In this document: positions 1-64,000 of the stretch, piece by piece
Numbering within the stretch: position 1 is the first letter of the stretch
Layout: each line of letters begins with the position of its first letter
Source: Caldalkalibacillus uzonensis
GTDB taxonomy: Bacteria > Bacillota > Bacilli > Caldalkalibacillales > Caldalkalibacillaceae
Reading direction: 5' to 3'
Assembly (NCBI RefSeq): GCF_030814135.1
Contig: NZ_JAUSUQ010000003.1
Coordinates: forward strand, 62,001 to 126,000
DNA: 64,000 nucleotides
Notes under the pieces: generated by a model
What the model was told of the DNA's origin: nothing
The model's database searches: none
The model's input: the letters and a program-made list of their open reading frames with translations, nothing else
Position numbers and translations under genes: made by a program

Positions 1-374
1 GATTCATACTGGGCGGATACACCAGCAAGGAACTTCTGTTCCGCTTCAGGAATTCCCAGTTTATCGAAGGTGCGCTTGATTTCTTCCGGTACTTCATCCC
101 ATGACTTGGATTGTCTTTCAGAAGGCTTGACGTAATACACAATTTCGTTGAAGTTCAGTTCAGACAGATCCCCGCCCCACATGGGCATCGGCTTTTGATA
201 AAAAATCTCTAAAGCCTTCAGGCGGAAATCCAGCATCCATTGCGGCTCGCCTTTGCGTTGGGAGATCTCTTTCACCACTTCAGGTGTCAGTCCCCGGTTG
301 GCGCGGTACACGGACACATCTTTATCGACAAAGCCGTATTTGTACTCACCAATTTCCGGCATTTTTTTGGCCAT
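1..374 (-). CDS. sufB: SufB, Fe-S cluster scaffold subunit (5' part only)
   Basis: This is the N-terminal 124 residues of SufB; the rest lies beyond the left edge. SufB is the main scaffold subunit of the cytosolic SufBC2D complex on which Fe-S clusters are built. The start at 374 has an AGGGAGG ribosome binding site about nine bases upstream, and the opening residues ([15 protein letters not shown]) followed by GLTPEVV and [11 protein letters not shown] are typical of Firmicute SufB. It is the last gene of a minus-strand sufC-D-S-U-B operon, separated from sufU by 126 bases in which I see no other gene. Identification is firm despite the truncation. Confidence 0.93.
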
Positions 375-500
375 CAGTTATACCTCCCTTTTCAGGATTA
401 TCTTTATTATAACACACATCTCCGGTCAAACTACCAAATCGCTTAACCGATCCATCCCCGTTTGGGGCCTGCCACCTTCATTGTTGGTGTCACAGTTTGC

Positions 501-3470
<2,970 letters not shown>

Positions 3471-3490
3471 TCTGTACCCTCCTTTGGCCC

Positions 3491-4276
3491 TTAAGCTTCT
3501 TGGCCTACTGTTTCGTCTTTGATGCCGAGTTCCTCTTTGATCCAGTCGTAGCCTTTTTCTTCAAGCTGCAGGGCAAGCTCAGGTCCACCTGATTTGACAA
3601 TGCGGCCTTGCATCATCACATGTACAAAGTCCGGTTTAATGTAGTTGAGCAAACGCTGATAGTGGGTAATGATCAGAAAGCCGCGCTCCTCGCTTCTCAT
3701 GCTGTTGACCCCGTTGGCGACTACTTTCAGCGCATCAATGTCCAGACCGGAATCAATTTCGTCCAGGATGCAAATGCGAGGTTCGAGCATCATCATTTGC
3801 AGGATTTCATTGCGCTTTTTCTCCCCGCCGGAAAACCCTTCGTTAAGATAACGTTGGGCAAAAGCTTCATCCATATCCAGCACTTTCATTTTTGCTTCCA
3901 GCTGGCGGATAAACTTCATCAGAGAAATTTCGTTCCCTTCGCCACGCTTGGCATTAATGGCTGAACGGAGAAAGTCAGCTGTAGTCACACCGCTGATTTC
4001 ACTTGGATATTGCATGGCCAGGAACAAACCGGCACGGGCTCTCTCATCCACATCCATGTCTAACACATTTTGACCGTCAAGTTCCACAGAACCTCCAGTC
4101 ACTTCAAAGTGAGGATGGCCCATAATGGCCGAAGCCAAAGTACTCTTACCAGTCCCGTTGGGACCCATGATGGCATGGATTTCGCCACCTTTAACCTCCA
4201 AAGAGAAGCCTTTCAGAATTTCATTTCCTTCTACAGCCACTCTCAGGTTTTCTATTTTTAAATGTGGTGCAGACAT
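3491..4276 (-). CDS. sufC: SufC, ABC-type ATPase of the Suf complex
   Basis: 261-residue soluble ABC ATPase that drives conformational change of the SufB-SufD scaffold. Walker A is GPNGTGKST, the signature is the SufC-typical [10 protein letters not shown], and Walker B with catalytic Glu reads [12 protein letters not shown]. The reading frame is open ten codons further upstream, but I prefer the ATG at 4276 because GGAGGG sits nine bases before it and the protein then starts [11 protein letters not shown], as in its relatives. It is the first gene of the suf operon; the upstream region carries a Fur-like box and a tandem repeat. Confidence 0.95.
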
Positions 4277-4329
4277 AGCCAATACCCTCCTATGTTTGTT
4301 AATCATATTTTGCTGGATCCCACTGATGA

Positions 4330-4353
4330 GTTGGTTCTCAGTTGATTCTCAAC
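4330..4353. repeat. Tandem 11-bp repeat / dyad upstream of sufC
   Basis: GTTGGTTCTCA (4330-4340) is followed directly by GTTGATTCTCA (4341-4351), a 10/11 tandem repeat. The second copy is also part of a small dyad, GTTGA-TTC-TCAAC (4341-4353). It sits 54-77 bases upstream of the sufC start, where an operator or leader element would be. Factor unknown. Confidence 0.5.
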
Positions 4354-4438
4354 CTCAAAGTACATTTTATAGTATATCATATGTAGAAATTAAGAAAAGG
4401 GACAACCACCAGCGGGGACACAGCAGGAAAAATGTTAT

Positions 4439-4453
4439 TTATAATCATTATCA
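4439..4453. promoter_or_regulatory. Fur-box-like site upstream of the suf operon
   Basis: TTATAATCATTATCA matches the Bacillus 7-1-7 Fur consensus TGATAATNATTATCA at 13 of 14 defined positions; only the G at position 2 differs. It lies about 160 bases upstream of sufC, which would fit iron-dependent control. The related Zur and PerR boxes have similar symmetry, so the exact factor is inferred. Confidence 0.55.
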
Positions 4454-4475
4454 TTTAAAATACATTTTAGCATAG

Positions 4476-4511
4476 AAAAAGGGATTTGCTAACCCGGCAA
4501 ATCCTTTTTTT
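4476..4511 (-). terminator. Rho-independent terminator, possibly bidirectional
   Basis: GGATTTGC (4482-4489) and GCAAATCC (4497-4504) form an 8-bp stem with a 7-base loop. It is flanked by A5 on the left (U-tract for the minus strand) and T7 on the right. It ends the ADP-ribosyltransferase-like gene 20 bases after its stop and insulates the suf operon. Confidence 0.8.
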
Positions 4512-4530
4512 AATAACCTTATTTTTTATA

Positions 4531-5106
4531 CTAGTTTTCCCGGCTGAATTTTTTTGATGATTTTAAAAATTGCTCAATATCAAAGACAAACTCTAGTTCC
4601 ACATCGTAAATCTGGTTTTTACAATCATAGGCCACATAATACGTCAAATCGTCATTCAGATGGTAGACGATCCCGTCGTATCCCTTCGATAGCAAATACT
4701 CCCGAATGATGTTGCCTGTCCATTCGACGAGCTGCAGGGAAGAACCTTGCGGGTACAATACCTCAATCTCGCCATCTGGATACTTCCACTTTAACGCTTC
4801 TTGCCTAAGCTCCCGTTCGCCAAATGTTTCATCCAAAACAATAGGATTGCGCAATCGCAGCTTTTGTTTCAAAATAGCCCCTTTACTTCTTGAGGTCTCT
4901 GCATGACAGAAGGCATATTCAGCCGCCACCAGTATGTTGCTCACCAAGTAAACCCCGTTGCCAAAAACCGCTTTGGCATGCACACCATCTTGAAAAACCC
5001 TGCGCTCCCTTTGATCATACGATTGTTCTCTGATAACCTTATACGCTTCTTCAAGATCGACACCCCGGTAAACAATCCGTTCCAATTTTGTCACCCCAAC
5101 TTTCAT
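4531..5106 (-). CDS. Putative ADP-ribosyltransferase-fold protein, solitary
   Basis: 191 residues, not assigned to a named family with certainty. Motifs read in order like ADP-ribosyltransferase-fold proteins: an early Tyr-Arg-Gly (13-15), GNGVYL followed by an Ala-rich helix (49-66, like the G-x-G-[IV]-Y-[FL] strand of PARP-type ARTs), then KGYDGIVY (141-148) leading to YYVAYDCKNQI (156-166). That last pair resembles the C-terminal GYDG...VVFDPxQI signature of polyvalent/phage-type ARTs. No signal peptide or membrane segment is seen. The ribosome binding site before 5106 is weak. It is monocistronic between two terminators. Function is inferred from motifs only; NAD+-dependent modification of a cellular target is one possibility. 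Confidence 0.55.
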   Translation of the reverse strand: MKVGVTKLERIVYRGVDLEEAYKVIREQSYDQRERRVFQDGVHAKAVFGNGVYLVSNILVAAEYAFCHAETSRSKGAILKQKLRLRNPIVLDETFGERELRQEALKWKYPDGEIEVLYPQGSSLQLVEWTGNIIREYLLSKGYDGIVYHLNDDLTYYVAYDCKNQIYDVELEFVFDIEQFLKSSKKFSREN

Positions 5107-5235
5107 GCCCTATAATGAGATACCGTAGGTAAAACAACATGACGATCACTTACATATTCATATTCTACGATATGATCCAAATTCCTTCTTAATGTTCTAT
5201 ATTGTCAGAAATATTAACAAAGAAATTTCCTTTAC

Positions 5236-5271
5236 AAAAAACTATCCCTCCATCACGAAGGGATAGTTTTT
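5236..5271 (-). terminator. Terminator of the pyrimidine degradation operon
   Basis: ACTATCCCT (5241-5249) and AGGGATAGT (5259-5267) form a perfect 9-bp stem, extended by flanking A5/T5. It stands 30 bases after the stop of the last gene of the minus-strand operon. Confidence 0.85.
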
Positions 5272-5296
5272 CATGTGTTCGCAGTTGAACCATTTA

Positions 5297-6190
5297 CTAT
5301 GGTAATAATTTAACCATATCTTGATACGTTTCAGGTCTGCGGTCACGGAAGAATTGCCACTGATCGCGAACCTCTGCAATGAGATGCCGATCCATTTCGC
5401 CAATGACAACTTCCGTTTTATCACGGCTTCCCATTGCAACAAAATTACCTCTGGGGTCCACAAGATACGATTGCCCATAAAATTCCCCGAGATTCCAAGG
5501 CTGTTCATATCCAACACGGTTGATAGCACCAAAGTAGATACCGTTGGCGACAGCATGGGCAGGTTGCTCCAGTTTCCATAAGTATTCAGATAAACCAGCC
5601 ACTGTAGCGGATGGATTAAAGACGATTTCAGCTCCGTTGAGGGCTAATAGTCTGGCTCCCTCAGGGAAGTGGCGGTCGTAGCAAATATAGACGCCCACCT
5701 TTCCATATGTGGTATCAAAAACAGGATACCCCAAGTTACCCGGTTTAAAATAATACTTTTCCCAGAATCCATTGTTAAGGTTTTCGCCAGCCTGAACATG
5801 GGGGATATGATTTTTACGATATTTTCCTAAATAAGAACCATCCGCATCGATGACAGCCGCTGTATTATAGTACACCCCTTCGGCTGCTTTTTCGTATATA
5901 GGTAAGACGATGACGACCCCTAACCTTTTGGCCAGCTCCATGAACGTTTGGGTGGTAGGGCCATCGGGGATGGGCTCCGCTGCAGCGTACCACTTTTCAT
6001 TTTGTTCAGTACAGAAGTAAGGAGTGGTAAACACTTCCTGCAGGCAGATGATCTTCGCTCCCTTTGATGCAGCCTCTTCGACTAACTTAATATGTTTTTG
6101 AACGGCATGATCAATGTGAACCTGTACCGGTTCTTCCCCTGAAACATCATGCGTAGCTTGAATGAGACCAATTTTCACATATCTGGACAT
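5297..6190 (-). CDS. Beta-ureidopropionase / N-carbamoyl amidohydrolase (nitrilase superfamily)
   Basis: 297 residues. Hydrolyses N-carbamoyl-beta-alanine (or N-carbamoyl amino acids) to the amine, CO2 and ammonia, the third step of reductive pyrimidine breakdown. The nitrilase-superfamily triad is visible: E52 in CLQEVFTTPYF, K126 in YRKNHIPH and C170 in YICYDRHFPEGAR. The sequence around the cysteine is characteristic of beta-alanine synthases, which use a GARLLALNGAE stretch after it. AAAGGGGAAG precedes the ATG at 6190. It is the last gene of the operon, after dihydropyrimidinase. Precise substrate (ureidopropionate or a carbamoyl amino acid from hydantoins) cannot be settled from sequence alone. 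Confidence 0.9.
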   Translation of the reverse strand: MSRYVKIGLIQATHDVSGEEPVQVHIDHAVQKHIKLVEEAASKGAKIICLQEVFTTPYFCTEQNEKWYAAAEPIPDGPTTQTFMELAKRLGVVIVLPIYEKAAEGVYYNTAAVIDADGSYLGKYRKNHIPHVQAGENLNNGFWEKYYFKPGNLGYPVFDTTYGKVGVYICYDRHFPEGARLLALNGAEIVFNPSATVAGLSEYLWKLEQPAHAVANGIYFGAINRVGYEQPWNLGEFYGQSYLVDPRGNFVAMGSRDKTEVVIGEMDRHLIAEVRDQWQFFRDRRPETYQDMVKLLP

Positions 6191-6269
6191 TGTTCTTCCC
6201 CTTTCTTCTATATAATAATGTAGAGTTTAAAATAATTGATTTAAATTCCTTTTTCCACGGTTTCGCCCC

Positions 6270-7685
6270 TTATTTAGCCGTTGCTTCATCTTTATTAACG
6301 AGTTGGGTATTAAATTTATTACGCTTGATGTATTGCCCATGACCAATCTGTCCCACAAACTGTTTATCTCGAATCACAAATTCCCCTCTTGACAATACTG
6401 TGATGGGTTCTCCTGTCACTTTCATTCCTTCGAAGGCACTGTAATCAACATTCATATGATGGGTTTCGGCAGAAATGACACGTTCAACATGAGGGTCAAA
6501 GATGACAATATCTGCATCACTGCCAACTGCAATAGTCCCCTTTTTTGGGAAAAGTCCAAACAATTTAGCCACTTGAGTAGAGACGATATCGACAAATTGA
6601 TTTAACGTGATACGACCCTTTTTAACCCCTTCTGAGAAAAGAATACTCAGACGGTCTTCAATAATCGGGCCTCCATTGGGTATTTTGGAGAAATCCCCCA
6701 CTCCTAACTCTTTTTGTCCTTTGAAGTTAAAGGAGCATTGATCCGACCCCAATGTTTGCAGAGTTCCTGTACTCAAAGCGTTCCACAGCACATCCTGATG
6801 CCACTTTTCCCGTAAAGGGGGTGACCAGACGTACTTAGCACCTTCAAAATTTGGCTTCTCCAATGCAGACTGATCCAATACGAGATATTGGGGGCAAGTT
6901 TCTCCCCAAACGTTATAGCCTTTGCGACGCGCTTCGGCAATCTTCTCTACGGCGTCAGCACATGAGACATGAACAACGTAGAGTTGTGAATTGGCCAGCC
7001 CCGTCAATTGAGCTGCTCTTCCTGTCGCCTCTCCTTCGGCTTCAGGCGGGCGGGTCAAGGCATGGTATATGGGATCTGTGTTCCCTTTGGCCAAGGCATC
7101 TTTTACCAGGTAATCAATAACATCTCCATTTTCGGCATGTACCATCACTAGAGCTCCCAGTTCCCGGGCAGCGATCAGAGTGCGGAATAAGGTTTCGTCA
7201 TCAGCTTGAAACACGTTTTTGTAGGCCATGAAGACTTTAAAAGATGTGATTCCTTCTTCTTCAATGACCTGAGGCAATTCAGCTAAGACATCTTCATTAA
7301 TCTCCCCGATCATCAAATGGAAGCTATAATCAATGGCCGCTTTTCCCCTTGATTTTTCATGCCAGGTCTCAATAGCCTTTTTCAACGGCTCACCTTTTGT
7401 TGTCAAGCAAAAATCAATAATCGTGGTCGTGCCGCCATAAGCGGCTGCAATGGTGCCAGACTCAAAGTCATCAGCCGTAATGGTCCCGCCAAAAGGCATA
7501 TCAAGATGAGTGTGGGGATCAATCCCTCCCGGGAATAAATAGCACCCTGCAGCATCGACCACTTCAGCACCATTTGCCTCTAAGTTTATTCCAATTTGTG
7601 AAACTTTTCCATCTTCAATTAAAACATCTGCTTGATATGTGTCTGCTGCGGTGACAATCGTACCATTCTTAATCAGTTTTTTCAC
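6270..7685 (-). CDS. hydA: Dihydropyrimidinase (D-hydantoinase)
   Basis: 471 residues, matching bacillus D-hydantoinases. It opens the ring of dihydrouracil, dihydrothymine or 5-substituted hydantoins to the N-carbamoyl acid. The binuclear metal site is intact at the positions known from Geobacillus D-hydantoinase: H58 and H60 (DPHTHLD), carboxylated lysine K150 (SFKVFMAYK) and H183 (MVHAENGD). The start is GTG at 7685 with AGGAGG about 11 bases upstream, slightly long spacing. It lies between preA and the carbamoyl-amidase gene, so it supplies the middle step of the pathway. Confidence 0.95.
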   Translation of the reverse strand: MKKLIKNGTIVTAADTYQADVLIEDGKVSQIGINLEANGAEVVDAAGCYLFPGGIDPHTHLDMPFGGTITADDFESGTIAAAYGGTTTIIDFCLTTKGEPLKKAIETWHEKSRGKAAIDYSFHLMIGEINEDVLAELPQVIEEEGITSFKVFMAYKNVFQADDETLFRTLIAARELGALVMVHAENGDVIDYLVKDALAKGNTDPIYHALTRPPEAEGEATGRAAQLTGLANSQLYVVHVSCADAVEKIAEARRKGYNVWGETCPQYLVLDQSALEKPNFEGAKYVWSPPLREKWHQDVLWNALSTGTLQTLGSDQCSFNFKGQKELGVGDFSKIPNGGPIIEDRLSILFSEGVKKGRITLNQFVDIVSTQVAKLFGLFPKKGTIAVGSDADIVIFDPHVERVISAETHHMNVDYSAFEGMKVTGEPITVLSRGEFVIRDKQFVGQIGHGQYIKRNKFNTQLVNKDEATAK

Positions 7686-7730
7686 AATAAAACGTACCTC
7701 CTTCTTGATTATGATTCTGTTATGGTACTC

Positions 7731-9002
7731 TTATGAAGATGAACAGCTCGGTTCTTTAATGGCCGCTTGCCTCTCATTCCAGGACATGGGAGTTTCACTT
7801 GGAATTTCAATCATATCAATAGCTCCCTCCACGGGACATACAATGGAACAAAGATTACAGCCTACACAATCGTCTTCCCGTACTTCTAGATACTTCTCGC
7901 CATTTACATTTGTGAGAATATCAATACATTGATGGGAGGCGTCTTCACAGGCAATATGACATTTATTACAGTTAATGCAGACATCATTATTAATACGGGC
8001 CACCACTCGGTAATTAAGATCCAGATCCCCCCAATTTGAGTATTTAGCCACTGATTGTCCGATGATATCTTGCACAGAGGTGATCCCTTTTTCATCTAAA
8101 TAGTTATTCAAGCCATCGATCATATCTTCCACGATACTAAAGCCATGATGCATCACCGCCGTACACACTTGGACTCCTGTAGCACCCATTAACATGAATT
8201 CCACAGTATCTTTCCAGGTTGAGATGCCGCCAATTCCGGAAATAGGAACATTAATTTCAGGATGACGGGCACATTCGGCCACCATATTTAAAGCAATTGG
8301 TTTGACGGCTGGCCCGCAGTATCCACCATGCGCGCCTTTTCCGGCTACATGGGGAATGGTATGCCATGTATCAAGGTCGACTCCCATTAAGCTGTTAATC
8401 GTATTAATGAGACTAATGGCATCGGCTCCACCTTGTACTGCTCCTCGAGCCGTATGGGTGATATCGGTTATGTTTGGAGTTAATTTAACAATGACGGGTG
8501 TTTGGGCCACTTCTTTTACCCAGTAGGTTTGTTGCTCTACCAAATCAGGATGCTGCCCGGATGCAGATCCCATTCCTCTCTCTGCCATTCCGTGGGGACA
8601 GCCAAAGTTCAATTCCAGCCCATCCACACCGACATCTTCCACCCTTTTGACGATTTCATGCCATTTTTCCCGTTTCGGCTCGACCATTAAAGAAGCAATG
8701 ATGGCATGATTGGGGAATTTTTTCTTCGTTTCATAGATTTCTTTTAGATTAACCTCTAATGGACGGTCAGTTATCAACTCAATATTATTAAACCCTACTA
8801 CTCGTTGGCCATTATAATGAAGTGCAGCAAAGCGGGAAGAGACATTGAGAATAGGTTCCCCTAATGTTTTCCAAACAGCTCCACCCCAACCTGCTTCAAA
8901 TGCTCTTTGCACTTGGTAACCAGAGTTTGTTGGAGGAGCAGAGGCCAGCCAAAACGGATTGGGAGATTCAATGCCTGCCAGATTGATCCTTAAATCTGCC
9001 AT
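7731..9002 (-). CDS. preA: Dihydropyrimidine dehydrogenase subunit PreA (FMN, 2x[4Fe-4S])
   Basis: 423 residues. Reduces uracil/thymine to the dihydro form with electrons from PreT. The N-terminal three quarters is a dihydroorotate-dehydrogenase-like FMN barrel (NFGCPHG, VKLTPNITDI, GIGGISTWKD). The C-terminal end has two ferredoxin motifs, CINCNKCHIAC and CVGCNLCSIVCP, for two [4Fe-4S] clusters. This layout corresponds to the C-terminal half of mammalian DPYD and to E. coli PreA. AAGGAGG lies seven bases before the ATG at 9002. It sits immediately downstream of preT. Confidence 0.95.
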   Translation of the reverse strand: MADLRINLAGIESPNPFWLASAPPTNSGYQVQRAFEAGWGGAVWKTLGEPILNVSSRFAALHYNGQRVVGFNNIELITDRPLEVNLKEIYETKKKFPNHAIIASLMVEPKREKWHEIVKRVEDVGVDGLELNFGCPHGMAERGMGSASGQHPDLVEQQTYWVKEVAQTPVIVKLTPNITDITHTARGAVQGGADAISLINTINSLMGVDLDTWHTIPHVAGKGAHGGYCGPAVKPIALNMVAECARHPEINVPISGIGGISTWKDTVEFMLMGATGVQVCTAVMHHGFSIVEDMIDGLNNYLDEKGITSVQDIIGQSVAKYSNWGDLDLNYRVVARINNDVCINCNKCHIACEDASHQCIDILTNVNGEKYLEVREDDCVGCNLCSIVCPVEGAIDMIEIPSETPMSWNERQAAIKEPSCSSS

Positions 9003-9066
9003 ATTAGGACCTCCTTTATTATTGTATAAGTTAATTTATTTTGCTGATTGACAATTTTCTATTTAT

Positions 9067-10452
9067 TTATCCCGCTAAAGATGACTCATTTTTTCTGCCA
9101 AATAAGTAGTGGTGAATCCCATAGGCAGCTTGTTTCCCTTGCTCAGCAGCCGACACGACCATCGCCTCTCCTTGATTGTCCCCAAAAATGACATCTCCTG
9201 CAGCAAACACTTTTGGATTTGAGGTTTGTAAAGTTTCTTCGTTGATCTTCACCACCCCGTTATCATGTTCCAAACCAAAAGCCTCGATTAAATCCACATA
9301 TCTGGTCTGGCCAATCGCTTTAATGACAGTATCTACCTCCATCACAAACTCCGATCCCTCAATTGGGATAGGGCGCCGACGTCCTGAAGCATCCGGTTCA
9401 CCGAGCTCCATTCGAATGCACTCTAACTGCTTCACTTTACCCTGTTCATCGCCAATGATACGCACGGGCTGGGTTAACCATCTGAATTCAACCCCGTCCT
9501 GCTTGGCAAACTCATACTCAAATTGATAGGCCGTCATTTCCTTTGCAGTTCGGCGATAAAGAATCGTCACGTTTTCCGCCCCCAGGCGAACAGAACAGGT
9601 TGCTGCGTCAATGGCTGTGTTACCAGCACCGATAACTGCGACGCGCGATCCGACAAAACGGTCTGTCAGAGGCTTTGTTTTTGTGTCCTCAACAAATTGG
9701 ATCGCATCATAGACCCCATCAAGATCTTCACCTTCAATGCCAAGCATGGGAACATTGCCCATCCCGATGGCCAAAACAACAACATCATATTGATCCATAA
9801 TTTCATTCACAGAAATATCTTTACCGACCTGGCAATTGGTCCGAATCTCAACCCCTAATTTTTCTACTTGTTCCACTTCCCAGAGAGAAATTTCTTGAGG
9901 CAAGCGGAATGACACGATTCCATATGTGTCGAGTCCACCTGCTTTGTCTTTTGCCTCAAAGATAGTGACCTTATACCCTAACCGTGCAAGTTCACGAGCC
10001 GCCGATAAGCCTGCGGGGCCTCCCCCAACGATGGCGACCGATTTCCCATTTGGTTCACCGGCCTTGAACAGAAGCTCCTGGTTTTTCATGGCCCAATCTG
10101 TTGCATAACGTTGCAAGTCACCGATCATGATCGGTTTAGAGGCATTGTTTAATACACAGGCCCCCTCACATAACTCTTCCGTCGGGCACACACGGGCACA
10201 GCTAGCCCCTACCGGATTGGCTTCCATAATCACTCTGGCAGATCCTTTCATATTGCCAGACGCAATCTTTTTAATAAATGAAGGAATATTAATCCCGGTT
10301 GGACATGCTTTGATACAAGGTGCATCATAACAGTACAAACAGCGATGAGCCTCTTCAATGGCTTCTTTCTTCGTTAAACCTGGATTGACTTCGTTAAAAT
10401 TGGATTGAATATCCTCTGCCGAGATGGAGATTGTATTTGGCTTAATGCTCAT
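9067..10452 (-). CDS. preT: Dihydropyrimidine dehydrogenase subunit PreT (FAD/NAD(P), Fe-S)
   Basis: 461 residues with the start at 10452, where AAGGAGG sits nine bases upstream; the frame is open 30 codons further but without support. It is the NAD(P)H-oxidising partner of PreA, related to the GltD family. The N-terminal helical domain carries cysteine sets CLYCYDAPCIKACP and CARVCPTEELCEGAC for Fe-S clusters. FAD binding follows at VGGGPAGLSAA and NAD(P) binding at VIGAGNTAID. The C-terminal FAD closure (VFAAGDVIFG) is present. It overlaps the aldehyde dehydrogenase end by 11 bases. Confidence 0.93.
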   Translation of the reverse strand: MSIKPNTISISAEDIQSNFNEVNPGLTKKEAIEEAHRCLYCYDAPCIKACPTGINIPSFIKKIASGNMKGSARVIMEANPVGASCARVCPTEELCEGACVLNNASKPIMIGDLQRYATDWAMKNQELLFKAGEPNGKSVAIVGGGPAGLSAARELARLGYKVTIFEAKDKAGGLDTYGIVSFRLPQEISLWEVEQVEKLGVEIRTNCQVGKDISVNEIMDQYDVVVLAIGMGNVPMLGIEGEDLDGVYDAIQFVEDTKTKPLTDRFVGSRVAVIGAGNTAIDAATCSVRLGAENVTILYRRTAKEMTAYQFEYEFAKQDGVEFRWLTQPVRIIGDEQGKVKQLECIRMELGEPDASGRRRPIPIEGSEFVMEVDTVIKAIGQTRYVDLIEAFGLEHDNGVVKINEETLQTSNPKVFAAGDVIFGDNQGEAMVVSAAEQGKQAAYGIHHYLFGRKNESSLAG

Positions 10453-11947
10453 TGCGATGACCTCCTTCTTGGGTTGAATGTGGCTTGATATAAACCGTTT
10501 TCCATTCTGTGTAAAAATCGATCGCCGTGCTTCCCACTTCACGCATCCCCCCTAATCCTGTAGCCTTAATGCCACCGAAGGGAAACTGTGGTTCACTATA
10601 AGTTGAGGGCATATTGACATGAGTCAACCCTGCTTCAATGCGATTAATAAACTCTGCAGCCCTTTTCATGTCATTGGTATAGATGGCAGAGGAAAGTCCG
10701 TACTCCACTTGATTGGCCCACTCAATGGCTTGCTCAAAATCCTCCGCTTCCATCACACTAATGACTGGCCCAAATATCTCTTCCTGGGCAATGGTCATAT
10801 CTGGTGTCACACTTCGGAACACAGTAGGAGCGATAAAGTATCCATTGTCGTAATCAGGACCTGTTAACCGATATCCGCCAGTCAGGAGGACAGCTCCCTC
10901 TTGTTTGCCAATCTCAATGTATCTCAAAATGTTTTCCAATGACTGTTGGTCAATTACGGGACCCATTTGGTTACTTTTGTCTATGGGTGCCCCCACTTTC
11001 ACCTGTTTAATTTTATGAACAAGCATGTCGATAAACGGATCTGCTATTTGTTTCAAGACGATCACACGACTCGTCGCTGTACACCGCTGACCGCTCTCTC
11101 CTAATCCCCCGACAATCACATGATCCGTCGCCAGATCCAGATCGGCGTCTTCTAACACAACAAAGGGATTTTTTCCTCCCATTTCAGCCTGAAAACGTCC
11201 TCCCCGTTTCGCCACAAGCTGATTAATATGATTCCCGATGTTATTTGAGCCGGTGAAGCTAATCGCTTTGATATCAGGATGATTCGCTATGGCATTGCCT
11301 ACCACGGAACCCGAACCGGTGACAACATTAATCACGCCTTGGGGCAATCCGATATCTTGGTAAGCCTGGATCAATTTCAAACTGACAATCGGAGTTTGAC
11401 TGGATGGTTTAAATACCACCGTGCATCCACAAACCAATGCTGTGGCAATTTTCCATGCTGCAATAGCCAAGGGCACATTCCACGGTGTAATGATACCCAC
11501 AACACCGACGGGTTCCCGTTTCGTATAACCGGTCACTTCCTGGTCCCATGAAGGAATCGTTTCTCCTGTCAAACGTTCGCCTTCTCCCGCTAGATATTTC
11601 ATCACACGTAACGTTCGTATCACTTCAGCATGAGCATCCGCGAAACTTTTTCCGACTTCAAGGACGAGCTGCTGAATAAATTCATCTTTGCGTTCTTCAA
11701 TAAACTGGGCTGCTTTATACACGTATAACCCTCGTTCAGGGGCAGGGGTTTCACGCCATATAGGCCATGTTTTCTTTGCCATCAACACAGCCTGACCAAC
11801 ATCTTCTTCGGTTGATTGTTGACAAATCCCTAGACGCATCCGAACATCAGCAGGATTTACCACCTCAAAAGTTTTTCCAGACATGGACGGAACCCATTTT
11901 TCGCCAATGAGGTTGTAAAACGTTTCAATTTTTTCTGAGACCGTCAA
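10442..11947 (-). CDS. Aldehyde dehydrogenase of the pyrimidine degradation operon
   Basis: 501 residues from a TTG start at 11947: AAAGGAGG lies seven bases upstream of that TTG, while the in-frame ATG at 11968 lies upstream of this site and has none. It is an NAD(P)+-dependent ALDH with oxyanion/cysteine motif GQRCTATSR, general base glutamate in EMGGKNP, and cofactor motif FTGSNNIG. It is the first gene of the operon, so malonate semialdehyde (formed from beta-alanine by transamination) is a plausible substrate. No beta-alanine aminotransferase is encoded next to it. Substrate is inference from context only. Confidence 0.88.
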   Translation of the reverse strand: MTVSEKIETFYNLIGEKWVPSMSGKTFEVVNPADVRMRLGICQQSTEEDVGQAVLMAKKTWPIWRETPAPERGLYVYKAAQFIEERKDEFIQQLVLEVGKSFADAHAEVIRTLRVMKYLAGEGERLTGETIPSWDQEVTGYTKREPVGVVGIITPWNVPLAIAAWKIATALVCGCTVVFKPSSQTPIVSLKLIQAYQDIGLPQGVINVVTGSGSVVGNAIANHPDIKAISFTGSNNIGNHINQLVAKRGGRFQAEMGGKNPFVVLEDADLDLATDHVIVGGLGESGQRCTATSRVIVLKQIADPFIDMLVHKIKQVKVGAPIDKSNQMGPVIDQQSLENILRYIEIGKQEGAVLLTGGYRLTGPDYDNGYFIAPTVFRSVTPDMTIAQEEIFGPVISVMEAEDFEQAIEWANQVEYGLSSAIYTNDMKRAAEFINRIEAGLTHVNMPSTYSEPQFPFGGIKATGLGGMREVGSTAIDFYTEWKTVYIKPHSTQEGGHRNEH

Positions 11948-12008
11948 CTTAAATCCTCCTTTAATCAATTGTTCCGCAAAAAAGTTTATATTTTCATAAC
12001 TTAGTTAT

Positions 12009-12038
12009 ATTTTATTTTATCAAATTGTTATTTGTCAA
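12009..12038 (-). promoter_or_regulatory. SigA-type promoter of the pyrimidine degradation operon
   Basis: On the minus strand, perfect -35 TTGACA (12033-12038), an 18-base spacer and -10 TAAAAT (12009-12014, 5/6). It lies 60-90 bases before the TTG start of the aldehyde dehydrogenase gene, in a very A+T-rich divergent region. Confidence 0.65.
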
Positions 12039-12062
12039 TATTTTTATAACACTTAACATATT

Positions 12063-12089
12063 TTGATTTAAATTAAATAAAAGTATAAT
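12063..12089 (+). promoter_or_regulatory. Possible promoter of the divergent two-gene unit
   Basis: A perfect -10 TATAAT at 12084-12089 with a weak TTGATT 15 bases upstream (12063-12068). It would read toward the gene at 12212. The -35 match and short spacing make this tentative. The predicted start would give a leader of roughly 115 bases. Confidence 0.35.
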
Positions 12090-12211
12090 ATTTTTTTCTT
12101 TGATAAACACTATATTTTATAGTTAGGAGATTGCTCAAAATCAACTCCTTAGCTATCATATTACTTATATATGAGAACCATAATCAATTGTATAAATACG
12201 GGGGGAGTGAA

Positions 12212-12733
12212 ATGAAAAGGGAACTTGAGGAACGGATCGCCAAAATTAAGCTGAGAATTGAAAAGGATCAACAACTTTTAAAGGAGTTAGAAGCGCAATA
12301 TAGCGAGGTGCTCAAACAAGAGAAGGAGCGCCAACAATACCTGGCCTCCAGTGACATCATCAACATCATCAAAAAACATACTGGAAAAGAAAGCAACATG
12401 GCAACCATTAAACGCTGGGCTGATCAAGGATATTTAGGAGATATTGTGGACGAACGAAAGAGATTTTGGGCTTTAAAATCAAAACAAGGTAAAAAACGTT
12501 TTTTATATCCTAAAAAAAATGTGTATCAATTTCTCTATAAAAAAGGCTTTATTCAACCTGTCTTTAATGTGATCGATCGGGTTAAAGTGATGAGCGGAAA
12601 CTATAAAGGCGAAATTGGAGTGGTTGTTAAAAGCGATTTAGTCGACGATGTCTTTTGTTATACTATACAATTAGAGAAGGACTTTTCGATTGTTCAAAAT
12701 ATCCCCGAGCAGGAATTAGTACAGGTTGAATAG
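12212..12733 (+). CDS. Coiled-coil / MerR-like HTH / KOW-motif protein, unknown function
   Basis: 173 residues from the ATG at 12212, preceded by GGGGGAG; the open frame upstream lacks a ribosome binding site. I do not recognise a named family. Visible parts: a charged coiled coil (about 1-42), a helix-turn-helix-like stretch with MerR-style 'TIKRWADQGYLGDI' (about 45-80), a basic linker, and a C-terminal KOW-like SH3 segment (about 121-140, IDRVKVMSGNYKGEIGVV). KOW segments bind RNA or protein in NusG and ribosomal proteins. It is followed 22 bases later by a second small DNA-binding-type gene, and the pair diverges from the pyrimidine operon, so a regulatory role there is possible. Confidence 0.7.
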   Translation: MKRELEERIAKIKLRIEKDQQLLKELEAQYSEVLKQEKERQQYLASSDIINIIKKHTGKESNMATIKRWADQGYLGDIVDERKRFWALKSKQGKKRFLYPKKNVYQFLYKKGFIQPVFNVIDRVKVMSGNYKGEIGVVVKSDLVDDVFCYTIQLEKDFSIVQNIPEQELVQVE

Positions 12734-12755
12734 GTTTTAACAGGAGGATACCAAG

Positions 12756-13181
12756 GTGGACGTCACGATTGAGATGAAAAACACAGTTGAAAACCAGCAT
12801 TTGGCCCGACAAATACGCTCCTTAAACGAAGACCTGGAAAATCAGATTTACATTCGTTTTAATGAAAATGTGACTAAAATTATATTAGAGGGAAATATGA
12901 TTTATATTCCCGATAAAAAATCTTTGCCTCAAGACAGCCGCATCACTGGCGTGCTTCGGAAAAAGAATCGCCATTATATTCTTAAACCTAAGGAGAAAAG
13001 TAAAACGGTCAATTTGCATCTTGATTCGGAGTTGGTTGAGGAACTGACCAGGATTCGCCAACATGTTCGAAATAAAACCCAGCACGAAATCCTATTGGAA
13101 TTGTTTAAGAAAGGATTGGAACAGTACCATCATGAGCATGCGTCAGAAGCCTCAGTAGATAATAATAAGAAGAAGCAATAA
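12756..13181 (+). CDS. Small protein with C-terminal ribbon-helix-helix-like domain
   Basis: 141 residues from GTG at 12756 with AGGAGG eight bases upstream. Not recognised as a named family. The C-terminal part (about 83-124, TVNLHLDSELVEELTRIRQH then NKTQHEILLELFKKGLEQY) has the beta strand plus two-helix pattern of MetJ/Arc ribbon-helix-helix DNA-binding proteins. The N-terminal 75 residues form a separate predicted alpha/beta domain (YIRFNENVTKIILEGNMIYIP). It forms a two-gene unit with the KOW-motif protein and ends at a strong hairpin. Partition accessory, antitoxin-like or local regulator roles are all possible; no toxin or ParA partner is adjacent. Confidence 0.7.
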   Translation: MDVTIEMKNTVENQHLARQIRSLNEDLENQIYIRFNENVTKIILEGNMIYIPDKKSLPQDSRITGVLRKKNRHYILKPKEKSKTVNLHLDSELVEELTRIRQHVRNKTQHEILLELFKKGLEQYHHEHASEASVDNNKKKQ

Positions 13182-13185
13182 AATA

Positions 13186-13227
13186 ACTCCCATTTTTTCA
13201 CGGTGGTACCGTGTTAAAAATGGGAGT
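13186..13227. terminator. Long hairpin between convergent genes
   Basis: ACTCCCATTTTT (13186-13197) pairs with AAAAATGGGAGT (13216-13227), enclosing a second stem CACGGT/ACCGTG (13199-13204, 13208-13213). It separates the plus-strand two-gene unit from the minus-strand permease operon and probably stops transcription both ways. Confidence 0.75.
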
Positions 13228-13239
13228 AAATTTAATTTT

Positions 13240-13470
13240 TTAATTGGCCTTTTGTTGCTGAAACACAATTGTCGAAAAATATTTTCTGGCATCTGCGGTT
13301 AAAATGTGCAGCCTCTTTCTTCTCTCCTCATTTCCCCGTGGTGTACGTTGTAATTCAAAGTCAACAAAGGCCCCACTCAGGTTCTCTTCAATATTAACGA
13401 TACTGTACCCCTGATTTAGCAAAGCGTCTATTTTTTCCTTCTCCTCAAAAAATTGTTTTGATTCTGCCAT
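13240..13470 (-). CDS. Small conserved-looking protein after the NCS1 permease
   Basis: 76 residues, no recognised family. GGAGG precedes the ATG at 13470, which makes it a likely real gene. It is charged and soluble-looking, rich in Glu, Gln and Arg (DFELQRTPRGNEERRKRLHILTADARKYF), with no membrane segment or cysteine motif. It lies 70 bases downstream of the NCS1 permease on the same strand and before a hairpin, so it is probably the second gene of the permease transcript. Confidence 0.65.
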   Translation of the reverse strand: MAESKQFFEEKEKIDALLNQGYSIVNIEENLSGAFVDFELQRTPRGNEERRKRLHILTADARKYFSTIVFQQQKAN

Positions 13471-13540
13471 TACTTTTTCCTCCTTTATTTACCCATTATT
13501 TATGCTTTCTAGCATTTTTTAAGAATGGCAAGATTTCATT

Positions 13541-15022
13541 TCAAGAATATTCGAGTGAGGACTTCTTTTCTACAAAAGGAGTAGAGTCCATACCTTCTTC
13601 TTCGATCTGCCAGTCACGTCCCACAGTAATCCCTAAATACTTCTCATCACTTGGATCTTCAATTTCAGCTTGTTTATGCTTTTTAAAGTACCAATATTTC
13701 GCTAATACGTAATACACAGCTCCCCCGACGATAAATCCGACCAAAAACGAAAAGGTAGACAGAGCAATAGCGGCTAATCCTCCAATAATCCAGGAAAGAA
13801 ATCCGGCAATATTAATTCCTTTATCATAACGGTACTGGCCATCATGTCTATAAAGATCTGGCAGATTTATTCTCCGTTTGCGTAAGAGGTAATAATCGGA
13901 AAATAAGACACCTACGATGGCGGACAGTATACCGCCCACCACTAATAAGAAGGGAATTAAAATCTCAAATAAGGTCCAGGGTTGGGCAAAAGAGCCAATT
14001 AGTCCGGCAATGATAACGCCAACGTAAAACGGAACTTTCGGACCTCCCACATTGGAAAAGATGGTGGCAGCCGGAACGAGGTTGGCTGCTGTATTTGTTG
14101 ACCATTGAGCAAGGGCGATCATTAACAATAGAATAGCAAGAACAAGCCCGCTGGATGTTTGTTGAAGGGCGACGATCGGGTCATAGTTGCCCACAGCAAT
14201 AAAGGCAACTGCACCAATGGTCACCATAAAGGTTTGGGTAAGCGGCATCGCAACCACACTGCCAACCAGTGTTCCTTTGTTACGTTTAAACCAGTTACGT
14301 TCATGTTTCGGTGCTTTGATATAGCGGGAGATGGACGGAATATCTGCTGCAAGTGTTGCCCAGTATCCCATGTTACCGAAGACGATAACCATAAAAATCG
14401 TAAACGCTGTCCATCCTGTAGCGGGTAACTCAACCCAAGCCCATACATCTCGACCGGCAGCAGCAGCCTGACCGGACAGGCTTATATACATCCAAATAGC
14501 GATGAGAATGATTGTAGGTGCAGCCAAATCGGCAAATCGTTCTATCGCTTTAATACCGATAGACGTATTAATCACTTGTATAATGGCAAAGATGATATAA
14601 CATAGAAACCAGTTGTCAAAGCCAAACATTATATTGAGAATGCCATTAATAGCTGCCGATCCAAAGAAGGTATTGATCCCAAACCAAAATGAAGCTGTTA
14701 CTCCCCGCAAAACAGAAGGAATATGTGTGCCAATCGTTCCAAACGGGGCTCTCATGTAGACTGGAAATGACAGACCATGTTCAATGCCTATATCGCCTGT
14801 GATAGTGATGAAAAGACCAATGGCAACCGACCCGATCAGAGTAGCCAATATCACCCATCCAAGCGGAATTGAACCTACCCCTTCTCCACCAATGGCAAAT
14901 GCAGCGAGGACAACTGCCATTCCAACCCACATAAACGAAAAACCTAATGTACTGATTTTCCGCTCCTTAGAACCAATAGGCAACAAATCAGGCGATCGCA
15001 AATGGTAATCCTTGTGCTTCAT
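13541..15022 (-). CDS. NCS1-family nucleobase/hydantoin/allantoin:cation symporter
   Basis: 493 residues with about twelve hydrophobic segments, the LeuT-fold size of NCS1 permeases such as Mhp1 and PucI. The opening (DLLPIGSKERKISTLGFSFMWVGMAV) and the cytosolic loops (SISRYIKAPKHERNWFKRN, LFSDYYLLRKRRINLPDLY) are typical of the family. GGGGGG stands before the ATG at 15022. Its position after the pyrimidine degradation genes suggests uptake of uracil, dihydrouracil, hydantoin or allantoin. The exact substrate cannot be read from sequence. A weak promoter lies just upstream. Confidence 0.9.
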   Translation of the reverse strand: MKHKDYHLRSPDLLPIGSKERKISTLGFSFMWVGMAVVLAAFAIGGEGVGSIPLGWVILATLIGSVAIGLFITITGDIGIEHGLSFPVYMRAPFGTIGTHIPSVLRGVTASFWFGINTFFGSAAINGILNIMFGFDNWFLCYIIFAIIQVINTSIGIKAIERFADLAAPTIILIAIWMYISLSGQAAAAGRDVWAWVELPATGWTAFTIFMVIVFGNMGYWATLAADIPSISRYIKAPKHERNWFKRNKGTLVGSVVAMPLTQTFMVTIGAVAFIAVGNYDPIVALQQTSSGLVLAILLLMIALAQWSTNTAANLVPAATIFSNVGGPKVPFYVGVIIAGLIGSFAQPWTLFEILIPFLLVVGGILSAIVGVLFSDYYLLRKRRINLPDLYRHDGQYRYDKGINIAGFLSWIIGGLAAIALSTFSFLVGFIVGGAVYYVLAKYWYFKKHKQAEIEDPSDEKYLGITVGRDWQIEEEGMDSTPFVEKKSSLEYS

Positions 15023-15069
15023 ACCAATCCCCCCTATTAGAATTTTTACAATATTTAATTTGCTTTTTT

Positions 15070-15099
15070 ATTATAAAAAAAATAAGAGGCAAAATGCAA
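15070..15099 (-). promoter_or_regulatory. Candidate promoter of the NCS1 permease gene
   Basis: Minus strand: perfect -10 TATAAT (15070-15075), 18-base spacer, weak -35 TTGCAT (15094-15099). It stands about 50 bases upstream of the permease start in an A+T-rich stretch, where chance matches are common. Confidence 0.4.
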
Positions 15100-15138
15100 T
15101 ATAAAAATTTAAAAAAGATAAAAATTGATTTTTTTATA

Positions 15139-15207
15139 TTAATAAAAACAACAAAAAATACACATGCTATTGTTATATTTATTTACAAAAATATTTTTGT
15201 CATTCAT
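15139..15207 (-). CDS. Possible 22-residue peptide upstream of the NCS1 permease
   Basis: An open frame of 22 codons starting ATG at 15207 and ending TAA at 15139, with an unusually good GGGGAGGAG ribosome binding site six bases before the start. The peptide is Asn/Lys-rich at the start and ends with three Cys among aromatic residues (CIFCCFY). A leader peptide or the remnant of a lost gene are both possible; no promoter of its own is obvious. Confidence 0.25.
   Translation of the reverse strand: MNDKNIFVNKYNNSMCIFCCFY
15185..15200. repeat. Perfect 16-bp palindrome upstream of the permease gene
   Basis: ACAAAAATATTTTTGT is a perfect palindrome in the A+T-rich leader of the NCS1 permease gene, about 85 bases upstream of its candidate -35. 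It could be an operator, but A+T-rich palindromes arise easily by chance. Confidence 0.35.
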
Positions 15208-15251
15208 TAATCTCCTCCCCAACTACATGAAAAAAGTTCAGGATGTATTTC

Positions 15252-15290
15252 GAAAGAAACTCCTGTCTGACAAAGACAGGAGTTTCTTTC
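15252..15290 (-). terminator. Terminator of the TAXI-TRAP operon
   Basis: GAAAGAAACTCCTGTC (15252-15267) and its exact complement (15275-15290) form a 16-bp stem with a 7-base loop, about 95 bases after the stop of the TRAP permease gene. A smaller inverted repeat TGGCATA/TATGCCA (15291-15314) adjoins it. Confidence 0.8.
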
Positions 15291-15385
15291 TGGCATAGAA
15301 CCTGGTATATGCCACCATCCAATAGTTTCTTGCAAAACCTTTTTGCCATCAGCTTAAATGAAACATGGACAAGTTTGGAACTGAA

Positions 15386-17338
15386 TTAGTTTCTTTTGTT
15401 TAGGTAGTACTGAATAGCAACAGTCAGTACCAAAACACCAAAACCGATGATATCTTGAATCAAATTGGGATTCATAAACATCACTGCCCCTGTGGCCATC
15501 AAGATTCTGAGGAGCGGGTGCATACGGGTCAGTAAGTAACCTTCTGCTGCAATACCCAACATCATCACACCGGTCACAGAAGTAAGCAGTAAGGCCAAAC
15601 TTTCCATTACTGTTGTCTCTATCAACAGCAGGGAGCTGTTGTAGACAAACATGAATGGAACGATATAGCCGGCAACGGCCAATTTCATGGACATAAAACC
15701 CGTACGCATGGGAGAACCGCCGGAAACCCCTGCCGCAGCAAATGAAGCCAAAGCCACGGGAGGTGTAATATTGGCAAAAATACCAAAGTAAAAGACAAAC
15801 AAATGGGCCACCAGGGGCTCCACACCCAGTTTCACCAAAGCCGGCGCGGCCATGGTTGCGGTAATAATGTAGGTGGGGATGCTGGGTAACCCCATACCCA
15901 GCACAATACAAGCAACCATGGTTAAAAGCAAGGTCAAAAAGAGACTCTCTCCCCCCAGCGTGACGATGGCATTGGCCAGCTTCAAACCAAAGCCAGTCAG
16001 GGTGGCCACGCCGACAATGATGCCGACAGCCGCACAGGCAATGGCCACACCCAGCGCCGTTCTGGCCCCTGTTTCCAAAGCTTCTGTAATATCCTTAAAA
16101 CTCATACGCGTCGACCTGCGCAGCATGCTGACCAGGATGGTTACCACAATCGTCCAAAAGGCAGAAAAGATGATCGTCGTCCCGCTGAAGAACAGCATAT
16201 AGACGAGAAACAGCAAGGGAATTAATAAGTGGCCCCGCTCTTTCATCACATCACGCAAACGGGGAAGTTCGGATCGCTTCATCCCCTCTAAACCGTCTTT
16301 GGAGGCCCGTAAATGGATTTGGGTCAAGATGCCCAGGTAAAACAACAGGGCTGGTAAAATGGCGGCAACTGCAATGGTGGTATAGGGAATACCTAGGGTT
16401 TCAGCCATAATAAAGGCCGCTGCCCCCATAATAGGGGGTAAAATCTGTCCGCCAACTGAAGCCGAGGCTTCAACCCCACCGGCAAAGTTTTTATTGTAAC
16501 CGATCTTTTTCATCAGGGGAATGGTAAAAGCCCCCGTGGTAACCACATTGGCCACAGCAGCCCCATTAATGCTGCCTAAAAAGCCGCTGGCCAACACGGA
16601 TACTTTAGCCGGCCCCCCTTTAGTATGACCGGCCATGGCCAAGGCCAGATCATTAAAAAATTGCCCCATGCCGGATTTAGCCAAAAATGCGCCAAATAAG
16701 ATAAACAGGAAAATATAAGTGGCTGAAACCCCTATTGCGGTGCCATAAATGCCCTCTGTCGTAACATACAAGAAGTTGACCAGCTGGTCCCAGCTGTAGC
16801 CCCGGTGCCGCAGAATCCCAGGCATGTCCCGCCCGTACAACGCATACAGAATAAACAATACGGCCAAGAGAGGAAGCGCCCATCCCGTCACCCGTCTGGC
16901 TGCTTCCAAAACTAACAGCACCAGAATGGCACCAAACAGCAGGTCCCATTCATTGGGCAGGCCGCCGCGGCGGATGATTCCCTCATAATCTTGAAAAATA
17001 TAAACGGTGGTGCTAATCGCCAGCAAAGCTAATAAGGCATCATACCAGGGCAATACATCCCGTCTCTGCTTTTGAAAAGCAGGGTAAAGAATAAAAATAA
17101 GAGCAAGCACAAGGGCCAGATGCAGCGACCGGTGCTGCAAAGTGACCGGTGTGCCAATATATGATGTAGTGAAATGATACACAGAAAGTGTCACAGCCAC
17201 CAGGGTGACAATGAAAGTTAAGCTGCGCCGGTTAAACTGGCGGAAGCGTGATTCAGTATCATATTTCTCCAATATGGCCTGCTGCCGGTCATCCAGCTTC
17301 AATTCCCGTTCTGTTAAGCGGTTGTTCATCTTTACCAC
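15386..17338 (-). CDS. TAXI-type TRAP transporter fused DctQM permease
   Basis: 650 residues, a polytopic membrane protein in which the small (4-TM) and large (about 12-TM) TRAP subunits are fused, as is usual for TAXI-TRAP systems. The large-subunit core motifs are present (GSINGAAVANVVTTGAFTIPLMKK, GGQILPPIMGAAAFIMAE, MGLPSIPTYIITA, FYFGIFANITPPVALASFAAAG). It moves a substrate delivered by the binding protein encoded upstream, driven by an ion gradient. Its start overlaps the DUF1850 gene by seven bases. Substrates of TAXI systems are mostly unknown; C4-dicarboxylates and glutamate are reported for some. Confidence 0.92.
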   Translation of the reverse strand: MVKMNNRLTERELKLDDRQQAILEKYDTESRFRQFNRRSLTFIVTLVAVTLSVYHFTTSYIGTPVTLQHRSLHLALVLALIFILYPAFQKQRRDVLPWYDALLALLAISTTVYIFQDYEGIIRRGGLPNEWDLLFGAILVLLVLEAARRVTGWALPLLAVLFILYALYGRDMPGILRHRGYSWDQLVNFLYVTTEGIYGTAIGVSATYIFLFILFGAFLAKSGMGQFFNDLALAMAGHTKGGPAKVSVLASGFLGSINGAAVANVVTTGAFTIPLMKKIGYNKNFAGGVEASASVGGQILPPIMGAAAFIMAETLGIPYTTIAVAAILPALLFYLGILTQIHLRASKDGLEGMKRSELPRLRDVMKERGHLLIPLLFLVYMLFFSGTTIIFSAFWTIVVTILVSMLRRSTRMSFKDITEALETGARTALGVAIACAAVGIIVGVATLTGFGLKLANAIVTLGGESLFLTLLLTMVACIVLGMGLPSIPTYIITATMAAPALVKLGVEPLVAHLFVFYFGIFANITPPVALASFAAAGVSGGSPMRTGFMSMKLAVAGYIVPFMFVYNSSLLLIETTVMESLALLLTSVTGVMMLGIAAEGYLLTRMHPLLRILMATGAVMFMNPNLIQDIIGFGVLVLTVAIQYYLNKRN

Positions 17339-17838
17339 CTCTTTTTAAGCCTCATCTCTACCGGCTGATGATGGGGAATATCTCCTGTTTGTAAAAGCGG
17401 CTCTCCGTTTAACTCTAGACCAAACTGCACGTGGTGGGAATGTATCCAGCGGTAGACAGGAATGACTTCGGACAGCTCTGTCATAATGACATAATCATCT
17501 TCAACCTTGACAGTTCCTTCTTTGGTATGGGGCACACCGGCCCCGAACGACTGAAAACGGGTCTCCACCAAGACAAAGTGGCCGCTCTCAACCTGCAGGA
17601 TTTCATGCCATGGTGTCTTTTCCACAGAATGAATCCAGGAAAGTTCCAGCATATCTCCTTCACTGACCGCTTGCTGAACATAAACCGTCCCATTTTTCTC
17701 ATTGTGGATGACCAGGTCATATTGGCCGGCAGGGCTGGCCAGAACAAAGGTCAAAGCGCTTAAACTGCCTGCCACTAAACACAAGACTGCAATGAGGACA
17801 TATTTGTTCATAACTGGAGAGGAAGCATAGCGTAACAT
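17332..17838 (-). CDS. DUF1850-family exported protein
   Basis: 168 residues. An N-terminal hydrophobic segment (about 12-30) acts as signal or anchor, and the rest is a small extracytoplasmic domain with 'LSWIHSVEKTPWHE' and 'FQSFGAGVPHTKEG', the pattern of DUF1850 proteins. Such proteins are typically encoded between the binding protein and the permease of TAXI-TRAP systems, and their role is unknown. AAGGAGG stands about ten bases before the ATG at 17838. It overlaps the permease gene by seven bases, so it probably works with the transporter. Confidence 0.85.
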   Translation of the reverse strand: MLRYASSPVMNKYVLIAVLCLVAGSLSALTFVLASPAGQYDLVIHNEKNGTVYVQQAVSEGDMLELSWIHSVEKTPWHEILQVESGHFVLVETRFQSFGAGVPHTKEGTVKVEDDYVIMTELSEVIPVYRWIHSHHVQFGLELNGEPLLQTGDIPHHQPVEMRLKKRW

Positions 17839-17862
17839 GCTTCCTCTGCCTCCTTCTGACTG

Positions 17863-18849
17863 TTATTCAGCTAAAACACCTTGTTCCTCAAAATAGCGTT
17901 GTGCCCCGGGATGCAAAGGAACAACCATACCCTCTTCTACTTTTTCCAGGCTGATATCTTGGGCGGCATTGTGCGCATTGTGCAGGGTCTCAAGGTTTTC
18001 AAACAGAGCTTTGGTGATATTGTAGACAACCTCTTCAGACAGCGTATGGTTCACCAGCAGCAAGTTGGTAATGGAAGCCGTTGGGATCGGTTCTTCATTA
18101 TCATACGTGCCGGCAGGAATCTCACTGGCGGTAAAGAACGGATAATGTTCTTCCAAGTAAGTCATCGCTTCCCCTTCGATCGGCACAATCTTCACCTCAT
18201 GAGTGGTGGACAAGTCGATCACAGTGGCATTGGGCAGTCCGCTGGTCACGAAAGCGGCGTCAATCATGCCGTTGCGGATTTGATCAATCGCTTCACTGTA
18301 GGACAGATAGTCTTCCTGAATATCATCGTAGCTCATGCCATGGGCTTCAAACATCATACGGGCATTCAGTTCAACACCGGAATTGGGAGCTCCTACACCA
18401 ACCCGTTTGCCTTTCAAATCTGCAAATGTTTCAATGCCGGAATCGGCCGTGGTGACAACCTGTACAAAGTTAGGATACAAGCCGGCAATCCCGGTCAGCT
18501 CCGTTTTGGGTTCTTCACCTTCAAAAGCTCCGAACCCTTCATAAGCTTGCAAAACTGCGTCTCCCATGGTTATCGCCAGCTCAGCATTGTTATTGAGCAA
18601 GAGATTAATATTTTCCACAGAGGCACCCGTTGCCTGGACAGAAGTATCATAGCCCAGCTCTTCCTCCAGAATGGTGGAGATGGCCCCGCCAATCGGATAA
18701 TACACTCCGGAAGTTCCACCGGTGGCAATGGTGATAAACAAGTCCTCTTCGGCTCCTTGTTCCTGCCCGCCGCCGCCACAGGCAGACAAAATCAGTGTCA
18801 TGGTGAGCAACAACAAACCTATCTTTTTCAGCTGATGATGTTTCTTCAT
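17863..18849 (-). CDS. TAXI-family TRAP solute-binding lipoprotein
   Basis: 328 residues. The lipoprotein signal ends at C24 (LILSACGGGG). The mature part has the TAXI hallmark TGGTSGVYYPIGGAI and the fold-typical DLKGKRVGVGAPNSGVE. It captures the substrate outside the membrane for the fused permease. It is the first gene of the operon, preceded by a sigma-54 promoter, so its synthesis should depend on an enhancer-binding activator; one is encoded just upstream. Confidence 0.93.
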   Translation of the reverse strand: MKKHHQLKKIGLLLLTMTLILSACGGGGQEQGAEEDLFITIATGGTSGVYYPIGGAISTILEEELGYDTSVQATGASVENINLLLNNNAELAITMGDAVLQAYEGFGAFEGEEPKTELTGIAGLYPNFVQVVTTADSGIETFADLKGKRVGVGAPNSGVELNARMMFEAHGMSYDDIQEDYLSYSEAIDQIRNGMIDAAFVTSGLPNATVIDLSTTHEVKIVPIEGEAMTYLEEHYPFFTASEIPAGTYDNEEPIPTASITNLLLVNHTLSEEVVYNITKALFENLETLHNAHNAAQDISLEKVEEGMVVPLHPGAQRYFEEQGVLAE

Positions 18850-18899
18850 CTGATGACCCTCCGTTTATAAATTTTTTTGATACGCTCTAATAACAGTTA

Positions 18900-18916
18900 T
18901 GCAAATTTAATGCCAA
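18900..18916 (-). promoter_or_regulatory. Sigma-54 (-24/-12) promoter of the TAXI-TRAP operon
   Basis: On the minus strand TTGGCATTAAATTTGCA. The GG and GC elements are spaced as in the consensus TGGCACG-N4-TTGCA, with only the C and G before N4 differing. It lies 50 bases upstream of the binding-protein ATG and is backed by an adjacent sigma-54 activator gene. Confidence 0.85.
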
Positions 18917-18919
18917 CTT

Positions 18920-18934
18920 CGGTTTTTGTAACCG
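18920..18934. promoter_or_regulatory. Dyad close upstream of the sigma-54 promoter
   Basis: CGGTT-TTTGT-AACCG is a perfect 5-bp dyad just upstream of the -24 element. On the minus strand CGGTTACA here recurs as CGGTGACA about 26 bases further upstream. These could be activator sites, though closer to the promoter than usual enhancers. Confidence 0.35.
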
Positions 18935-18997
18935 TTTTCTCTCTTTTGCTGCTGTCACCGCCGTTGTCCACAGCTCTCATCTCATTAGGTCCCCAAT

Positions 18998-19020
18998 AAA
19001 AAAGCGGCATAATTTGCCGC
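18998..19020 (-). terminator. Terminator of the two-component system genes
   Basis: GCGGCA (19004-19009) and TGCCGC (19015-19020) form a 6-bp G+C-rich stem with a 5-base loop. On the minus strand it is followed by T6. It lies 28 bases after the response regulator stop codon. Confidence 0.85.
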
Positions 19021-19047
19021 AGGGGCAAGATCTGCCGCATATCTTTC

Positions 19048-20427
19048 CTATGTTTGGCGCCCTTTGTATTGTTTCAGCTTATCCCTCAAGCTGCGCTCGC
19101 TGATGCCCAGCATCTTGGCTGTCTGTTTGCGGTGGCCTCTGTTTTTTTCCAATGTGGCTTTAATCAGCAGCTCTTCCACTTTTTTAACAGGCAAGCCAAC
19201 CAATGCTTCAATATGGCTTTGAATGGACTGGGAGCCTGGGTGGAGACGGACATGATTGTGGCGCACTTCTTCGGGTAAATCTTTCAGTTGGATCTGATCC
19301 CCCTCACAAATCACCATGGCCGCCTCCACAATATTGGCCAGCTCACGGACATTACCCGGGTAATGATAATTGAGCAGGCATTCATAGGCATCCGGAACAA
19401 CACCTGCGATCTGTTTGCCCAGTTCCTGATTAAAGACTTGAATAAAGTGCTGGATAAGAAACGGCAAATCCTGCCGCCTGTCCCTTAGAGGGGGAAGTGA
19501 AATTTCCAATACATTGAGGCGAAAATACAAGTCTTCCCGAAAAGTACCTTCTTCCACCATTTTTTTTAAATCCCTGTGGGTGGCAGCAATCACCCTCACA
19601 TTCAGTTTAATGCTTTTATTAGCACCCAAGGGAGTGACTTCCCGCTGTTGAAGCACACGCAACAATTTGGCCTGCAAGTGAAGGGGCATGTCCCCAATTT
19701 CATCCAAAAAAATGGTGCCGTTCTGGGCAAGTTGAAACTTCCCTTCTCTGCGGCTGACGGCACCGGTGAAGGCGCCCTTTTCATGGCCGAACAGTTCACT
19801 TTCCAACAGCTGATCGGGGATGGCCGCACAATTGACCACTTCAAACCGCTGGTTCTTGCGCTTGCCGGAAAAATGGATGGCCCGGGCCACCAGTTCTTTT
19901 CCAGTCCCGCTTTCCCCTGAAATCAGCACGTTTGTTTCAATATCTTTGACCTTGTCAATCAGCTCGAATACCCGCCTCATGCGCGGGCTCTTGCCGATGA
20001 TGCCCTCAGAACGGTATTTGTTCTCTAACTCCTGGCGCAAATAGGCCACCTGGCGGTAAAGATGCTGAAAATGGAGGGCTTGCTTCAGCAAGGTCAGCAG
20101 TTCTTCCATATGCAATGGCTTGGTTAAATAGGAATAGGCGCCCTTTTTGATAGCTTCAACGGAAGAGGAAATGGTTCCGTAGGCAGTCATGATAATGACA
20201 ACCATATCCGGCTGCCATTTTTTAATCTCGGTCAGCACATCAATCCCGTTGATCTCCCCCAGTTTCAAGTCCAATAAGCACAAATCAAAGGATTCTTGTT
20301 TCAGCCATTCCACACCTGTCCAGGGGTCGGTGGTGGTTTTCACCTCATATTCATCTTCCAGGGCAAACTGCAACGAAGAACAAATGGAGGCTTCATCATC
20401 GATTACCAGTATCTTGGCCATTGGCAT
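19048..20427 (-). CDS. NtrC-family sigma-54-dependent response regulator
   Basis: 459 residues with three domains. A receiver domain (about 4-118) has acidic residues D10/D11 and phosphoacceptor D53. The AAA+ domain (about 143-370) has Walker A GESGTGKE (171-178) and the sigma-54 contact loop GAFTGA (218-223). A C-terminal Fis-type helix-turn-helix (GHRKQTAKMLGISERSLRDKLKQY) follows. It should drive the sigma-54 promoter of the TAXI-TRAP operon once phosphorylated by the kinase encoded upstream. Either of two ATGs, 20427 or 20421, could be the start; AAGGAG lies before both. It overlaps the kinase gene by 32 bases. Confidence 0.94.
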   Translation of the reverse strand: MPMAKILVIDDEASICSSLQFALEDEYEVKTTTDPWTGVEWLKQESFDLCLLDLKLGEINGIDVLTEIKKWQPDMVVIIMTAYGTISSSVEAIKKGAYSYLTKPLHMEELLTLLKQALHFQHLYRQVAYLRQELENKYRSEGIIGKSPRMRRVFELIDKVKDIETNVLISGESGTGKELVARAIHFSGKRKNQRFEVVNCAAIPDQLLESELFGHEKGAFTGAVSRREGKFQLAQNGTIFLDEIGDMPLHLQAKLLRVLQQREVTPLGANKSIKLNVRVIAATHRDLKKMVEEGTFREDLYFRLNVLEISLPPLRDRRQDLPFLIQHFIQVFNQELGKQIAGVVPDAYECLLNYHYPGNVRELANIVEAAMVICEGDQIQLKDLPEEVRHNHVRLHPGSQSIQSHIEALVGLPVKKVEELLIKATLEKNRGHRKQTAKMLGISERSLRDKLKQYKGRQT

Positions 20428-22447
20428 CCCTCTCCTTGTTAAAGATCAGTGTGATCACCGTTCCTTGCCCGGGTGTGCTTTCCGCAACCAGTCTGCCATT
20501 GTTTTCAGCCACATATTGCTGAGAAAGGGACAGCCCCAGTCCAGTCCCTTTCGGTTTGGTCGTGTAAAATGGTTCAAATGCTTTGTTCAGTTCCTCCATG
20601 CTCATGCCAATCCCTTCATCTTTGATTGCGATATACACGTCTGTCTCATCGGCCCAGGCAGACACATGGAGTGTTAGACCCTCCGCCTGAGCGTCTACCG
20701 CTTTGTTGCGCTTTATCTCCATCGCTTCGATTGCATTGAGGATTAAGTTAATCAACACCTGTTTCATTTGTTGCGCATCAACATTGATGGACAAATCTCT
20801 CTCCAGGTTGGTGCGGACCCGGAACCCCTTCTTTTCAACCGAGGGCTGAAATAAAATAAGGACCGCCTCGATTAATGACTGGACATAGACCGGTTCCTTT
20901 TTGGCTCGCCGTGGTTTGGCGTAATCAATCAAGCCGCCGATCAGCTGATTCAAACGCTCAATTTCTTTGGGAACATGGGTGGCCATCTCCTGCCGGAACA
21001 CAGCGTTTTCAAATTTGGAAGGAATGAGTTCGGCAAATGTTTTGATCGATGTCAGCGGATTGCGGATTTCATGGGCGATGCCAGCGACCAGCTGGCCCAG
21101 GGCCCTGTTTTTTTCCTGGGTAAACAGCTGTTCTCTCAACCGGTACTCTTCCGTGACATCTTCAAAGGAAAGAATAACCCCGGTCACATGCTTTTCGTAA
21201 TCATATAAAGGATAAACATAATAGCGCAAATGATAGGTTGTTTGGCCATCAGGGGCCCAATCATACTCTTCCCCGAGAAATTGCTGTCCCTGGGCAAGCA
21301 CTTGACTGATTTTGCCCTTAAACAGAGCGGAGATGAGCGGAATGTGTGAGTAATGCCTTCCAAGCGGCTTTTCTTCAACTCCCACAATTTCCAGGGCTTT
21401 GGGGTTAAACGAGGTGATCAGACCGTGCCGGTCACAAGTGACAATACCACGCGGGCTGCTATCCAAAATTTGCTCTTTAAATTGCTGGCTGTTCTTGGTT
21501 TCTTCAATTTGATAGGCCAGGCTGCGATTGGCTTCCTGCAGATCTTTGGTTTTGTTGTCCACTTCCTGCTGCAGCTTGCGGTTCCAATACATCCCGTACA
21601 CCATCATCATTAAAGCAATGGCAAAAAGGGAAACGATGACGGTGATCGCTGTCCTCAACCGCTGAGCCACAAGCGCCGGATCCTGGCCAAACCAATGATT
21701 ATAAATCTGGGTGTAATCACCTTCATGAACAACAGTTCTTAATCCTCTGTTTAAGGTGTGCAACAGTTGGTAACGCCCCCCAGGCACAGCCAGGGAATAC
21801 TCCAGAGGCAGCAGATAACCGTCCGCAAACTGGTATTGATTGGCCACGCCATACTCCTGCAGTAAATATTCGGCTGTATGCCGGTTGCCCACAAACACCT
21901 CGGCGCGTCCTCTCTGCAGCAATTCAAACGCCTGTGCCTGGCTGCTGGTCACATGATATTTAACCCGGCGGATATTTCTCAGAAAGTCGTATTCCACGGT
22001 TCCCCGTTGTAAGGCCACAATCCGGTTGGACAGATCGGCCAGACCTTTAATATGGTCTTCATGGGCCGGAACCAGTACCCCTACAGAAGAGGTAAAAAAG
22101 CGGTCGCTGAATTCCATTCTTTCGGCATAATCTGCTGAAAAATGAATGCCCAGGATGACGTCCACCTCGCCATTGGCCAGGGCATCCACACTTTGCTCCA
22201 GATTCAAGGGTACATATTCTACTTCAAGCTGTTGGTATTCCGCTACTTTTTCTAAAATATCGATATTAAAACCTGTTAATGTTCCTTCGTCCATAAATTG
22301 AAACGGAGGCAGGTGAGGATCAACAGCAACCCTGATCTTTCCCTGGCGGTTTGACTCAGCCAAGCCTGCCATATCGCCTGGAGAAAAATTCATTAGTACA
22401 GCACCAATAAGAACCATAACAGTAAAGGATAAACGTGCCAGCATCAT
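20396..22447 (-). CDS. Sensor histidine kinase with periplasmic-binding-protein sensor domain
   Basis: 683 residues. A signal/membrane segment (1-30) is followed by an extracellular SBP_bac_3-type ligand-binding domain (about 36-255), a transmembrane helix (266-288), a coiled-coil linker, a PAS domain (about 320-435), then HisKA with phospho-acceptor H459 (AGIAHEIRNPLTSIK) and an HATPase domain with N, G1 and G2 boxes (LILNAIEAM, DEGIGMS, GTGLGLSL). The SBP-like sensor suggests direct sensing of an amino acid or organic acid. The pairing with a sigma-54 activator and TRAP transporter implies that this ligand is the transported substrate; that link is inference. Confidence 0.93.
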   Translation of the reverse strand: MMLARLSFTVMVLIGAVLMNFSPGDMAGLAESNRQGKIRVAVDPHLPPFQFMDEGTLTGFNIDILEKVAEYQQLEVEYVPLNLEQSVDALANGEVDVILGIHFSADYAERMEFSDRFFTSSVGVLVPAHEDHIKGLADLSNRIVALQRGTVEYDFLRNIRRVKYHVTSSQAQAFELLQRGRAEVFVGNRHTAEYLLQEYGVANQYQFADGYLLPLEYSLAVPGGRYQLLHTLNRGLRTVVHEGDYTQIYNHWFGQDPALVAQRLRTAITVIVSLFAIALMMMVYGMYWNRKLQQEVDNKTKDLQEANRSLAYQIEETKNSQQFKEQILDSSPRGIVTCDRHGLITSFNPKALEIVGVEEKPLGRHYSHIPLISALFKGKISQVLAQGQQFLGEEYDWAPDGQTTYHLRYYVYPLYDYEKHVTGVILSFEDVTEEYRLREQLFTQEKNRALGQLVAGIAHEIRNPLTSIKTFAELIPSKFENAVFRQEMATHVPKEIERLNQLIGGLIDYAKPRRAKKEPVYVQSLIEAVLILFQPSVEKKGFRVRTNLERDLSINVDAQQMKQVLINLILNAIEAMEIKRNKAVDAQAEGLTLHVSAWADETDVYIAIKDEGIGMSMEELNKAFEPFYTTKPKGTGLGLSLSQQYVAENNGRLVAESTPGQGTVITLIFNKERDANGQDTGNR

Positions 22448-22569
22448 GGATGATCCCTCTTTTTATTCTCATTACGTTTGGGCACACTTGTGTTCCTGGT
22501 GAAGTTGTTGCTTTAATCGTATCACAAAGCCTTTCCCTGTGCATGAGGGGAAAAACTTCCTAATGATGC

Positions 22570-22599
22570 AAAAAAACTCCCGCCAGGTAGGACGGGAGT
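22570..22599 (-). terminator. Terminator of the AhpD-like gene
   Basis: ACTCCCG (22576-22582) and CGGGAGT (22593-22599) form a stem with a 10-base loop. On the minus strand it is followed by T6-T7. It separates the AhpD-like gene from the histidine kinase gene. Confidence 0.85.
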
Positions 22600-22643
22600 T
22601 CGTTCCGGCTCTTATATTTCTTGATATGTTGTTATAGAGGTGA

Positions 22644-23027
22644 TCAATGCTTGCGGTGGGGCAGTTCTTCCAGGCAAGCTTGGACCAGGGTGGCCCCATG
22701 ACTCATGGCAATGCCCCCTGTCAAAGCGGCACTGACACCCAGCGCTTCCAAGATCTCAGCATCGGAAGCTCCCTTCTGCAGCGCCTCCTGGGTATGATAC
22801 ATGATGCAATATTCATCCTGGGTGGCCAGTCCGATCCCTAAAGCAATCAAGTGCTTGGTTTTCTGGTCCAGTTTCCCCTTTTTAAAGCAGGCACCTGTAA
22901 AGGCATGATACTGGTCAACCACCTCAGGCAGCTTTTCTTTTAAATCGGCCAATCCGGCCTTATACTCATGAATAAACGCTTCAATTTCAGTGCTGTAATT
23001 GCCATTTTCCATCTGTTCCGTGTTCAT
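22644..23027 (-). CDS. AhpD-like carboxymuconolactone decarboxylase family protein
   Basis: 127 residues from ATG 23027, which has AGGAG eight bases upstream; a GTG at 23036 overlaps that site and is unlikely. The CMD/AhpD fold is indicated by GKLDQKTKHLIALGIGLATQDEYCIMYHTQEALQKGASDAEILEAL. AhpD uses a CxxC-x3-H motif, but only the second Cys and His (C-x3-H, YCIMYH) remain here, as in many small CMD proteins. A peroxide or thiol-related role is possible, yet the substrate is unknown. Monocistronic, with its own terminator. Confidence 0.85.
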   Translation of the reverse strand: MNTEQMENGNYSTEIEAFIHEYKAGLADLKEKLPEVVDQYHAFTGACFKKGKLDQKTKHLIALGIGLATQDEYCIMYHTQEALQKGASDAEILEALGVSAALTGGIAMSHGATLVQACLEELPHRKH

Positions 23028-23104
23028 GTTTTCCACTCCTTTACCAGTGATCCAAGTTTTTCAAACATAGGATTCCCCCTTGCCTCTCTGCTATTCTCAG
23101 TATT

Positions 23105-23215
23105 TTAGGAACGGTTATAATCAATGAGGCGATTGGTGGCGATTTTATACAACCACGGTTTAAAGGACGCCTGCTCTCCATTATTCGAAACAACATGACA
23201 AAAAGCTCTATCCAC
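23105..23215 (-). pseudogene. Remnant of an ECF sigma factor (region 2 fragment)
   Basis: A 36-codon open stretch ending at TAA (23105-23107) translates to a piece containing FKPWLYKIATNRLIDYN, the ECF sigma region 2.3/2.4 pattern (F-[KR]-P-W-L-Y-[KR]-I-A-x-N-x-x-[IL]-D-Y). Codons upstream (VDRAFCHVVSNNGEQAS) fit a sigma helix followed by the usual variable loop. No start with a ribosome binding site, no upstream region 2.1 and no region 4 are present nearby. It appears to be a decayed gene of which only a fragment survives between the AhpD-like gene and trhP2. Confidence 0.6.
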
Positions 23216-23220
23216 TAGGC

Positions 23221-23260
23221 AAAAAAATAACCACCCCCGAAATACCTGCCAGGGATGGTT
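23221..23260 (-). terminator. Terminator of the trhP1-trhP2 genes
   Basis: AACCA-x-CCC (23229-23237) pairs with GGG-x-TGGTT (23252-23260), with one internal mismatch. On the minus strand it is followed by ATTTTTTT. It lies 14 bases after the trhP2 stop. Confidence 0.8.
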
Positions 23261-23274
23261 GCCAGTCACGGTCT

Positions 23275-24525
23275 TTATTTTCTTTTTCTCATCATGTCAT
23301 AGGGATGAACCGGCTGATCCACCTTCATTTTGACCGTCATCATCGGGTGCGGAGCACGTTCTAACGGTTCATTTTCCTCATCCCACATCTCTTTCACGGT
23401 TTGTTTGAAGCGGACAAAGTTGGGGCCAAAGAACTCCACTTCATCACCAACACCGAAGTTGTTACGCTGTTGCAACGTAGCAACCTGGGTGTCCGGGTCA
23501 TAATCCAGTACCAGGGCGGCAAAATCATACTTGGGAATCTTCTCCGGTTTGCCGAACAGCTGGTCCTGTTCAGTGGGATCGCCAAAGTAGAAAGCGGTGG
23601 TCAGTGAACGTTGGGCTGCTTTCCAAATCTCGTCCACCCATTCTTCTTTCAAACGGAAGTTCTGCGGATCCTCACAGTAAGAGTCGATGATTTGACGGTA
23701 CACATTGCACACCGTGGCTATATAATGGATACTTTTCATCCGTCCTTCAATTTTCAGGCTGTCTACCCCGGCGTCAATCAGTAAAGGCAGATGCTCCACC
23801 ATGCTTAAATCTTTGGAACTCATGGTAAACGGATCATGATCCACACTTATCCGCTTGTCGCCATATAACTCATAAGGCCAGCGGCATGACTGGGCGCAGC
23901 CGCCACGGTTCGCATCGCGAGCTGTCATATGATTGGACAGGACACAGCGTCCGGAATAGGAGATACACATTGCCCCGTGAATGAAAGCTTCAATCTCAAT
24001 ATCCACGTTGCGTTTAATCTCCCTGATTTCCTCCAGGGACACCTCCCGGGCCAGGACCACACGGGGAATCCCTTCCTGGGCCCAGAACTGCACTGCCTTC
24101 CAGTTGGTAATGGAAGCTTGGGTGCTGATGTGCATCTCCAAATCGGGGGCAGCGTCACGTCCTAGTTCGATCAAGGCGGGGTCAGCTACAATACAGGCGT
24201 CAATGCCAATGTCATGTAATTTTTTAAAGTAGTCTTTAACCCCTTGCAAATCTTCATTATGGGCAATAATGTTGGCGGCAACATACACTTTGGCTCCGTA
24301 TCGGGAGGCAAAGTCAACCCCTTTAGCCATATCTTCAAAGCTGAAGTTGCCTGCTTTGGCCCTGAGGCCATACTGCTGGCCGCCAATATACACGGCATCA
24401 GCGCCGTATCTGACAGCAAACTGCAGTTTCTCCAAGTTGCCTGCCGGGGCCAATAGTTCAGGCTTTTTCAAAGAAACATTGGCCTGCCCTGTGGCGCATG
24501 TCTCCACTTGTGCTTCGGTCGCCAT
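23275..24525 (-). CDS. trhP2: TrhP2-type U32 family tRNA hydroxylation protein (YrrO-like)
   Basis: 416 residues from ATG 24525 (AAGGAG eight bases upstream); an earlier in-frame ATG has no site. Annotated in many genomes as 'peptidase U32', but E. coli YegQ (TrhP) and Bacillus YrrN/YrrO act in prephenate-dependent hydroxylation of U34 in tRNA. The signature LLAPAGNLEKLQFAVRYGADAVYIGG and the Fe-S cysteine cluster (GAMCISYSGRCVLSN..., RGGCAQSCRWPYE) are intact. The C-terminal beta-barrel (NNFGVGDEVEFFGPN) is present. It follows the shorter paralogue trhP1 by 50 bases. Confidence 0.9.
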   Translation of the reverse strand: MATEAQVETCATGQANVSLKKPELLAPAGNLEKLQFAVRYGADAVYIGGQQYGLRAKAGNFSFEDMAKGVDFASRYGAKVYVAANIIAHNEDLQGVKDYFKKLHDIGIDACIVADPALIELGRDAAPDLEMHISTQASITNWKAVQFWAQEGIPRVVLAREVSLEEIREIKRNVDIEIEAFIHGAMCISYSGRCVLSNHMTARDANRGGCAQSCRWPYELYGDKRISVDHDPFTMSSKDLSMVEHLPLLIDAGVDSLKIEGRMKSIHYIATVCNVYRQIIDSYCEDPQNFRLKEEWVDEIWKAAQRSLTTAFYFGDPTEQDQLFGKPEKIPKYDFAALVLDYDPDTQVATLQQRNNFGVGDEVEFFGPNFVRFKQTVKEMWDEENEPLERAPHPMMTVKMKVDQPVHPYDMMRKRK

Positions 24526-24575
24526 ACGATCCACTCCTTTCTGTGCTAAGGAAGGCACATTATTTTTCCTTCATT

Positions 24576-25505
24576 TTAATAGATCTGTTCCTTAAAATAA
24601 AAACCTGTGCCCAAACGGCGCTCAGGAGGCTGAATCTGCTTGATCTCCTCCAGCCAGCCGCCCAGCTTGGCTTGAAAAGCATCAGCGTCCTGCAGATACA
24701 CATCAATCGCCTGACGGTAAATGCGGGTCACTTGCTCCAGGTATTCCGTTGTCTTGTACATGCCCTCTATCTTCAGGCTGTCAATCCGACCGTCAATGAA
24801 GGCTGGCAGATGCTCCAGCATGCAAATATCCTCATTGCTCATAATGTGTGTGCCGTTGATATCTTCAAACACAGGATAGTGCGTTTCTTCTTCTTTCTTC
24901 TCTTTCAGATACAAGTTGGCTTCTGGCATAGTGGAAACACGTTCTTCTCCAATATGGTTCAAGTAGTTGCGTACCAGCCGGCGTGCAGAATGGAAAATGC
25001 AGGTCATGCCATGGATCTGGGCCTGAATCTCAATATCCACTTGTTTTTTAATTTCTAGCACATTTTCCAGAGACAACTCCCGGGCCACAATGGCTCTTGA
25101 GGCTCCTTTTTTGGCCCAGTAGTGCACTGTCTCATAGTTGGTGGAAGTGGTTTCCGTGTTCCAATGCAAGGGCATTGTTGACCCAATCTCCCACACCGTC
25201 ATCAAAACCGCCGGATCACCGAATACAATACCATCAACACCAGCTTCTTCCAAGCTTTTAAGATAATCTGGCAATGTTTTCAGACGGTCGTTATGGAACA
25301 AAGCATTGACAGCCACATACACTTTAGCTTGCCGGTCATGGGCCACTTGGACTGCCTGTTCAATCTGAGGCAGTTCAAAATCCCCGGCTACTCTCAGACC
25401 GTAGTATTGGTGGCCAATGTATACAGCATCGGCTCCAGCATCAACAAGCCATTCCACTTCGGCGACACTTTTGGCTGTGACCAAAAGTTCAGGTTTCTTT
25501 TTCAT
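24576..25505 (-). CDS. trhP1: TrhP1-type U32 family protein (YrrN-like)
   Basis: 309 residues, the short partner of trhP2, as YrrN is to YrrO in B. subtilis. The N-terminal pattern LLVTAKSVAEVEWLVDAGADAVYIGHQYYGLR matches the U32 barrel. The cysteine cluster seen in TrhP2 is replaced (GMTCIFHSARRLVRNYLN), so this subunit probably lacks the Fe-S cluster and may serve as a partner. The usual upstream methyltransferase gene trmR (yrrM) is not adjacent here. A possible -10 TATAAT (25529-25534, minus strand) stands just before the start. Confidence 0.88.
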   Translation of the reverse strand: MKKKPELLVTAKSVAEVEWLVDAGADAVYIGHQYYGLRVAGDFELPQIEQAVQVAHDRQAKVYVAVNALFHNDRLKTLPDYLKSLEEAGVDGIVFGDPAVLMTVWEIGSTMPLHWNTETTSTNYETVHYWAKKGASRAIVARELSLENVLEIKKQVDIEIQAQIHGMTCIFHSARRLVRNYLNHIGEERVSTMPEANLYLKEKKEEETHYPVFEDINGTHIMSNEDICMLEHLPAFIDGRIDSLKIEGMYKTTEYLEQVTRIYRQAIDVYLQDADAFQAKLGGWLEEIKQIQPPERRLGTGFYFKEQIY

Positions 25506-25621
25506 TCATCATCACCTCTGACGTACACATTATACTACAGACAGGGCAAAAAAGATAATGGCTATGAAAAGGATCACACTTGCATAATTTTGGTTCCCTT
25601 ACCTGTTCCATGTCTACAAAA

Positions 25622-25651
25622 GAAAATGACAGCGGTTAGGCTGCCATTTTC
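25622..25651 (-). terminator. Terminator of the first methionine transporter operon
   Basis: GAAAATG-A-CAGC (25622-25633) pairs with GCTG-C-CATTTTC (25640-25651), with one mismatch. On the minus strand it is followed by TTTTG. It lies about 75 bases after the metQ stop. Confidence 0.75.
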
Positions 25652-25724
25652 CTTTGCTAATCAATTTCATCTGCTGCTATCAAACTTTATCTACTATATA
25701 AACTACATTTCGTAAATATGGTAC

Positions 25725-26603
25725 TTAGAAAGCCACCAGCACATTACCTTCGTAACGTTCCTCAATAAACTGGCGCACCTCTTCAGAGTTAAGCGCTTCA
25801 GCCAGTTTTTGGATTAAAGGATCATTTTCTCTTTCTTTGACAGTGGCCAATACATTCACATACGGATTGTCCTCAGGGCTTTCCAAAATCAGGGCATCCT
25901 CAGCCGGTGTTAAACCAACTTGCAAAGCATAGTTCGTGTTAATAATGGCCAGATCTGCATCTTCATAAACCTGGGCCACCGTGGCTGCTTCCATGCCCTC
26001 AAATTGGAAGTTATGAGGATTTTCTTCAATATCCCGAACCGTGCCATAGAAGCCAACATCATCGGCCAGCTTGATCAGATTATGGGATTCAAGCAACTTT
26101 AGAATGCGGCCCACCTCTGAAACGGAATCAGGATGGAAAATTTTAGCTCTTTCAGGCAGTTCCTCAATGGAATCGTATTTGACAGAGTAACCACCCATCG
26201 GTTCAATGTGTACCCCAGTTACAACCACCAGGTCATAGCCATGTTGTTCATTTTGGCTCTCAAGATAAGGAATGTGTTGGAAGAAGTTGGCATCCAGGTC
26301 ACCTTCAGCTAAATATTGATTAGGCAATACATAGTCACTAAAAACTTCCACTTGCAATTCAATGCCTTCCTCATCCAACAGCGGTTTGACCACTTCATTC
26401 AGTATTTCAGCATGGGGAACCTGAGTTGCTCCCACAACCAGTTTGCCCCCTTCAACCGCAGCCTCTTCCTGGCCCTCTTCCTGTGTGGTTTCTTCCTGAG
26501 TCTCTTCAGGTGCAACCTCTTCTGCCTGATCACCTGCCTCACCACAGGCAGCCAAGCCCAAGGCTAAAACAAAGACTAAAGATAGCAATAATAGTTTTTT
26601 CAT
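25725..26603 (-). CDS. metQ: MetQ, methionine-binding lipoprotein (copy 1)
   Basis: 292 residues. The lipobox ends at C20 (ALGLAAC) and is followed by an unusually Glu/Gln-rich linker of about 35 residues before the NlpA-type domain (GKLVVGATQVPHAEILNEVVKPLLDEEGI). Binds methionine outside the cell for the MetNI ABC transporter. It is the last gene of the metN-metI-metQ operon controlled by a SAM-I riboswitch 5' of metN. The acidic linker probably spaces the domain from the membrane. Confidence 0.93.
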   Translation of the reverse strand: MKKLLLLSLVFVLALGLAACGEAGDQAEEVAPEETQEETTQEEGQEEAAVEGGKLVVGATQVPHAEILNEVVKPLLDEEGIELQVEVFSDYVLPNQYLAEGDLDANFFQHIPYLESQNEQHGYDLVVVTGVHIEPMGGYSVKYDSIEELPERAKIFHPDSVSEVGRILKLLESHNLIKLADDVGFYGTVRDIEENPHNFQFEGMEAATVAQVYEDADLAIINTNYALQVGLTPAEDALILESPEDNPYVNVLATVKERENDPLIQKLAEALNSEEVRQFIEERYEGNVLVAF

Positions 26604-26658
26604 CTCTCTACACCCCTTTTAATGCACAATTTATTGTGTTAGTGATGTATGGTCAACC

Positions 26659-27336
26659 TTACCGTTTGTCAAGAGCTTTGACAATAAGGTCCCCAACCAT
26701 TTGAAATACTTGCACGATGATAATAATAGCGATGGTTGCCACCAGTGTTACATCTTCATAGTTCATCTGGAAGCCCATACGGTAGGCGTAATAACCCAGG
26801 CCGCCGGCACCGACCACACCAGCCATAGCCGTATAGCCGATTAAGGCAATGCCAGTGACGGTTAAACCAGACACCAGAGCAGGTTTGGCTTCAGGGAGCA
26901 GCACTTTAAAAATAATATGCCTGTTGCCAGCCCCCATCGCCTGTGCCGCTTCCACAACCCCTTTGGGAATTTCCCTAAAGGCAATTTCCACCAGGCGGGC
27001 GTAGAAGGGAGCTGCTCCTATAATCAGTGCTGGTATGGCAGCGCTCATACCATAACCCACACCGAAGATCATCCGTACATAGGGAATCAGTAAAATAATC
27101 AGGATGATAAACGGAATGGAGCGAAAAATATTGACAATGGTTCCCGTGACACGATAAAACCACTGATTTTCCCACGGGTTCCCTTTGGCCGTCATATACA
27201 ATAACACACCCAAAGGAATACCTAACAGCGCTGTAAAAAACAGTGAGACCACTGTCATATATATGGTTTCATAAGTGGCAGCCCATAACTCATCAAGATA
27301 AACATGGGGGAACAGCACCTCCCATACCTCCATCAT
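26659..27336 (-). CDS. metI: MetI, methionine ABC transporter permease (copy 1)
   Basis: 225 residues with five to six membrane segments. The EAA loop (GVVEAAQAMGAGNRHIIFKVLLPEA) that docks on MetN is clear. Typical MetI features include NIFRSIPFIILIILLIPY and GAGGLGYYAYRMGFQMNYEDV. It overlaps the metN end by four bases. Forms the membrane pore of the D/L-methionine importer. Confidence 0.95.
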   Translation of the reverse strand: MMEVWEVLFPHVYLDELWAATYETIYMTVVSLFFTALLGIPLGVLLYMTAKGNPWENQWFYRVTGTIVNIFRSIPFIILIILLIPYVRMIFGVGYGMSAAIPALIIGAAPFYARLVEIAFREIPKGVVEAAQAMGAGNRHIIFKVLLPEAKPALVSGLTVTGIALIGYTAMAGVVGAGGLGYYAYRMGFQMNYEDVTLVATIAIIIIVQVFQMVGDLIVKALDKR

Positions 27337-28349
27337 GACAAGAGCACCTCCACTTCAACCCCTTGGACCTTGAGGTGATCAATCGCCCGGTTCACTTCAG
27401 CCTCGTCGCCTGTAACCTGAATATACAGTGTGCCGTAGGACGCATCTTTTAGCCGGCTGATTTTACCCTGTAAAATGTTGACTTCTATTTCAAACTGACG
27501 GATGAGCTGACTGATGACCGGTTTCCCGGCTGCCTCTCCCATAAAGCGGCACTCTAAAACCCAGCCGTTATGGACATGCCTTTCCGCTGAAGCAGACAGA
27601 GCCTCATCCGATTCTGTCACCTGCTTCACAAACTGCTTGGTGATCTCTTGCTGGGGGTGGTGGAAAATATCAGTGACATCCCCCAACTCAACCACACGGC
27701 CCGCCTCCATCACAGCCACCCGGTCACATATTTTGCGGATAACATGCATTTCATGGGTAATCAACACAATCGTTAAACCCAGACGGCGGTTAATCTCCTT
27801 TAACAGATCTAAAATCGAATCGGTCGTTTTTGGGTCCAAAGCGGATGTTGCTTCGTCACACAGCAACACATGGGGTTCATTGGCCAACGCACGGGCAATA
27901 CCCACGCGCTGCTTCTGCCCACCACTCAGTTGGGAAGGATATTGATCTTCTTTGCCATCCAAGCCGACCAGATTAATCAGCTCCTTGGCCCGTTGTTCCC
28001 TCTGCGCTTTGGGCACCCCCGCAATTTCCAGGGGAAACATTATATTCTCTTTCACAGTGCGGGACCAGAGCAGATTAAAATGTTGAAAAATCATACCAAT
28101 TTTTTGCCTTTTTTGGCGCAACTGTCTGGTGGACAAAGTGCTTAAGTCGGTGCCGTCCAGGATGACTTTTCCTTCTGTTGGTGCTTCCAGCAGGTTAATC
28201 ATGCGGATCAAAGTGCTTTTACCTGCACCACTGTAGCCAATCACACCGAAAATCTCACCCTTTTTGATGGAGAGGGAGACGTGATCCACAGCTGTAATAT
28301 CCTGCTTTTTAGATTTAAAGCGTTTGACGATATTTTGAATCTCGATCAT
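27333..28349 (-). CDS. metN: MetN, methionine ABC transporter ATPase (copy 1)
   Basis: 338 residues from ATG 28349, with AGGTGG four bases upstream; an in-frame TTG at 28367 gives a less likely longer form. Walker A GYSGAGKST, signature LSGGQKQRVGIARAL, Walker B VLLCDEATSALDP and H-loop VLITHEMHV are present. The C-terminal NIL (ACT-like) domain (about 255-338) is the methionine-sensing trans-inhibition domain. It is the first gene after the SAM-I riboswitch. Confidence 0.95.
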   Translation of the reverse strand: MIEIQNIVKRFKSKKQDITAVDHVSLSIKKGEIFGVIGYSGAGKSTLIRMINLLEAPTEGKVILDGTDLSTLSTRQLRQKRQKIGMIFQHFNLLWSRTVKENIMFPLEIAGVPKAQREQRAKELINLVGLDGKEDQYPSQLSGGQKQRVGIARALANEPHVLLCDEATSALDPKTTDSILDLLKEINRRLGLTIVLITHEMHVIRKICDRVAVMEAGRVVELGDVTDIFHHPQQEITKQFVKQVTESDEALSASAERHVHNGWVLECRFMGEAAGKPVISQLIRQFEIEVNILQGKISRLKDASYGTLYIQVTGDEAEVNRAIDHLKVQGVEVEVLLS

Positions 28350-28400
28350 AAATCCACCTGCTTTCAACCCCTTTAAAGGAGCAAAAAGATGTAATCAAAT

Positions 28401-28560
28401 AAAAAATCCTTTCTGAGATGCAGAAAGGATGTCGTGTACCACTTCATCCTCTCATCTCTCGAAGATATGACATCTTCGCAGGAATTGGCACCTTTCCAGA
28501 CTATTATCTGGCGGTTGCCGGGTTTCATCGGGCCAGTCCCTCCACCTCTCTGGATAAGAG
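28401..28560 (-). promoter_or_regulatory. SAM-I (S-box) riboswitch with terminator, upstream of metN copy 1
   Basis: Minus strand. The aptamer is closed by P1 CTCTTATC (28553-28560) with GATGAGAG (28449-28456). Inside are the conserved GGAGGGACTGGCCC, GATGAAACCCGGCAACC and AAGGTGCCAATTCC blocks. The expression platform ends with the terminator stem ATCCTTTCTG/CAGAAAGGAT (28406-28430) and T6. SAM binding should switch off the metN-metI-metQ operon. A -10 like TATAAT is seen at 28570-28575. Confidence 0.97.
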
Positions 28561-28686
28561 TGTCACTTGATTATATGATGGTTTTCATCCTGTTTTACTT
28601 AACAAGTCGATGTGTATCGACTTCTGAGTAAGTACTATATCACCATATCCCAGACTTGTAAACAGCCAAAATAAAAGATTGTATTT

Positions 28687-30075
28687 TCAGATCTGTGCGC
28701 AAAATAAATAATTAGCCTCCACTGCGGAACGGGGTTCCTTTGTGGAGGGTTGCTGAAATATATTATTTTTCTTTTTGATGTCGCTTTTCTCCTTGTTGTG
28801 CTGCTCCTTTATTTGGCCAGGTTGTTTTCTCTCTTTCGGTTTGTCATCGTTCTTTTTTTCACTGCGTGATTCAGAGTTTGCGCGATCAGACTGGACTGGC
28901 CTTAACATCATCTTATCTTGACCATTAGGGGGAAACTCGTTCCTCTTTTTAGACAAATGGGCAGAAACAAGCTCCCCATTACCCCGGGAAGAAATACTCT
29001 CCTTCCTTTCCAACTCTTCCTCTTCTATTTCTTCCTTACCGCCAGGAGCATCCTGATCATTCATTTTTTCAGGCAAGGTATTGTCTGGAGCAAAATTGTT
29101 TTTTTGAGGTTTGTTCTGGCCATTGGTGTGTGGCTGTGGTTGCTCCGTCTGTTTGTTGCTCTCACCTTGTGGCTCGGCTTCCGATAATGAACGGGATAAT
29201 ACCTGGCCAAGTCCTCCTAAATCCCTCGCCAACTCTGAAACGGAACGTTCTTGAATGTCTTCAAGATCTAGATCTAGTTTCTGTTCTAAAGCATAAAGAT
29301 AGATCATATACTTTCCAGGGGACAGACCTACATCTTGTGCTTTGCGGCGAATATCTTGATTGGTGTTCACTTGGTAAAAAATAAGATAGCGTCCCTGATA
29401 AGATTGATCCGATTGACTGTCGTTGTTACTAGCAGATACAGATGTTAGTTCAATCTCTTTCTCATTGAACTGTTCTTCTCTGATACTGGGGCCCATATAG
29501 AAACTGTCAGACTGAATTAATTGGGCCTCTGCTTCTAGCAGTGCCGTTACAATTTGTGGTTCATAATCAAGGATATCCCGGTCTCCCACAGCAGATGTGG
29601 TGACCAGTACATCGGTCACATCTTGCAAATAGCCTTGATCTTGGGCCATGATTAACATATTGACAATAACGTTATGCAAGGAACGATGGGACCAGTCTTC
29701 CATGTACTCTACCAGGCGCTGGCCTTCTGGGTTAAGCCCTTTCAACGTTAGTACTTCCATGGACTTGTTGACACTCATTTCCACACTGGGATTAAGATCA
29801 AGATGCACATAGGCTACAGCCGTATGGTCCGGCCCAAGGGCCATATAACCGATCAGGGTTAAAAATAAGATGAGACATGAGGCCACCAAAGCAATTGTTG
29901 GAATGTGGAATCGCCTCTTTATAGGCCTATCCACCATTTCACTAGCCGGTAACTCAACTTCATCCCCAATTTGTATCCGTTCCTCTTTCCGTTTCCGTAT
30001 AGCATGGAAAGTCCCTTCATTCGTCATAACAATGGCTTCAGTTTCTTTAATCTCTAGAACAATGCCTTTTGCCAT
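28687..30075 (-). CDS. rsgI: RsgI-type anti-sigma-I factor
   Basis: 462 residues. A short N-terminal RsgI domain (1-55, MAKGIVLEIKETEAIVMTNEGTFHAIRK) binds SigI in the cytoplasm. A single membrane helix (about 58-80) leads to an extracellular domain with the family motif VHLDLNPSVEMSVNKSMEVL. The remaining 150 residues are low-complexity, rich in Glu, Gln, Asn, Lys and Pro. No carbohydrate-binding module is visible, unlike clostridial RsgI sensors. GGGGGG precedes the ATG at 30075, and the gene follows sigI after two bases. It should hold SigI inactive until heat or envelope stress. Confidence 0.93.
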   Translation of the reverse strand: MAKGIVLEIKETEAIVMTNEGTFHAIRKRKEERIQIGDEVELPASEMVDRPIKRRFHIPTIALVASCLILFLTLIGYMALGPDHTAVAYVHLDLNPSVEMSVNKSMEVLTLKGLNPEGQRLVEYMEDWSHRSLHNVIVNMLIMAQDQGYLQDVTDVLVTTSAVGDRDILDYEPQIVTALLEAEAQLIQSDSFYMGPSIREEQFNEKEIELTSVSASNNDSQSDQSYQGRYLIFYQVNTNQDIRRKAQDVGLSPGKYMIYLYALEQKLDLDLEDIQERSVSELARDLGGLGQVLSRSLSEAEPQGESNKQTEQPQPHTNGQNKPQKNNFAPDNTLPEKMNDQDAPGGKEEIEEEELERKESISSRGNGELVSAHLSKKRNEFPPNGQDKMMLRPVQSDRANSESRSEKKNDDKPKERKQPGQIKEQHNKEKSDIKKKNNIFQQPSTKEPRSAVEANYLFCAQI

Positions 30076-30077
30076 TC

Positions 30078-30872
30078 TTATCCCCCCTTTCTCCCTTGGA
30101 CTTGTTCAGGTTCAATATAAGAGCGCAAGCATTCAAACTGGCCAATATAGATCAAGGCCATCGCTATAATATATTTTCGGTTTCTCTCCACAGTTTTACG
30201 ACTGCAATTGACAAATTTGAGCAAATGTTTTAAAGGAAGCTGTTTCTTCTCCAGTAAATAGTTAGCAAGTTCAGGTTTACTAGCTAAGATTTTGGCAATC
30301 TGTTTGGCATTTTCTCTGGCATCTATGTGTTTTGGGCAGCATTCAACCAAATCGGAAAAAGTAATATCAAACTTTTTTAGAAACAGTTGGTACTCCTGAA
30401 TCTCCTCTCTTCTTCTTTCTCTATCCATTTCTTCCTTATATTGGGATATAGAGGCGTTGATTTGAGCCAAACTCTCCACTTGTTCCTCTTCATCTTTCGA
30501 GTCCTGTTCAAGCAGAATATCCCGGGTCTGTCTGGTTTCTTTACGAATATAATCAATGACCCGGCGACGAATGACCATTTCAGCAAATGACAAAAAATGA
30601 CTCCCTTGCTCCTCATCATAAGTTTCGATCGCTTCATTGAACGCTTCCAAGGCTATACTATATTCATCCCTAGAGCGATCAATGTATTGCTTACACACTT
30701 TTGACGCCACTTTAATCATAAACGGTGTATATTGACTAATCAGTTCATTACGCATGTCAATGTTAACTTTAGCTTGTTGGACTAACTGTTCAATGGCTGG
30801 TGATTCTTCTATAGAAACCGCTGATTGTTTGTTTAACCATTTCCCCACAATCATAGATAACAAGGTGCTCAC
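30078..30872 (-). CDS. sigI: SigI, RNA polymerase sigma factor of the sigma-I family
   Basis: 264 residues, close to B. subtilis SigI. Region 2 reads QYTPFMIKVASKVCKQYIDRSRDEYSIALEAFNEAIETYDEEQGSHFLSFAEMVIRRRVIDYIRKE. The C-terminal SigI-specific DNA-binding part (LKHLLKFVNCSRKTVERNRKYIIAMALI) follows. The start taken is GTG 30872; a later ATG at 30854 is also possible because no strong ribosome binding site decides. Controls heat-stress and cell-wall genes in bacilli. A candidate autoregulatory promoter and rsgI immediately downstream complete the module. Confidence 0.93.
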   Translation of the reverse strand: MSTLLSMIVGKWLNKQSAVSIEESPAIEQLVQQAKVNIDMRNELISQYTPFMIKVASKVCKQYIDRSRDEYSIALEAFNEAIETYDEEQGSHFLSFAEMVIRRRVIDYIRKETRQTRDILLEQDSKDEEEQVESLAQINASISQYKEEMDRERRREEIQEYQLFLKKFDITFSDLVECCPKHIDARENAKQIAKILASKPELANYLLEKKQLPLKHLLKFVNCSRKTVERNRKYIIAMALIYIGQFECLRSYIEPEQVQGRKGG

Positions 30873-30890
30873 CTCTCAATAATATTAGTA

Positions 30891-30919
30891 TTCGTTGAGC
30901 GATTTGCTTTTTACAGGGT
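30891..30919 (-). promoter_or_regulatory. Candidate SigI-dependent promoter upstream of sigI
   Basis: Minus strand ACCCTG (30914-30919) and CGAA (30891-30894), 19 bases apart, resemble the reported B. subtilis SigI elements ACCCCC and CGAA. Position just before sigI fits autoregulation. The motif is short, so chance is possible. Confidence 0.4.
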
Positions 30920-30929
30920 TGAGGTGATG

Positions 30930-30953
30930 AAAAAAGCTGCTGGTCAACCAGCA
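30930..30953 (-). terminator. Terminator of the zinc-finger-like protein gene
   Basis: TGCTGG (30938-30943) and CCAGCA (30948-30953) form a tight hairpin with a 4-base loop. On the minus strand it is followed by GC and T6. It lies 33 bases after the stop at 30986. Confidence 0.8.
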
Positions 30954-30985
30954 ACTCTATCAATAATGATGGATAATCCAGTGAT

Positions 30986-31408
30986 TTACAAGGTGGAGTT
31001 CATCGACTTAGTTTGCTCCCGGCGCAAGCGGTCGCTTAAAACTTTTAAGCGGTACATCAAGTCTTCCTGCCATTTTTGGTCGTTTAATCTTTTGGCCACT
31101 GATAATAGATCAAGAGCATGGTCGATTTGCTCCCGCAGCACGTCCTCTGTGGTTCCAGCTAAATCAATACAATCTGTAAACAGCGTTTCTATCTTCTCTA
31201 TATCGATATAGTCACTCAAATAAACTTCTGGGGCATGATCAGCATGGGCGTATTCCGCCAATATCTCATACTCATCGCGAATTTTTTCGTGCACAGCAAA
31301 CGACTGGCAAATGGGACAATAGACAATAGGGACGTCGTGTATCAAGGTTTGCTTATATTTTACCGTTCCGATTGCCCCTGTCATACTAGCTCCGCAGCAA
31401 AAGCTCAT
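30986..31408 (-). CDS. Protein with N-terminal zinc-ribbon-like cysteines, unknown function
   Basis: 140 residues, family not recognised. The N-terminal 35 residues contain CC (4-5) and CPIC (31-34), a spacing like YgiT-type or other zinc ribbons (MSFCCGASMTGAIGTVKYKQ..YCPIC). The remainder is acidic and helical (DYIDIEKIETLFTDCIDLAGTTEDVLREQIDHALDLLSVAKRL). AGGGAGGGG precedes the ATG. Its start overlaps the stop of a 67-residue reading frame by four bases (ATGA). Located directly upstream of sigI on the same strand but separated by a terminator. Confidence 0.7.
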   Translation of the reverse strand: MSFCCGASMTGAIGTVKYKQTLIHDVPIVYCPICQSFAVHEKIRDEYEILAEYAHADHAPEVYLSDYIDIEKIETLFTDCIDLAGTTEDVLREQIDHALDLLSVAKRLNDQKWQEDLMYRLKVLSDRLRREQTKSMNSTL

Positions 31409-31608
31409 CTCCAGCCCCTCCCTCTAATTAGGTTTAAGACAAGAATTGCGCCATTCCATAAAAAAACAGCATAGTTTTTGGAGAGGTGATCATCTACATC
31501 ATGGTAAATCGCTCGTTGTGGATTGGGCCCACACTTTAACATAAAGGTTATCACAGGATCGCGGTGAACGCCAGCCACAACTTTTGCTAAATCATCATCA
31601 GGTGACAT
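31405..31608 (-). CDS. Possible small 67-residue protein
   Basis: Short frame from ATG 31608 with AAAGGAG four to five bases before it, ending in an ATGA overlap with the next gene. The good ribosome binding site and coupling support it, but the product has no recognisable domain (one Cys, a short hydrophobic stretch FLWNGAILVLNLI near the end). It could equally be a leader frame for the downstream gene. Confidence 0.4.
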   Translation of the reverse strand: MSPDDDLAKVVAGVHRDPVITFMLKCGPNPQRAIYHDVDDHLSKNYAVFLWNGAILVLNLIRGRGWR

Positions 31609-31683
31609 CAGACTCCTTTAAAACCTGTGGAACTGGAAACATGTTTCTGAGCATTAAAGTTGATTTTTAACATGGATATTATA

Positions 31684-31698
31684 TTATAATAATTATAA
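31684..31698. promoter_or_regulatory. PerR box upstream of the Grx-TrxR fusion
   Basis: TTATAATAATTATAA is an exact match to the Bacillus PerR consensus TTATAATNATTATAA. It overlaps a plausible -10 region (TTGATT at 31660-31665 as -35) 40-55 bases before the start codon, so PerR would block transcription until peroxide oxidises it. Confidence 0.8.
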
Positions 31699-31736
31699 TA
31701 TAGAAATCATTATCAAATTCTGAAGGAGTGGATCTT

Positions 31737-32981
31737 GTGAAGATTGTTGTTTATACCAGCATTGGTTGTCCTTACTGTGAAAAAATCAAAAATGACCTAA
31801 AAACGTGGGGCTATACCAATTATGAAGAGAAAAATGTTCAAGAGAATCCATCCTATTTTGATGAACTGCATGAGCATGGCATCTTCTCCACCCCAGTCAC
31901 ATTTGTTAATGGTGAGGCTGTTGTTGGCTACCGTCCCAATAAAATGAAACAAATCCTGGGTGTGAACGAAGAGAATCAAAACAACAATGCGAATCAAGAA
32001 AACAAAGAGTCCATCTTCCAGCCTGTGGATAAAAAAATTCTTGAAGAAGTGTGGGATTTTGTCACCATTGGCGGCGGTCCAGCCGGCGCATCAGCTGCTG
32101 TCTATGCCGCTCGTGGCAACTTGAAAACACTGGTTATTGATAAAGCACCAACCTCCGGTACACTGGCCATCACCCATAAAATTGCCAACTATCCTGGTGT
32201 ACGCGAGGAATTAACCGGGTTGGCTTTGCTGGAAAGAATGCAGCTACAAGCCAAAGATTTCGGGGCTACTTTTGTGCAAAGCAATGTCATTTCTGTTGAT
32301 TTCAGCCAGGAGATTAAAGAACTTGAAGTTCCAGAAGGGAAAATCAAGGCCAAATCGGTGTTTATTGCTGTTGGAGCCAAAGCACCGTCCAGCAAAATCA
32401 AAGGGGAAGAAGAGTTTACCGGCCGTGGGGTCAGCTATTGCTCCACCTGCGATGCGGCATTCTTTAAAGGTATGACCGTGGCCGTGGCCGGTGAAACGGA
32501 AGAAGCCGTTTCTGAAGCTTATGCTTTGAGCAAACATGCTGACAAAGTGTTGTTCCTCATCCCGGGAAGTAAGTTAAAGGGAGATGCCGATGTCAGTCTG
32601 GTAGAAAATCTGCCTAATGTCAAAATCTATTGGAAACACCGTATAAAGGAAATATTTGGGGAAAAGAAAGTGGAAGGAATCCGCGTGCAGGATGATCAGC
32701 GGGAGCTGGTAACCTGGCATGTGGACGGTGTCTTCCTCTATTTGGCTGGCATGAAACCGGGAACCGACTTCCTGCAGGATGCTGTTGAACGGGATGAAGA
32801 AGGCTATGTCATTGTTGACGAAACCTTGCGCACTAACGTTGACGGAGTCTTTGCCGGAGGCGATGCGAGACGCACACCCATCAAGCAGGCCGTCATCTCA
32901 GCGGCTGATGGCTGCATTGCTGCCATGGGCGCTGACCAGCATGTGAACAAGCGCAAAAAAATGAGACCGCAATACAGCTGA
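31737..32981 (+). CDS. Glutaredoxin-domain / thioredoxin-reductase-like flavoprotein fusion
   Basis: 414 residues from GTG 31737 (AAGGAG eight bases upstream). An N-terminal glutaredoxin-like domain (about 1-77, CPYC at 11-14, TPVTFV cis-Pro loop) joins through an Asn-rich linker to a TrxR-like FAD domain (GGGPAG near 112-117, C235-x2-C238 in SYCSTCDA, GGDARRTPIKQAV). The NADPH subdomain is degenerate: GETEEA (252-257) replaces GGGDSA-type GxGxxA, and the HRR arginines that bind the 2' phosphate are missing (LFLIPGSKLKGD). So the electron donor may not be NADPH. AhpF-like domain order and a perfect PerR box point to peroxide defence. Confidence 0.88.
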   Translation: MKIVVYTSIGCPYCEKIKNDLKTWGYTNYEEKNVQENPSYFDELHEHGIFSTPVTFVNGEAVVGYRPNKMKQILGVNEENQNNNANQENKESIFQPVDKKILEEVWDFVTIGGGPAGASAAVYAARGNLKTLVIDKAPTSGTLAITHKIANYPGVREELTGLALLERMQLQAKDFGATFVQSNVISVDFSQEIKELEVPEGKIKAKSVFIAVGAKAPSSKIKGEEEFTGRGVSYCSTCDAAFFKGMTVAVAGETEEAVSEAYALSKHADKVLFLIPGSKLKGDADVSLVENLPNVKIYWKHRIKEIFGEKKVEGIRVQDDQRELVTWHVDGVFLYLAGMKPGTDFLQDAVERDEEGYVIVDETLRTNVDGVFAGGDARRTPIKQAVISAADGCIAAMGADQHVNKRKKMRPQYS

Positions 32982-33015
32982 TTCAAGAGTTTGTCGCTAA
33001 ATCAGGCGGAGAAAG

Positions 33016-33048
33016 AAAAGGGAAGGGTTATAGTCAGAACCCCTCCCT
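33016..33048 (-). terminator. Terminator of trpB
   Basis: GGGAAGGGTT (33020-33029) pairs with AACCCCTCCC (33039-33048) with one mismatch. On the minus strand it is followed by TTTTCTTTC. It lies about 47 bases after the trpB stop. Confidence 0.7.
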
Positions 33049-33094
33049 ACCACTAGCTCTGCCTTAGCCATTGCTCTGCCAGCCTAAACGCTCA

Positions 33095-34267
33095 TCAGCT
33101 GTTTTGCTTCAGCATGTTAAACACCTGCTGAACATCTTTGTCCCCGCGGCCGGACAAATTAACAATGATCACCTGATCTTGACTCAAAGTGGGGGCCAGC
33201 TTACAAACATAAGCGATCGCATGGGCACTTTCCAAAGCAGGAATAATGCCTTCAGTTTGGGACAAAAATTGAAAAGCCTCCACCACTTCCTCATTGGTCA
33301 CTGTCACATATTCCGCCCGTCCCGACACTTTCAGGTGGCTGTGCTCAGGACCAATGCCCGGGTAATCCAGTCCGGCAGCAATAGAGTACGTGGGTTTGGG
33401 ATTTCCTTCTTCATCTAATAACACAAGGCATTTAAAGCCATGAATAACCGCCGGGACACCTTGCGTTAGAGTGGCAGCCTGATCTGGCTCCACTCCGATC
33501 AAACGCACATCAGGTTCATCCAGATAATGGGCAAAAGCACCGATGGCATTACTGCCCCCGCCCACACAGGCGATCACGGCATCAGGCAAACGCCCTTCTT
33601 GTGCAATGATCTGCTGCTTAGATTCCTCACTGATGACAGCTTGAAAATGTTTAACCATACTGGGAAAGGGATGCGGGCCCACTGCCGAACCCAATAAGTA
33701 AAAGGTATCTTTGTAGTTTTGAACCAGATCATTAAGAGCTTCATCTACCGCATCCTTTAGGCGTCCTTGCCCCTTTTCAACGGGCACCACCTTGGCTCCC
33801 AACAGCTCCATGCGAAACACATTGAGCGCTTGTCTTCGTGTATCCTCCGCACCCATGTAAATCGTGCAGTCCAGGCCAAACATAGCACAAGCCGTTGCTG
33901 TCGCTACACCATGCTGTCCCGCCCCTGTTTCGGCAATCACCCGTTTGGCACCCATCCGTTTGGCGAGCAGTATCTGACCTATCACGTTGTTAATTTTGTG
34001 GGACCCGGTATGATTCAAATCTTCCCGCTTAAGATAGATCTTGGCCCCACCCAATTGCTCTGTCAGGCGCTGGGCATAGGTTAAGGGACTGGGGCGTCCC
34101 ACAAACTCCTTTAAATAATATCGGAACTCTTGATTGAAGTCCGGATCATCCTTGTACCTTTCAAACTGTTCGGCCAGAACATCCAAAACCTCTTGTAACT
34201 CCGGTGGTACGAAGCTGCCACCAAATTCTCCAAAGTATCCTTTCTGCTCTTGCTGAACTGTGCTCAT
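33095..34267 (-). CDS. trpB: Tryptophan synthase beta chain, solitary
   Basis: 390 residues, full-length TrpB1 type. Joins indole and serine to give tryptophan with PLP bound to K91 (HTGSHKINN). The phosphate loop [12 protein letters not shown] and the glutamate-side motif [11 protein letters not shown] are intact. No trpA or other trp gene adjoins; it is flanked by the redox fusion gene and the pxp operon. It has its own promoter and terminator. AGGAGG precedes the ATG. It may work with a TrpA encoded elsewhere or salvage indole alone. Confidence 0.96.
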
Positions 34268-34313
34268 CTTAACTCCTCCTCATCTCTGCTCAAAAGTTTA
34301 GAAATTTAAACCC

Positions 34314-34342
34314 ATTTTATCACGAACAGGTTAGGGAAACAA
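34314..34342 (-). promoter_or_regulatory. Promoter of trpB
   Basis: Minus strand -35 TTGTTT (34337-34342), 17-base spacer, -10 TAAAAT (34314-34319), about 50 bases upstream of the ATG. A divergent weak TTGTTA-16-TATAGA (34358-34385, plus strand) could serve the pxp operon. Confidence 0.55.
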
Positions 34343-34406
34343 TTAAAAATCTAAAGATTGTTACATGAACAAAAAATATTATAGAATGGGACTAGGGGTG
34401 AGGCAC

Positions 34407-35135
34407 ATGTTTCACATGACAGCACTTGGTGATACAGGAATCAGGGTTCAGCTGGGGTCCACCATCTCTCCCGAGACCAATCAGCTTATCCGCAGCTTTT
34501 CTCTGCTGCTTGAACAAGATAAACACCCTGGTCTCATTGAATGGATACCGACCTATACCTCGATCACCGTTTTTTATGACCCCTATGTCATCAGTTACGA
34601 TGAATTGACTGCTTATCTGCACAGCATCGCAGCCAGTCTGCATCAGGCTGATCTTCCGGAAGCTGAAATTATACATATTCCGACCTGTTACGGGGGAGAG
34701 CTGGGCCCAGATTTGGACAATGTCGCCCGGCACAATGGTCTCACCCCGGAGGAAGTGATCAAAATACACAGCCAGCCAATGTACTTAATCTATATGATGG
34801 GTTTTACACCCGGCTTTCCCTATTTAGGAGGCATGTCCAAACGGATCGCCACGCCTCGTTTAGAAGTGCCACGCTCCAAGGTACCGGCTGGTTCAGTCGG
34901 TATTGCCGGTGAGCAAACAGGAATCTACGCCATGGAAACGCCAGGGGGGTGGCAAATCATTGGCCGCACGCCCTTGAAGCTGTATGATCCTTTACGGGAA
35001 CCTTCCATTCTGCTCAAGGCAGGAAATTATGTTAAATTTGTGCCTATTCCATATGATCGGTACAAACAGATTGAGGAAGCTGTTGAAAAAGGAAGCTATC
35101 AACCCCGAATCACCACATACAGGAGGGAAAGATAG
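34407..35135 (+). CDS. pxpB: 5-oxoprolinase subunit B (KipI-like)
   Basis: 242 residues from ATG 34407, preceded by AGGGG eight bases upstream; the upstream in-frame ATG at 34365 has no site. KipI/PxpB family: YLIYMMGFTPGFPYLGGM and PRLEVPRSKVPAGSVGIAGEQTGIYAMETPGGWQIIGRTP are diagnostic. With PxpA and PxpC it hydrolyses 5-oxoproline (pyroglutamate) to glutamate using ATP, removing a damage product. Its TAG overlaps the GTG of pxpA by one base. Confidence 0.94.
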   Translation: MFHMTALGDTGIRVQLGSTISPETNQLIRSFSLLLEQDKHPGLIEWIPTYTSITVFYDPYVISYDELTAYLHSIAASLHQADLPEAEIIHIPTCYGGELGPDLDNVARHNGLTPEEVIKIHSQPMYLIYMMGFTPGFPYLGGMSKRIATPRLEVPRSKVPAGSVGIAGEQTGIYAMETPGGWQIIGRTPLKLYDPLREPSILLKAGNYVKFVPIPYDRYKQIEEAVEKGSYQPRITTYRRER

Positions 35136-35902
35136 TGGGCTGTCAGGTGGATTTAAACAGTGATCTGGGTGAAAGTTTTGGCGTTTATACCCTTGGCCAG
35201 GATGAACAAGTGTTGGAACACATCACTTCGGCCAACATTGCCTGCGGCTATCATGCCGGGGATCCTAATGTTATGTCCCGTACAGTAAAAATGGCTGCCG
35301 ACAATGGAGTGGGAATCGGAGCCCACCCTGGACTGCCAGATCTGATCGGCTTTGGCCGCCGCCACATGCAGGTAGACCCACAAGATGTGTATCACTTTGT
35401 GTTATATCAAATTGGGGCACTGGCTGCCTTTGCCCGGATTCACCACACAGAGCTGAATCATGTCAAACCTCATGGCGCCTTATATAACATGGCCAGCCGT
35501 GATCCGGAAATCGCCCGAGCTATCTCTGAAGCTGTGTATCATTTTGATCCCCAACTCATCCTGTTTGGCGCCTCAGGCAGCGAGCTGGTCAAAGCAGGCC
35601 GTCAAGTGGGCCTGACAGTGGCTGAAGAGGTGTTTGCCGACCGGACCTATCAGCCAGACGGCACACTCACCCCCCGCACACAGCCGGAAGCCATGATCCA
35701 CGACCCGGAGGTAGCGGCACGAAGAGTAGCCAGTATGATTCTGGAAAGAAAAGTACAGACTGTGGACGGTACAGAAATTCCTATTACTGCCGACACAGTA
35801 TGTGTGCACGGCGATAGCCCCCAAGCGCTCCTATTTGTGCACAAACTAAGGGATTCCCTGCTGAGACAAGGAGTCCAAATCAGACGGGTGGGAACGTTTT
35901 AG
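35135..35902 (+). CDS. pxpA: 5-oxoprolinase subunit A (LamB/YcsF family)
   Basis: 255 residues from GTG 35135 (AGGAGG eight bases upstream). LamB/YcsF family TIM-barrel-like protein: DLNSDLGESFG, ANIACGYHAGDP, GAHPGLPD and VKPHGALYN are the conserved blocks. It is the catalytic partner of PxpB and PxpC. The next gene starts directly after its TAG. Confidence 0.96.
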   Translation: MGCQVDLNSDLGESFGVYTLGQDEQVLEHITSANIACGYHAGDPNVMSRTVKMAADNGVGIGAHPGLPDLIGFGRRHMQVDPQDVYHFVLYQIGALAAFARIHHTELNHVKPHGALYNMASRDPEIARAISEAVYHFDPQLILFGASGSELVKAGRQVGLTVAEEVFADRTYQPDGTLTPRTQPEAMIHDPEVAARRVASMILERKVQTVDGTEIPITADTVCVHGDSPQALLFVHKLRDSLLRQGVQIRRVGTF

Positions 35903-36880
35903 ATGAGTTTGGAGAAGAATTGGCCGCTTTTTGAAGTGATCAAACCAGGCTTATTCACCACTGTACAAGATTTGGGCCGGACGGGATTTCAACAATACGG
36001 CATGGTCGTTTCGGGCGCGATGGATCCCTTTGCCATACAAGTGGCCAATCTGCTGGTGGGTAACCGCCGGGATGAAGCCGCGTTGGAAATGACGCTCTCG
36101 GGCCCTGAGCTCCGTCTCTTGAACGATGCTGTGCTGGCCATTTGTGGTGCTGACTTATCCCCTTCCCTCGATGGCCGCAAAGTGCCGCTGTGGAAATCCT
36201 TTCTGGCCAAGGCCGGGCAAACACTCTCCTTCGGTCCTCCACAGCAGGGTGCAAGGGCTTATTTGGCCGCCAGCGGCGGGATTGAGGTACCGTTGGTGAT
36301 GGGCAGCAAATCCACATATGTCAAAGGGGCAGTGGGAGGATTTCATGGCCGGCCTTTGGACAAAGGTGATATACTTGACGGCAGAAAGCCCCCACAGGCC
36401 AAACAAAAACTGGCCGGCCGGGGGCTAATGACTGAAGATATTCCCGTTTATCAAGAGAGGCAAACGATCAGAGTGATTCTTGGTCCTGAACAAGCCGTGT
36501 TTACGGAAGAAAGCATTGAAACCTTTCTTGCTGAATCCTATCAGATCACCAGCCAAGCCGACCGGATGGGGTATCGTCTGGCCGGTCCGAAACTTTGCCA
36601 CCGATCGGGTGCGGATATCATTTCAGATGCGGTTGCCTTGGGCACCGTTCAAGTTCCTGCCGGCGGCGAGCCTATTATCTTGATGGCCGACCGCCAAACG
36701 ACAGGTGGCTATACCCGCATCGCCAACGTCATTTCAGTGGATATTCCCGTTCTGGCCCAGATGCTGCCGGGGCAAAACATCCGCTTTCAAGCCATCAGTA
36801 TCCAAGAAGCTCACCAGCTATACCGGGAGCGGGAACGTTTCCTGCGCTGTCTCAGCGTGGCCTGTGGTGTAACTAGCTAA
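35903..36880 (+). CDS. pxpC: 5-oxoprolinase subunit C (KipA-like, biotin-dependent carboxyltransferase-like domain)
   Basis: 325 residues. KipA/PxpC family (FEVIKPGLFTTVQDLGRTGFQQYGMVVSGAMDPFAIQVANLLVGN), normal length. Completes the ATP-dependent 5-oxoprolinase. The start lies immediately after the pxpA stop with only a weak GGTGGG upstream, so translation is probably coupled. Its stop is one base from the stop of the convergent metI gene, leaving no room for a terminator between them. Confidence 0.95.
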   Translation: MSLEKNWPLFEVIKPGLFTTVQDLGRTGFQQYGMVVSGAMDPFAIQVANLLVGNRRDEAALEMTLSGPELRLLNDAVLAICGADLSPSLDGRKVPLWKSFLAKAGQTLSFGPPQQGARAYLAASGGIEVPLVMGSKSTYVKGAVGGFHGRPLDKGDILDGRKPPQAKQKLAGRGLMTEDIPVYQERQTIRVILGPEQAVFTEESIETFLAESYQITSQADRMGYRLAGPKLCHRSGADIISDAVALGTVQVPAGGEPIILMADRQTTGGYTRIANVISVDIPVLAQMLPGQNIRFQAISIQEAHQLYRERERFLRCLSVACGVTS

Positions 36881-36881
36881 A

Positions 36882-37562
36882 TTAATCTTTTTTCATTTTT
36901 GCTGCCAGGCGGTTACCGACGGACTGCAGACCTTGAACAATAATAATCAGAACCGCCACGGTTGCATACATGATGTCAGCTTCATAGCGGAGATGGCCGA
37001 AGCGGAAAGCCAAATCACCCAATCCACCTGCACCAACCAACCCGGCCATGGCGGTGGCCCCAATTAAACCAATGGTGGCGATGGTGATCCCCAGGATAAT
37101 GGACGGCCGTGCTTCCCTGATCATCACGTGCCAGATAATTTGTCTTGTTTTTATACCCATTGATTGATAAGCTTCAATCACACCACGATCCACTTCTAAC
37201 AAAGAGGACTCCATCAGCCGGGCAATATAGGGGGCCGTATACACGACAAGAGGAACAATGGCTCCCTTCACTCCAATCGCGGTGCCCACAATCAATTTGG
37301 TAAAAGGAAGGATAAAAAACAACAGAATAATAAATGGAATGGAACGAATCACATTAATGGTCACGTTTAGAAATTGATAAATAACAGGACTTTCCCAACT
37401 TTGGCCAGGGCGGGTCAATATAAGCAGGACTCCAAGGGGCAGGCCGATCACCACTGAAATAGCCAGTGAAATGGAGACCATTTGAAAAGTCTCGATTAAT
37501 GCCTGCCATAGAATAGGTCCCCTCTCTTGAAAAAACGCTGTGATACTATCCATTGACAGCAA
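36882..37562 (-). CDS. metI: MetI, methionine ABC transporter permease (copy 2)
   Basis: 226 residues, homologous to the first MetI: NVIRSIPFIILLFFILPF, EAA loop GVIEAYQSMGIKTRQIIWHVMIREARPS, and GAGGLGDLAFRFGHLRYE. It overlaps metN by 17 bases and is the last gene of the metQ-metN-metI operon. It ends one base from pxpC. Confidence 0.94.
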   Translation of the reverse strand: MLSMDSITAFFQERGPILWQALIETFQMVSISLAISVVIGLPLGVLLILTRPGQSWESPVIYQFLNVTINVIRSIPFIILLFFILPFTKLIVGTAIGVKGAIVPLVVYTAPYIARLMESSLLEVDRGVIEAYQSMGIKTRQIIWHVMIREARPSIILGITIATIGLIGATAMAGLVGAGGLGDLAFRFGHLRYEADIMYATVAVLIIIVQGLQSVGNRLAAKMKKD

Positions 37563-38589
37563 CCTCCTTCCCAGCGTCTAGCACTGTCCCTTCCACCTTA
37601 ATGCCTCGAGAGAGTAAATACTGAATCGCTTGCTGGGTTTGTGACTCATCTCCTTTAAGATGGACAACAAGACGGCCAAAAGGCTTATCCTTCAACTGTG
37701 TAATCTGTCCTGACAAAATGTTAGGATAGACATCAAAACGCTTGCTTACTTCGGCCAGAGCCGGATCCCCGGCCGATTCTCCCACAAAGGACAGTGTAAT
37801 AATAGGACCGGTTGCTTGTAATCTGTCCACAACAGCCTCTGGTACTTCTTCATTGAACAAACTATTAACAAACTTTTTGGTGATAGAGTGCTGTGGATGG
37901 GTAAAGATTTCAAAAACGCGACCTTCTTCGATTACTTGGCCATTTTCCATGACGGCCACCCGGTCGCATACCTTTTGGATGACATGCATCTCATGGGTAA
38001 TAAGCAAGATGGTAATATTGAATTGACGATTGATTTTTAATAAGAGTTCAAGGATAGAATCGGTCGTTTCAGGATCAAGGGCACTTGTTGCTTCATCACT
38101 TAAAAGCACCTCGGGCTCATGGGCCAAAGCCCGGGCAATCGCCACACGCTGCTTCTGGCCTCCAGACAACTGACTGGGATAATGTTCCAACTTGTCGTCT
38201 AACCCCACAACCGACACATATTCTTTCACTCTCCGCTCCACTTCGCTACTAGGAAGACCGGCCAGTTTGAGCGGGATAGCAATATTTTCATAGACAGTGG
38301 CTGTCTTTAACAGGTTAAACCCCTGAAAGATCATACCAATTTTTTTGCGTACGTCACGCAATTTAGCACTGGATAAAGCCGTAAGTTCAGTTCCGTCAAC
38401 CCACACCTTGCCCGAGGTGGGGCGCTCCAGTAAATTAACACAACGGATCAAAGTGCTTTTTCCGGCTCCACTGTATCCAATTACACCAAAAATTTCACCT
38501 TTTTTCACTTCCAAAGACACTTCTTTTAAGGCCTGTACTTCTTTATTTTTCGAGACAAATGTTTTGGACACTCGCTCCAGCTTAATCAT
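37546..38589 (-). CDS. metN: MetN, methionine ABC transporter ATPase (copy 2)
   Basis: 347 residues with Walker A GYSGAGKST, signature LSGGQKQRVAIARAL, Walker B VLLSDEATSALDP and H-loop LLITHEMHV. A C-terminal NIL regulatory domain (about 260-340) is present. It is separated from metQ by 84 bases containing a strong hairpin, so it may be made at a lower level than the binding protein. The two MetN copies are clearly diverged paralogues. Confidence 0.95.
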   Translation of the reverse strand: MIKLERVSKTFVSKNKEVQALKEVSLEVKKGEIFGVIGYSGAGKSTLIRCVNLLERPTSGKVWVDGTELTALSSAKLRDVRKKIGMIFQGFNLLKTATVYENIAIPLKLAGLPSSEVERRVKEYVSVVGLDDKLEHYPSQLSGGQKQRVAIARALAHEPEVLLSDEATSALDPETTDSILELLLKINRQFNITILLITHEMHVIQKVCDRVAVMENGQVIEEGRVFEIFTHPQHSITKKFVNSLFNEEVPEAVVDRLQATGPIITLSFVGESAGDPALAEVSKRFDVYPNILSGQITQLKDKPFGRLVVHLKGDESQTQQAIQYLLSRGIKVEGTVLDAGKEVAVNG

Positions 38590-38612
38590 ACGTTTTCCCC
38601 TTTCCTAAAGAA

Positions 38613-38637
38613 AATGCCTCATGCAACATGAGGCATT
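38613..38637 (-). terminator. Intercistronic hairpin between metQ and metN (copy 2)
   Basis: AATGCCTCATG (38613-38623) and CATGAGGCATT (38627-38637) form a perfect 11-bp stem with a 3-base loop. On the minus strand it runs into TTTTCTTT. It probably acts as a partial terminator or 3' stabiliser favouring metQ. Confidence 0.75.
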
Positions 38638-38673
38638 CCTCTGCTATGATCTCCTGCCGTTCAAGAGCAGTTT

Positions 38674-39486
38674 TTACCATGAGGGAACAACGGAACCCTC
38701 AAACCTCTCCTCAATAAACTGCTTCACCTCATCAGAATGATAGGCCTTGATCAGCTTCTCTAAGACAGGATCATCTTTGTTCTCCGTACGCACTGCTATA
38801 ACATTGACCCACGGAGAATCAGCGGGTTCAATAAAGATAGAATCTTTAGTAGGCACATAACCTTCTTCAATAGCGAAGTTGGTGTTAATGGCTGCGGCTG
38901 CTAAATCGTCAAGCACCCGGGCAATGGTGGCCGCCTCCAGTTCAACAAACTCTAGGTTTAAGGGGTTCTCCACTATATCGTGCACAGTGGCCTCTGTGCC
39001 AACCCCTTCTGCCAGCTTGATGAGTCCAGCTAATTCAAATAAAATCAGGGCACGGGCTCCGTTTGTCGGGTCGTTGGGAAGACCCAGTTTATCCCCTTCT
39101 TTTAACTCACTGAGATCATTAATATGCTTGGAGTAAATTCCCATAGGGAAATTGACTGTGGTGGCTACGTCAATGAGGTCCAGGCCCCGGTCTTCTTTAA
39201 AGTTTTCAAGATAGGGAACATGCTGAAAACTGTTCACATCAAGCTCTCCCTCAGCCAAAGCAATATTAGGCATGACATACTCGGTAAAAACTTCGATCTC
39301 AATTTCAAGTCCTTCCCGTGCTGCCACCTCAGCCACTTTTTCCATAATTTCTTCGTGTGGACCAGCAGTCACACCAACCCGCAACTTATCTTCCGGAAGT
39401 GACCCTCCTGTTTCCTCGCTTCCCCCACAAGCAGCTAATGAGAAGATAAGGATAAGACTGATTAATGCCATTAAGCTTTTGTTCAT
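38674..39486 (-). CDS. metQ: MetQ, methionine-binding lipoprotein (copy 2)
   Basis: 270 residues with lipobox ending at C20 (IFSLAAC). NlpA/MetQ pattern KLRVGVTAGPHEEIMEKVAEVAAREGLEIE. It lacks the long acidic linker of copy 1. It is the first gene of its operon, directly after the second SAM-I riboswitch, the reverse of the order in copy 1. GGAGG precedes the ATG. Confidence 0.94.
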   Translation of the reverse strand: MNKSLMALISLILIFSLAACGGSEETGGSLPEDKLRVGVTAGPHEEIMEKVAEVAAREGLEIEIEVFTEYVMPNIALAEGELDVNSFQHVPYLENFKEDRGLDLIDVATTVNFPMGIYSKHINDLSELKEGDKLGLPNDPTNGARALILFELAGLIKLAEGVGTEATVHDIVENPLNLEFVELEAATIARVLDDLAAAAINTNFAIEEGYVPTKDSIFIEPADSPWVNVIAVRTENKDDPVLEKLIKAYHSDEVKQFIEERFEGSVVPSW

Positions 39487-39535
39487 CGGTTTCTCTCCTC
39501 CTGTTGTGTATATCTGTTTTTAAGGGGTATTAAAT

Positions 39536-39682
39536 TAAAAACCTCTCTGACAGACAGAGAGGCTGCTTAACACTTTGAACCTCTTATCTATCAGGAATTA
39601 GCACCTTTCTTAACCCGCTCTGGCACGTTAAGAAGGTTGCCGGGCTTCATTGGGCCAGTCCCTCCGCCACTCTTGATAAGAG
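39536..39682 (-). promoter_or_regulatory. SAM-I (S-box) riboswitch with terminator, upstream of metQ copy 2
   Basis: Minus strand. P1 is CTCTTATC (39675-39682) with GATAAGAG (39581-39588). Conserved blocks GGAGGGACTGGCCC, GAAGCCCGGCAACC and AAAGGTGCTAATTCC follow in order. The terminator stem CCTCTCTG/CAGAGAGG (39542-39562) ends in T5. High SAM should stop transcription before metQ-metN-metI. Confidence 0.97.
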
Positions 39683-39799
39683 AAGATATCCTTTTAACTT
39701 GTTAAAAAGATTCTTCAACCAGCTGGTTTTTGGCTGCATAGCCTTTAAGTTTTTACATTGATATAAAGTATAGTACAGGAACGATCGAACTGTCAATCA

Positions 39800-40711
39800 T
39801 TAATTTAGCAATTCTGCCGCCTGCAACATTTGTTTTAATTGCTCCCGTTTTTCTTCACTGAGAGGCCGGGCTGGAGGTAAAACAGCCGTGGAAATCTCCA
39901 ATCCCATCAGGCGAATCGCTTCTTTTAGCACATTAACAAAGGGAACGTCCAGTTTGTACATCTCCATTAGTAAGGCCAAACGGCGGTGCAACTGGAGCGC
40001 CTTGTCATAATCTCCTGCTTGAAAGGCTTCGTACAAACCAACTGTTATTTCCGGGGCAAAATTGGCGCTGCCCGGGATAGAGCCGTCTCCGCCCAAAGCC
40101 AGTGTGTTGAGCAAGTGGTCGTCATAGGCGGAAAATACTGCAAATTCCGGCCGCTTCTGTTTGATTTTGACAATGATCTCCCGGTAATGTCCGGCTGTAT
40201 CCAAGGTCTCTTTTACACCCATAATGTTCTCATAGTCCATTGCCAGCCGGTACAGGAAATCAGGGGTTATATCCTGGCCGGTCAACAAGGGGAAATTGTA
40301 AACCAGGACAGGGAAGCTGACCGCTTCTGCAATGCTGGCGTAGTGGGCATAGAGATGATCTTCTGCCAGTGGCCAATAATAAGGATTGATGACCAGCGCA
40401 CCATCTGCACCAATCTGTTCGGCATGACGGCTCAGCTCTATTGCTTCCCTGGTGCTGGGGCTGCCGGTACCGATCATGACGGGTACCCGCTGGTCCACAT
40501 ACCTCACAACAAACTCTGCCACCTGCTTACGCTGCTCAAAGCTCATCTGGCTGAATTCGCCACTGGTACCCAACATCAGTAACCCGTGCACTCCGCCTTC
40601 AATTAAATAGTCCACTAACTTTTTCATTCCTGCTTCGTCTAACTGTCCTTGCTCATTTACAATGGTGGGGACTGGAGGGATAATCCCTTTAAATGGATTG
40701 ATTCTTGCCAT
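39800..40711 (-). CDS. DHDPS/NAL-family aldolase or dehydratase
   Basis: 303 residues, TIM-barrel lyase of the dihydrodipicolinate synthase family. The Schiff-base lysine is K167 (MGVKETL), with Y138 (VYNFP) and GTSGEF (48-53) at the substrate carboxylate site. Cotranscribed with an IclR regulator and lying next to hexuronate genes, it is more likely a sugar-acid or 2-keto acid aldolase/dehydratase than lysine biosynthetic DapA. Its 5' ribosome binding site (AGGAG) lies inside the end of the IclR gene region. Substrate not resolved. Confidence 0.85.
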   Translation of the reverse strand: MARINPFKGIIPPVPTIVNEQGQLDEAGMKKLVDYLIEGGVHGLLMLGTSGEFSQMSFEQRKQVAEFVVRYVDQRVPVMIGTGSPSTREAIELSRHAEQIGADGALVINPYYWPLAEDHLYAHYASIAEAVSFPVLVYNFPLLTGQDITPDFLYRLAMDYENIMGVKETLDTAGHYREIIVKIKQKRPEFAVFSAYDDHLLNTLALGGDGSIPGSANFAPEITVGLYEAFQAGDYDKALQLHRRLALLMEMYKLDVPFVNVLKEAIRLMGLEISTAVLPPARPLSEEKREQLKQMLQAAELLN

Positions 40712-40717
40712 TGTGTA

Positions 40718-41500
40718 TCATCTCCTTTGACAGGTGTATCCCAACTGGCTAGAAATAAGCTGAGCATAGTACTTGATTGTTAGGCTCAATTCCTGTTCAA
40801 CACGCTCTTTGGTCATGCGGAACGTAGGACCGGATATACTAATAGCGGCCACAATCTGACCTGCATGATTGCGGATAGGGGCCCCGATGCAGCGGATGCC
40901 CTCTTCATGCTCAATATCGTCGATGGCATATCCTTGGCTGCGAACTGCGGACAGTTCTGTCAATAACTTGTTTAAATCTGTAATGGTATTCTCTGTTTTG
41001 CGGGGCATCCCTTTGCGGGAGATAATGCCTGCCACTTCATCCTCTTCCAGTTCAGACAGCAGTACCTTGCCAACGGCCGTACAATGCATCAGTACCCGGT
41101 TACCCACTTTGGAATGCATACGAATTGTAGTTTCACTCTCAACTTTTTCCACATAAACCACTTCAGCTCCATCACGGACACAGAGATGGATCACTTCATT
41201 CGTTTCCCTGCACAAAGCTTCCAAATAGGGCAAAGCCACCTTGCGTACATCCAGATGGTCCATGAGTGAACCATACAAATACAGTATTCTCAGGCCCAGC
41301 TGATAGCGGCCGGTTTTAGGATTTTGGCGGATGTATTGGCGTTCCAATAATGTTTTCAGAAAGCGGGAAATCGTGCTTTTGGGCAGATCCAAACGGTTAC
41401 TCAGTTCAGTCACACCTAATCCGTCCGTTTCCTCAGCCAAACATTCAAGAAGGGTGAGGGCACGATCCACAGATTGGACTATATCTTTACGTGTACTCAT
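40718..41500 (-). CDS. IclR-family transcriptional regulator
   Basis: 260 residues from ATG 41500 (AAGGG nine bases upstream); the longer frame to 41578 overlaps the promoter and is unlikely. N-terminal winged HTH (SVDRALTLLECLAEETDGLGVTELSNRLDLPKSTISRFLKTL) and a C-terminal ligand-binding IclR domain (HCTAVGKVLLSELEEDEV, GIRCIGAPIRNHAGQIVAAISISGP). Seven bases separate it from the downstream aldolase gene, so it likely controls that gene and perhaps sugar-acid genes nearby. Confidence 0.93.
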   Translation of the reverse strand: MSTRKDIVQSVDRALTLLECLAEETDGLGVTELSNRLDLPKSTISRFLKTLLERQYIRQNPKTGRYQLGLRILYLYGSLMDHLDVRKVALPYLEALCRETNEVIHLCVRDGAEVVYVEKVESETTIRMHSKVGNRVLMHCTAVGKVLLSELEEDEVAGIISRKGMPRKTENTITDLNKLLTELSAVRSQGYAIDDIEHEEGIRCIGAPIRNHAGQIVAAISISGPTFRMTKERVEQELSLTIKYYAQLISSQLGYTCQRR

Positions 41501-41549
41501 TTCTTCATCCCTTTTTACGATAACTTGATGCTCACATTCCAATAAATAT

Positions 41550-41578
41550 AGTATAAACAATCTCGGCATGGTTTTCAA
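41550..41578 (-). promoter_or_regulatory. Promoter of the iclR-aldolase operon
   Basis: Minus strand -35 TTGAAA (41573-41578), 17-base spacer, -10 TATACT (41550-41555, 5/6), 50 bases upstream of the preferred iclR start. Confidence 0.6.
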
Positions 41579-41618
41579 AAAGAAGGGGCCGGGTTGTTTC
41601 TGCTGAGTCTGCCCCTTC
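41577..41618 (-). terminator. Second terminator after the uxu operon
   Basis: GAAGGGGC (41582-41589) and GCCCCTTC (41611-41618) form an 8-bp stem with a 21-base loop. On the minus strand it is followed by T5. It backs up the first terminator and insulates the iclR promoter. Confidence 0.6.
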
Positions 41619-41676
41619 GAACCTTTTGAGTATTCCTAAAATCTCACCTCTAGCATAGTAATAATGAAATGGACAT

Positions 41677-41743
41677 AAAAAACTTGCTATTTCCTAGCAA
41701 TATTTGTCATCGTCATTCCAAAAAGATTGCAGGAAATAACAAG
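41677..41743 (-). terminator. Main terminator of the glucuronide operon
   Basis: CTTGCTATTTCCTAGCAAT (41683-41701) pairs with ATTGC-AGGAAATAACAAG (41726-41743), a roughly 18-bp stem with one bulge and one wobble. On the minus strand T6 follows. It starts 15 bases after the uxuB stop. Confidence 0.85.
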
Positions 41744-41757
41744 TCATCATTGTTGTG

Positions 41758-42615
41758 TTAAACCCCTGAATAAGCAGAAAAACCACCATCTACAGGCACA
41801 ACAATACCATTGACAAAGCCCGATGCATGATCATCCACCAACCAGAGGAGCGTTCCAATCAACTCTTCACTTTTTCCAAACCGTCCCATGGGTGTCTGGT
41901 TGATGATTTTTTTCGCTCGATCAGTATAAGAACCATCTTCATTAAGTAACAAATTTCTGTTTTGCTCTGTCAGAAAAAAACCAGGCGCTATTGCATTCAC
42001 TCGTATCCCTACTTTTGAAAAATGTACGGCCAGCCATTGAGTAAAATTGGAAATGGCCGCTTTTGCCGCGCTATAGGCTGCAACTCTGGTCAAGGGTGTA
42101 AAGGCACTCATAGAAGATATATTGATAATCGTGGCCCCCTGTTTCCCAATCATATCTTGAGCAAAAACTTGAGTGGGCAACAAGGTGCCAAGATAATTAA
42201 GATTAAATACATATTCAATTCCTTCTTGGTTCAAGTCAAAGAAAGTGGTCACTTCTTTTCCTAATTGATCAAGTTCTTCAGGCCAAAAATAGTCCTTCGT
42301 GGTCGTTCCTTTAGGATGGTTACCTCCAGCTGCGTTGATCAGAATATCGCATGGTCCGAGACGCGCAATAATTTCTTCTTTTGCCTTCTTTAAAGCTCGT
42401 TTATCCAATACATCGGCATTTACACCAATCGCTCGGCCGCCGCGTGCCTGAATCTTATCAACAACCTGATCCAGCTTGGCCTTGGTCCGCCCCAAAACGG
42501 CCACCTTAGCTCCACAGATAGACAATGCCTCACAAAATGTGCTTCCTAATACACCGCTTCCACCTGTCACAACAGCCACTTTGTCGTTTAAATCAATTTT
42601 AAAAGGGACTTTCAT
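41758..42615 (-). CDS. uxuB: SDR-type D-mannonate oxidoreductase (fructuronate reductase)
   Basis: 285 residues from the second of two adjacent ATGs (42615), six bases after GGAGG. Short-chain dehydrogenase: VVTGGSGVLGS cofactor motif near the N-terminus, NAAGGNHP loop, catalytic S-Y-K (ISSMSAF..YSAAKAAI). The long insert with WPEELDQLGKEVTTFFDLNQEG is typical of bacillus YjmF-type mannonate oxidoreductases. It reduces D-fructuronate to D-mannonate. Last gene of the glucuronide operon, after uxuA. Confidence 0.9.
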   Translation of the reverse strand: MKVPFKIDLNDKVAVVTGGSGVLGSTFCEALSICGAKVAVLGRTKAKLDQVVDKIQARGGRAIGVNADVLDKRALKKAKEEIIARLGPCDILINAAGGNHPKGTTTKDYFWPEELDQLGKEVTTFFDLNQEGIEYVFNLNYLGTLLPTQVFAQDMIGKQGATIINISSMSAFTPLTRVAAYSAAKAAISNFTQWLAVHFSKVGIRVNAIAPGFFLTEQNRNLLLNEDGSYTDRAKKIINQTPMGRFGKSEELIGTLLWLVDDHASGFVNGIVVPVDGGFSAYSGV

Positions 42616-42657
42616 CATTTACCTCCAAAATGAATGATGATAAGGATTACTTTACTA

Positions 42658-43704
42658 TTATACAGTTGCTTTTTGGAGAGCTTCCCAAATGCCATTGAGG
42701 TAAGTGGCTCCCAACGCCCTGTCATACAATCCGTAGCCTGGTCTTCCTCTTTCACCCCAAATCATTCTTCCGTGATCAGGACGCATTGGCCCCTTATAGC
42801 CTATGTCATGAAATGCTTTTAACACTTCGACCATATCGATGGATCCGTCTGCCGAACGATGAGATGTTTCTACAAATGATTTTTCTCCTGTAATCCGAAC
42901 GTTACGGCAGTGAGCAAAGTGGATACGACCCATTTGCCCAAAGTATCTAATCATTTCCGGTAGATGATTGCTAGGATCCGCTCCAAGAGAACCCGTACAG
43001 AACGTTAACCCGTGGTTCGGACTATCGACCAGGCTGAGTAAACGTTCTAAATTTGTTTGGTTGGTGATAATGCGGGGCAAACCGAAAATGGACCATGGCG
43101 GGTCATCAGGGTGAATAGCCATTTTAACACCTACTTCATCAGCCGTGGCTATAATATGTTTTAAGAAATATTGCAGGTTATTCCATAAGTCTTCTTCTGA
43201 CACGCCTTGATATTGATCAATTAATACTTTTAACTCGCTTTTTTTGTAACTCGTATCCCATCCCGGAAGTTCTAAATCCCCAACCAGCGGGTTCATCCTT
43301 TGTATGGTTTCATCCTGATATATAAGGGTGGTTGAACCATCAGCAAATTGGTACTCTAAATGTGAGCGTGTCCAGTCAAAGACAGGCATAAAGTTGTAAC
43401 AAACAACCTTAATTCCCGCTTTGGCCAGATTCCGCAATGTTGCCTGGTAGTTGGCAATATACTTATCTCTGGTGGGTAACCCGAGTTTGATATCTTCATG
43501 AACCGGGACGCTCTCTATCACTTCTAAGGTTAACCCTTTGGCTTCAATCTTGCTTTTCAGTTCAAAAATTTTTTCCAAGGGCCAAGTCTCGCCAACAGGA
43601 ACGTCATAGATGGCAGAAACAATGCCTGAGACACCTGGAATTTGACGGATTTGGTCTAAAGTGACATTATCATCATCACCAAACCATCTGAAAGTCATCT
43701 TCAT
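42658..43704 (-). CDS. uxuA: Mannonate dehydratase
   Basis: 348 residues. Dehydrates D-mannonate to 2-keto-3-deoxy-gluconate. Xylose-isomerase-like barrel with the UxuA motifs MKMTFRWFGDDDNVTLDQIRQIPGV at the start, MAIHPDDPPWSIFGLPRI, FCTGSLGADPSNHLPEMIRYFG, HFAHCRNVR and MRPDHGRMIWGE, which include the metal ligands. Located between the GH31 glycosidase gene and uxuB in the operon. Confidence 0.96.
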   Translation of the reverse strand: MKMTFRWFGDDDNVTLDQIRQIPGVSGIVSAIYDVPVGETWPLEKIFELKSKIEAKGLTLEVIESVPVHEDIKLGLPTRDKYIANYQATLRNLAKAGIKVVCYNFMPVFDWTRSHLEYQFADGSTTLIYQDETIQRMNPLVGDLELPGWDTSYKKSELKVLIDQYQGVSEEDLWNNLQYFLKHIIATADEVGVKMAIHPDDPPWSIFGLPRIITNQTNLERLLSLVDSPNHGLTFCTGSLGADPSNHLPEMIRYFGQMGRIHFAHCRNVRITGEKSFVETSHRSADGSIDMVEVLKAFHDIGYKGPMRPDHGRMIWGERGRPGYGLYDRALGATYLNGIWEALQKATV

Positions 43705-43741
43705 TATATCTCACCCCTTTAATCTCTCAGCAAATAGAATC

Positions 43742-46144
43742 TTAAGGAATTGCCACTTCGTATACCTGTCTCCTTTTTTGAGGTACCATCTTCCCATTGA
43801 TTAACAACGGTCTTTTTTCTCCATCAGGCAAATAAAATCGAACGTCTTTATAAGGAAGGGAATAATTACCTTCCTTTTCAACTTCTATCTTGATTTGATC
43901 CTCTGCACATATCATACGTACATGTAGAAAAGTAAAATAGCCATCCCTGTAACCGTATGAAACACCATCATCCTCAAAAAGATGAAAAACACTCTCCCCT
44001 TTCTCCTGATAAGGAAATAGATAAAAACCTCTTTCATCAGCAAATTTGTCCGAAAATGATACCTCTGCATCATTTACCGGAACGATGGCTCCTTCCATGA
44101 CCATTAAAGGCGTATAATCCAACGGAGCCGGAATTATAACGGTTGTTCCACTCGGGTACCATTCTCCCGTATGAAAGTTATACCAACCTCCTTCATGTTC
44201 GGGTAAATAAATTTCCCGCTCATAACTGTTTTTGTCCACCACCGATGCCACTAAAAGACTGTCTCCTAGCATAAAATCATCATTTTCTTTAAATGTGTTC
44301 GGGTCATGTTCAAAATTGTAAAAAGTTGGGCGAACAATTGGTTTACAATGCTGGTGAGCCTCATAAAGACATTGATACAAGTAGGGTGTAATCATATTAC
44401 GGAACTTAATTAGTTTTCGGATAAAAGGTATAACCTCCGGGTACATCCATGGCTCATTCACGGTTCCATCATCATTCCAGGAATGAATGGTAAACCTCGG
44501 GTGAAAAATGCCATTCTGAACCCATCGTACAAACAGCTCGGGCTCAGGAGCTGGACCGGCAAACCCCCCTACATCGTGCCCGAAATTATATATTCCTGAC
44601 AAACTCAAACCAATACCCATACGAATGTTGTATCTTAGCGTTTTCCATTCTGTATAGTTATCTCCCGACCAAGTCTGGGCATATCGTTGCATGCCCGGAC
44701 ATCCTGAACGTGAGATCAAATACGGGCGCTCATTAGGAGAATACTCTAACTGCGCTTCATAAGAGCTTTTAATCATTAACAATGTCTGCAGAGGCCTTAT
44801 CAAGCCTATCTCAATTGTTTTTCCAAACCCATTTGCCTTAGCTTTGCTATCCCAAATTTCGTATTCGTTGTTATCATTCCAAGTAGAGTCAATACCGTAA
44901 GCGAGCAAATTTTTCTTAATACTGCTTTTCCACCAATTTATGGTTTTAGGATTAGTAAAGTCTAGATATGAGCCGAGTCCATCCCAAAACTGACTTATTT
45001 CCGGTTCTTTTCCATCTCTTGACTCAACAAACATTCTCTCATATTTCAGTAGGTCATAATCAGGATGAACAGTGAGCAAGCAAGGCTTAATATTAGCGCA
45101 CAACTTCAAACCTTTGTTATGAAACGAACGAGTAAGCGCCTTTGGATCTGGAAATTTTGAACGGTCCCAATGAAATACACAACGTTTGTTTCCTAAAGTG
45201 GTATATCCGGAAGACAGTTGGAACGAATAACACAGAATATCATGTTGCTCACAAGAATCCACAAATTCCTGCAGTGCTGTTTGGGAATTAGGGGATTCAG
45301 TGTAAGTCATGGTAGATCCAGAATATCCGAGGCTCCATTTCGGTGGAAACGCTGTTCTTCCTGTAAGCCATGAGAATTTTTCCACCACTTCAGCAACGCT
45401 CGGTCCCAAAATAAAGTAGTAGTCCAAATCTCCGCCTTCTGCATGGTAGTAGCGGAATGGACCATGGTAATTGTCCTTCTCTTTGCCAAAATCTATGACC
45501 GACGTAGCCAAATTATCATAAAATAATCCATAAGCATACTTTTTTTCCATATTTCTAGTGATATAAAAGGGAATATGTTTATAAAGAGGATCTGTGGTTT
45601 CCGCATCATACCCCATAGGATCCATATTTAACATTCTAAATCGACGGCCATACCGATTCACATTTCCGGTTTTTTCTCCTAATCCATAATACTGTTCATC
45701 CGCCGTACGTTCCATATAATGGAATATTCCTTCACCAAGGCTGTCCAATAAATTGTAAGCCTGTGTCTGTCTGTCCCTTGCAATGGGGATCCAATCATTT
45801 TCCTTTTTGAAATACCAACTGATTTTAAATCCATCAAGATTGATCTCTGCTTTCATTTTTTTCGTCATTACATAAAAGTAATTTCCATCCTGTTCAGAGT
45901 GGGCTGGTGGAAGAGTAAATGGAGATATGTCCAGTCTGTCCCTTCCTTCGAAAGGAATGTCATCAAACCCAGGTGCAACACACCATGTTCTGTCCAGTTT
46001 CAAATCATCTTGATAAATCAATACACGAAATATATCCTCCTCAAGAACAAAAAAACGAATTTCAACAGGTTCATCTCTCAATTTAAACATAAAGCAGTTG
46101 TTTTGCTCTTTTACGAATTGAAAGGGATAGTGTTCTCTAATCAT
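43742..46144 (-). CDS. GH31-family alpha-glycosidase, intracellular
   Basis: 800 residues, no signal peptide. GH31 retaining glycosidase: nucleophile D424 in DSTWNDNNE, acid/base D495 in WSGDNYTEW, plus the late GHDVGGFAGPAPEPELFVRWVQNGIFHPRFTIHSW block. N-terminal GH31 beta-sandwich (YGLGEKTGNVNR) and C-terminal beta domains are present. Family members cleave alpha-glucosides, alpha-xylosides or related bonds. Placement between the TRAP transporter/beta-glucuronidase and uxuA suggests it trims the alpha-linked part of imported glucuronate-containing oligosaccharides. Substrate unproven. Confidence 0.92.
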   Translation of the reverse strand: MIREHYPFQFVKEQNNCFMFKLRDEPVEIRFFVLEEDIFRVLIYQDDLKLDRTWCVAPGFDDIPFEGRDRLDISPFTLPPAHSEQDGNYFYVMTKKMKAEINLDGFKISWYFKKENDWIPIARDRQTQAYNLLDSLGEGIFHYMERTADEQYYGLGEKTGNVNRYGRRFRMLNMDPMGYDAETTDPLYKHIPFYITRNMEKKYAYGLFYDNLATSVIDFGKEKDNYHGPFRYYHAEGGDLDYYFILGPSVAEVVEKFSWLTGRTAFPPKWSLGYSGSTMTYTESPNSQTALQEFVDSCEQHDILCYSFQLSSGYTTLGNKRCVFHWDRSKFPDPKALTRSFHNKGLKLCANIKPCLLTVHPDYDLLKYERMFVESRDGKEPEISQFWDGLGSYLDFTNPKTINWWKSSIKKNLLAYGIDSTWNDNNEYEIWDSKAKANGFGKTIEIGLIRPLQTLLMIKSSYEAQLEYSPNERPYLISRSGCPGMQRYAQTWSGDNYTEWKTLRYNIRMGIGLSLSGIYNFGHDVGGFAGPAPEPELFVRWVQNGIFHPRFTIHSWNDDGTVNEPWMYPEVIPFIRKLIKFRNMITPYLYQCLYEAHQHCKPIVRPTFYNFEHDPNTFKENDDFMLGDSLLVASVVDKNSYEREIYLPEHEGGWYNFHTGEWYPSGTTVIIPAPLDYTPLMVMEGAIVPVNDAEVSFSDKFADERGFYLFPYQEKGESVFHLFEDDGVSYGYRDGYFTFLHVRMICAEDQIKIEVEKEGNYSLPYKDVRFYLPDGEKRPLLINGKMVPQKRRQVYEVAIP

Positions 46145-46272
46145 AGTACTCCTCCATAAGATATGATTGATTACTGTGTGATTCTGTTTTTGACATCGTT
46201 TTAAAAGACACTCTTATACATACCAAGAAGAGGAATTCCTTATCTGTTCTTCCGTGGTAAACACAACCAAGC

Positions 46273-46291
46273 TGTTTCACAAACTGAAACA
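46273..46291. promoter_or_regulatory. 7-5-7 inverted repeat inside the glucuronide operon
   Basis: TGTTTCA-CAAAC-TGAAACA lies in the 180-base gap between dctM and the GH31 gene. The half-sites resemble operators of IclR/KdgR-type regulators. It could be an internal operator or an RNA hairpin without U-tract. The rest of the gap holds no gene. Confidence 0.4.
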
Positions 46292-46324
46292 TATGACTCT
46301 TTGTATAACTGAAGACAACGTTTT

Positions 46325-47629
46325 CTAGATGAGCCCCAATAATCTCGGAATAAACAAGCTAATTTGAGGAATGTAAGTTACGAGAAATAATGTAATAATA
46401 AGTGTTATAAAGAAAAGCAGTAACGGCTTAATTACCTCCTCAATCGACACTCTCCCCACACTGCAACCAATAAATAAACAACTACCGACAGGAGGGGTCA
46501 TGATACCAATGCCTAAATTAAACACCATCAAGACACCAAAATGCACTGGATCTATACCTAATTGAACTGCAATAGGCAGGAAGATAGGTGTGAAAATCAA
46601 GACAGCCGGTGTTAAATCCATAAAGGTCCCAATGATCAATAAAACCACAGTCATAATAAACATGACTACAAAGTAATTATCGGAAATAGCAAGAATCGCA
46701 TTACTGAGCGCAGCCGGTATTCCTGCAATCGTCATCACCCAAGACATGATGGATGAAGCACCTACAAGAAACAGCACAATACCTGTCATTACAATAGTTT
46801 CCCGCAATATTTTGGGTATATCTCTCAACCTAAGAGAGCGATAGATCAGCGACAAAATGAAGGAATACAATACAGCAACCGCTGCACCTTCAGTGGCCGT
46901 GAAAATACCTGCTACAATCCCCCCGATGACAATCACGATCAGCAATAAGCTGGGTATGGCATCCAAAATGATTTTCATCGCTTCTTTGAAGCTGACCCGT
47001 GGAGAGACGGGATAATTCTCCTTTTTTGCGATATAATAAGCAACAATCATAACAGCAATTCCCATCAGGAAACCAGGTATATATCCCGCCATAAATAGCG
47101 CAGATATGGATGTTCCTCCACTCACAAGGGAGTAAAGAATAAAAACACCGCTTGGAGGTATCAGTAATCCAACTGGAGCTGAAGCAATGTTGACCGCTGC
47201 AGAATACGCCTTGTTATAACCTTCTTTCGCTTGCAATGGGGCCATGATGCTGCCAATAGCCGCTGCTGAAGCAACGGCTGAGCCGGATATGGAACCGAAA
47301 AGCATATTCCCTACCACGTTGGTGTGCGCCAGGGAACCTGGCAATCTGCCACTGATCAGCTTAGCCAAGTTCACCAGTCGTAAAGCAATGCCACCATTAT
47401 TCATAATGCTTCCTGATAAAATAAAGAAAATAACGGCTAAAAGGGCAAAACTGTTTATCCCACCCACCATTTTTTGAGCAGCGGTAAACAAAACGATATC
47501 TATGGGAAGCACAAGCAATGCCGCCAACAACGAAGCAATGCCAATGCTAACAGGTATGGGGACACCGATGAATAGAAGGATAAAAAAACTGACAAATAGC
47601 AGCAAACCTACTTGAAGCGCTGCCTCCAT
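46325..47629 (-). CDS. dctM: TRAP transporter large permease subunit (DctM), system 1
   Basis: 434 residues, about 12 hydrophobic segments, DctM type. Conserved blocks GSISGSAVASAAAIGSIMAPLQAKEGYNKAYSAAVNIASAPVGLLIPPSGVFILYS and GIDPVHFGVLMVFNLGIGIMTPPVGSCLFIGC are intact. With DctQ and DctP it imports an organic acid driven by the Na+ or proton gradient. The operon setting suggests glucuronides or glucuronate. It starts 27 bases after dctQ. Confidence 0.94.
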   Translation of the reverse strand: MEAALQVGLLLFVSFFILLFIGVPIPVSIGIASLLAALLVLPIDIVLFTAAQKMVGGINSFALLAVIFFILSGSIMNNGGIALRLVNLAKLISGRLPGSLAHTNVVGNMLFGSISGSAVASAAAIGSIMAPLQAKEGYNKAYSAAVNIASAPVGLLIPPSGVFILYSLVSGGTSISALFMAGYIPGFLMGIAVMIVAYYIAKKENYPVSPRVSFKEAMKIILDAIPSLLLIVIVIGGIVAGIFTATEGAAVAVLYSFILSLIYRSLRLRDIPKILRETIVMTGIVLFLVGASSIMSWVMTIAGIPAALSNAILAISDNYFVVMFIMTVVLLIIGTFMDLTPAVLIFTPIFLPIAVQLGIDPVHFGVLMVFNLGIGIMTPPVGSCLFIGCSVGRVSIEEVIKPLLLFFITLIITLFLVTYIPQISLFIPRLLGLI

Positions 47630-47656
47630 CCAGGCACATCCTTTCTGTATGATTTT

Positions 47657-48136
47657 CTAAGTTTTCTTGATATTGCCGATCCAGTCCTTAATGTTCAAAA
47701 TCTGATATATGATAATAATCACGCCAGAAATAGGCAATATTGTGTAAACATACCCCATTGGAATTTTTAAGATTGGTGAAACCTGTGTCATTGTAGAAAT
47801 GGAAATGTCATAGCCTCCTTTGACCAAGATTACAGCGGCAAAACATATGACGAGCAAATCATTGATCATGCGAACAACCTGCTGCCTTCTTCCCTTTAGC
47901 TTATTTCTCAAAAAAACAATGGCCAGATGCTGATTGGTACCAAACGCATAGCTAGCACCGAGCATTGCCACCCATATCAATACAAAGCGGAGTAATTCTT
48001 CCGTAAACGTACTCGGGGCATTGAGTACATATCGACTAAAAACCTGCCACAGTGCTCCCAATACAAGAACAACCGTCAATACAGACGTTGTTATCATCAG
48101 CATTTTGTTCATGGCAACCCTGAGTTTATCCATCAT
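47657..48136 (-). CDS. dctQ: TRAP transporter small permease subunit (DctQ), system 1
   Basis: 159 residues with four membrane helices, DctQ type (FSRYVLNAPSTFTEELLRFVLIWVAMLGASYAF and HLAIVFL). It overlaps the beta-glucuronidase gene by four bases (ATGA). Partner of the DctM and DctP proteins of the same operon. Confidence 0.92.
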   Translation of the reverse strand: MMDKLRVAMNKMLMITTSVLTVVLVLGALWQVFSRYVLNAPSTFTEELLRFVLIWVAMLGASYAFGTNQHLAIVFLRNKLKGRRQQVVRMINDLLVICFAAVILVKGGYDISISTMTQVSPILKIPMGYVYTILPISGVIIIIYQILNIKDWIGNIKKT

Positions 48137-49977
48137 CTCCTACCCCCATGGCCATCTGACTCCTGTGAGATTTCAGCAGGTGCTGTCCAGCGCTCCTTTA
48201 GCGTATAGGCACTCATTTTTGGTTGGCGCTGGCGAGTAAAAACACCTTTCCTATTCCCGTCAATACGCACGAGATCTTCTTTTGTCATGAAATCTGCAAA
48301 ATTCCAGACATGCTCTCCTTTAAGATATCCAAGACGGTCAAACACCTGATGATACGCCTGAAAAAAAGACACTTGATATTCCTCAGAATACATGACAGGA
48401 GGCTGCCTGTGAAGCCCTTGTATAGTATCAACACCATATTCCGTAATCATCAATGGTTTTCCCAACGTCCGGTGCCAATCTTCTAGAAATTGTTCCAAAC
48501 GGGCAGAAGCTGCTTTTAAATTGGCCATTTCTGAATACCAACCAAAATACGTATTTAACCCAATGACATCGAATAGCTTTGATACACGGCACTTTTTAGG
48601 TTCTATCAACATCAGGTTGACGATCATCAGAGGGCGGTCATCAAGCTTACGTGTTTCATCCACAAGTTTTCGAAAATAAGGTTCTGCATTTTCTTCCATT
48701 GTGGATGCTTCATTCGCTAACGACCACATTACCACACAGGGATGATTCTTGTCACGCCGAATCATGTCACGTGTCACACGTATATGATGCTCAAGCGTTT
48801 TGTCATTGATTTTCTCCTGGTGGAAAACATCTTCAAGTTCACCCATGGCAGGGACTGCCTTGCTTAACATACCTACCGCGGGCACTTCACTAATGACTAC
48901 AATACCTTGACGATCGGCTATATCTAACACTTCTTCTGCATATGGATAATGAGAGGTCCGGAATGAGTTAGCTCCAATCCATTCCATGAGATAAAAATCC
49001 CTCAGGATTAATGCATGATCAAACCCTTTCCCCTTAATGTCCATATCTTCATGCTTGCCAAAACCTCGAAAATAAAATGGACGACCATTGATTAAGAACG
49101 AATTTCCTTCGACCTTCACCGTCCTGATACCAATATTTAACTCATAATGGTCAACTTCTACATGTTGTTCATCGTATAAACAAACACTCATCCGATAAAG
49201 ATAAGCATCCCCCGGATTCCACAGTTGTACATCCTGTACCTTTATTTTCCCGATTTCTCCTTTACCTTCAGCGACTTTGTTTCCGGATGCATCATAAAGA
49301 AACACCTTAACTATCGAATCAGACAAAAAAGAAGGGTTCTGCTGAGAGATACAAACTTGATAATCTACAAAACCGGTATGCCCTTCAAAAGAAGTCTTTA
49401 TCGTCACATCTTCAATATAGGTCATTGGTGTGGTATACAGATAAACCGGGCGATGAATTCCACTGTAATTGAAAAAATCATGTTGCTGATGCAAATCCTT
49501 ACGTGAAACGCCGTCTGCGTCTTGATGAAAGGAGACCTCTCCAGGAGGAAGCATTTCCCAAGACAATTCATTGTTGACACATACAACCAAATGATTTAAT
49601 TGCCCGTAATAGACAACATTAGTTATATCGGCTTCAAATGGTAAAAATCCGCCCTTATTCCTGACAATCTCTTCCCCATTAACCCATACGGTACCACTGT
49701 GTGTCACGCTCCCAAAACGTAACATAACACGACGATCAGACCAGTCCTTTGGTACATAGAAATACCTTTCATACCAAACATCACCAATATAATCTCTTAA
49801 CTGGGGGTCGGTAGTGATCTCATTGTAACTGGATGGGACAGGCATCAAAATTGGACAAGGTAGTCCTTTGGAAAACCACTTAAATGATCGCCCGTGTCCA
49901 TCAGGATCCGCCTGAAAGTGCCAAATACCTGACAAATCCTTACACTCTCTAGTGCGCGTTTCTCTCGGATATAACAC
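48133..49977 (-). CDS. uidA: Beta-glucuronidase (GH2)
   Basis: 614 residues. The frame is open to 50055, but the GTG at 49977 has GGAG eight bases upstream and gives M-LYPRETRTRE, which lines up with the E. coli UidA N-terminus (MLRPVETPTRE). Acid/base is E423 (SLANEAST) and nucleophile E513 (MITEYGVDT). The N575-R-K577 motif (NRKGVFTRQRQPK) that recognises the glucuronate carboxylate in E. coli GUS is conserved. No signal peptide, so it acts inside the cell on imported glucuronides. It follows dctP after a strong hairpin. Confidence 0.95.
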   Translation of the reverse strand: MLYPRETRTRECKDLSGIWHFQADPDGHGRSFKWFSKGLPCPILMPVPSSYNEITTDPQLRDYIGDVWYERYFYVPKDWSDRRVMLRFGSVTHSGTVWVNGEEIVRNKGGFLPFEADITNVVYYGQLNHLVVCVNNELSWEMLPPGEVSFHQDADGVSRKDLHQQHDFFNYSGIHRPVYLYTTPMTYIEDVTIKTSFEGHTGFVDYQVCISQQNPSFLSDSIVKVFLYDASGNKVAEGKGEIGKIKVQDVQLWNPGDAYLYRMSVCLYDEQHVEVDHYELNIGIRTVKVEGNSFLINGRPFYFRGFGKHEDMDIKGKGFDHALILRDFYLMEWIGANSFRTSHYPYAEEVLDIADRQGIVVISEVPAVGMLSKAVPAMGELEDVFHQEKINDKTLEHHIRVTRDMIRRDKNHPCVVMWSLANEASTMEENAEPYFRKLVDETRKLDDRPLMIVNLMLIEPKKCRVSKLFDVIGLNTYFGWYSEMANLKAASARLEQFLEDWHRTLGKPLMITEYGVDTIQGLHRQPPVMYSEEYQVSFFQAYHQVFDRLGYLKGEHVWNFADFMTKEDLVRIDGNRKGVFTRQRQPKMSAYTLKERWTAPAEISQESDGHGGRR

Positions 49978-50010
49978 TGACATATCTCCTATCTGTTTGA
50001 TATACAAAAT

Positions 50011-50042
50011 CGATATGCTCTGTACAAAAACAGAGCATATCG
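50011..50042 (-). terminator. Intercistronic hairpin between dctP and uidA
   Basis: CGATATGCTCTGT (50011-50023) and ACAGAGCATATCG (50030-50042) form a perfect 13-bp stem with a 6-base loop. On the minus strand it runs into ATTTTG. It likely limits read-through or protects the dctP mRNA end, giving more binding protein than enzyme. Confidence 0.75.
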
Positions 50043-50078
50043 TGTTAGAGAACAATTCTTACTAGGGCAAATAAATAT

Positions 50079-51128
50079 CTATTGCAATGCCTCAATGGCT
50101 TCCATCAAAGTATTGATTTGCGGATCTTGTCTATACTTTTCCAACATTGGCTGAACGGCTTCACGGAAAGGTTTCGGATCAGGATAATAAAATTCAACCC
50201 CCATCTCTTCAGCTTCTTTTTGGGCCACCTCTAGGGCCTCATTCCATATTTCTTTGTGATATTCAGTCGACTCCGCTGCTGCTTGAAGCAGGATTTCCTG
50301 TTGTTCTGTAGATAGTTCATCCCAGACATCTGAACTGATGACGACAATATCAGGAATTCTCGTATGTTCATTAAACGAGAACGCTTTGGCTACTTCGCCA
50401 TGGCCACCAGTCGTTAATACTGTGACATTACTTTCAGCACCATCCACAACACCTTGTTGAAGATCTGTGTATATTTCACCGTACGGCATAGGGGTGGGTG
50501 CGCCGCCCAAAATCTCCACTAACTCAATCTGCGTTGGACTATCCATCACACGAATTTTTAGTCCTTTTAAATCGTCTGGATGCATAATTGGTGTATCTAC
50601 AGTGTAAAAACTTCTCGCACCTGAATCGTAGTAGGTCAAACCAATAAATCCCTGTTCCTTTGTTGCTTGATACAATTCCCGAACAGCCTCTGATTCCATC
50701 GATCTATAGAAATGATCCCGATCCATAAAAACATAAGGCAAACTGAACACCGCATATTGTGAAGCAAAATTTTCGAGGGACGCAGCACTTACCTTCGTTA
50801 TCGCAACACCTCCTGCTTGTACCTGCTCTAATACCTCTCTCTCATCACCAAGTACACCATTGGCAAAAATATCAAACTTAATTTCTCCGTTTGTACGCTC
50901 TTCTACAAGTTCCGTAAACTTTACCAATCCTAAGTGAACAGGATGTTCTTCACTTAAGTTATGCGCGAGGGTAAGCTTAAAAGATTGAGCACCAGATTCG
51001 CCATTACCAGCATCATTCTCATTATTCCCTTCATTCATTGGTGCTGTTTCATTGCCACCTTCCTGGCTACATGCTACTAACATTAGCATTAGAACGATCA
51101 TACTAGTTAAGACTAGAAACCGTTTCAT
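50079..51128 (-). CDS. dctP: TRAP transporter DctP-type binding lipoprotein, system 1
   Basis: 349 residues with lipobox ending at C20 (LMLVACSQ) and an acidic Asn/Glu-rich linker. DctP family: FKLTLAHNLSEEHPVHLGLVKFTELVEERTNGEIKFDIFANGVLGDEREVLEQVQ, and the carboxylate-binding Arg segment GLKIRVMDSPTQIELVEILGGAPTPMPYGEIYTDLQQGVVDGAE. It captures the acid, most likely a glucuronide or glucuronate. First gene of the operon, behind a promoter with a LacI-type operator. Confidence 0.93.
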   Translation of the reverse strand: MKRFLVLTSMIVLMLMLVACSQEGGNETAPMNEGNNENDAGNGESGAQSFKLTLAHNLSEEHPVHLGLVKFTELVEERTNGEIKFDIFANGVLGDEREVLEQVQAGGVAITKVSAASLENFASQYAVFSLPYVFMDRDHFYRSMESEAVRELYQATKEQGFIGLTYYDSGARSFYTVDTPIMHPDDLKGLKIRVMDSPTQIELVEILGGAPTPMPYGEIYTDLQQGVVDGAESNVTVLTTGGHGEVAKAFSFNEHTRIPDIVVISSDVWDELSTEQQEILLQAAAESTEYHKEIWNEALEVAQKEAEEMGVEFYYPDPKPFREAVQPMLEKYRQDPQINTLMEAIEALQ

Positions 51129-51205
51129 TATAAAACCCCTTTCTCATGACTTAATTTTTAGAAAGTAATAAACTACCACATGAATTTTGAGATATTTTTT
51201 TAAAA

Positions 51206-51219
51206 GGTTAACGCTTACA
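51206..51219 (-). promoter_or_regulatory. cre site (CcpA) in the dctP leader
   Basis: Minus strand TGTAAGCGTTAACC matches the cre consensus TGWAARCGYTWWCA at 13/14. It lies downstream of the promoter, where bound CcpA would block elongation when glucose is present. Confidence 0.65.
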
Positions 51220-51358
51220 ATGCACCACGAATAATTGCTCTTTTAATAAAGCAGACTATTAAGTTTAATTTTGAACGAACAAATTAAGTGCAATCCTTTA
51301 AAGGTAGCTTAACTCTCATCCTCCTCTCAACGGAATACCAAAAAGTATATGTTTTCTG

Positions 51359-51378
51359 AAATAACAACGTTGTTATTT
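51359..51378. promoter_or_regulatory. Palindromic operator at the dctP promoter
   Basis: AAATAACAACGTTGTTATTT is a perfect 20-bp palindrome with the central CG usual for LacI-family operators. The core ATAACAACGTTGTTAT (51361-51376) begins five bases after the -10 element, covering the transcription start. The same core recurs at 52609-52624. Confidence 0.85.
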
Positions 51379-51381
51379 TTA

Positions 51382-51411
51382 ATGATAATGATAAACTCTA
51401 CATTTTGTCAA
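51382..51411 (-). promoter_or_regulatory. Promoter of the glucuronide operon (dctP)
   Basis: Minus strand -35 TTGACA (51406-51411, perfect), 18-base spacer, -10 TATCAT (51382-51387, 5/6), immediately followed by the palindromic operator. Confidence 0.75.
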
Positions 51412-51508
51412 TATTCTTTAAAAAACATTTGATAGAAAAAAATAAAAACTTGACAAATAATAGAGTACTATAGTTTAAATGAAATAAGACCTTACATGGG
51501 GGTTTACT

Positions 51509-52507
51509 ATGGGTGTAACAATCAAGGATATAGCCAAAAGAGCAGGTGTCAGCTATTCAACCGTATCAAAAGCTTTAAGAAACAGCCCGTTGGTCAAGGA
51601 AGATACGAAAAAGAAAATCATCAGTATAGCCAATGAACTGGGCTATCAACCCAATGTTGCTGCACGAAGCCTCGTTTCAAAGAAATCATGGACCGTCGGG
51701 GTAGTGTGGCCTACGGTTGAACGTGTTGCGCCATCAACGTTAATCACGAAAATCAATGAAGAATTGGAGAAGCATGCATATACTACTCTTGTTTCCATTA
51801 ACAAAATTGATACGGCTATCGAAACGTTCCATCGGTTTCAGGTTGATGCAATCCTTGTCTTTTATGATCGAGATGACATTGATATTGAATCTCTGCCTCA
51901 GCACTCCAACATCCCTATTTTGTACTATGGAATCGCTGGAAGTTCACCTTTTCCAACTATAGACGTTAACCGAAAAAAAGCCATCCAGCTAGCTGTTAAT
52001 CATCTTTCCGAATTAGGTCATAAAGATATCGCCTATATAGGTGATCTGGCAGAGCGGGATCTTTTTCAAATCGAAAAAGTTAAGAGTTTTAAAGAGTCCA
52101 TCCAGCAGCGGGGAATCGAGTTAAGGCAGGATATGATTGCCCAAATTAATGGTTTGGAGTCTCATGATGGTTATCTGGCAGCCAGAAGCATGCTGCAAAA
52201 AAAACAAAGGCCAACCGCCCTCATTAGTGCCAGTTATGATTTAACAAGGGGAATTTTACGTGCTGTCAATGAAGCAGGGCTTAATATTCCAAAAGATATC
52301 TCTATCGTTTCCTACGACAATATCCCCCAGATGCAAAACCTCGTTGTTCCTGTTACCATTGTCGGAGTGGAATTAACTGATATAACAAAGAAAGTGACAG
52401 AAATTTTGCTGCAAATGATTGAATCTAAGGAAGTTCCAAGCGCCATTTATTTAGAACCGGAGCTCGTGGTAAGGAAATCAAGTGCCCCTCCTAAAGACGT
52501 CTTGTAA
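51509..52507 (+). CDS. LacI-family repressor of the glucuronide genes
   Basis: 332 residues. N-terminal HTH and hinge (TIKDIAKRAGVSYSTVSKALRNSPLVKEDTKKKI, LGYQPNVAARSL) followed by a periplasmic-binding-like effector domain. It lies between the two copies of a perfect palindromic operator, at dctP and at the IolB-like gene, so it most likely represses both. The effector is probably glucuronate or a downstream intermediate such as fructuronate. A GGGGG stretch precedes the ATG, and a hairpin terminator follows. Confidence 0.93.
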   Translation: MGVTIKDIAKRAGVSYSTVSKALRNSPLVKEDTKKKIISIANELGYQPNVAARSLVSKKSWTVGVVWPTVERVAPSTLITKINEELEKHAYTTLVSINKIDTAIETFHRFQVDAILVFYDRDDIDIESLPQHSNIPILYYGIAGSSPFPTIDVNRKKAIQLAVNHLSELGHKDIAYIGDLAERDLFQIEKVKSFKESIQQRGIELRQDMIAQINGLESHDGYLAARSMLQKKQRPTALISASYDLTRGILRAVNEAGLNIPKDISIVSYDNIPQMQNLVVPVTIVGVELTDITKKVTEILLQMIESKEVPSAIYLEPELVVRKSSAPPKDVL

Positions 52508-52510
52508 TTA

Positions 52511-52548
52511 GCAGCATGAGTTATATGATTCATGCTGCATTTCCTTTT
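52511..52548 (+). terminator. Terminator of the lacI-type gene
   Basis: GCAGCATGA (52511-52519) and TCATGCTGC (52530-52538) form a 9-bp stem with a 10-base loop, followed by ATTTCCTTTT. It begins four bases after the stop codon. Confidence 0.8.
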
Positions 52549-52574
52549 AAAAAAGTTTAATTGGAGTTGCAATG

Positions 52575-52603
52575 TTGAAAAAAAAATAAAAATAAGTTAT
52601 ATT
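52575..52603 (+). promoter_or_regulatory. Promoter of the IolB-like gene
   Basis: -35 TTGAAA (52575-52580, 5/6), 17-base spacer, -10 TATATT (52598-52603, 5/6). The operator core starts five bases further on, the same geometry as at dctP. Confidence 0.75.
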
Positions 52604-52608
52604 CAACT

Positions 52609-52624
52609 ATAACAACGTTGTTAT
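52609..52624. promoter_or_regulatory. Palindromic operator at the IolB-like gene
   Basis: ATAACAACGTTGTTAT, a perfect 16-bp palindrome identical to the core of the dctP operator. It covers the expected transcription start, so the LacI-family protein encoded between the two sites should repress this gene too. Confidence 0.85.
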
Positions 52625-52651
52625 TTGTGATAATTTTAACTTAATAAGGAG

Positions 52652-53464
52652 ATGATGATTTTGAGTCGCTTCCACAGAGCTCGTTATGTTGAAGGCTACC
52701 AAGACATTATTCCTGAAGAAGGCATCCTATTGAAATATTTAGCCTTTGGAAAAATCTCACTTAAACAAGGGCAGAATTATTCGAGTCAAACTGGCAATTA
52801 TGAAACAGTCCTTGTAATAATGACCGGGACGGCAACTATTGTTTCTGAAAATAAGAAATGGGAGCATTTAGGCGGCAGAAATACTGTTTTTGATGGGAAA
52901 GGAACAGCAGTCTATGTGCCATGTCAATCCGAATATAAAGTGTATGCGGAATCCGATGTACACATCGCAGTTTGCAAAGCCAAAGCGGAAGAAAAGTTCG
53001 AACCTTTTGTCGTTACACCTGACGAGATAGTGATCCATCACCGTGGGAAGGAGACTTGGCAACGGGAAGTTCATGATATTATCGCCGATAACGCTGACGG
53101 TCGTGTACAGCGAATTGTCTTGGGGGAAACCTTTAATCATCCAGGACACTGGTCTGGATACCCCCCCCATAAACATGACGGTGAGTTTTTTCCCGAGGAA
53201 CCTAATTTAGAAGAAGTATATCATTTTCAAGTAAATCCTGAGCAAGGATTCGGTGTACAATTACACTATACCAAAGATGGAAGTATAGATAATGCTTATA
53301 TTGTACGCCAAGGAGATACCTTTGCCATTGATAAAGGCTACCACCCTGTGGCAGCAGCAGGTGGTTATCAGGTGTATTATCTGTGGTTTATGGCGGGTAA
53401 TACCGGACGAACATTAAATCCCTATGAAGATGCCGATCATAAATGGCTACATCATAAAAAATAA
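52652..53464 (+). CDS. IolB/KduI-family sugar-acid isomerase
   Basis: 270 residues, the length of IolB (5-deoxy-glucuronate isomerase). Bicupin with the metal-site region HWSGYPPHKHDGEFFPEEPNLEEVYHF and the matching distal histidine in DKGYHPVAAAGGYQVYYLWFMAG. No inositol genes (iolCDEG) are nearby; instead it shares an operator with the glucuronide operon, which lacks uxaC. It may therefore isomerise D-glucuronate to D-fructuronate. The related KduI has been reported to affect hexuronate isomerisation in E. coli. Family assignment is firm; the substrate is inference. Confidence 0.88.
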   Translation: MMILSRFHRARYVEGYQDIIPEEGILLKYLAFGKISLKQGQNYSSQTGNYETVLVIMTGTATIVSENKKWEHLGGRNTVFDGKGTAVYVPCQSEYKVYAESDVHIAVCKAKAEEKFEPFVVTPDEIVIHHRGKETWQREVHDIIADNADGRVQRIVLGETFNHPGHWSGYPPHKHDGEFFPEEPNLEEVYHFQVNPEQGFGVQLHYTKDGSIDNAYIVRQGDTFAIDKGYHPVAAAGGYQVYYLWFMAGNTGRTLNPYEDADHKWLHHKK

Positions 53465-53534
53465 CATTGATCAATTATTTAACTGAATCCATTTCATCCG
53501 TTGACCCCAACAGTCTCAAAGAATTTTAGGAATG

Positions 53535-53610
53535 AAAAAAGGAGTACCTCCCCAAATCTCGAATAAAGTAATTGAGCAATAAAACTCTAGAGATTGGGGG
53601 ATGACTCCTT
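53535..53610 (-). terminator. Long imperfect palindrome acting as terminator between convergent genes
   Basis: AAGGAGT (53539-53545)/ACTCCTT (53604-53610) and TCCCCAAATCTC (53549-53560)/GAGATTGGGGGA (53590-53601) form a long double stem around a 29-base loop. On the minus strand it is followed by TTTTTTC. It is much longer than needed for a terminator. Confidence 0.65.
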
Positions 53611-53627
53611 ATGTTTTGATTTACATC

Positions 53628-54206
53628 TCAATGTCTATCTTTTATAACTGCTAAAAATTGTTTCATAAACTCAGGCAAGTCTCTCCACGTTTGGCCAGAT
53701 ACCAGATTTCCATCTCTATAAACCAGCTCATTGATAAATTCTGCCCCTGCTTGCTCTACTTCATAACGGCATGTTGGAACAGCAGTCATCTTTCTCTGTG
53801 TCAAAAGTTCCTTTAATTCTGGAACCAGGAAAACGATGGCTCCGTGACAAATAACGCCTATAGGTTTATTTTCCCTTAAAAAATGTCCGACAATATGTGG
53901 AGTCTCCGGTTTTGTACGAATATGTTCAGGAGCTCTTCCGCCAGGGATCATGAGTGCATCATAATCTTCAGGATTCACGTCGCTAAATTTTTTCTGCGCA
54001 GGAACTCGATAGGCTAACCTTTCGGTTGAAATCTCCATAATGCCAGGCTGTCTGTCATGTACAACAGTTTGTACCTCATCTTTGTTTGGTACTGCGACTG
54101 TTACCTCAAAACCTTCTTCTCTAAAACGATATAACGGATAAATCACTTCCAGTGTCTCTGCAGCGTCTCCCGTTAAGATGAGAACCTTTTTACTCATCAC
54201 TATCAT
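53628..54206 (-). CDS. DJ-1/PfpI-family protein
   Basis: 192 residues from ATG 54206, which overlaps the eda stop in a TGATG arrangement; ATG 54197 is an alternative. DJ-1/PfpI fold with nucleophile-elbow cysteine C120 (GVICHGAIVFL) and MIPGGRAPEHIRTKP. Members include glyoxalase III/deglycase-like enzymes and chaperones. As last gene of the kdgK-eda operon it may detoxify reactive aldehydes or handle sugar-acid by-products, but this is guesswork. Confidence 0.87.
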   Translation of the reverse strand: MIVMSKKVLILTGDAAETLEVIYPLYRFREEGFEVTVAVPNKDEVQTVVHDRQPGIMEISTERLAYRVPAQKKFSDVNPEDYDALMIPGGRAPEHIRTKPETPHIVGHFLRENKPIGVICHGAIVFLVPELKELLTQRKMTAVPTCRYEVEQAGAEFINELVYRDGNLVSGQTWRDLPEFMKQFLAVIKDRH

Positions 54207-54868
54207 CACCTTCCCTTTTGCTTGTTATTTTTAACCTTTTTGATTGTGTTCACAAACTGGCTGGCTAGATCAGTCAGCTGATCGTACGCTTTTTGATTGA
54301 TGAGATCAGGTTTTAACAGGGCGCCCCCTACACCTACAGCCACAGCCCCGTTTTCAATAAATGCGGGGATGTTGTCCAGGTTCACACCGCCTGTGGGCAT
54401 GAGCCGGATATGGGGTAGCGGCCCCCGCAGTTCTTTAAAATAACCAGGCCCCAACACAGAGGCTGGGAACACTTTGATCAAATCCGCCCCACTGCGATGG
54501 GCCTGAACAATTTCAGTGGGCGTCATGGCTCCCGGAATAGAAATTCTGTTGTGCTTAACAGTTTCTGCTACAACATCGTGGTCATAATGGGGAGAGAATA
54601 CAAAGTCAACGCCGCAATCAACCGCCTGTTTGGTCTGTTCTACTGTCAGCACTGTGCCCGCTCCAACGAGAACTTTATCTCCAAATCTGCCTTTCAAGCT
54701 TTCAATCATCTGTGGAGCATCTTCAGAATCAAAAGTAATTTCAAGGGCTTTGACTCCGCCGTCTACCAGGGCTTGGGCAATGGCCTCCACTTCAGCAGAG
54801 GGCGGCCGACGAACAACAACCACAAGACCACTGTCCAACAACTGTCGTAACACCTGTTCTTTTTCCAT
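54206..54868 (-). CDS. eda: 2-keto-3-deoxy-6-phosphogluconate (KDPG) aldolase
   Basis: 220 residues. Cleaves KDPG to pyruvate and glyceraldehyde-3-phosphate. The Schiff-base lysine is K132 (DLIKVFPAS), with E43 (ALEITFDSE) as proton-transfer residue and the phosphate-binding MPTGGVN segment. GVGGALLKPDL near the C-terminus is family typical. It follows kdgK by 35 bases and ends in a one-base overlap with the PfpI gene. Confidence 0.95.
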   Translation of the reverse strand: MEKEQVLRQLLDSGLVVVVRRPPSAEVEAIAQALVDGGVKALEITFDSEDAPQMIESLKGRFGDKVLVGAGTVLTVEQTKQAVDCGVDFVFSPHYDHDVVAETVKHNRISIPGAMTPTEIVQAHRSGADLIKVFPASVLGPGYFKELRGPLPHIRLMPTGGVNLDNIPAFIENGAVAVGVGGALLKPDLINQKAYDQLTDLASQFVNTIKKVKNNKQKGR

Positions 54869-54903
54869 CCTTATCCTCTCCCTTGTTTAAATATAGACTA
54901 AAT

Positions 54904-55866
54904 TTAACGTACAACGTCCTGTCTAGTGCCATTGTCCTCTAGTTTCTGCTGTACCTCAGCCCAATAAGGCAGTCCTTCCACATCACCGCTGACTCCCACC
55001 ACTATGGCGCCTATCGCATTGCCCAAACGTACAGCCTCTTGGATCGTCCAACCACGAAGCAATCCGCTCATAACCCCTGCGGCAAATCCGTCACCAGCAC
55101 CGACAGGATCAACGACTTCCTCAACCGTAAAGCCTGGAACGTAACCTTTTTCTTGACTGTTAGTGTAATAGGCACCCTTTGCGCCCAGTTTAACAACAAA
55201 AGTTTGCTGTTCATGGGCACGCAGAGCGTCCACAATTTTTTCAGGTTGTGTTTCTCCGGTTATGAGCTGCCCCTCTTCTACGCCGGGTAAAACAATGTCG
55301 GCCTGACGAATCAAATCGAGCAGCACAGGCTTGGCTTCTTCTATGGACCATAACTTAAGACGAATGTTGGGGTCAAACACAATTTTGACTCCCTTCGCCT
55401 TTGCTACCTCTATCGCTTTATACACAGCTTCCTTGGCCGATTGACTGAGCGCTGGGGTAATCCCAGACAGATGCAGCATTTTGGCCGATCCGATGTACGT
55501 TTCATCAAGTTCGTCCGCTCGCAGTAAACTTGCTGCTGAACCTTTGCGGTAATAGTATACATTGATGTTTTTTGGAGTTAATTTTTCCTTAAAAAATACC
55601 GCAGTGGGGGCTTGATCTGTATAAATGCACCGACTGGTATCCACCCCTTCCCCTCTGATAAATTTCTCAATGTAACGCCCAAACGGGTCATTACCCAACT
55701 TGCTGAACCAGCCCACCTGATGTCCCAATCGCGCCAAACCAATAGCTACATTGGACTCGGCACCGCCAATCTGTTTGTAAAACTGATGGGTATACTCAAG
55801 CGGTACTAACCGGTCTGAACTAAATAGCACCATGGTTTCACCGAATGTAGCAACGTCTAATGTCAT
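54904..55866 (-). CDS. kdgK: 2-keto-3-deoxygluconate kinase (PfkB family)
   Basis: 320 residues, ribokinase fold. Opens DVATFGETMVLFSSDR, has the substrate-lid GGAESNVAIGLARLG, and ends with the anion hole/catalytic DPVGAGDGFAAG. It phosphorylates the KDG made by UxuA to KDPG for Eda. GAGGTGG precedes the ATG. It is preceded by 280 bases with a cre site and repeats, so it may have its own promoter besides read-through from the TRAP genes. Confidence 0.93.
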   Translation of the reverse strand: MTLDVATFGETMVLFSSDRLVPLEYTHQFYKQIGGAESNVAIGLARLGHQVGWFSKLGNDPFGRYIEKFIRGEGVDTSRCIYTDQAPTAVFFKEKLTPKNINVYYYRKGSAASLLRADELDETYIGSAKMLHLSGITPALSQSAKEAVYKAIEVAKAKGVKIVFDPNIRLKLWSIEEAKPVLLDLIRQADIVLPGVEEGQLITGETQPEKIVDALRAHEQQTFVVKLGAKGAYYTNSQEKGYVPGFTVEEVVDPVGAGDGFAAGVMSGLLRGWTIQEAVRLGNAIGAIVVGVSGDVEGLPYWAEVQQKLEDNGTRQDVVR

Positions 55867-55952
55867 TACCAGTCCACCTCGATCTTCACTGTCTTCTGCT
55901 TGCAGCTGATATTTAGCTTCATTTACTGTAATAAAGTTTATTGTTTCTTATT

Positions 55953-55981
55953 TTCCGATAATCAGAACGATGTTCCGATAA
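55953..55981. repeat. Repeats upstream of kdgK
   Basis: TTCCGATAA occurs twice exactly 20 bases apart (55953-55961, 55973-55981). Between and overlapping them is an inverted repeat GAAC-GAT-GTTC (55965-55975). The 20-base phasing suggests a regulator binding one face of the helix. No other gene lies in the 280-base gap (55867-56146). Confidence 0.45.
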
Positions 55982-55992
55982 ATTGATAAAAG

Positions 55993-56006
55993 AAAAAACG
56001 CTTACA
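55993..56006 (-). promoter_or_regulatory. cre-like site upstream of kdgK
   Basis: Minus strand TGTAAGCGTTTTTT fits the cre consensus TGWAARCGYTWWCA at 12/14, suggesting CcpA control of kdgK-eda. Confidence 0.5.
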
Positions 56007-56146
56007 ACGATACATATTATTTTACAGTAATCTATTCTGAAAAATCAAGACACATTGTATCTACAACAGTGGCACAGCCACCCGTATCCGTGTCTTCTGA
56101 TTTGTCTTTTATTTCTCATGTTTCAGCTAAAAAGTGACAAAATCAT

Positions 56147-57421
56147 CTAGTTTAATAACTGGACCAGCCACGTGGACAACCAAGGGACATAACTAATGAT
56201 CAAAACATTTATGATCATAACAAGCAAAAACGGGATAATAGCTTTTGTAATTTCAATTAAGCTGATATTGGCAATTTGACATGAAATAAAGAGATTAACG
56301 CCTAATGGTGGTGTACACATTCCAATCGCTAAATTAACAATCATAATAATCCCAAAGTGTACAGGATCAATGCCCATATGCATGGCAACAGGCATTAGCA
56401 ACGGAGCCAATAGAATGATAGATACGGACGTCTCAATAAACATACCGATAAACAACAGTAAAGCATTGATGATTAATAAAAAGATAATTGGCGAATCTGA
56501 AATACCGGCAAAAAATGAAGCGGCCATTTGCGGTACACCTTCACGGCTTAGGATCCATCCAAACAAGCCAGCATTAGCAATGATAAACATAATAATGGAA
56601 GACATAACAACAGAACGGCTGAGCAGCTGAATGACTTCTTTCCACTTAATTTCCTTGTATACAAATACGCCAACGATGAACGCGTAAGCAACAGCAACGG
56701 CCCCTGCCTCAGTGGGTGTAAACACACCACCATAAATACCACCCAAAATGATAACAGGCATAATCAAGGGTAACAAAGCTTCCTTAAACGCTTTTTTACG
56801 ATCAGCCCAAGTGATATTTGTATCTCCCTTATATCCTCTCTTCTTGGCGATGATATAGACCGTTAAAAGCAATGAGATTCCAATAAATATGCCCGGGATA
56901 ATTCCGGCAATAAACATGTCCCTAATGGAGGTTTCTGTCGTTACCCCATAAAGGATCATTGGAATGCTAGGAGGAATAATAACCCCTAATTCACCTGATA
57001 TGGATTGAATCCCACCGGAAAAATTCTTATGATAACCACGTTTAATCATAGCAGGTATCAAGATAGAACCGATAGCCGCCACTGTTGCGGCACTTGAGCC
57101 TGATACAGCTGCAAAAAACATGGAAGTCACCACCGCAACAAGCGCCAGTCCTCCCGTCATGTGACCAGTTAACGCATTTGCAAAGTTGATCAGCCTTTGA
57201 GATATTCCACCGGCTTCCATTAATGTCCCAGCTAAAATGAAAAAAGGAATGGCCATCAACGGAAACAGATCAACGGAGGTGAACAATCGTTGAGCAACGA
57301 TAATCAATGGTATAGTTCCGTCCCACCATATGGCGATCGTGGAGGCAAATCCGAGACTGATTGCAACAGGCACACCTATAAAGAAGAGTGCAAACATAGC
57401 GATAACCAACAATAAGGCCAT
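56147..57421 (-). CDS. dctM: TRAP transporter large permease subunit (DctM), system 2
   Basis: 424 residues, polytopic DctM. Shows GSSAATVAAIGSILIPAMIKRGYHKNFSGGIQSISGELGVIIPPSIPMILYG and GIDPVHFGIIMIVNLAIGMCTPPLGVNLFISC. Start overlaps the dctQ stop by one base. Together with dctP and dctQ upstream and kdgK-eda downstream it probably imports a hexuronate or aldonate that enters at KDG. Distinct from system 1, so the two transporters probably have different substrates. Confidence 0.94.
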   Translation of the reverse strand: MALLLVIAMFALFFIGVPVAISLGFASTIAIWWDGTIPLIIVAQRLFTSVDLFPLMAIPFFILAGTLMEAGGISQRLINFANALTGHMTGGLALVAVVTSMFFAAVSGSSAATVAAIGSILIPAMIKRGYHKNFSGGIQSISGELGVIIPPSIPMILYGVTTETSIRDMFIAGIIPGIFIGISLLLTVYIIAKKRGYKGDTNITWADRKKAFKEALLPLIMPVIILGGIYGGVFTPTEAGAVAVAYAFIVGVFVYKEIKWKEVIQLLSRSVVMSSIIMFIIANAGLFGWILSREGVPQMAASFFAGISDSPIIFLLIINALLLFIGMFIETSVSIILLAPLLMPVAMHMGIDPVHFGIIMIVNLAIGMCTPPLGVNLFISCQIANISLIEITKAIIPFLLVMIINVLIISYVPWLSTWLVQLLN

Positions 57422-57912
57422 TAACTTTCAGCCTCCCCTTCTTCTACCGTATATAATTCAATAATAACAGCGATTCCATTAATGATTAGCAATACAGCCC
57501 CAATAGGTATTGCGGCATAAGCAACAGACATCGGCAGTTGCATGGCCGCTGAAACTTGATTATGGACACGCTCCATAACTTCCAAACCTTTGATAAGAAC
57601 AATAATAAAAAAAACAATTCCAATACCATTAGCAACCGTTTTTATCAATCGTCTAGTGTTCTTGGAAACACTCTCAGCGATCACTTCAATGGCGATTAAT
57701 TTTTGGTGGCGCAGAGCGACAGCCGCCCCAAAAAACACTGTATAAATCATAAGGAAACGTGCTAATTCTTCTGACCAAGGCAATGGTAATCCTAAGAAAA
57801 AACGCGAGAAAACTTGAAAGAAGATAACAACGGACATGATACCCAGAAAAAGACCCATGATGATCGTTAAGTATTTGTTAAATATATCAATGTAGCGTAA
57901 AACGACCCGCAT
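57421..57912 (-). CDS. dctQ: TRAP transporter small permease subunit (DctQ), system 2
   Basis: 163 residues, four membrane helices, DctQ pattern (FSRFFLGLPLPWSEELARFLMIYTVFFGAAVALRHQKLIAIEVI). Middle gene of dctP-dctQ-dctM. It ends in a TAATG overlap with dctM and follows dctP after 59 bases. Confidence 0.92.
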   Translation of the reverse strand: MRVVLRYIDIFNKYLTIIMGLFLGIMSVVIFFQVFSRFFLGLPLPWSEELARFLMIYTVFFGAAVALRHQKLIAIEVIAESVSKNTRRLIKTVANGIGIVFFIIVLIKGLEVMERVHNQVSAAMQLPMSVAYAAIPIGAVLLIINGIAVIIELYTVEEGEAES

Positions 57913-57971
57913 AATCTCCTCTCCTTCATCACTTCAGAAGAGAGAGGGGATATTCCCCTCTCAAATATGTG

Positions 57972-59045
57972 TTATTCAGTCGCTATAATACGATCTAAGA
58001 TATCACCATATTCATCGGCATATTTTTCGTATACCGGCTGTGCTGCTTCAAAAAATGCCTCAAAATCGTATTCGTCTGCCTGGATGATTTCCATACCATT
58101 TTCTTCAGCAATTTTTAGGTACTCTTGCTCCTGTTGATAAATAAATTCGCGTTCAAAGTCACGCATCTCTTCAGCTGCCTTTGTAATGACATCTTGAAGT
58201 TCAGGGGAGAAGCTGTCAAATAGATCTTTATTGATAATCAGTGGTGCAGGGCTGTAGAAGTGACCGGTAAGTGTTAAATAATCCTGCACTTCATAGAATT
58301 TGTTAGGAATAATAACAGACAATGGGTTTTCTTGAGCATCGACGACCCCTTGCTGCAGGGCTGTAAACAATTCAGTGAATGCCATCGGTGTTGGATCAGC
58401 TCCAAATTGACGGAAAGAATCCAAATGGATTTTGTTCTCCATCGTACGAATTTTAACTCCTTTTAAGTCATCAGGTGTTTTAATCGGATGTGTACTGTTT
58501 GTAATGTTACGGAATCCATTCTCAGCCCAAACGAGCACTTTTAATCCGGCACTTTCTAACTGTTGGTTAACTTCTTCACCAATTTCTCCGTCAAGAACTT
58601 TATAAGCATGTTCACGATCTCTGAAAAGGAATGGGAAATCAAAAGCATTAGATTTAGAAGCAAAATTTCCAACGGGACCGGTTGATGTGAAGACCATATC
58701 TACTGTACCAAGTTGCACAGCTTCAATCATTTCACGTTCGCCACCTAACACACCGTTAGGATGAATCTCGATTGTGACTTGGCCATCTGTTGCTTCTTCT
58801 ACTAGCTCTTTAAATTTCAAGGCCCCTTGATGATAGTGGGAATTTTCTGAATCCGAAGTAGCGTGGCCTAAAGCGATGGTTCTGCTTTCAAAAGTTGGTT
58901 TAGTTGCATCATCATTGGTATTTTCACTTTGTTGTTCAGTGGCATCACTTCCGGAAGGTGCTGCTGTTTCGGTATTGCCTCCACACGCTGCTAATACCCC
59001 TAAAATCAGCATAAAAACTAGTAACATGCCTAATGCTTTTTTCAT
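57972..59045 (-). CDS. dctP: TRAP transporter DctP-type binding lipoprotein, system 2
   Basis: 357 residues, lipobox ending at C21 (GVLAACGG), followed by a Ser/Thr/Asn/Asp linker. DctP signatures: ALGHATSDSENSHYHQGALKFKELVEEATDGQVTIEIHPNGVLGGEREMIEAVQLG and GVKIRTMENKIHLDSFRQFGADPTPMAFTELFTALQQGVVDAQENP. First gene of the operon, behind a leader of about 300 bases. Substrate probably a hexuronate, from context. Confidence 0.93.
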   Translation of the reverse strand: MKKALGMLLVFMLILGVLAACGGNTETAAPSGSDATEQQSENTNDDATKPTFESRTIALGHATSDSENSHYHQGALKFKELVEEATDGQVTIEIHPNGVLGGEREMIEAVQLGTVDMVFTSTGPVGNFASKSNAFDFPFLFRDREHAYKVLDGEIGEEVNQQLESAGLKVLVWAENGFRNITNSTHPIKTPDDLKGVKIRTMENKIHLDSFRQFGADPTPMAFTELFTALQQGVVDAQENPLSVIIPNKFYEVQDYLTLTGHFYSPAPLIINKDLFDSFSPELQDVITKAAEEMRDFEREFIYQQEQEYLKIAEENGMEIIQADEYDFEAFFEAAQPVYEKYADEYGDILDRIIATE

Positions 59046-59155
59046 CTTTTTCCCCCTCTATTTTTGTTTTTGATATTATCCTGATTTTTTAATTACGGCT
59101 TTACTATGCCATCACCTCCTTTATAGCGTCTCTTATATAACATATCTTAAAAAAA

Positions 59156-59169
59156 TTTAAGCGCTTTCA
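59156..59169 (-). promoter_or_regulatory. cre site (CcpA) in the leader of dctP system 2
   Basis: Minus strand TGAAAGCGCTTAAA matches TGWAARCGYTWWCA at 13/14. It lies about 180 bases downstream of the promoter, so it would act as a roadblock. Confidence 0.65.
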
Positions 59170-59351
59170 ATATTTGAATTTTGAAAGTTTGACAATACAG
59201 AATAATATTCTAATAAATAAGGTTATTTATTTTTACTAGAAACAATATCGAGAAGTTATGTTTAAACCTCTGGGTTTAACTTGAGAACTGTTTATCCGCA
59301 TGTATTTTATTTATATATCTATTATTTTGATTATATTATTTTTTTAGTCAA

Positions 59352-59380
59352 AATATAATGCTTATGAACTAGATTGTCAA
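59352..59380 (-). promoter_or_regulatory. Promoter of the dctP-dctQ-dctM system 2 operon
   Basis: Minus strand -35 TTGACA (59375-59380, perfect), 17-base spacer, -10 TATATT (59352-59357, 5/6). It is the best SigA-type match in this region. Confidence 0.7.
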
Positions 59381-59420
59381 GATAAAGTTGTCATTTTTTA
59401 TAGTTCCTCTTAAAATGAGT

Positions 59421-59456
59421 GGAAGCAGGATGGAGAAGTTGCTCCATCCTGCTTCC
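59421..59456 (-). terminator. Terminator of the fix operon
   Basis: GGAAGCAGGATGGAG (59421-59435) and its exact complement (59442-59456) form a 15-bp stem with a 6-base loop. The U-tract is poor on both strands, but position after the last gene fits. Confidence 0.7.
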
Positions 59457-59531
59457 CAATTTTCTGACTTGATCGTGTGTCATTATAATATGACCTTTGC
59501 AAAGTGAGTATTTTCGTTCACAGCAAAGCAG

Positions 59532-59735
59532 CTAAATTGACATGCGCCGGGGTAAGGCAATTTTTTGCTTTTGCGTCAGCTCAGCATCAACAGTTAACAG
59601 ATCCATCTTTTCCCAACTCACAAAGGTGTCCTCCCAGATCACATGGCAGGAATGGCTATTCATACCCAATACAACCCCTCGTGCCCCATCCAAAGCAAAG
59701 ATCACACAGTCACCTATTTTAAACAACCTGTTCAC
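59532..59735 (-). CDS. Small protein coupled to fixX, unknown function
   Basis: 67 residues from GTG 59735, whose first base pairs overlap the fixX stop (GTGA), a classic coupled start; the open frame continues upstream inside fixX but that is a shadow. Not a recognised family. It begins MNRLFKIGDCVIFALDGARGVVLGMNS, which looks like a small SH3-like beta barrel, and has two cysteines (C10, C30). Position as last gene of fixABCX suggests an accessory role for the complex. Confidence 0.55.
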   Translation of the reverse strand: MNRLFKIGDCVIFALDGARGVVLGMNSHSCHVIWEDTFVSWEKMDLLTVDAELTQKQKIALPRRMSI

Positions 59736-60067
59736 CCCAATCGAAAGACGATCCCATGGCCGCCTTTGGGATATTCCCACTTAATATTTTGATAGGGACA
59801 GCCGATGCGGCAGCTGCCGCATTCATGACACCCTTCATAGCCCACATGCATGCGGATCTCTTCCCACTTGTACACATCTGCCGGGCAAAAAATCGTGCAG
59901 ATTTTGTCCGGACATTTGGTCATACAGATCTCCGGGTCAAGGACATGCAAATGGGATTTGGTGTCCGCATTAAAGCGGACCAGATACTGCTTCTCTTCAA
60001 TCGTTTGCCCTTTGGCCGTCTCGCCTGCTCCCGCCGAAGACAATTTTTTGGCCGCTTCAGCCATCAT
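59732..60067 (-). CDS. fixX: FixX, ferredoxin-like subunit
   Basis: 111 residues, longer than usual because of an Ala-rich N-terminus of about 25 residues. Ferredoxin-like cysteines: CMTKCPDKICTIFCP and GCHECGSCRIGCP, with the FixX-typical end WEYPKGGHGIVFRLG. Takes electrons from FixC in the FixABCX complex. Overlaps fixC by four bases (ATGA). Confidence 0.94.
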   Translation of the reverse strand: MMAEAAKKLSSAGAGETAKGQTIEEKQYLVRFNADTKSHLHVLDPEICMTKCPDKICTIFCPADVYKWEEIRMHVGYEGCHECGSCRIGCPYQNIKWEYPKGGHGIVFRLG

Positions 60068-61359
60068 TTCATCACCCTCCAGGCCCGGATCACATCCCGG
60101 GCAAGTTTCATTTTCTCACCTGCTGAGCCAATATCCCGCCAGATTTTTTTCTGCTTTTCCCATTTGGACAGGCCATCAACGGTAAACATTTGGCTGGCAG
60201 CCCGGTTCAACATGGGAATATAGCGTTCGAAATATTGAGGAAATTTATCAAAGTGATGAGTGGCATCTTTATATTTTTTCATGTCCTGTCCCACAAAACT
60301 TTCCATCAGCTTGACACGATAATGGTCCAGCATGTTTTCAGAGAAATCATTATACTCTTTGGCCATGATGATGGTCTCCGCAGCTAGGCGTCCAGAGGTC
60401 ATGGCCAGGTTGGAGCCTTCCCGGTGGATGGCATTGACCAACTGTGCCGCATCCCCGGCAACCAGTACCCCGTGCCCAACCACCTTGGGCATGGAACGGT
60501 AGCCTCCCTCAGGGATCAGGTGGGCCAAATATTCCACAGGCTCACTGCCCTGGATGTAGGGGCGGATCATGGGATGATTTTTAACATATTCTAACAACTC
60601 GTATGGTTTTATCTTATGTTTGATCAGGCCGGAAAGTAACGTGCCAACGCCTATGCTTAAAGTATCTTTGTTGGTATACAGAAAACCAGTGCCCAAAATG
60701 CCCTTGGTGGCATCGCCAAACAGCTCAATGGTGCATCCCTGATTGGGTTCAAGATTAAAGCGGTCCTCGATCACCTTTTTATCCAGTTTTAAAATTTCCA
60801 TCGTAGCCAGTGCCACTTCATCGGGACGCCACTCTTTATGAAAACCAAGCTGTTTGGCTAAGAGGGAGTTGACTCCGTCTGCCAGCACCACCACATCGGC
60901 ATACACATCACCGTCGGGGCGGTCCGTTCTGATACCAACCACCCGCCCGTCTTCAACAATACATTCTAAGGCCACTGTTTCACAGACCAGCAAGGCCCCT
61001 TGTTCCACCGCTTTTTGGGCGAACCACTGGTCAAATTTGGCTCTCAGCACAGTAAAATTGTTGAATGGTTCCTGCGCCCACTCCAGCCCTTTGTAACTAA
61101 AGGTAAGTGCCGATTCTTTATCCATCATCATAAACCGTTGCTCCACAATAGGACGTTCAAGGGGGGCTTCTTTGTAAAACTCAGGGATAATATCTTCCAT
61201 CATTTTGCGGTATAAGACACCGCCCATCACGTTTTTAGAGCCCGGGTACTCCCCTCTCTCCAAAAGCAAGACGTTCACCCCTGCTTTGGCCAGTTCATAG
61301 GCACAAGACGTTCCTGCTGGACCGGCACCCACGACAATGCAATCAAATTTTTCAGGCAT
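60064..61359 (-). CDS. fixC: FixC, flavoprotein dehydrogenase (ETF-quinone oxidoreductase-like)
   Basis: 431 residues. FAD site CIVVGAGPAGTSCAYELAKAG at the N-terminus, second FAD motif VLVAGDAAQLVNAIHREGSNLAMTSGRLAAE. Related to ETF:quinone oxidoreductase. In FixABCX it carries one branch of the bifurcated electrons, passing them toward quinone with FixX. Overlaps fixB by eight bases. Confidence 0.95.
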   Translation of the reverse strand: MPEKFDCIVVGAGPAGTSCAYELAKAGVNVLLLERGEYPGSKNVMGGVLYRKMMEDIIPEFYKEAPLERPIVEQRFMMMDKESALTFSYKGLEWAQEPFNNFTVLRAKFDQWFAQKAVEQGALLVCETVALECIVEDGRVVGIRTDRPDGDVYADVVVLADGVNSLLAKQLGFHKEWRPDEVALATMEILKLDKKVIEDRFNLEPNQGCTIELFGDATKGILGTGFLYTNKDTLSIGVGTLLSGLIKHKIKPYELLEYVKNHPMIRPYIQGSEPVEYLAHLIPEGGYRSMPKVVGHGVLVAGDAAQLVNAIHREGSNLAMTSGRLAAETIIMAKEYNDFSENMLDHYRVKLMESFVGQDMKKYKDATHHFDKFPQYFERYIPMLNRAASQMFTVDGLSKWEKQKKIWRDIGSAGEKMKLARDVIRAWRVMK

Positions 61360-62401
61360 GGCGAACCTCCTCTTCTGTTACGGCTGCTTCATTCAGATGA
61401 GCCAGGGCTTGCTTAAAGTGTTCGATTAATAAGGGCACGATCTCAAATGCATCTCCCACAATGCCGTAATGACACGCTTGGAAAATAGGCGCATGGGGAT
61501 CTTTGTTAATAGCAATAATTAATCCCGAATTTTGCATACCGACCAGGTGTTGGATAGCACCGGAGATACCGATGGCAAAATAGATTTTAGGGGTGACCGT
61601 CACTCCTGTCTGCCCTACTTGATGATGATGGTCAATCCAGCCTGCTTCCACCACATCCCTACTGGCTCCCACTGCCCCGCCCAGCACATCGGCCAGCTGG
61701 TGGATCAACTGAAACCCTTCCTTGCTTTCCAATCCCTTTCCGCCGGCAACAACAATATCTGCTTCGTCAATGCGCACTTTTTTGGTGGTTTCCCGTACAA
61801 TCTCCAGTACTTTGGTGCGCACATCTTCTTCCCTTAGCCATATACGTTCTTCCACCACTTTGCCTGTACGGCCGGGCTCCCGCTTCAGGGCTTTCATCAC
61901 TTTAGGACGGACTGTGGCCATTTGGGGGCGGTATTTTTTACACAAGATAGTGGCCATAATATTGCCCCCAAAAGCAGGTCGGCTGGCCAAAAGCAAGCCT
62001 GTATCTTCCTCGATGTCCAGCATGGTCGTATCGGCGGTCAGGCCTGTCGGCAAATCAGTGGCTACGGCACTGGCCAAATCTTTGCCGGTAGGAGTCGCTC
62101 CGTACAGTATCACTTCGGGTTTATGCTTCTGACAACAGTCCAACAAGGCGTACATATATGGTTCTGTCCGGTAATGCTCAAAAATAGGATCATCGTAAAC
62201 ATAGACCGTATCAGCTCCATACTCAAATACGGTCTGCGACAAATGTTTGACTCTGTTTCCAATTAACACGCCAGCCAGTTCCACCCCCCGTTTGTCGGCT
62301 AGTTGTCTTCCTGCGCCCAACAGCTCCAAAGAAACGGGGGCAATCACACCTTCTTGCTCTTCAATATAGACCCAAATCCCTTTGTAATCCTCAAAATTCA
62401 T
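61352..62401 (-). CDS. fixB: FixB, electron transfer flavoprotein alpha subunit
   Basis: 349 residues from ATG 62401 (GGGGGGAG just upstream); the long upstream open frame lies inside fixA. EtfA/FixB: C-terminal FAD domain VVAGGKGLESKEGFQLIHQLADVLGGAVGASRDVVEAGWIDHHHQVGQTGVTVTPKIYFAIGISGAIQHLVGM. With FixA it forms the bifurcating ETF that oxidises NADH. Overlaps fixA by four bases (ATGA). Confidence 0.95.
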   Translation of the reverse strand: MNFEDYKGIWVYIEEQEGVIAPVSLELLGAGRQLADKRGVELAGVLIGNRVKHLSQTVFEYGADTVYVYDDPIFEHYRTEPYMYALLDCCQKHKPEVILYGATPTGKDLASAVATDLPTGLTADTTMLDIEEDTGLLLASRPAFGGNIMATILCKKYRPQMATVRPKVMKALKREPGRTGKVVEERIWLREEDVRTKVLEIVRETTKKVRIDEADIVVAGGKGLESKEGFQLIHQLADVLGGAVGASRDVVEAGWIDHHHQVGQTGVTVTPKIYFAIGISGAIQHLVGMQNSGLIIAINKDPHAPIFQACHYGIVGDAFEIVPLLIEHFKQALAHLNEAAVTEEEVRHA

Positions 62402-63228
62402 TGCACTCCCCCCTTGCCTTGGAACAATTCTTTCTTTTCCAGCACAATGCCAATTAACTGCTTCACCTGCTCTTCCGGTATTCCTTCCAGCAGTTTTCCG
62501 CCTTCTGGCTTGGGCGGGGCCCACACTTTGGCCACAATAGTAGGTGATCCTTTCAAGCCTAATTGTTTACGATCTACATCCTCCAGATCGTTCACGGACC
62601 AAATATGGGGCTGGTAGCGGGCTGCTTTAATCATGTTGGGTAAAGGTGCAAAGGAAACTTCATTGATCTCTTTTTCAACGGCAAACAAGCAGGGCAGGGT
62701 GGATTGTACTACTTCATACCCGTCTTCCAGTTTGCGGTGAACAATAGCGTAGCCTTGTTCCTTGTTGATTTCCACGATTTTTTTCACACTGGTAAGCGGT
62801 GGAATATCCAAACGCCGGGCAATGCCTGGCCCCACCTGACCCGTATCCCCGTCAATGGTCATTTTGCCGCAAATGATCAGGTCAATGGGTTTGATTGTGG
62901 CTATTTTGTTGAGCGCCTTGGTCAAGGCATAACTGGTGGCCAATGTATCTGCCCCGGCAAAGGCCCGGTCAGAAATCATATAGCCCTCATCTGCGCCCAG
63001 TTCAATACACTTCTTGATCGCTTTCACAGCTGGCGGTGGACCCATGGTTAGCACCGATACCGTCCCACCATACCTTTTTTTAAGTCTGACGGCTTCTTCC
63101 ACCGCATGGGCATCATACGGGTTCAAAATGGCAGGTGCACTGGCCCGGTCCATAGTATTAGTTTTGGGATTCATCTTAATCACTTTTGTGTCCGGAACCT
63201 GTTTGATACAGGCCACAACATGCAGCAT
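62398..63228 (-). CDS. fixA: FixA, electron transfer flavoprotein beta subunit
   Basis: 276 residues. EtfB/FixA pattern CIKQVPDT at the start and DLIICGKMTIDGDTGQVGPGIARRLDIPPLTSVKKI in the middle, including the NADH/FAD-binding region. First gene of the minus-strand fixA-B-C-X operon. A GGAGAGGAGAG ribosome binding site lies about seven bases before the ATG. Known FixABCX complexes make low-potential electrons for nitrogenase or related reductases; the target here is not in the window. Confidence 0.95.
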   Translation of the reverse strand: MLHVVACIKQVPDTKVIKMNPKTNTMDRASAPAILNPYDAHAVEEAVRLKKRYGGTVSVLTMGPPPAVKAIKKCIELGADEGYMISDRAFAGADTLATSYALTKALNKIATIKPIDLIICGKMTIDGDTGQVGPGIARRLDIPPLTSVKKIVEINKEQGYAIVHRKLEDGYEVVQSTLPCLFAVEKEINEVSFAPLPNMIKAARYQPHIWSVNDLEDVDRKQLGLKGSPTIVAKVWAPPKPEGGKLLEGIPEEQVKQLIGIVLEKKELFQGKGGVQ

Positions 63229-63487
63229 ATCATCACTCTCCTCTCCTCAACGTCTTGTTCTGAATCAAGCTGAATCTCAATTTTATGTTAATTAATAATA
63301 TTTTAACACATCTAATCATTTTACAAAACCGGGTGAATCAGCGCGGATTGCACTACGTCAAGCTTATTGGTTTAATGGAGGCTAATCCGCACTGTTAAGG
63401 AAGTGTACATGAACAACTATAGGGCTAAGGGGAGAAAAACTAACGCATACTGGCGTGGTTTGTTAAGGGGATTAAATTTGCATTTTA

Positions 63488-64000
63488 CTAATCTCTTTGG
63501 TAACCCAATTCTGACGATATCTGGGCAGCGGCTTTTTTCATGCTATCGACCACTTCAGGGAGTACCTTGTTACTGAGACGCATTGTAGGACCTGAGATAC
63601 TAATGGCAGCTACGATGGAACCCGTATTATTGCGCACAGGAACAGCGATACACCGCAATCCAATCTCTAACTCTTCATCATCCATGCCATACCCTAACTC
63701 TCTTACGCGTCTAATTTCTTCCAATAATTCATCTGCATTCTTAATTGTATTCTTGGTATGCATAATATAGTTCTGGTTTTGAGCAATCTCCTTAAGCTCC
63801 CATTCCGGTTTTTCTGAAACTAAAACCTTTCCCACTGCCGTACAATAAATGGGAGCCCGTTTACTGATTCGAGAATACATGCCGATGGCCAGGTGGCCTT
63901 CAATTTTATCAATATAGATGGCTTCTCCACCCTCCAAAATCACTAGGTGGGTACTCTCACCGTATTTATTAGCAATTTTTTGTAAATGGGGATTAGCAAT
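63488..64000 (-). CDS. IclR-family transcriptional regulator (3' part only)
   Basis: The last 170 codons of an IclR-type regulator; the N-terminal HTH lies beyond the right edge. The effector domain is clear: YCTAVGKVLVSEKPEWELKEIA, ELEIGLRCIAVPVRNNTGSIVAAISISGPTMRLSN. It lies upstream of the fix operon on the same strand, with 259 bases between that hold no gene and only a weak TTGTAA...TAAAAT promoter candidate. It resembles the IclR protein at 40.7 kb (same HCTA/YCTAVGKVL and SISGPT blocks) but is a separate paralogue. Confidence 0.9.
   Translation of the reverse strand: MANPHLQKIANKYGESTHLVILEGGEAIYIDKIEGHLAIGMYSRISKRAPIYCTAVGKVLVSEKPEWELKEIAQNQNYIMHTKNTIKNADELLEEIRRVRELGYGMDDEELEIGLRCIAVPVRNNTGSIVAAISISGPTMRLSNKVLPEVVDSMKKAAAQISSELGYQRD

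Follow-up and report, generated by a model that had tools for sequence, protein, structure and literature searches.

An IolB-like bicupin is predicted to take the place of the uronate isomerase UxaC in a glucuronide island of Caldalkalibacillus uzonensis and in related Bacilli

How does a glucuronide-degrading gene island lead from glucuronate to fructuronate when the genome has no UxaC? The question is raised by the window analysed here, a stretch of 64,000 nucleotides from Caldalkalibacillus uzonensis (Table 1). An earlier note had read from it an island encoding beta-glucuronidase, UxuB, UxuA, KdgK and Eda, and had proposed that an IolB-like protein replaces UxaC. All five enzymes were recovered by profile matches, KdgK by its placement in the pfkB family; the UxuA match reached 507 bits against a cut-off of 191. 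Two TRAP systems were found by profile searches in the window neighbourhood of the isomerase gene. The GH31 enzyme encoded between uxuA and the TRAP genes stayed below every equivalog cut-off. The DJ-1/PfpI gene overlaps the end of eda and possibly encodes a deglycase or an aldehyde-damage protein.

Table 1. Features of the glucuronide island and related loci. Positions are those of the window unless a locus handle is given.
Feature	Position	Strand	Evidence
UxuB, SDR-type D-mannonate oxidoreductase (fructuronate reductase)	41758..42618	-	NF006132, 454 bits vs 281
UxuA mannonate dehydratase	42658..43704	-	NF003027, PF03786
GH31 glycoside hydrolase	43742..46144	-	PF01055
TRAP transporter large permease	46325..47629	-	TIGR00786
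TRAP transporter small permease	47657..48136	-	ORF and position between other TRAP genes
GH2 beta-glucuronidase	48133..50055	-	NF007538, 816.8 bits vs cut-off 544
TRAP transporter substrate-binding protein	50079..51128	-	profile search
Operator copy 2 (TAACAACGTTGTTA), divergent region between TRAP/glucuronidase operon and lacI	51362..51375		genome-wide sequence search
LacI-family repressor, presumed to bind the operator	51509..52507	+	profile searches; 50-55% identical LacI near type II genes of relatives
Palindromic LacI-type operator TAACAACGTTGTTA, directly 5' of the isomerase ORF	52610..52623		genome-wide sequence search
Type II IolB-like bicupin, predicted D-glucuronate/D-galacturonate ketol-isomerase (UxaC analogue)	52652..53464	+	PF04962, TIGR04378, clade, AlphaFold model
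DJ-1/PfpI family protein, in operon of eda and kdgK	53628..54209	-	PF01965
Eda/KdgA aldolase	54206..54868	-	TIGR01182, 192 bits vs 156
KdgK-type pfkB kinase	54904..55866	-	PF00294; NF040938 top match, below cut-off
Deep IolB-like loci	L082:5198-6022, L086:8698-9738, L093:8968-9780, L083:2438-3334, L084:8968-9765, L080:8986-9774

The genome (3.88 Mb in 53 contigs) is rated 100% complete. A uxaC gene outside the island was looked for with PF02614, which matched nothing in the whole genome and did match in seven control genomes. Profile searches of the same genome returned no second PF04962 (KduI/IolB) protein, leaving a count of one. Neither IolE nor UxaB gave anything above cut-off genome-wide. 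Without UxaB, the galacturonate branch that depends on it is unavailable, which makes UxuB and UxuA the expected recipients of the isomerase product. A second uxuB-uxuA-TRAP cluster, which includes a zinc alcohol dehydrogenase, lies on contig 2 (L158:8428-14356), and a decayed second uxuA, 80% identical to that of the window, lies on contig 4 with a GH31-like ORF nearby (L162:5300-5900); an isomerase gene was found neither in the contig 2 cluster nor near the contig 4 uxuA. The one congener examined (G001) has neither UxuA nor a member of PF04962, which shows that possession of the glucuronide island varies within the genus.

The isomerase ORF is unbroken and, read from its ATG, encodes 270 aa. 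Since the ribosome-binding site AAGGAG at 52646-52651 directly abuts this ATG, the spacing makes a start at TTG 52661 (267 aa, MSRFHRARYVEG...) the likelier one. That the gene encodes an IolB/KduI-family bicupin was borne out by a whole-length match to PF04962 (280.7 bits, cut-off 23.9) and by an AlphaFold model with a bicupin fold (pLDDT 86.7). The protein also passes the IolB equivalog model TIGR04378 (243.7 bits, cut-off 205). In structure comparison the closest fold was the IolB-like 2qjv (Z 34.4), and KduI scored about 23 (1xru, Z 23.7). The metal-site motif HxH..E..H is invariant, its residues being putative metal ligands named after those of KduI, and E51, R76 and R138 are likewise common to canonical IolB and to the form found here, which we call type II. 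At four aligned positions type II has V152, G158, T160 and W245 where canonical IolB has A, V, V and N.

The isomerase gene had been said to share the operator of the glucuronide operon, and the two sites are identical; TAACAACGTTGTTA occurs without mismatch at exactly these two places in the 3.88 Mb genome. A one-mismatch copy on contig 5 (L159:8798) was dismissed, as a gene start was not found near it. Five relatives carry the operator, with no or one mismatch, 5' of their type II gene (L040, L043, L047, L056 and L059), and a LacI 50-55% identical to that of the window is encoded near the type II gene in the same five; L056 has an extra operator copy between lacI and uxaA. This conservation argues that regulator, operator and isomerase travel as a set with hexuronate genes. 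LacI presumably binds these operators.

Is the window protein a single odd gene? A survey of PF04962 in 399 genomes of the organism's class gave three groups of scores with a few members between them, namely canonical IolB (about 290-391 bits), type II (about 250-290 bits) and KduI (about 115-130 bits). The window isomerase scores with type II, a form present in 35 of the 399 genomes. In a maximum-likelihood tree it falls into a clade of 44 rows (100/99) that holds all 35 proteins from uxaB loci, and every IolB from an inositol locus lies outside. Its closest relatives, one of them from Bacillus sp. OV166, are ~70% identical. The relevant unit is the whole subfamily, which apparently has no name so far. 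Deep IolB-like lineages outside both clades were seen in Armatimonadota, Chloroflexota and Helarchaeota MAGs. The gene in L084 adjoins one for an SDR 50% identical to the window UxuB, that in L080 adjoins a UxaB homologue, and those in L082, L086 and L093 have a similar-looking protein of ~312 aa alongside.

Type II genes were found in 41 loci, a count in which three pairs are one locus from two collections. UxaB is encoded in 35 of the 41, and at 30 loci the type II gene has uxaA or uxaB on its own strand no more than 300 bp away; UxuA is present in six. Next to uxaA and uxaB, type II genes sit at the place where a uxaC gene would be anticipated. The neighbour identified as UxaB scored 630.9 bits against a cut-off of 359. 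The second neighbour is an altronate/galactarate-type dehydratase below the galactarate equivalog cut-off, and its label 'UxaA' comes from family and context. IolD and IolE were found in none of the type II loci, in line with the earlier observation that inositol genes are absent near the window gene; a weak (24-25%) IolG-like oxidoreductase occurs in two. Canonical IolB loci, in contrast, almost invariably contain iol genes, and UxaB was seen in none of them. The context of type II in most relatives is galacturonate catabolism through UxaA and UxaB, with the window genome as the glucuronate-only case. One family (f8) takes in Alicyclobacillus contaminans and A. pomorum, the loci of which are identical. 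In some 18 loci a peptidase-M24-like protein of ~360 aa, matching aminopeptidase models weakly, is encoded beside the type II gene and uxaA/uxaB (e.g. L062:7811-8890, L060:16138-17214, L059:6716-7789); in L059 the operator also stands 5' of this gene.

The link to hexuronate catabolism was also seen at the level of whole genomes. UxaB is present in 34 of the 35 type II genomes (Fisher p = 2.5e-23, 399 genomes, kinship not corrected), and the only exception is the window genome, which has UxuA and UxuB instead. UxaC occurs in 57 of the 92 genomes with UxaB; of the remaining 35, 28 have type II and 7 lack it as well. UxaC is missing from 28 of the 34 UxaB-positive genomes that carry type II and from 7 of the 58 that do not (p = 1.4e-11, kinship not corrected). 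A manual count of genera from the tables gives a weaker association (14 of 20 versus 6 of 21, p = 0.013). UxuA-positive genomes behave similarly, UxaC being absent from 18 of 24 with type II and from 20 of 100 others (p = 6.6e-7, kinship uncorrected). Within one genus (g10), type II occurs without UxaC in ten species, and UxaC without type II in three. UxaC is encoded alongside type II in six genomes, in L040 within the same cluster. In G174 and G351 UxaC adjoins uxuA and type II sits with uxaA/uxaB, a placement suggesting that galacturonate may be the preferred substrate of type II in these two genomes. UxaB is above cut-off in seven genomes (G137, G180, G204, G295, G353, G374 and G383) that lack both UxaC and type II; these may have yet another uronate isomerase or use a different route.

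The absence of UxaC, the separate clade, the uxaA/uxaB context, the anti-correlation with UxaC and the conserved operator together support, as a predicted activity, the proposal that the IolB-like protein replaces UxaC. It is very likely a hexuronate-converting, metal-dependent aldose-ketose isomerase of the IolB/KduI fold that feeds the island route under LacI repression through the two operators. Members of the KduI/IolB family interconvert the aldose and ketose forms of uronate-like sugars at a metal site, and the substrate of IolB differs from glucuronate only in the missing C5 hydroxyl. A type II protein that tolerates this hydroxyl would convert glucuronate to fructuronate, or galacturonate to tagaturonate; its most likely function is the former reaction in the window organism and the latter in most relatives. 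We infer substrate, metal and reaction direction. In the proposed scheme a TRAP system would take up glucuronides, from which the GH2 beta-glucuronidase would then free D-glucuronate; the type II isomerase would turn this into D-fructuronate at its metal site, the SDR-type UxuB would reduce D-fructuronate to D-mannonate, UxuA would dehydrate D-mannonate to KDG, and KdgK followed by Eda would complete KDG breakdown. LacI would repress both the glucuronide operon and the isomerase gene through the identical operators. For the subfamily as a whole, it is likely that type II proteins are dedicated isomerases of D-galacturonate and D-glucuronate, that they have taken over from UxaC in many Bacilli lineages, and that databases generally mislabel them as IolB.

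The passed TIGR04378 cut-off would suit an ordinary IolB, acting on 5-deoxy-glucuronate and left over from or serving inositol catabolism. This is highly unlikely: IolE is not above cut-off anywhere in the genome, a well-supported split (100/99) separates the protein from those of iol loci in the tree, neither IolD nor IolE occurs in any type II locus while iol genes are almost always present in canonical ones, and nine genomes have both forms. The window protein could also be read as an additional type of KduI, with 5-keto-4-deoxyuronate released by lyases from pectin or glycosaminoglycans as its substrate; it shares Pfam family and fold with KduI, and certain loci do hold KdgK and Eda without UxuA. 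Score and fold nevertheless place it nearer to IolB, KduD does not seem to be a regular partner in the loci, to judge by general SDR matches, which occur in few type II loci, and the window operon begins with a hydrolase, not a lyase. The regular neighbours are UxaB and UxaA, which need a UxaC-type step and so speak against this reading, which we regard as very improbable.

Little credence is due to an oxidative route in which glucuronate would pass through uronate dehydrogenase and then glucarate dehydratase, leaving the isomerase an accessory role. A glucarate dehydratase is encoded on contig 2 (C2:328733-330052), but no recognisable uronate dehydrogenase was found beside it, simple inspection of the eight PF01370 proteins did not reveal one either, and the island encodes UxuA and UxuB, which require fructuronate. 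Context alone cannot separate adjacent pathway steps, and a tagaturonate/fructuronate epimerase (a UxaE-like role) or a hexuronate mutarotase, with another protein as the true isomerase, would fit the same loci; given the aldose-ketose isomerisation known for the family, and since an epimerase would leave the absence of UxaC unexplained, this is extremely unlikely.

If type II is the hexuronate isomerase proposed here, the missing step would be filled in genomes that look broken without UxaC, and a systematic mis-annotation, to which the window protein is subject through the IolB equivalog model, would be corrected. Hexuronate activity in the KduI family would become directly testable with the window protein, the genome of which has no UxaC, and a small bicupin isomerase could be of use in pectin and sugar-acid work.

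Among known systems, UxaC (PF02614) is the counterpart in predicted reaction, pathway place and operon place. Its fold, an amidohydrolase-type TIM barrel, is unrelated to the bicupin; type II has no sequence match to it, and the two are largely mutually exclusive across genomes. Canonical IolB (TIGR04378) resembles type II in fold, metal-site residues and length, at 36-39% identity, and in a reaction of the same kind; it differs in its separate clade, its iol rather than hexuronate loci and the four substituted positions. E. coli KduI belongs to the same Pfam family; strain and growth data led to the proposal that it substitutes for UxaC during osmotic stress (PMC3578941). In that paper, in which IolB is unmentioned, hexuronate isomerisation by KduI, the link that the earlier note had invoked, is stated as a hypothesis. 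KduI differs in its 11-16% identity to the window isomerase by structure alignment, in its main substrate, 5-keto-4-deoxyuronate, and in that UxaC is present in that E. coli system. Parts of a review of hexuronate catabolism list UxaC and KduI and name no IolB-type enzyme (PMC6353982), and searches of the open-licence literature turned up no paper describing an IolB-type hexuronate isomerase. In type II, a fold and a class of reaction that are already known would serve in a predicted role, that of displacing UxaC.
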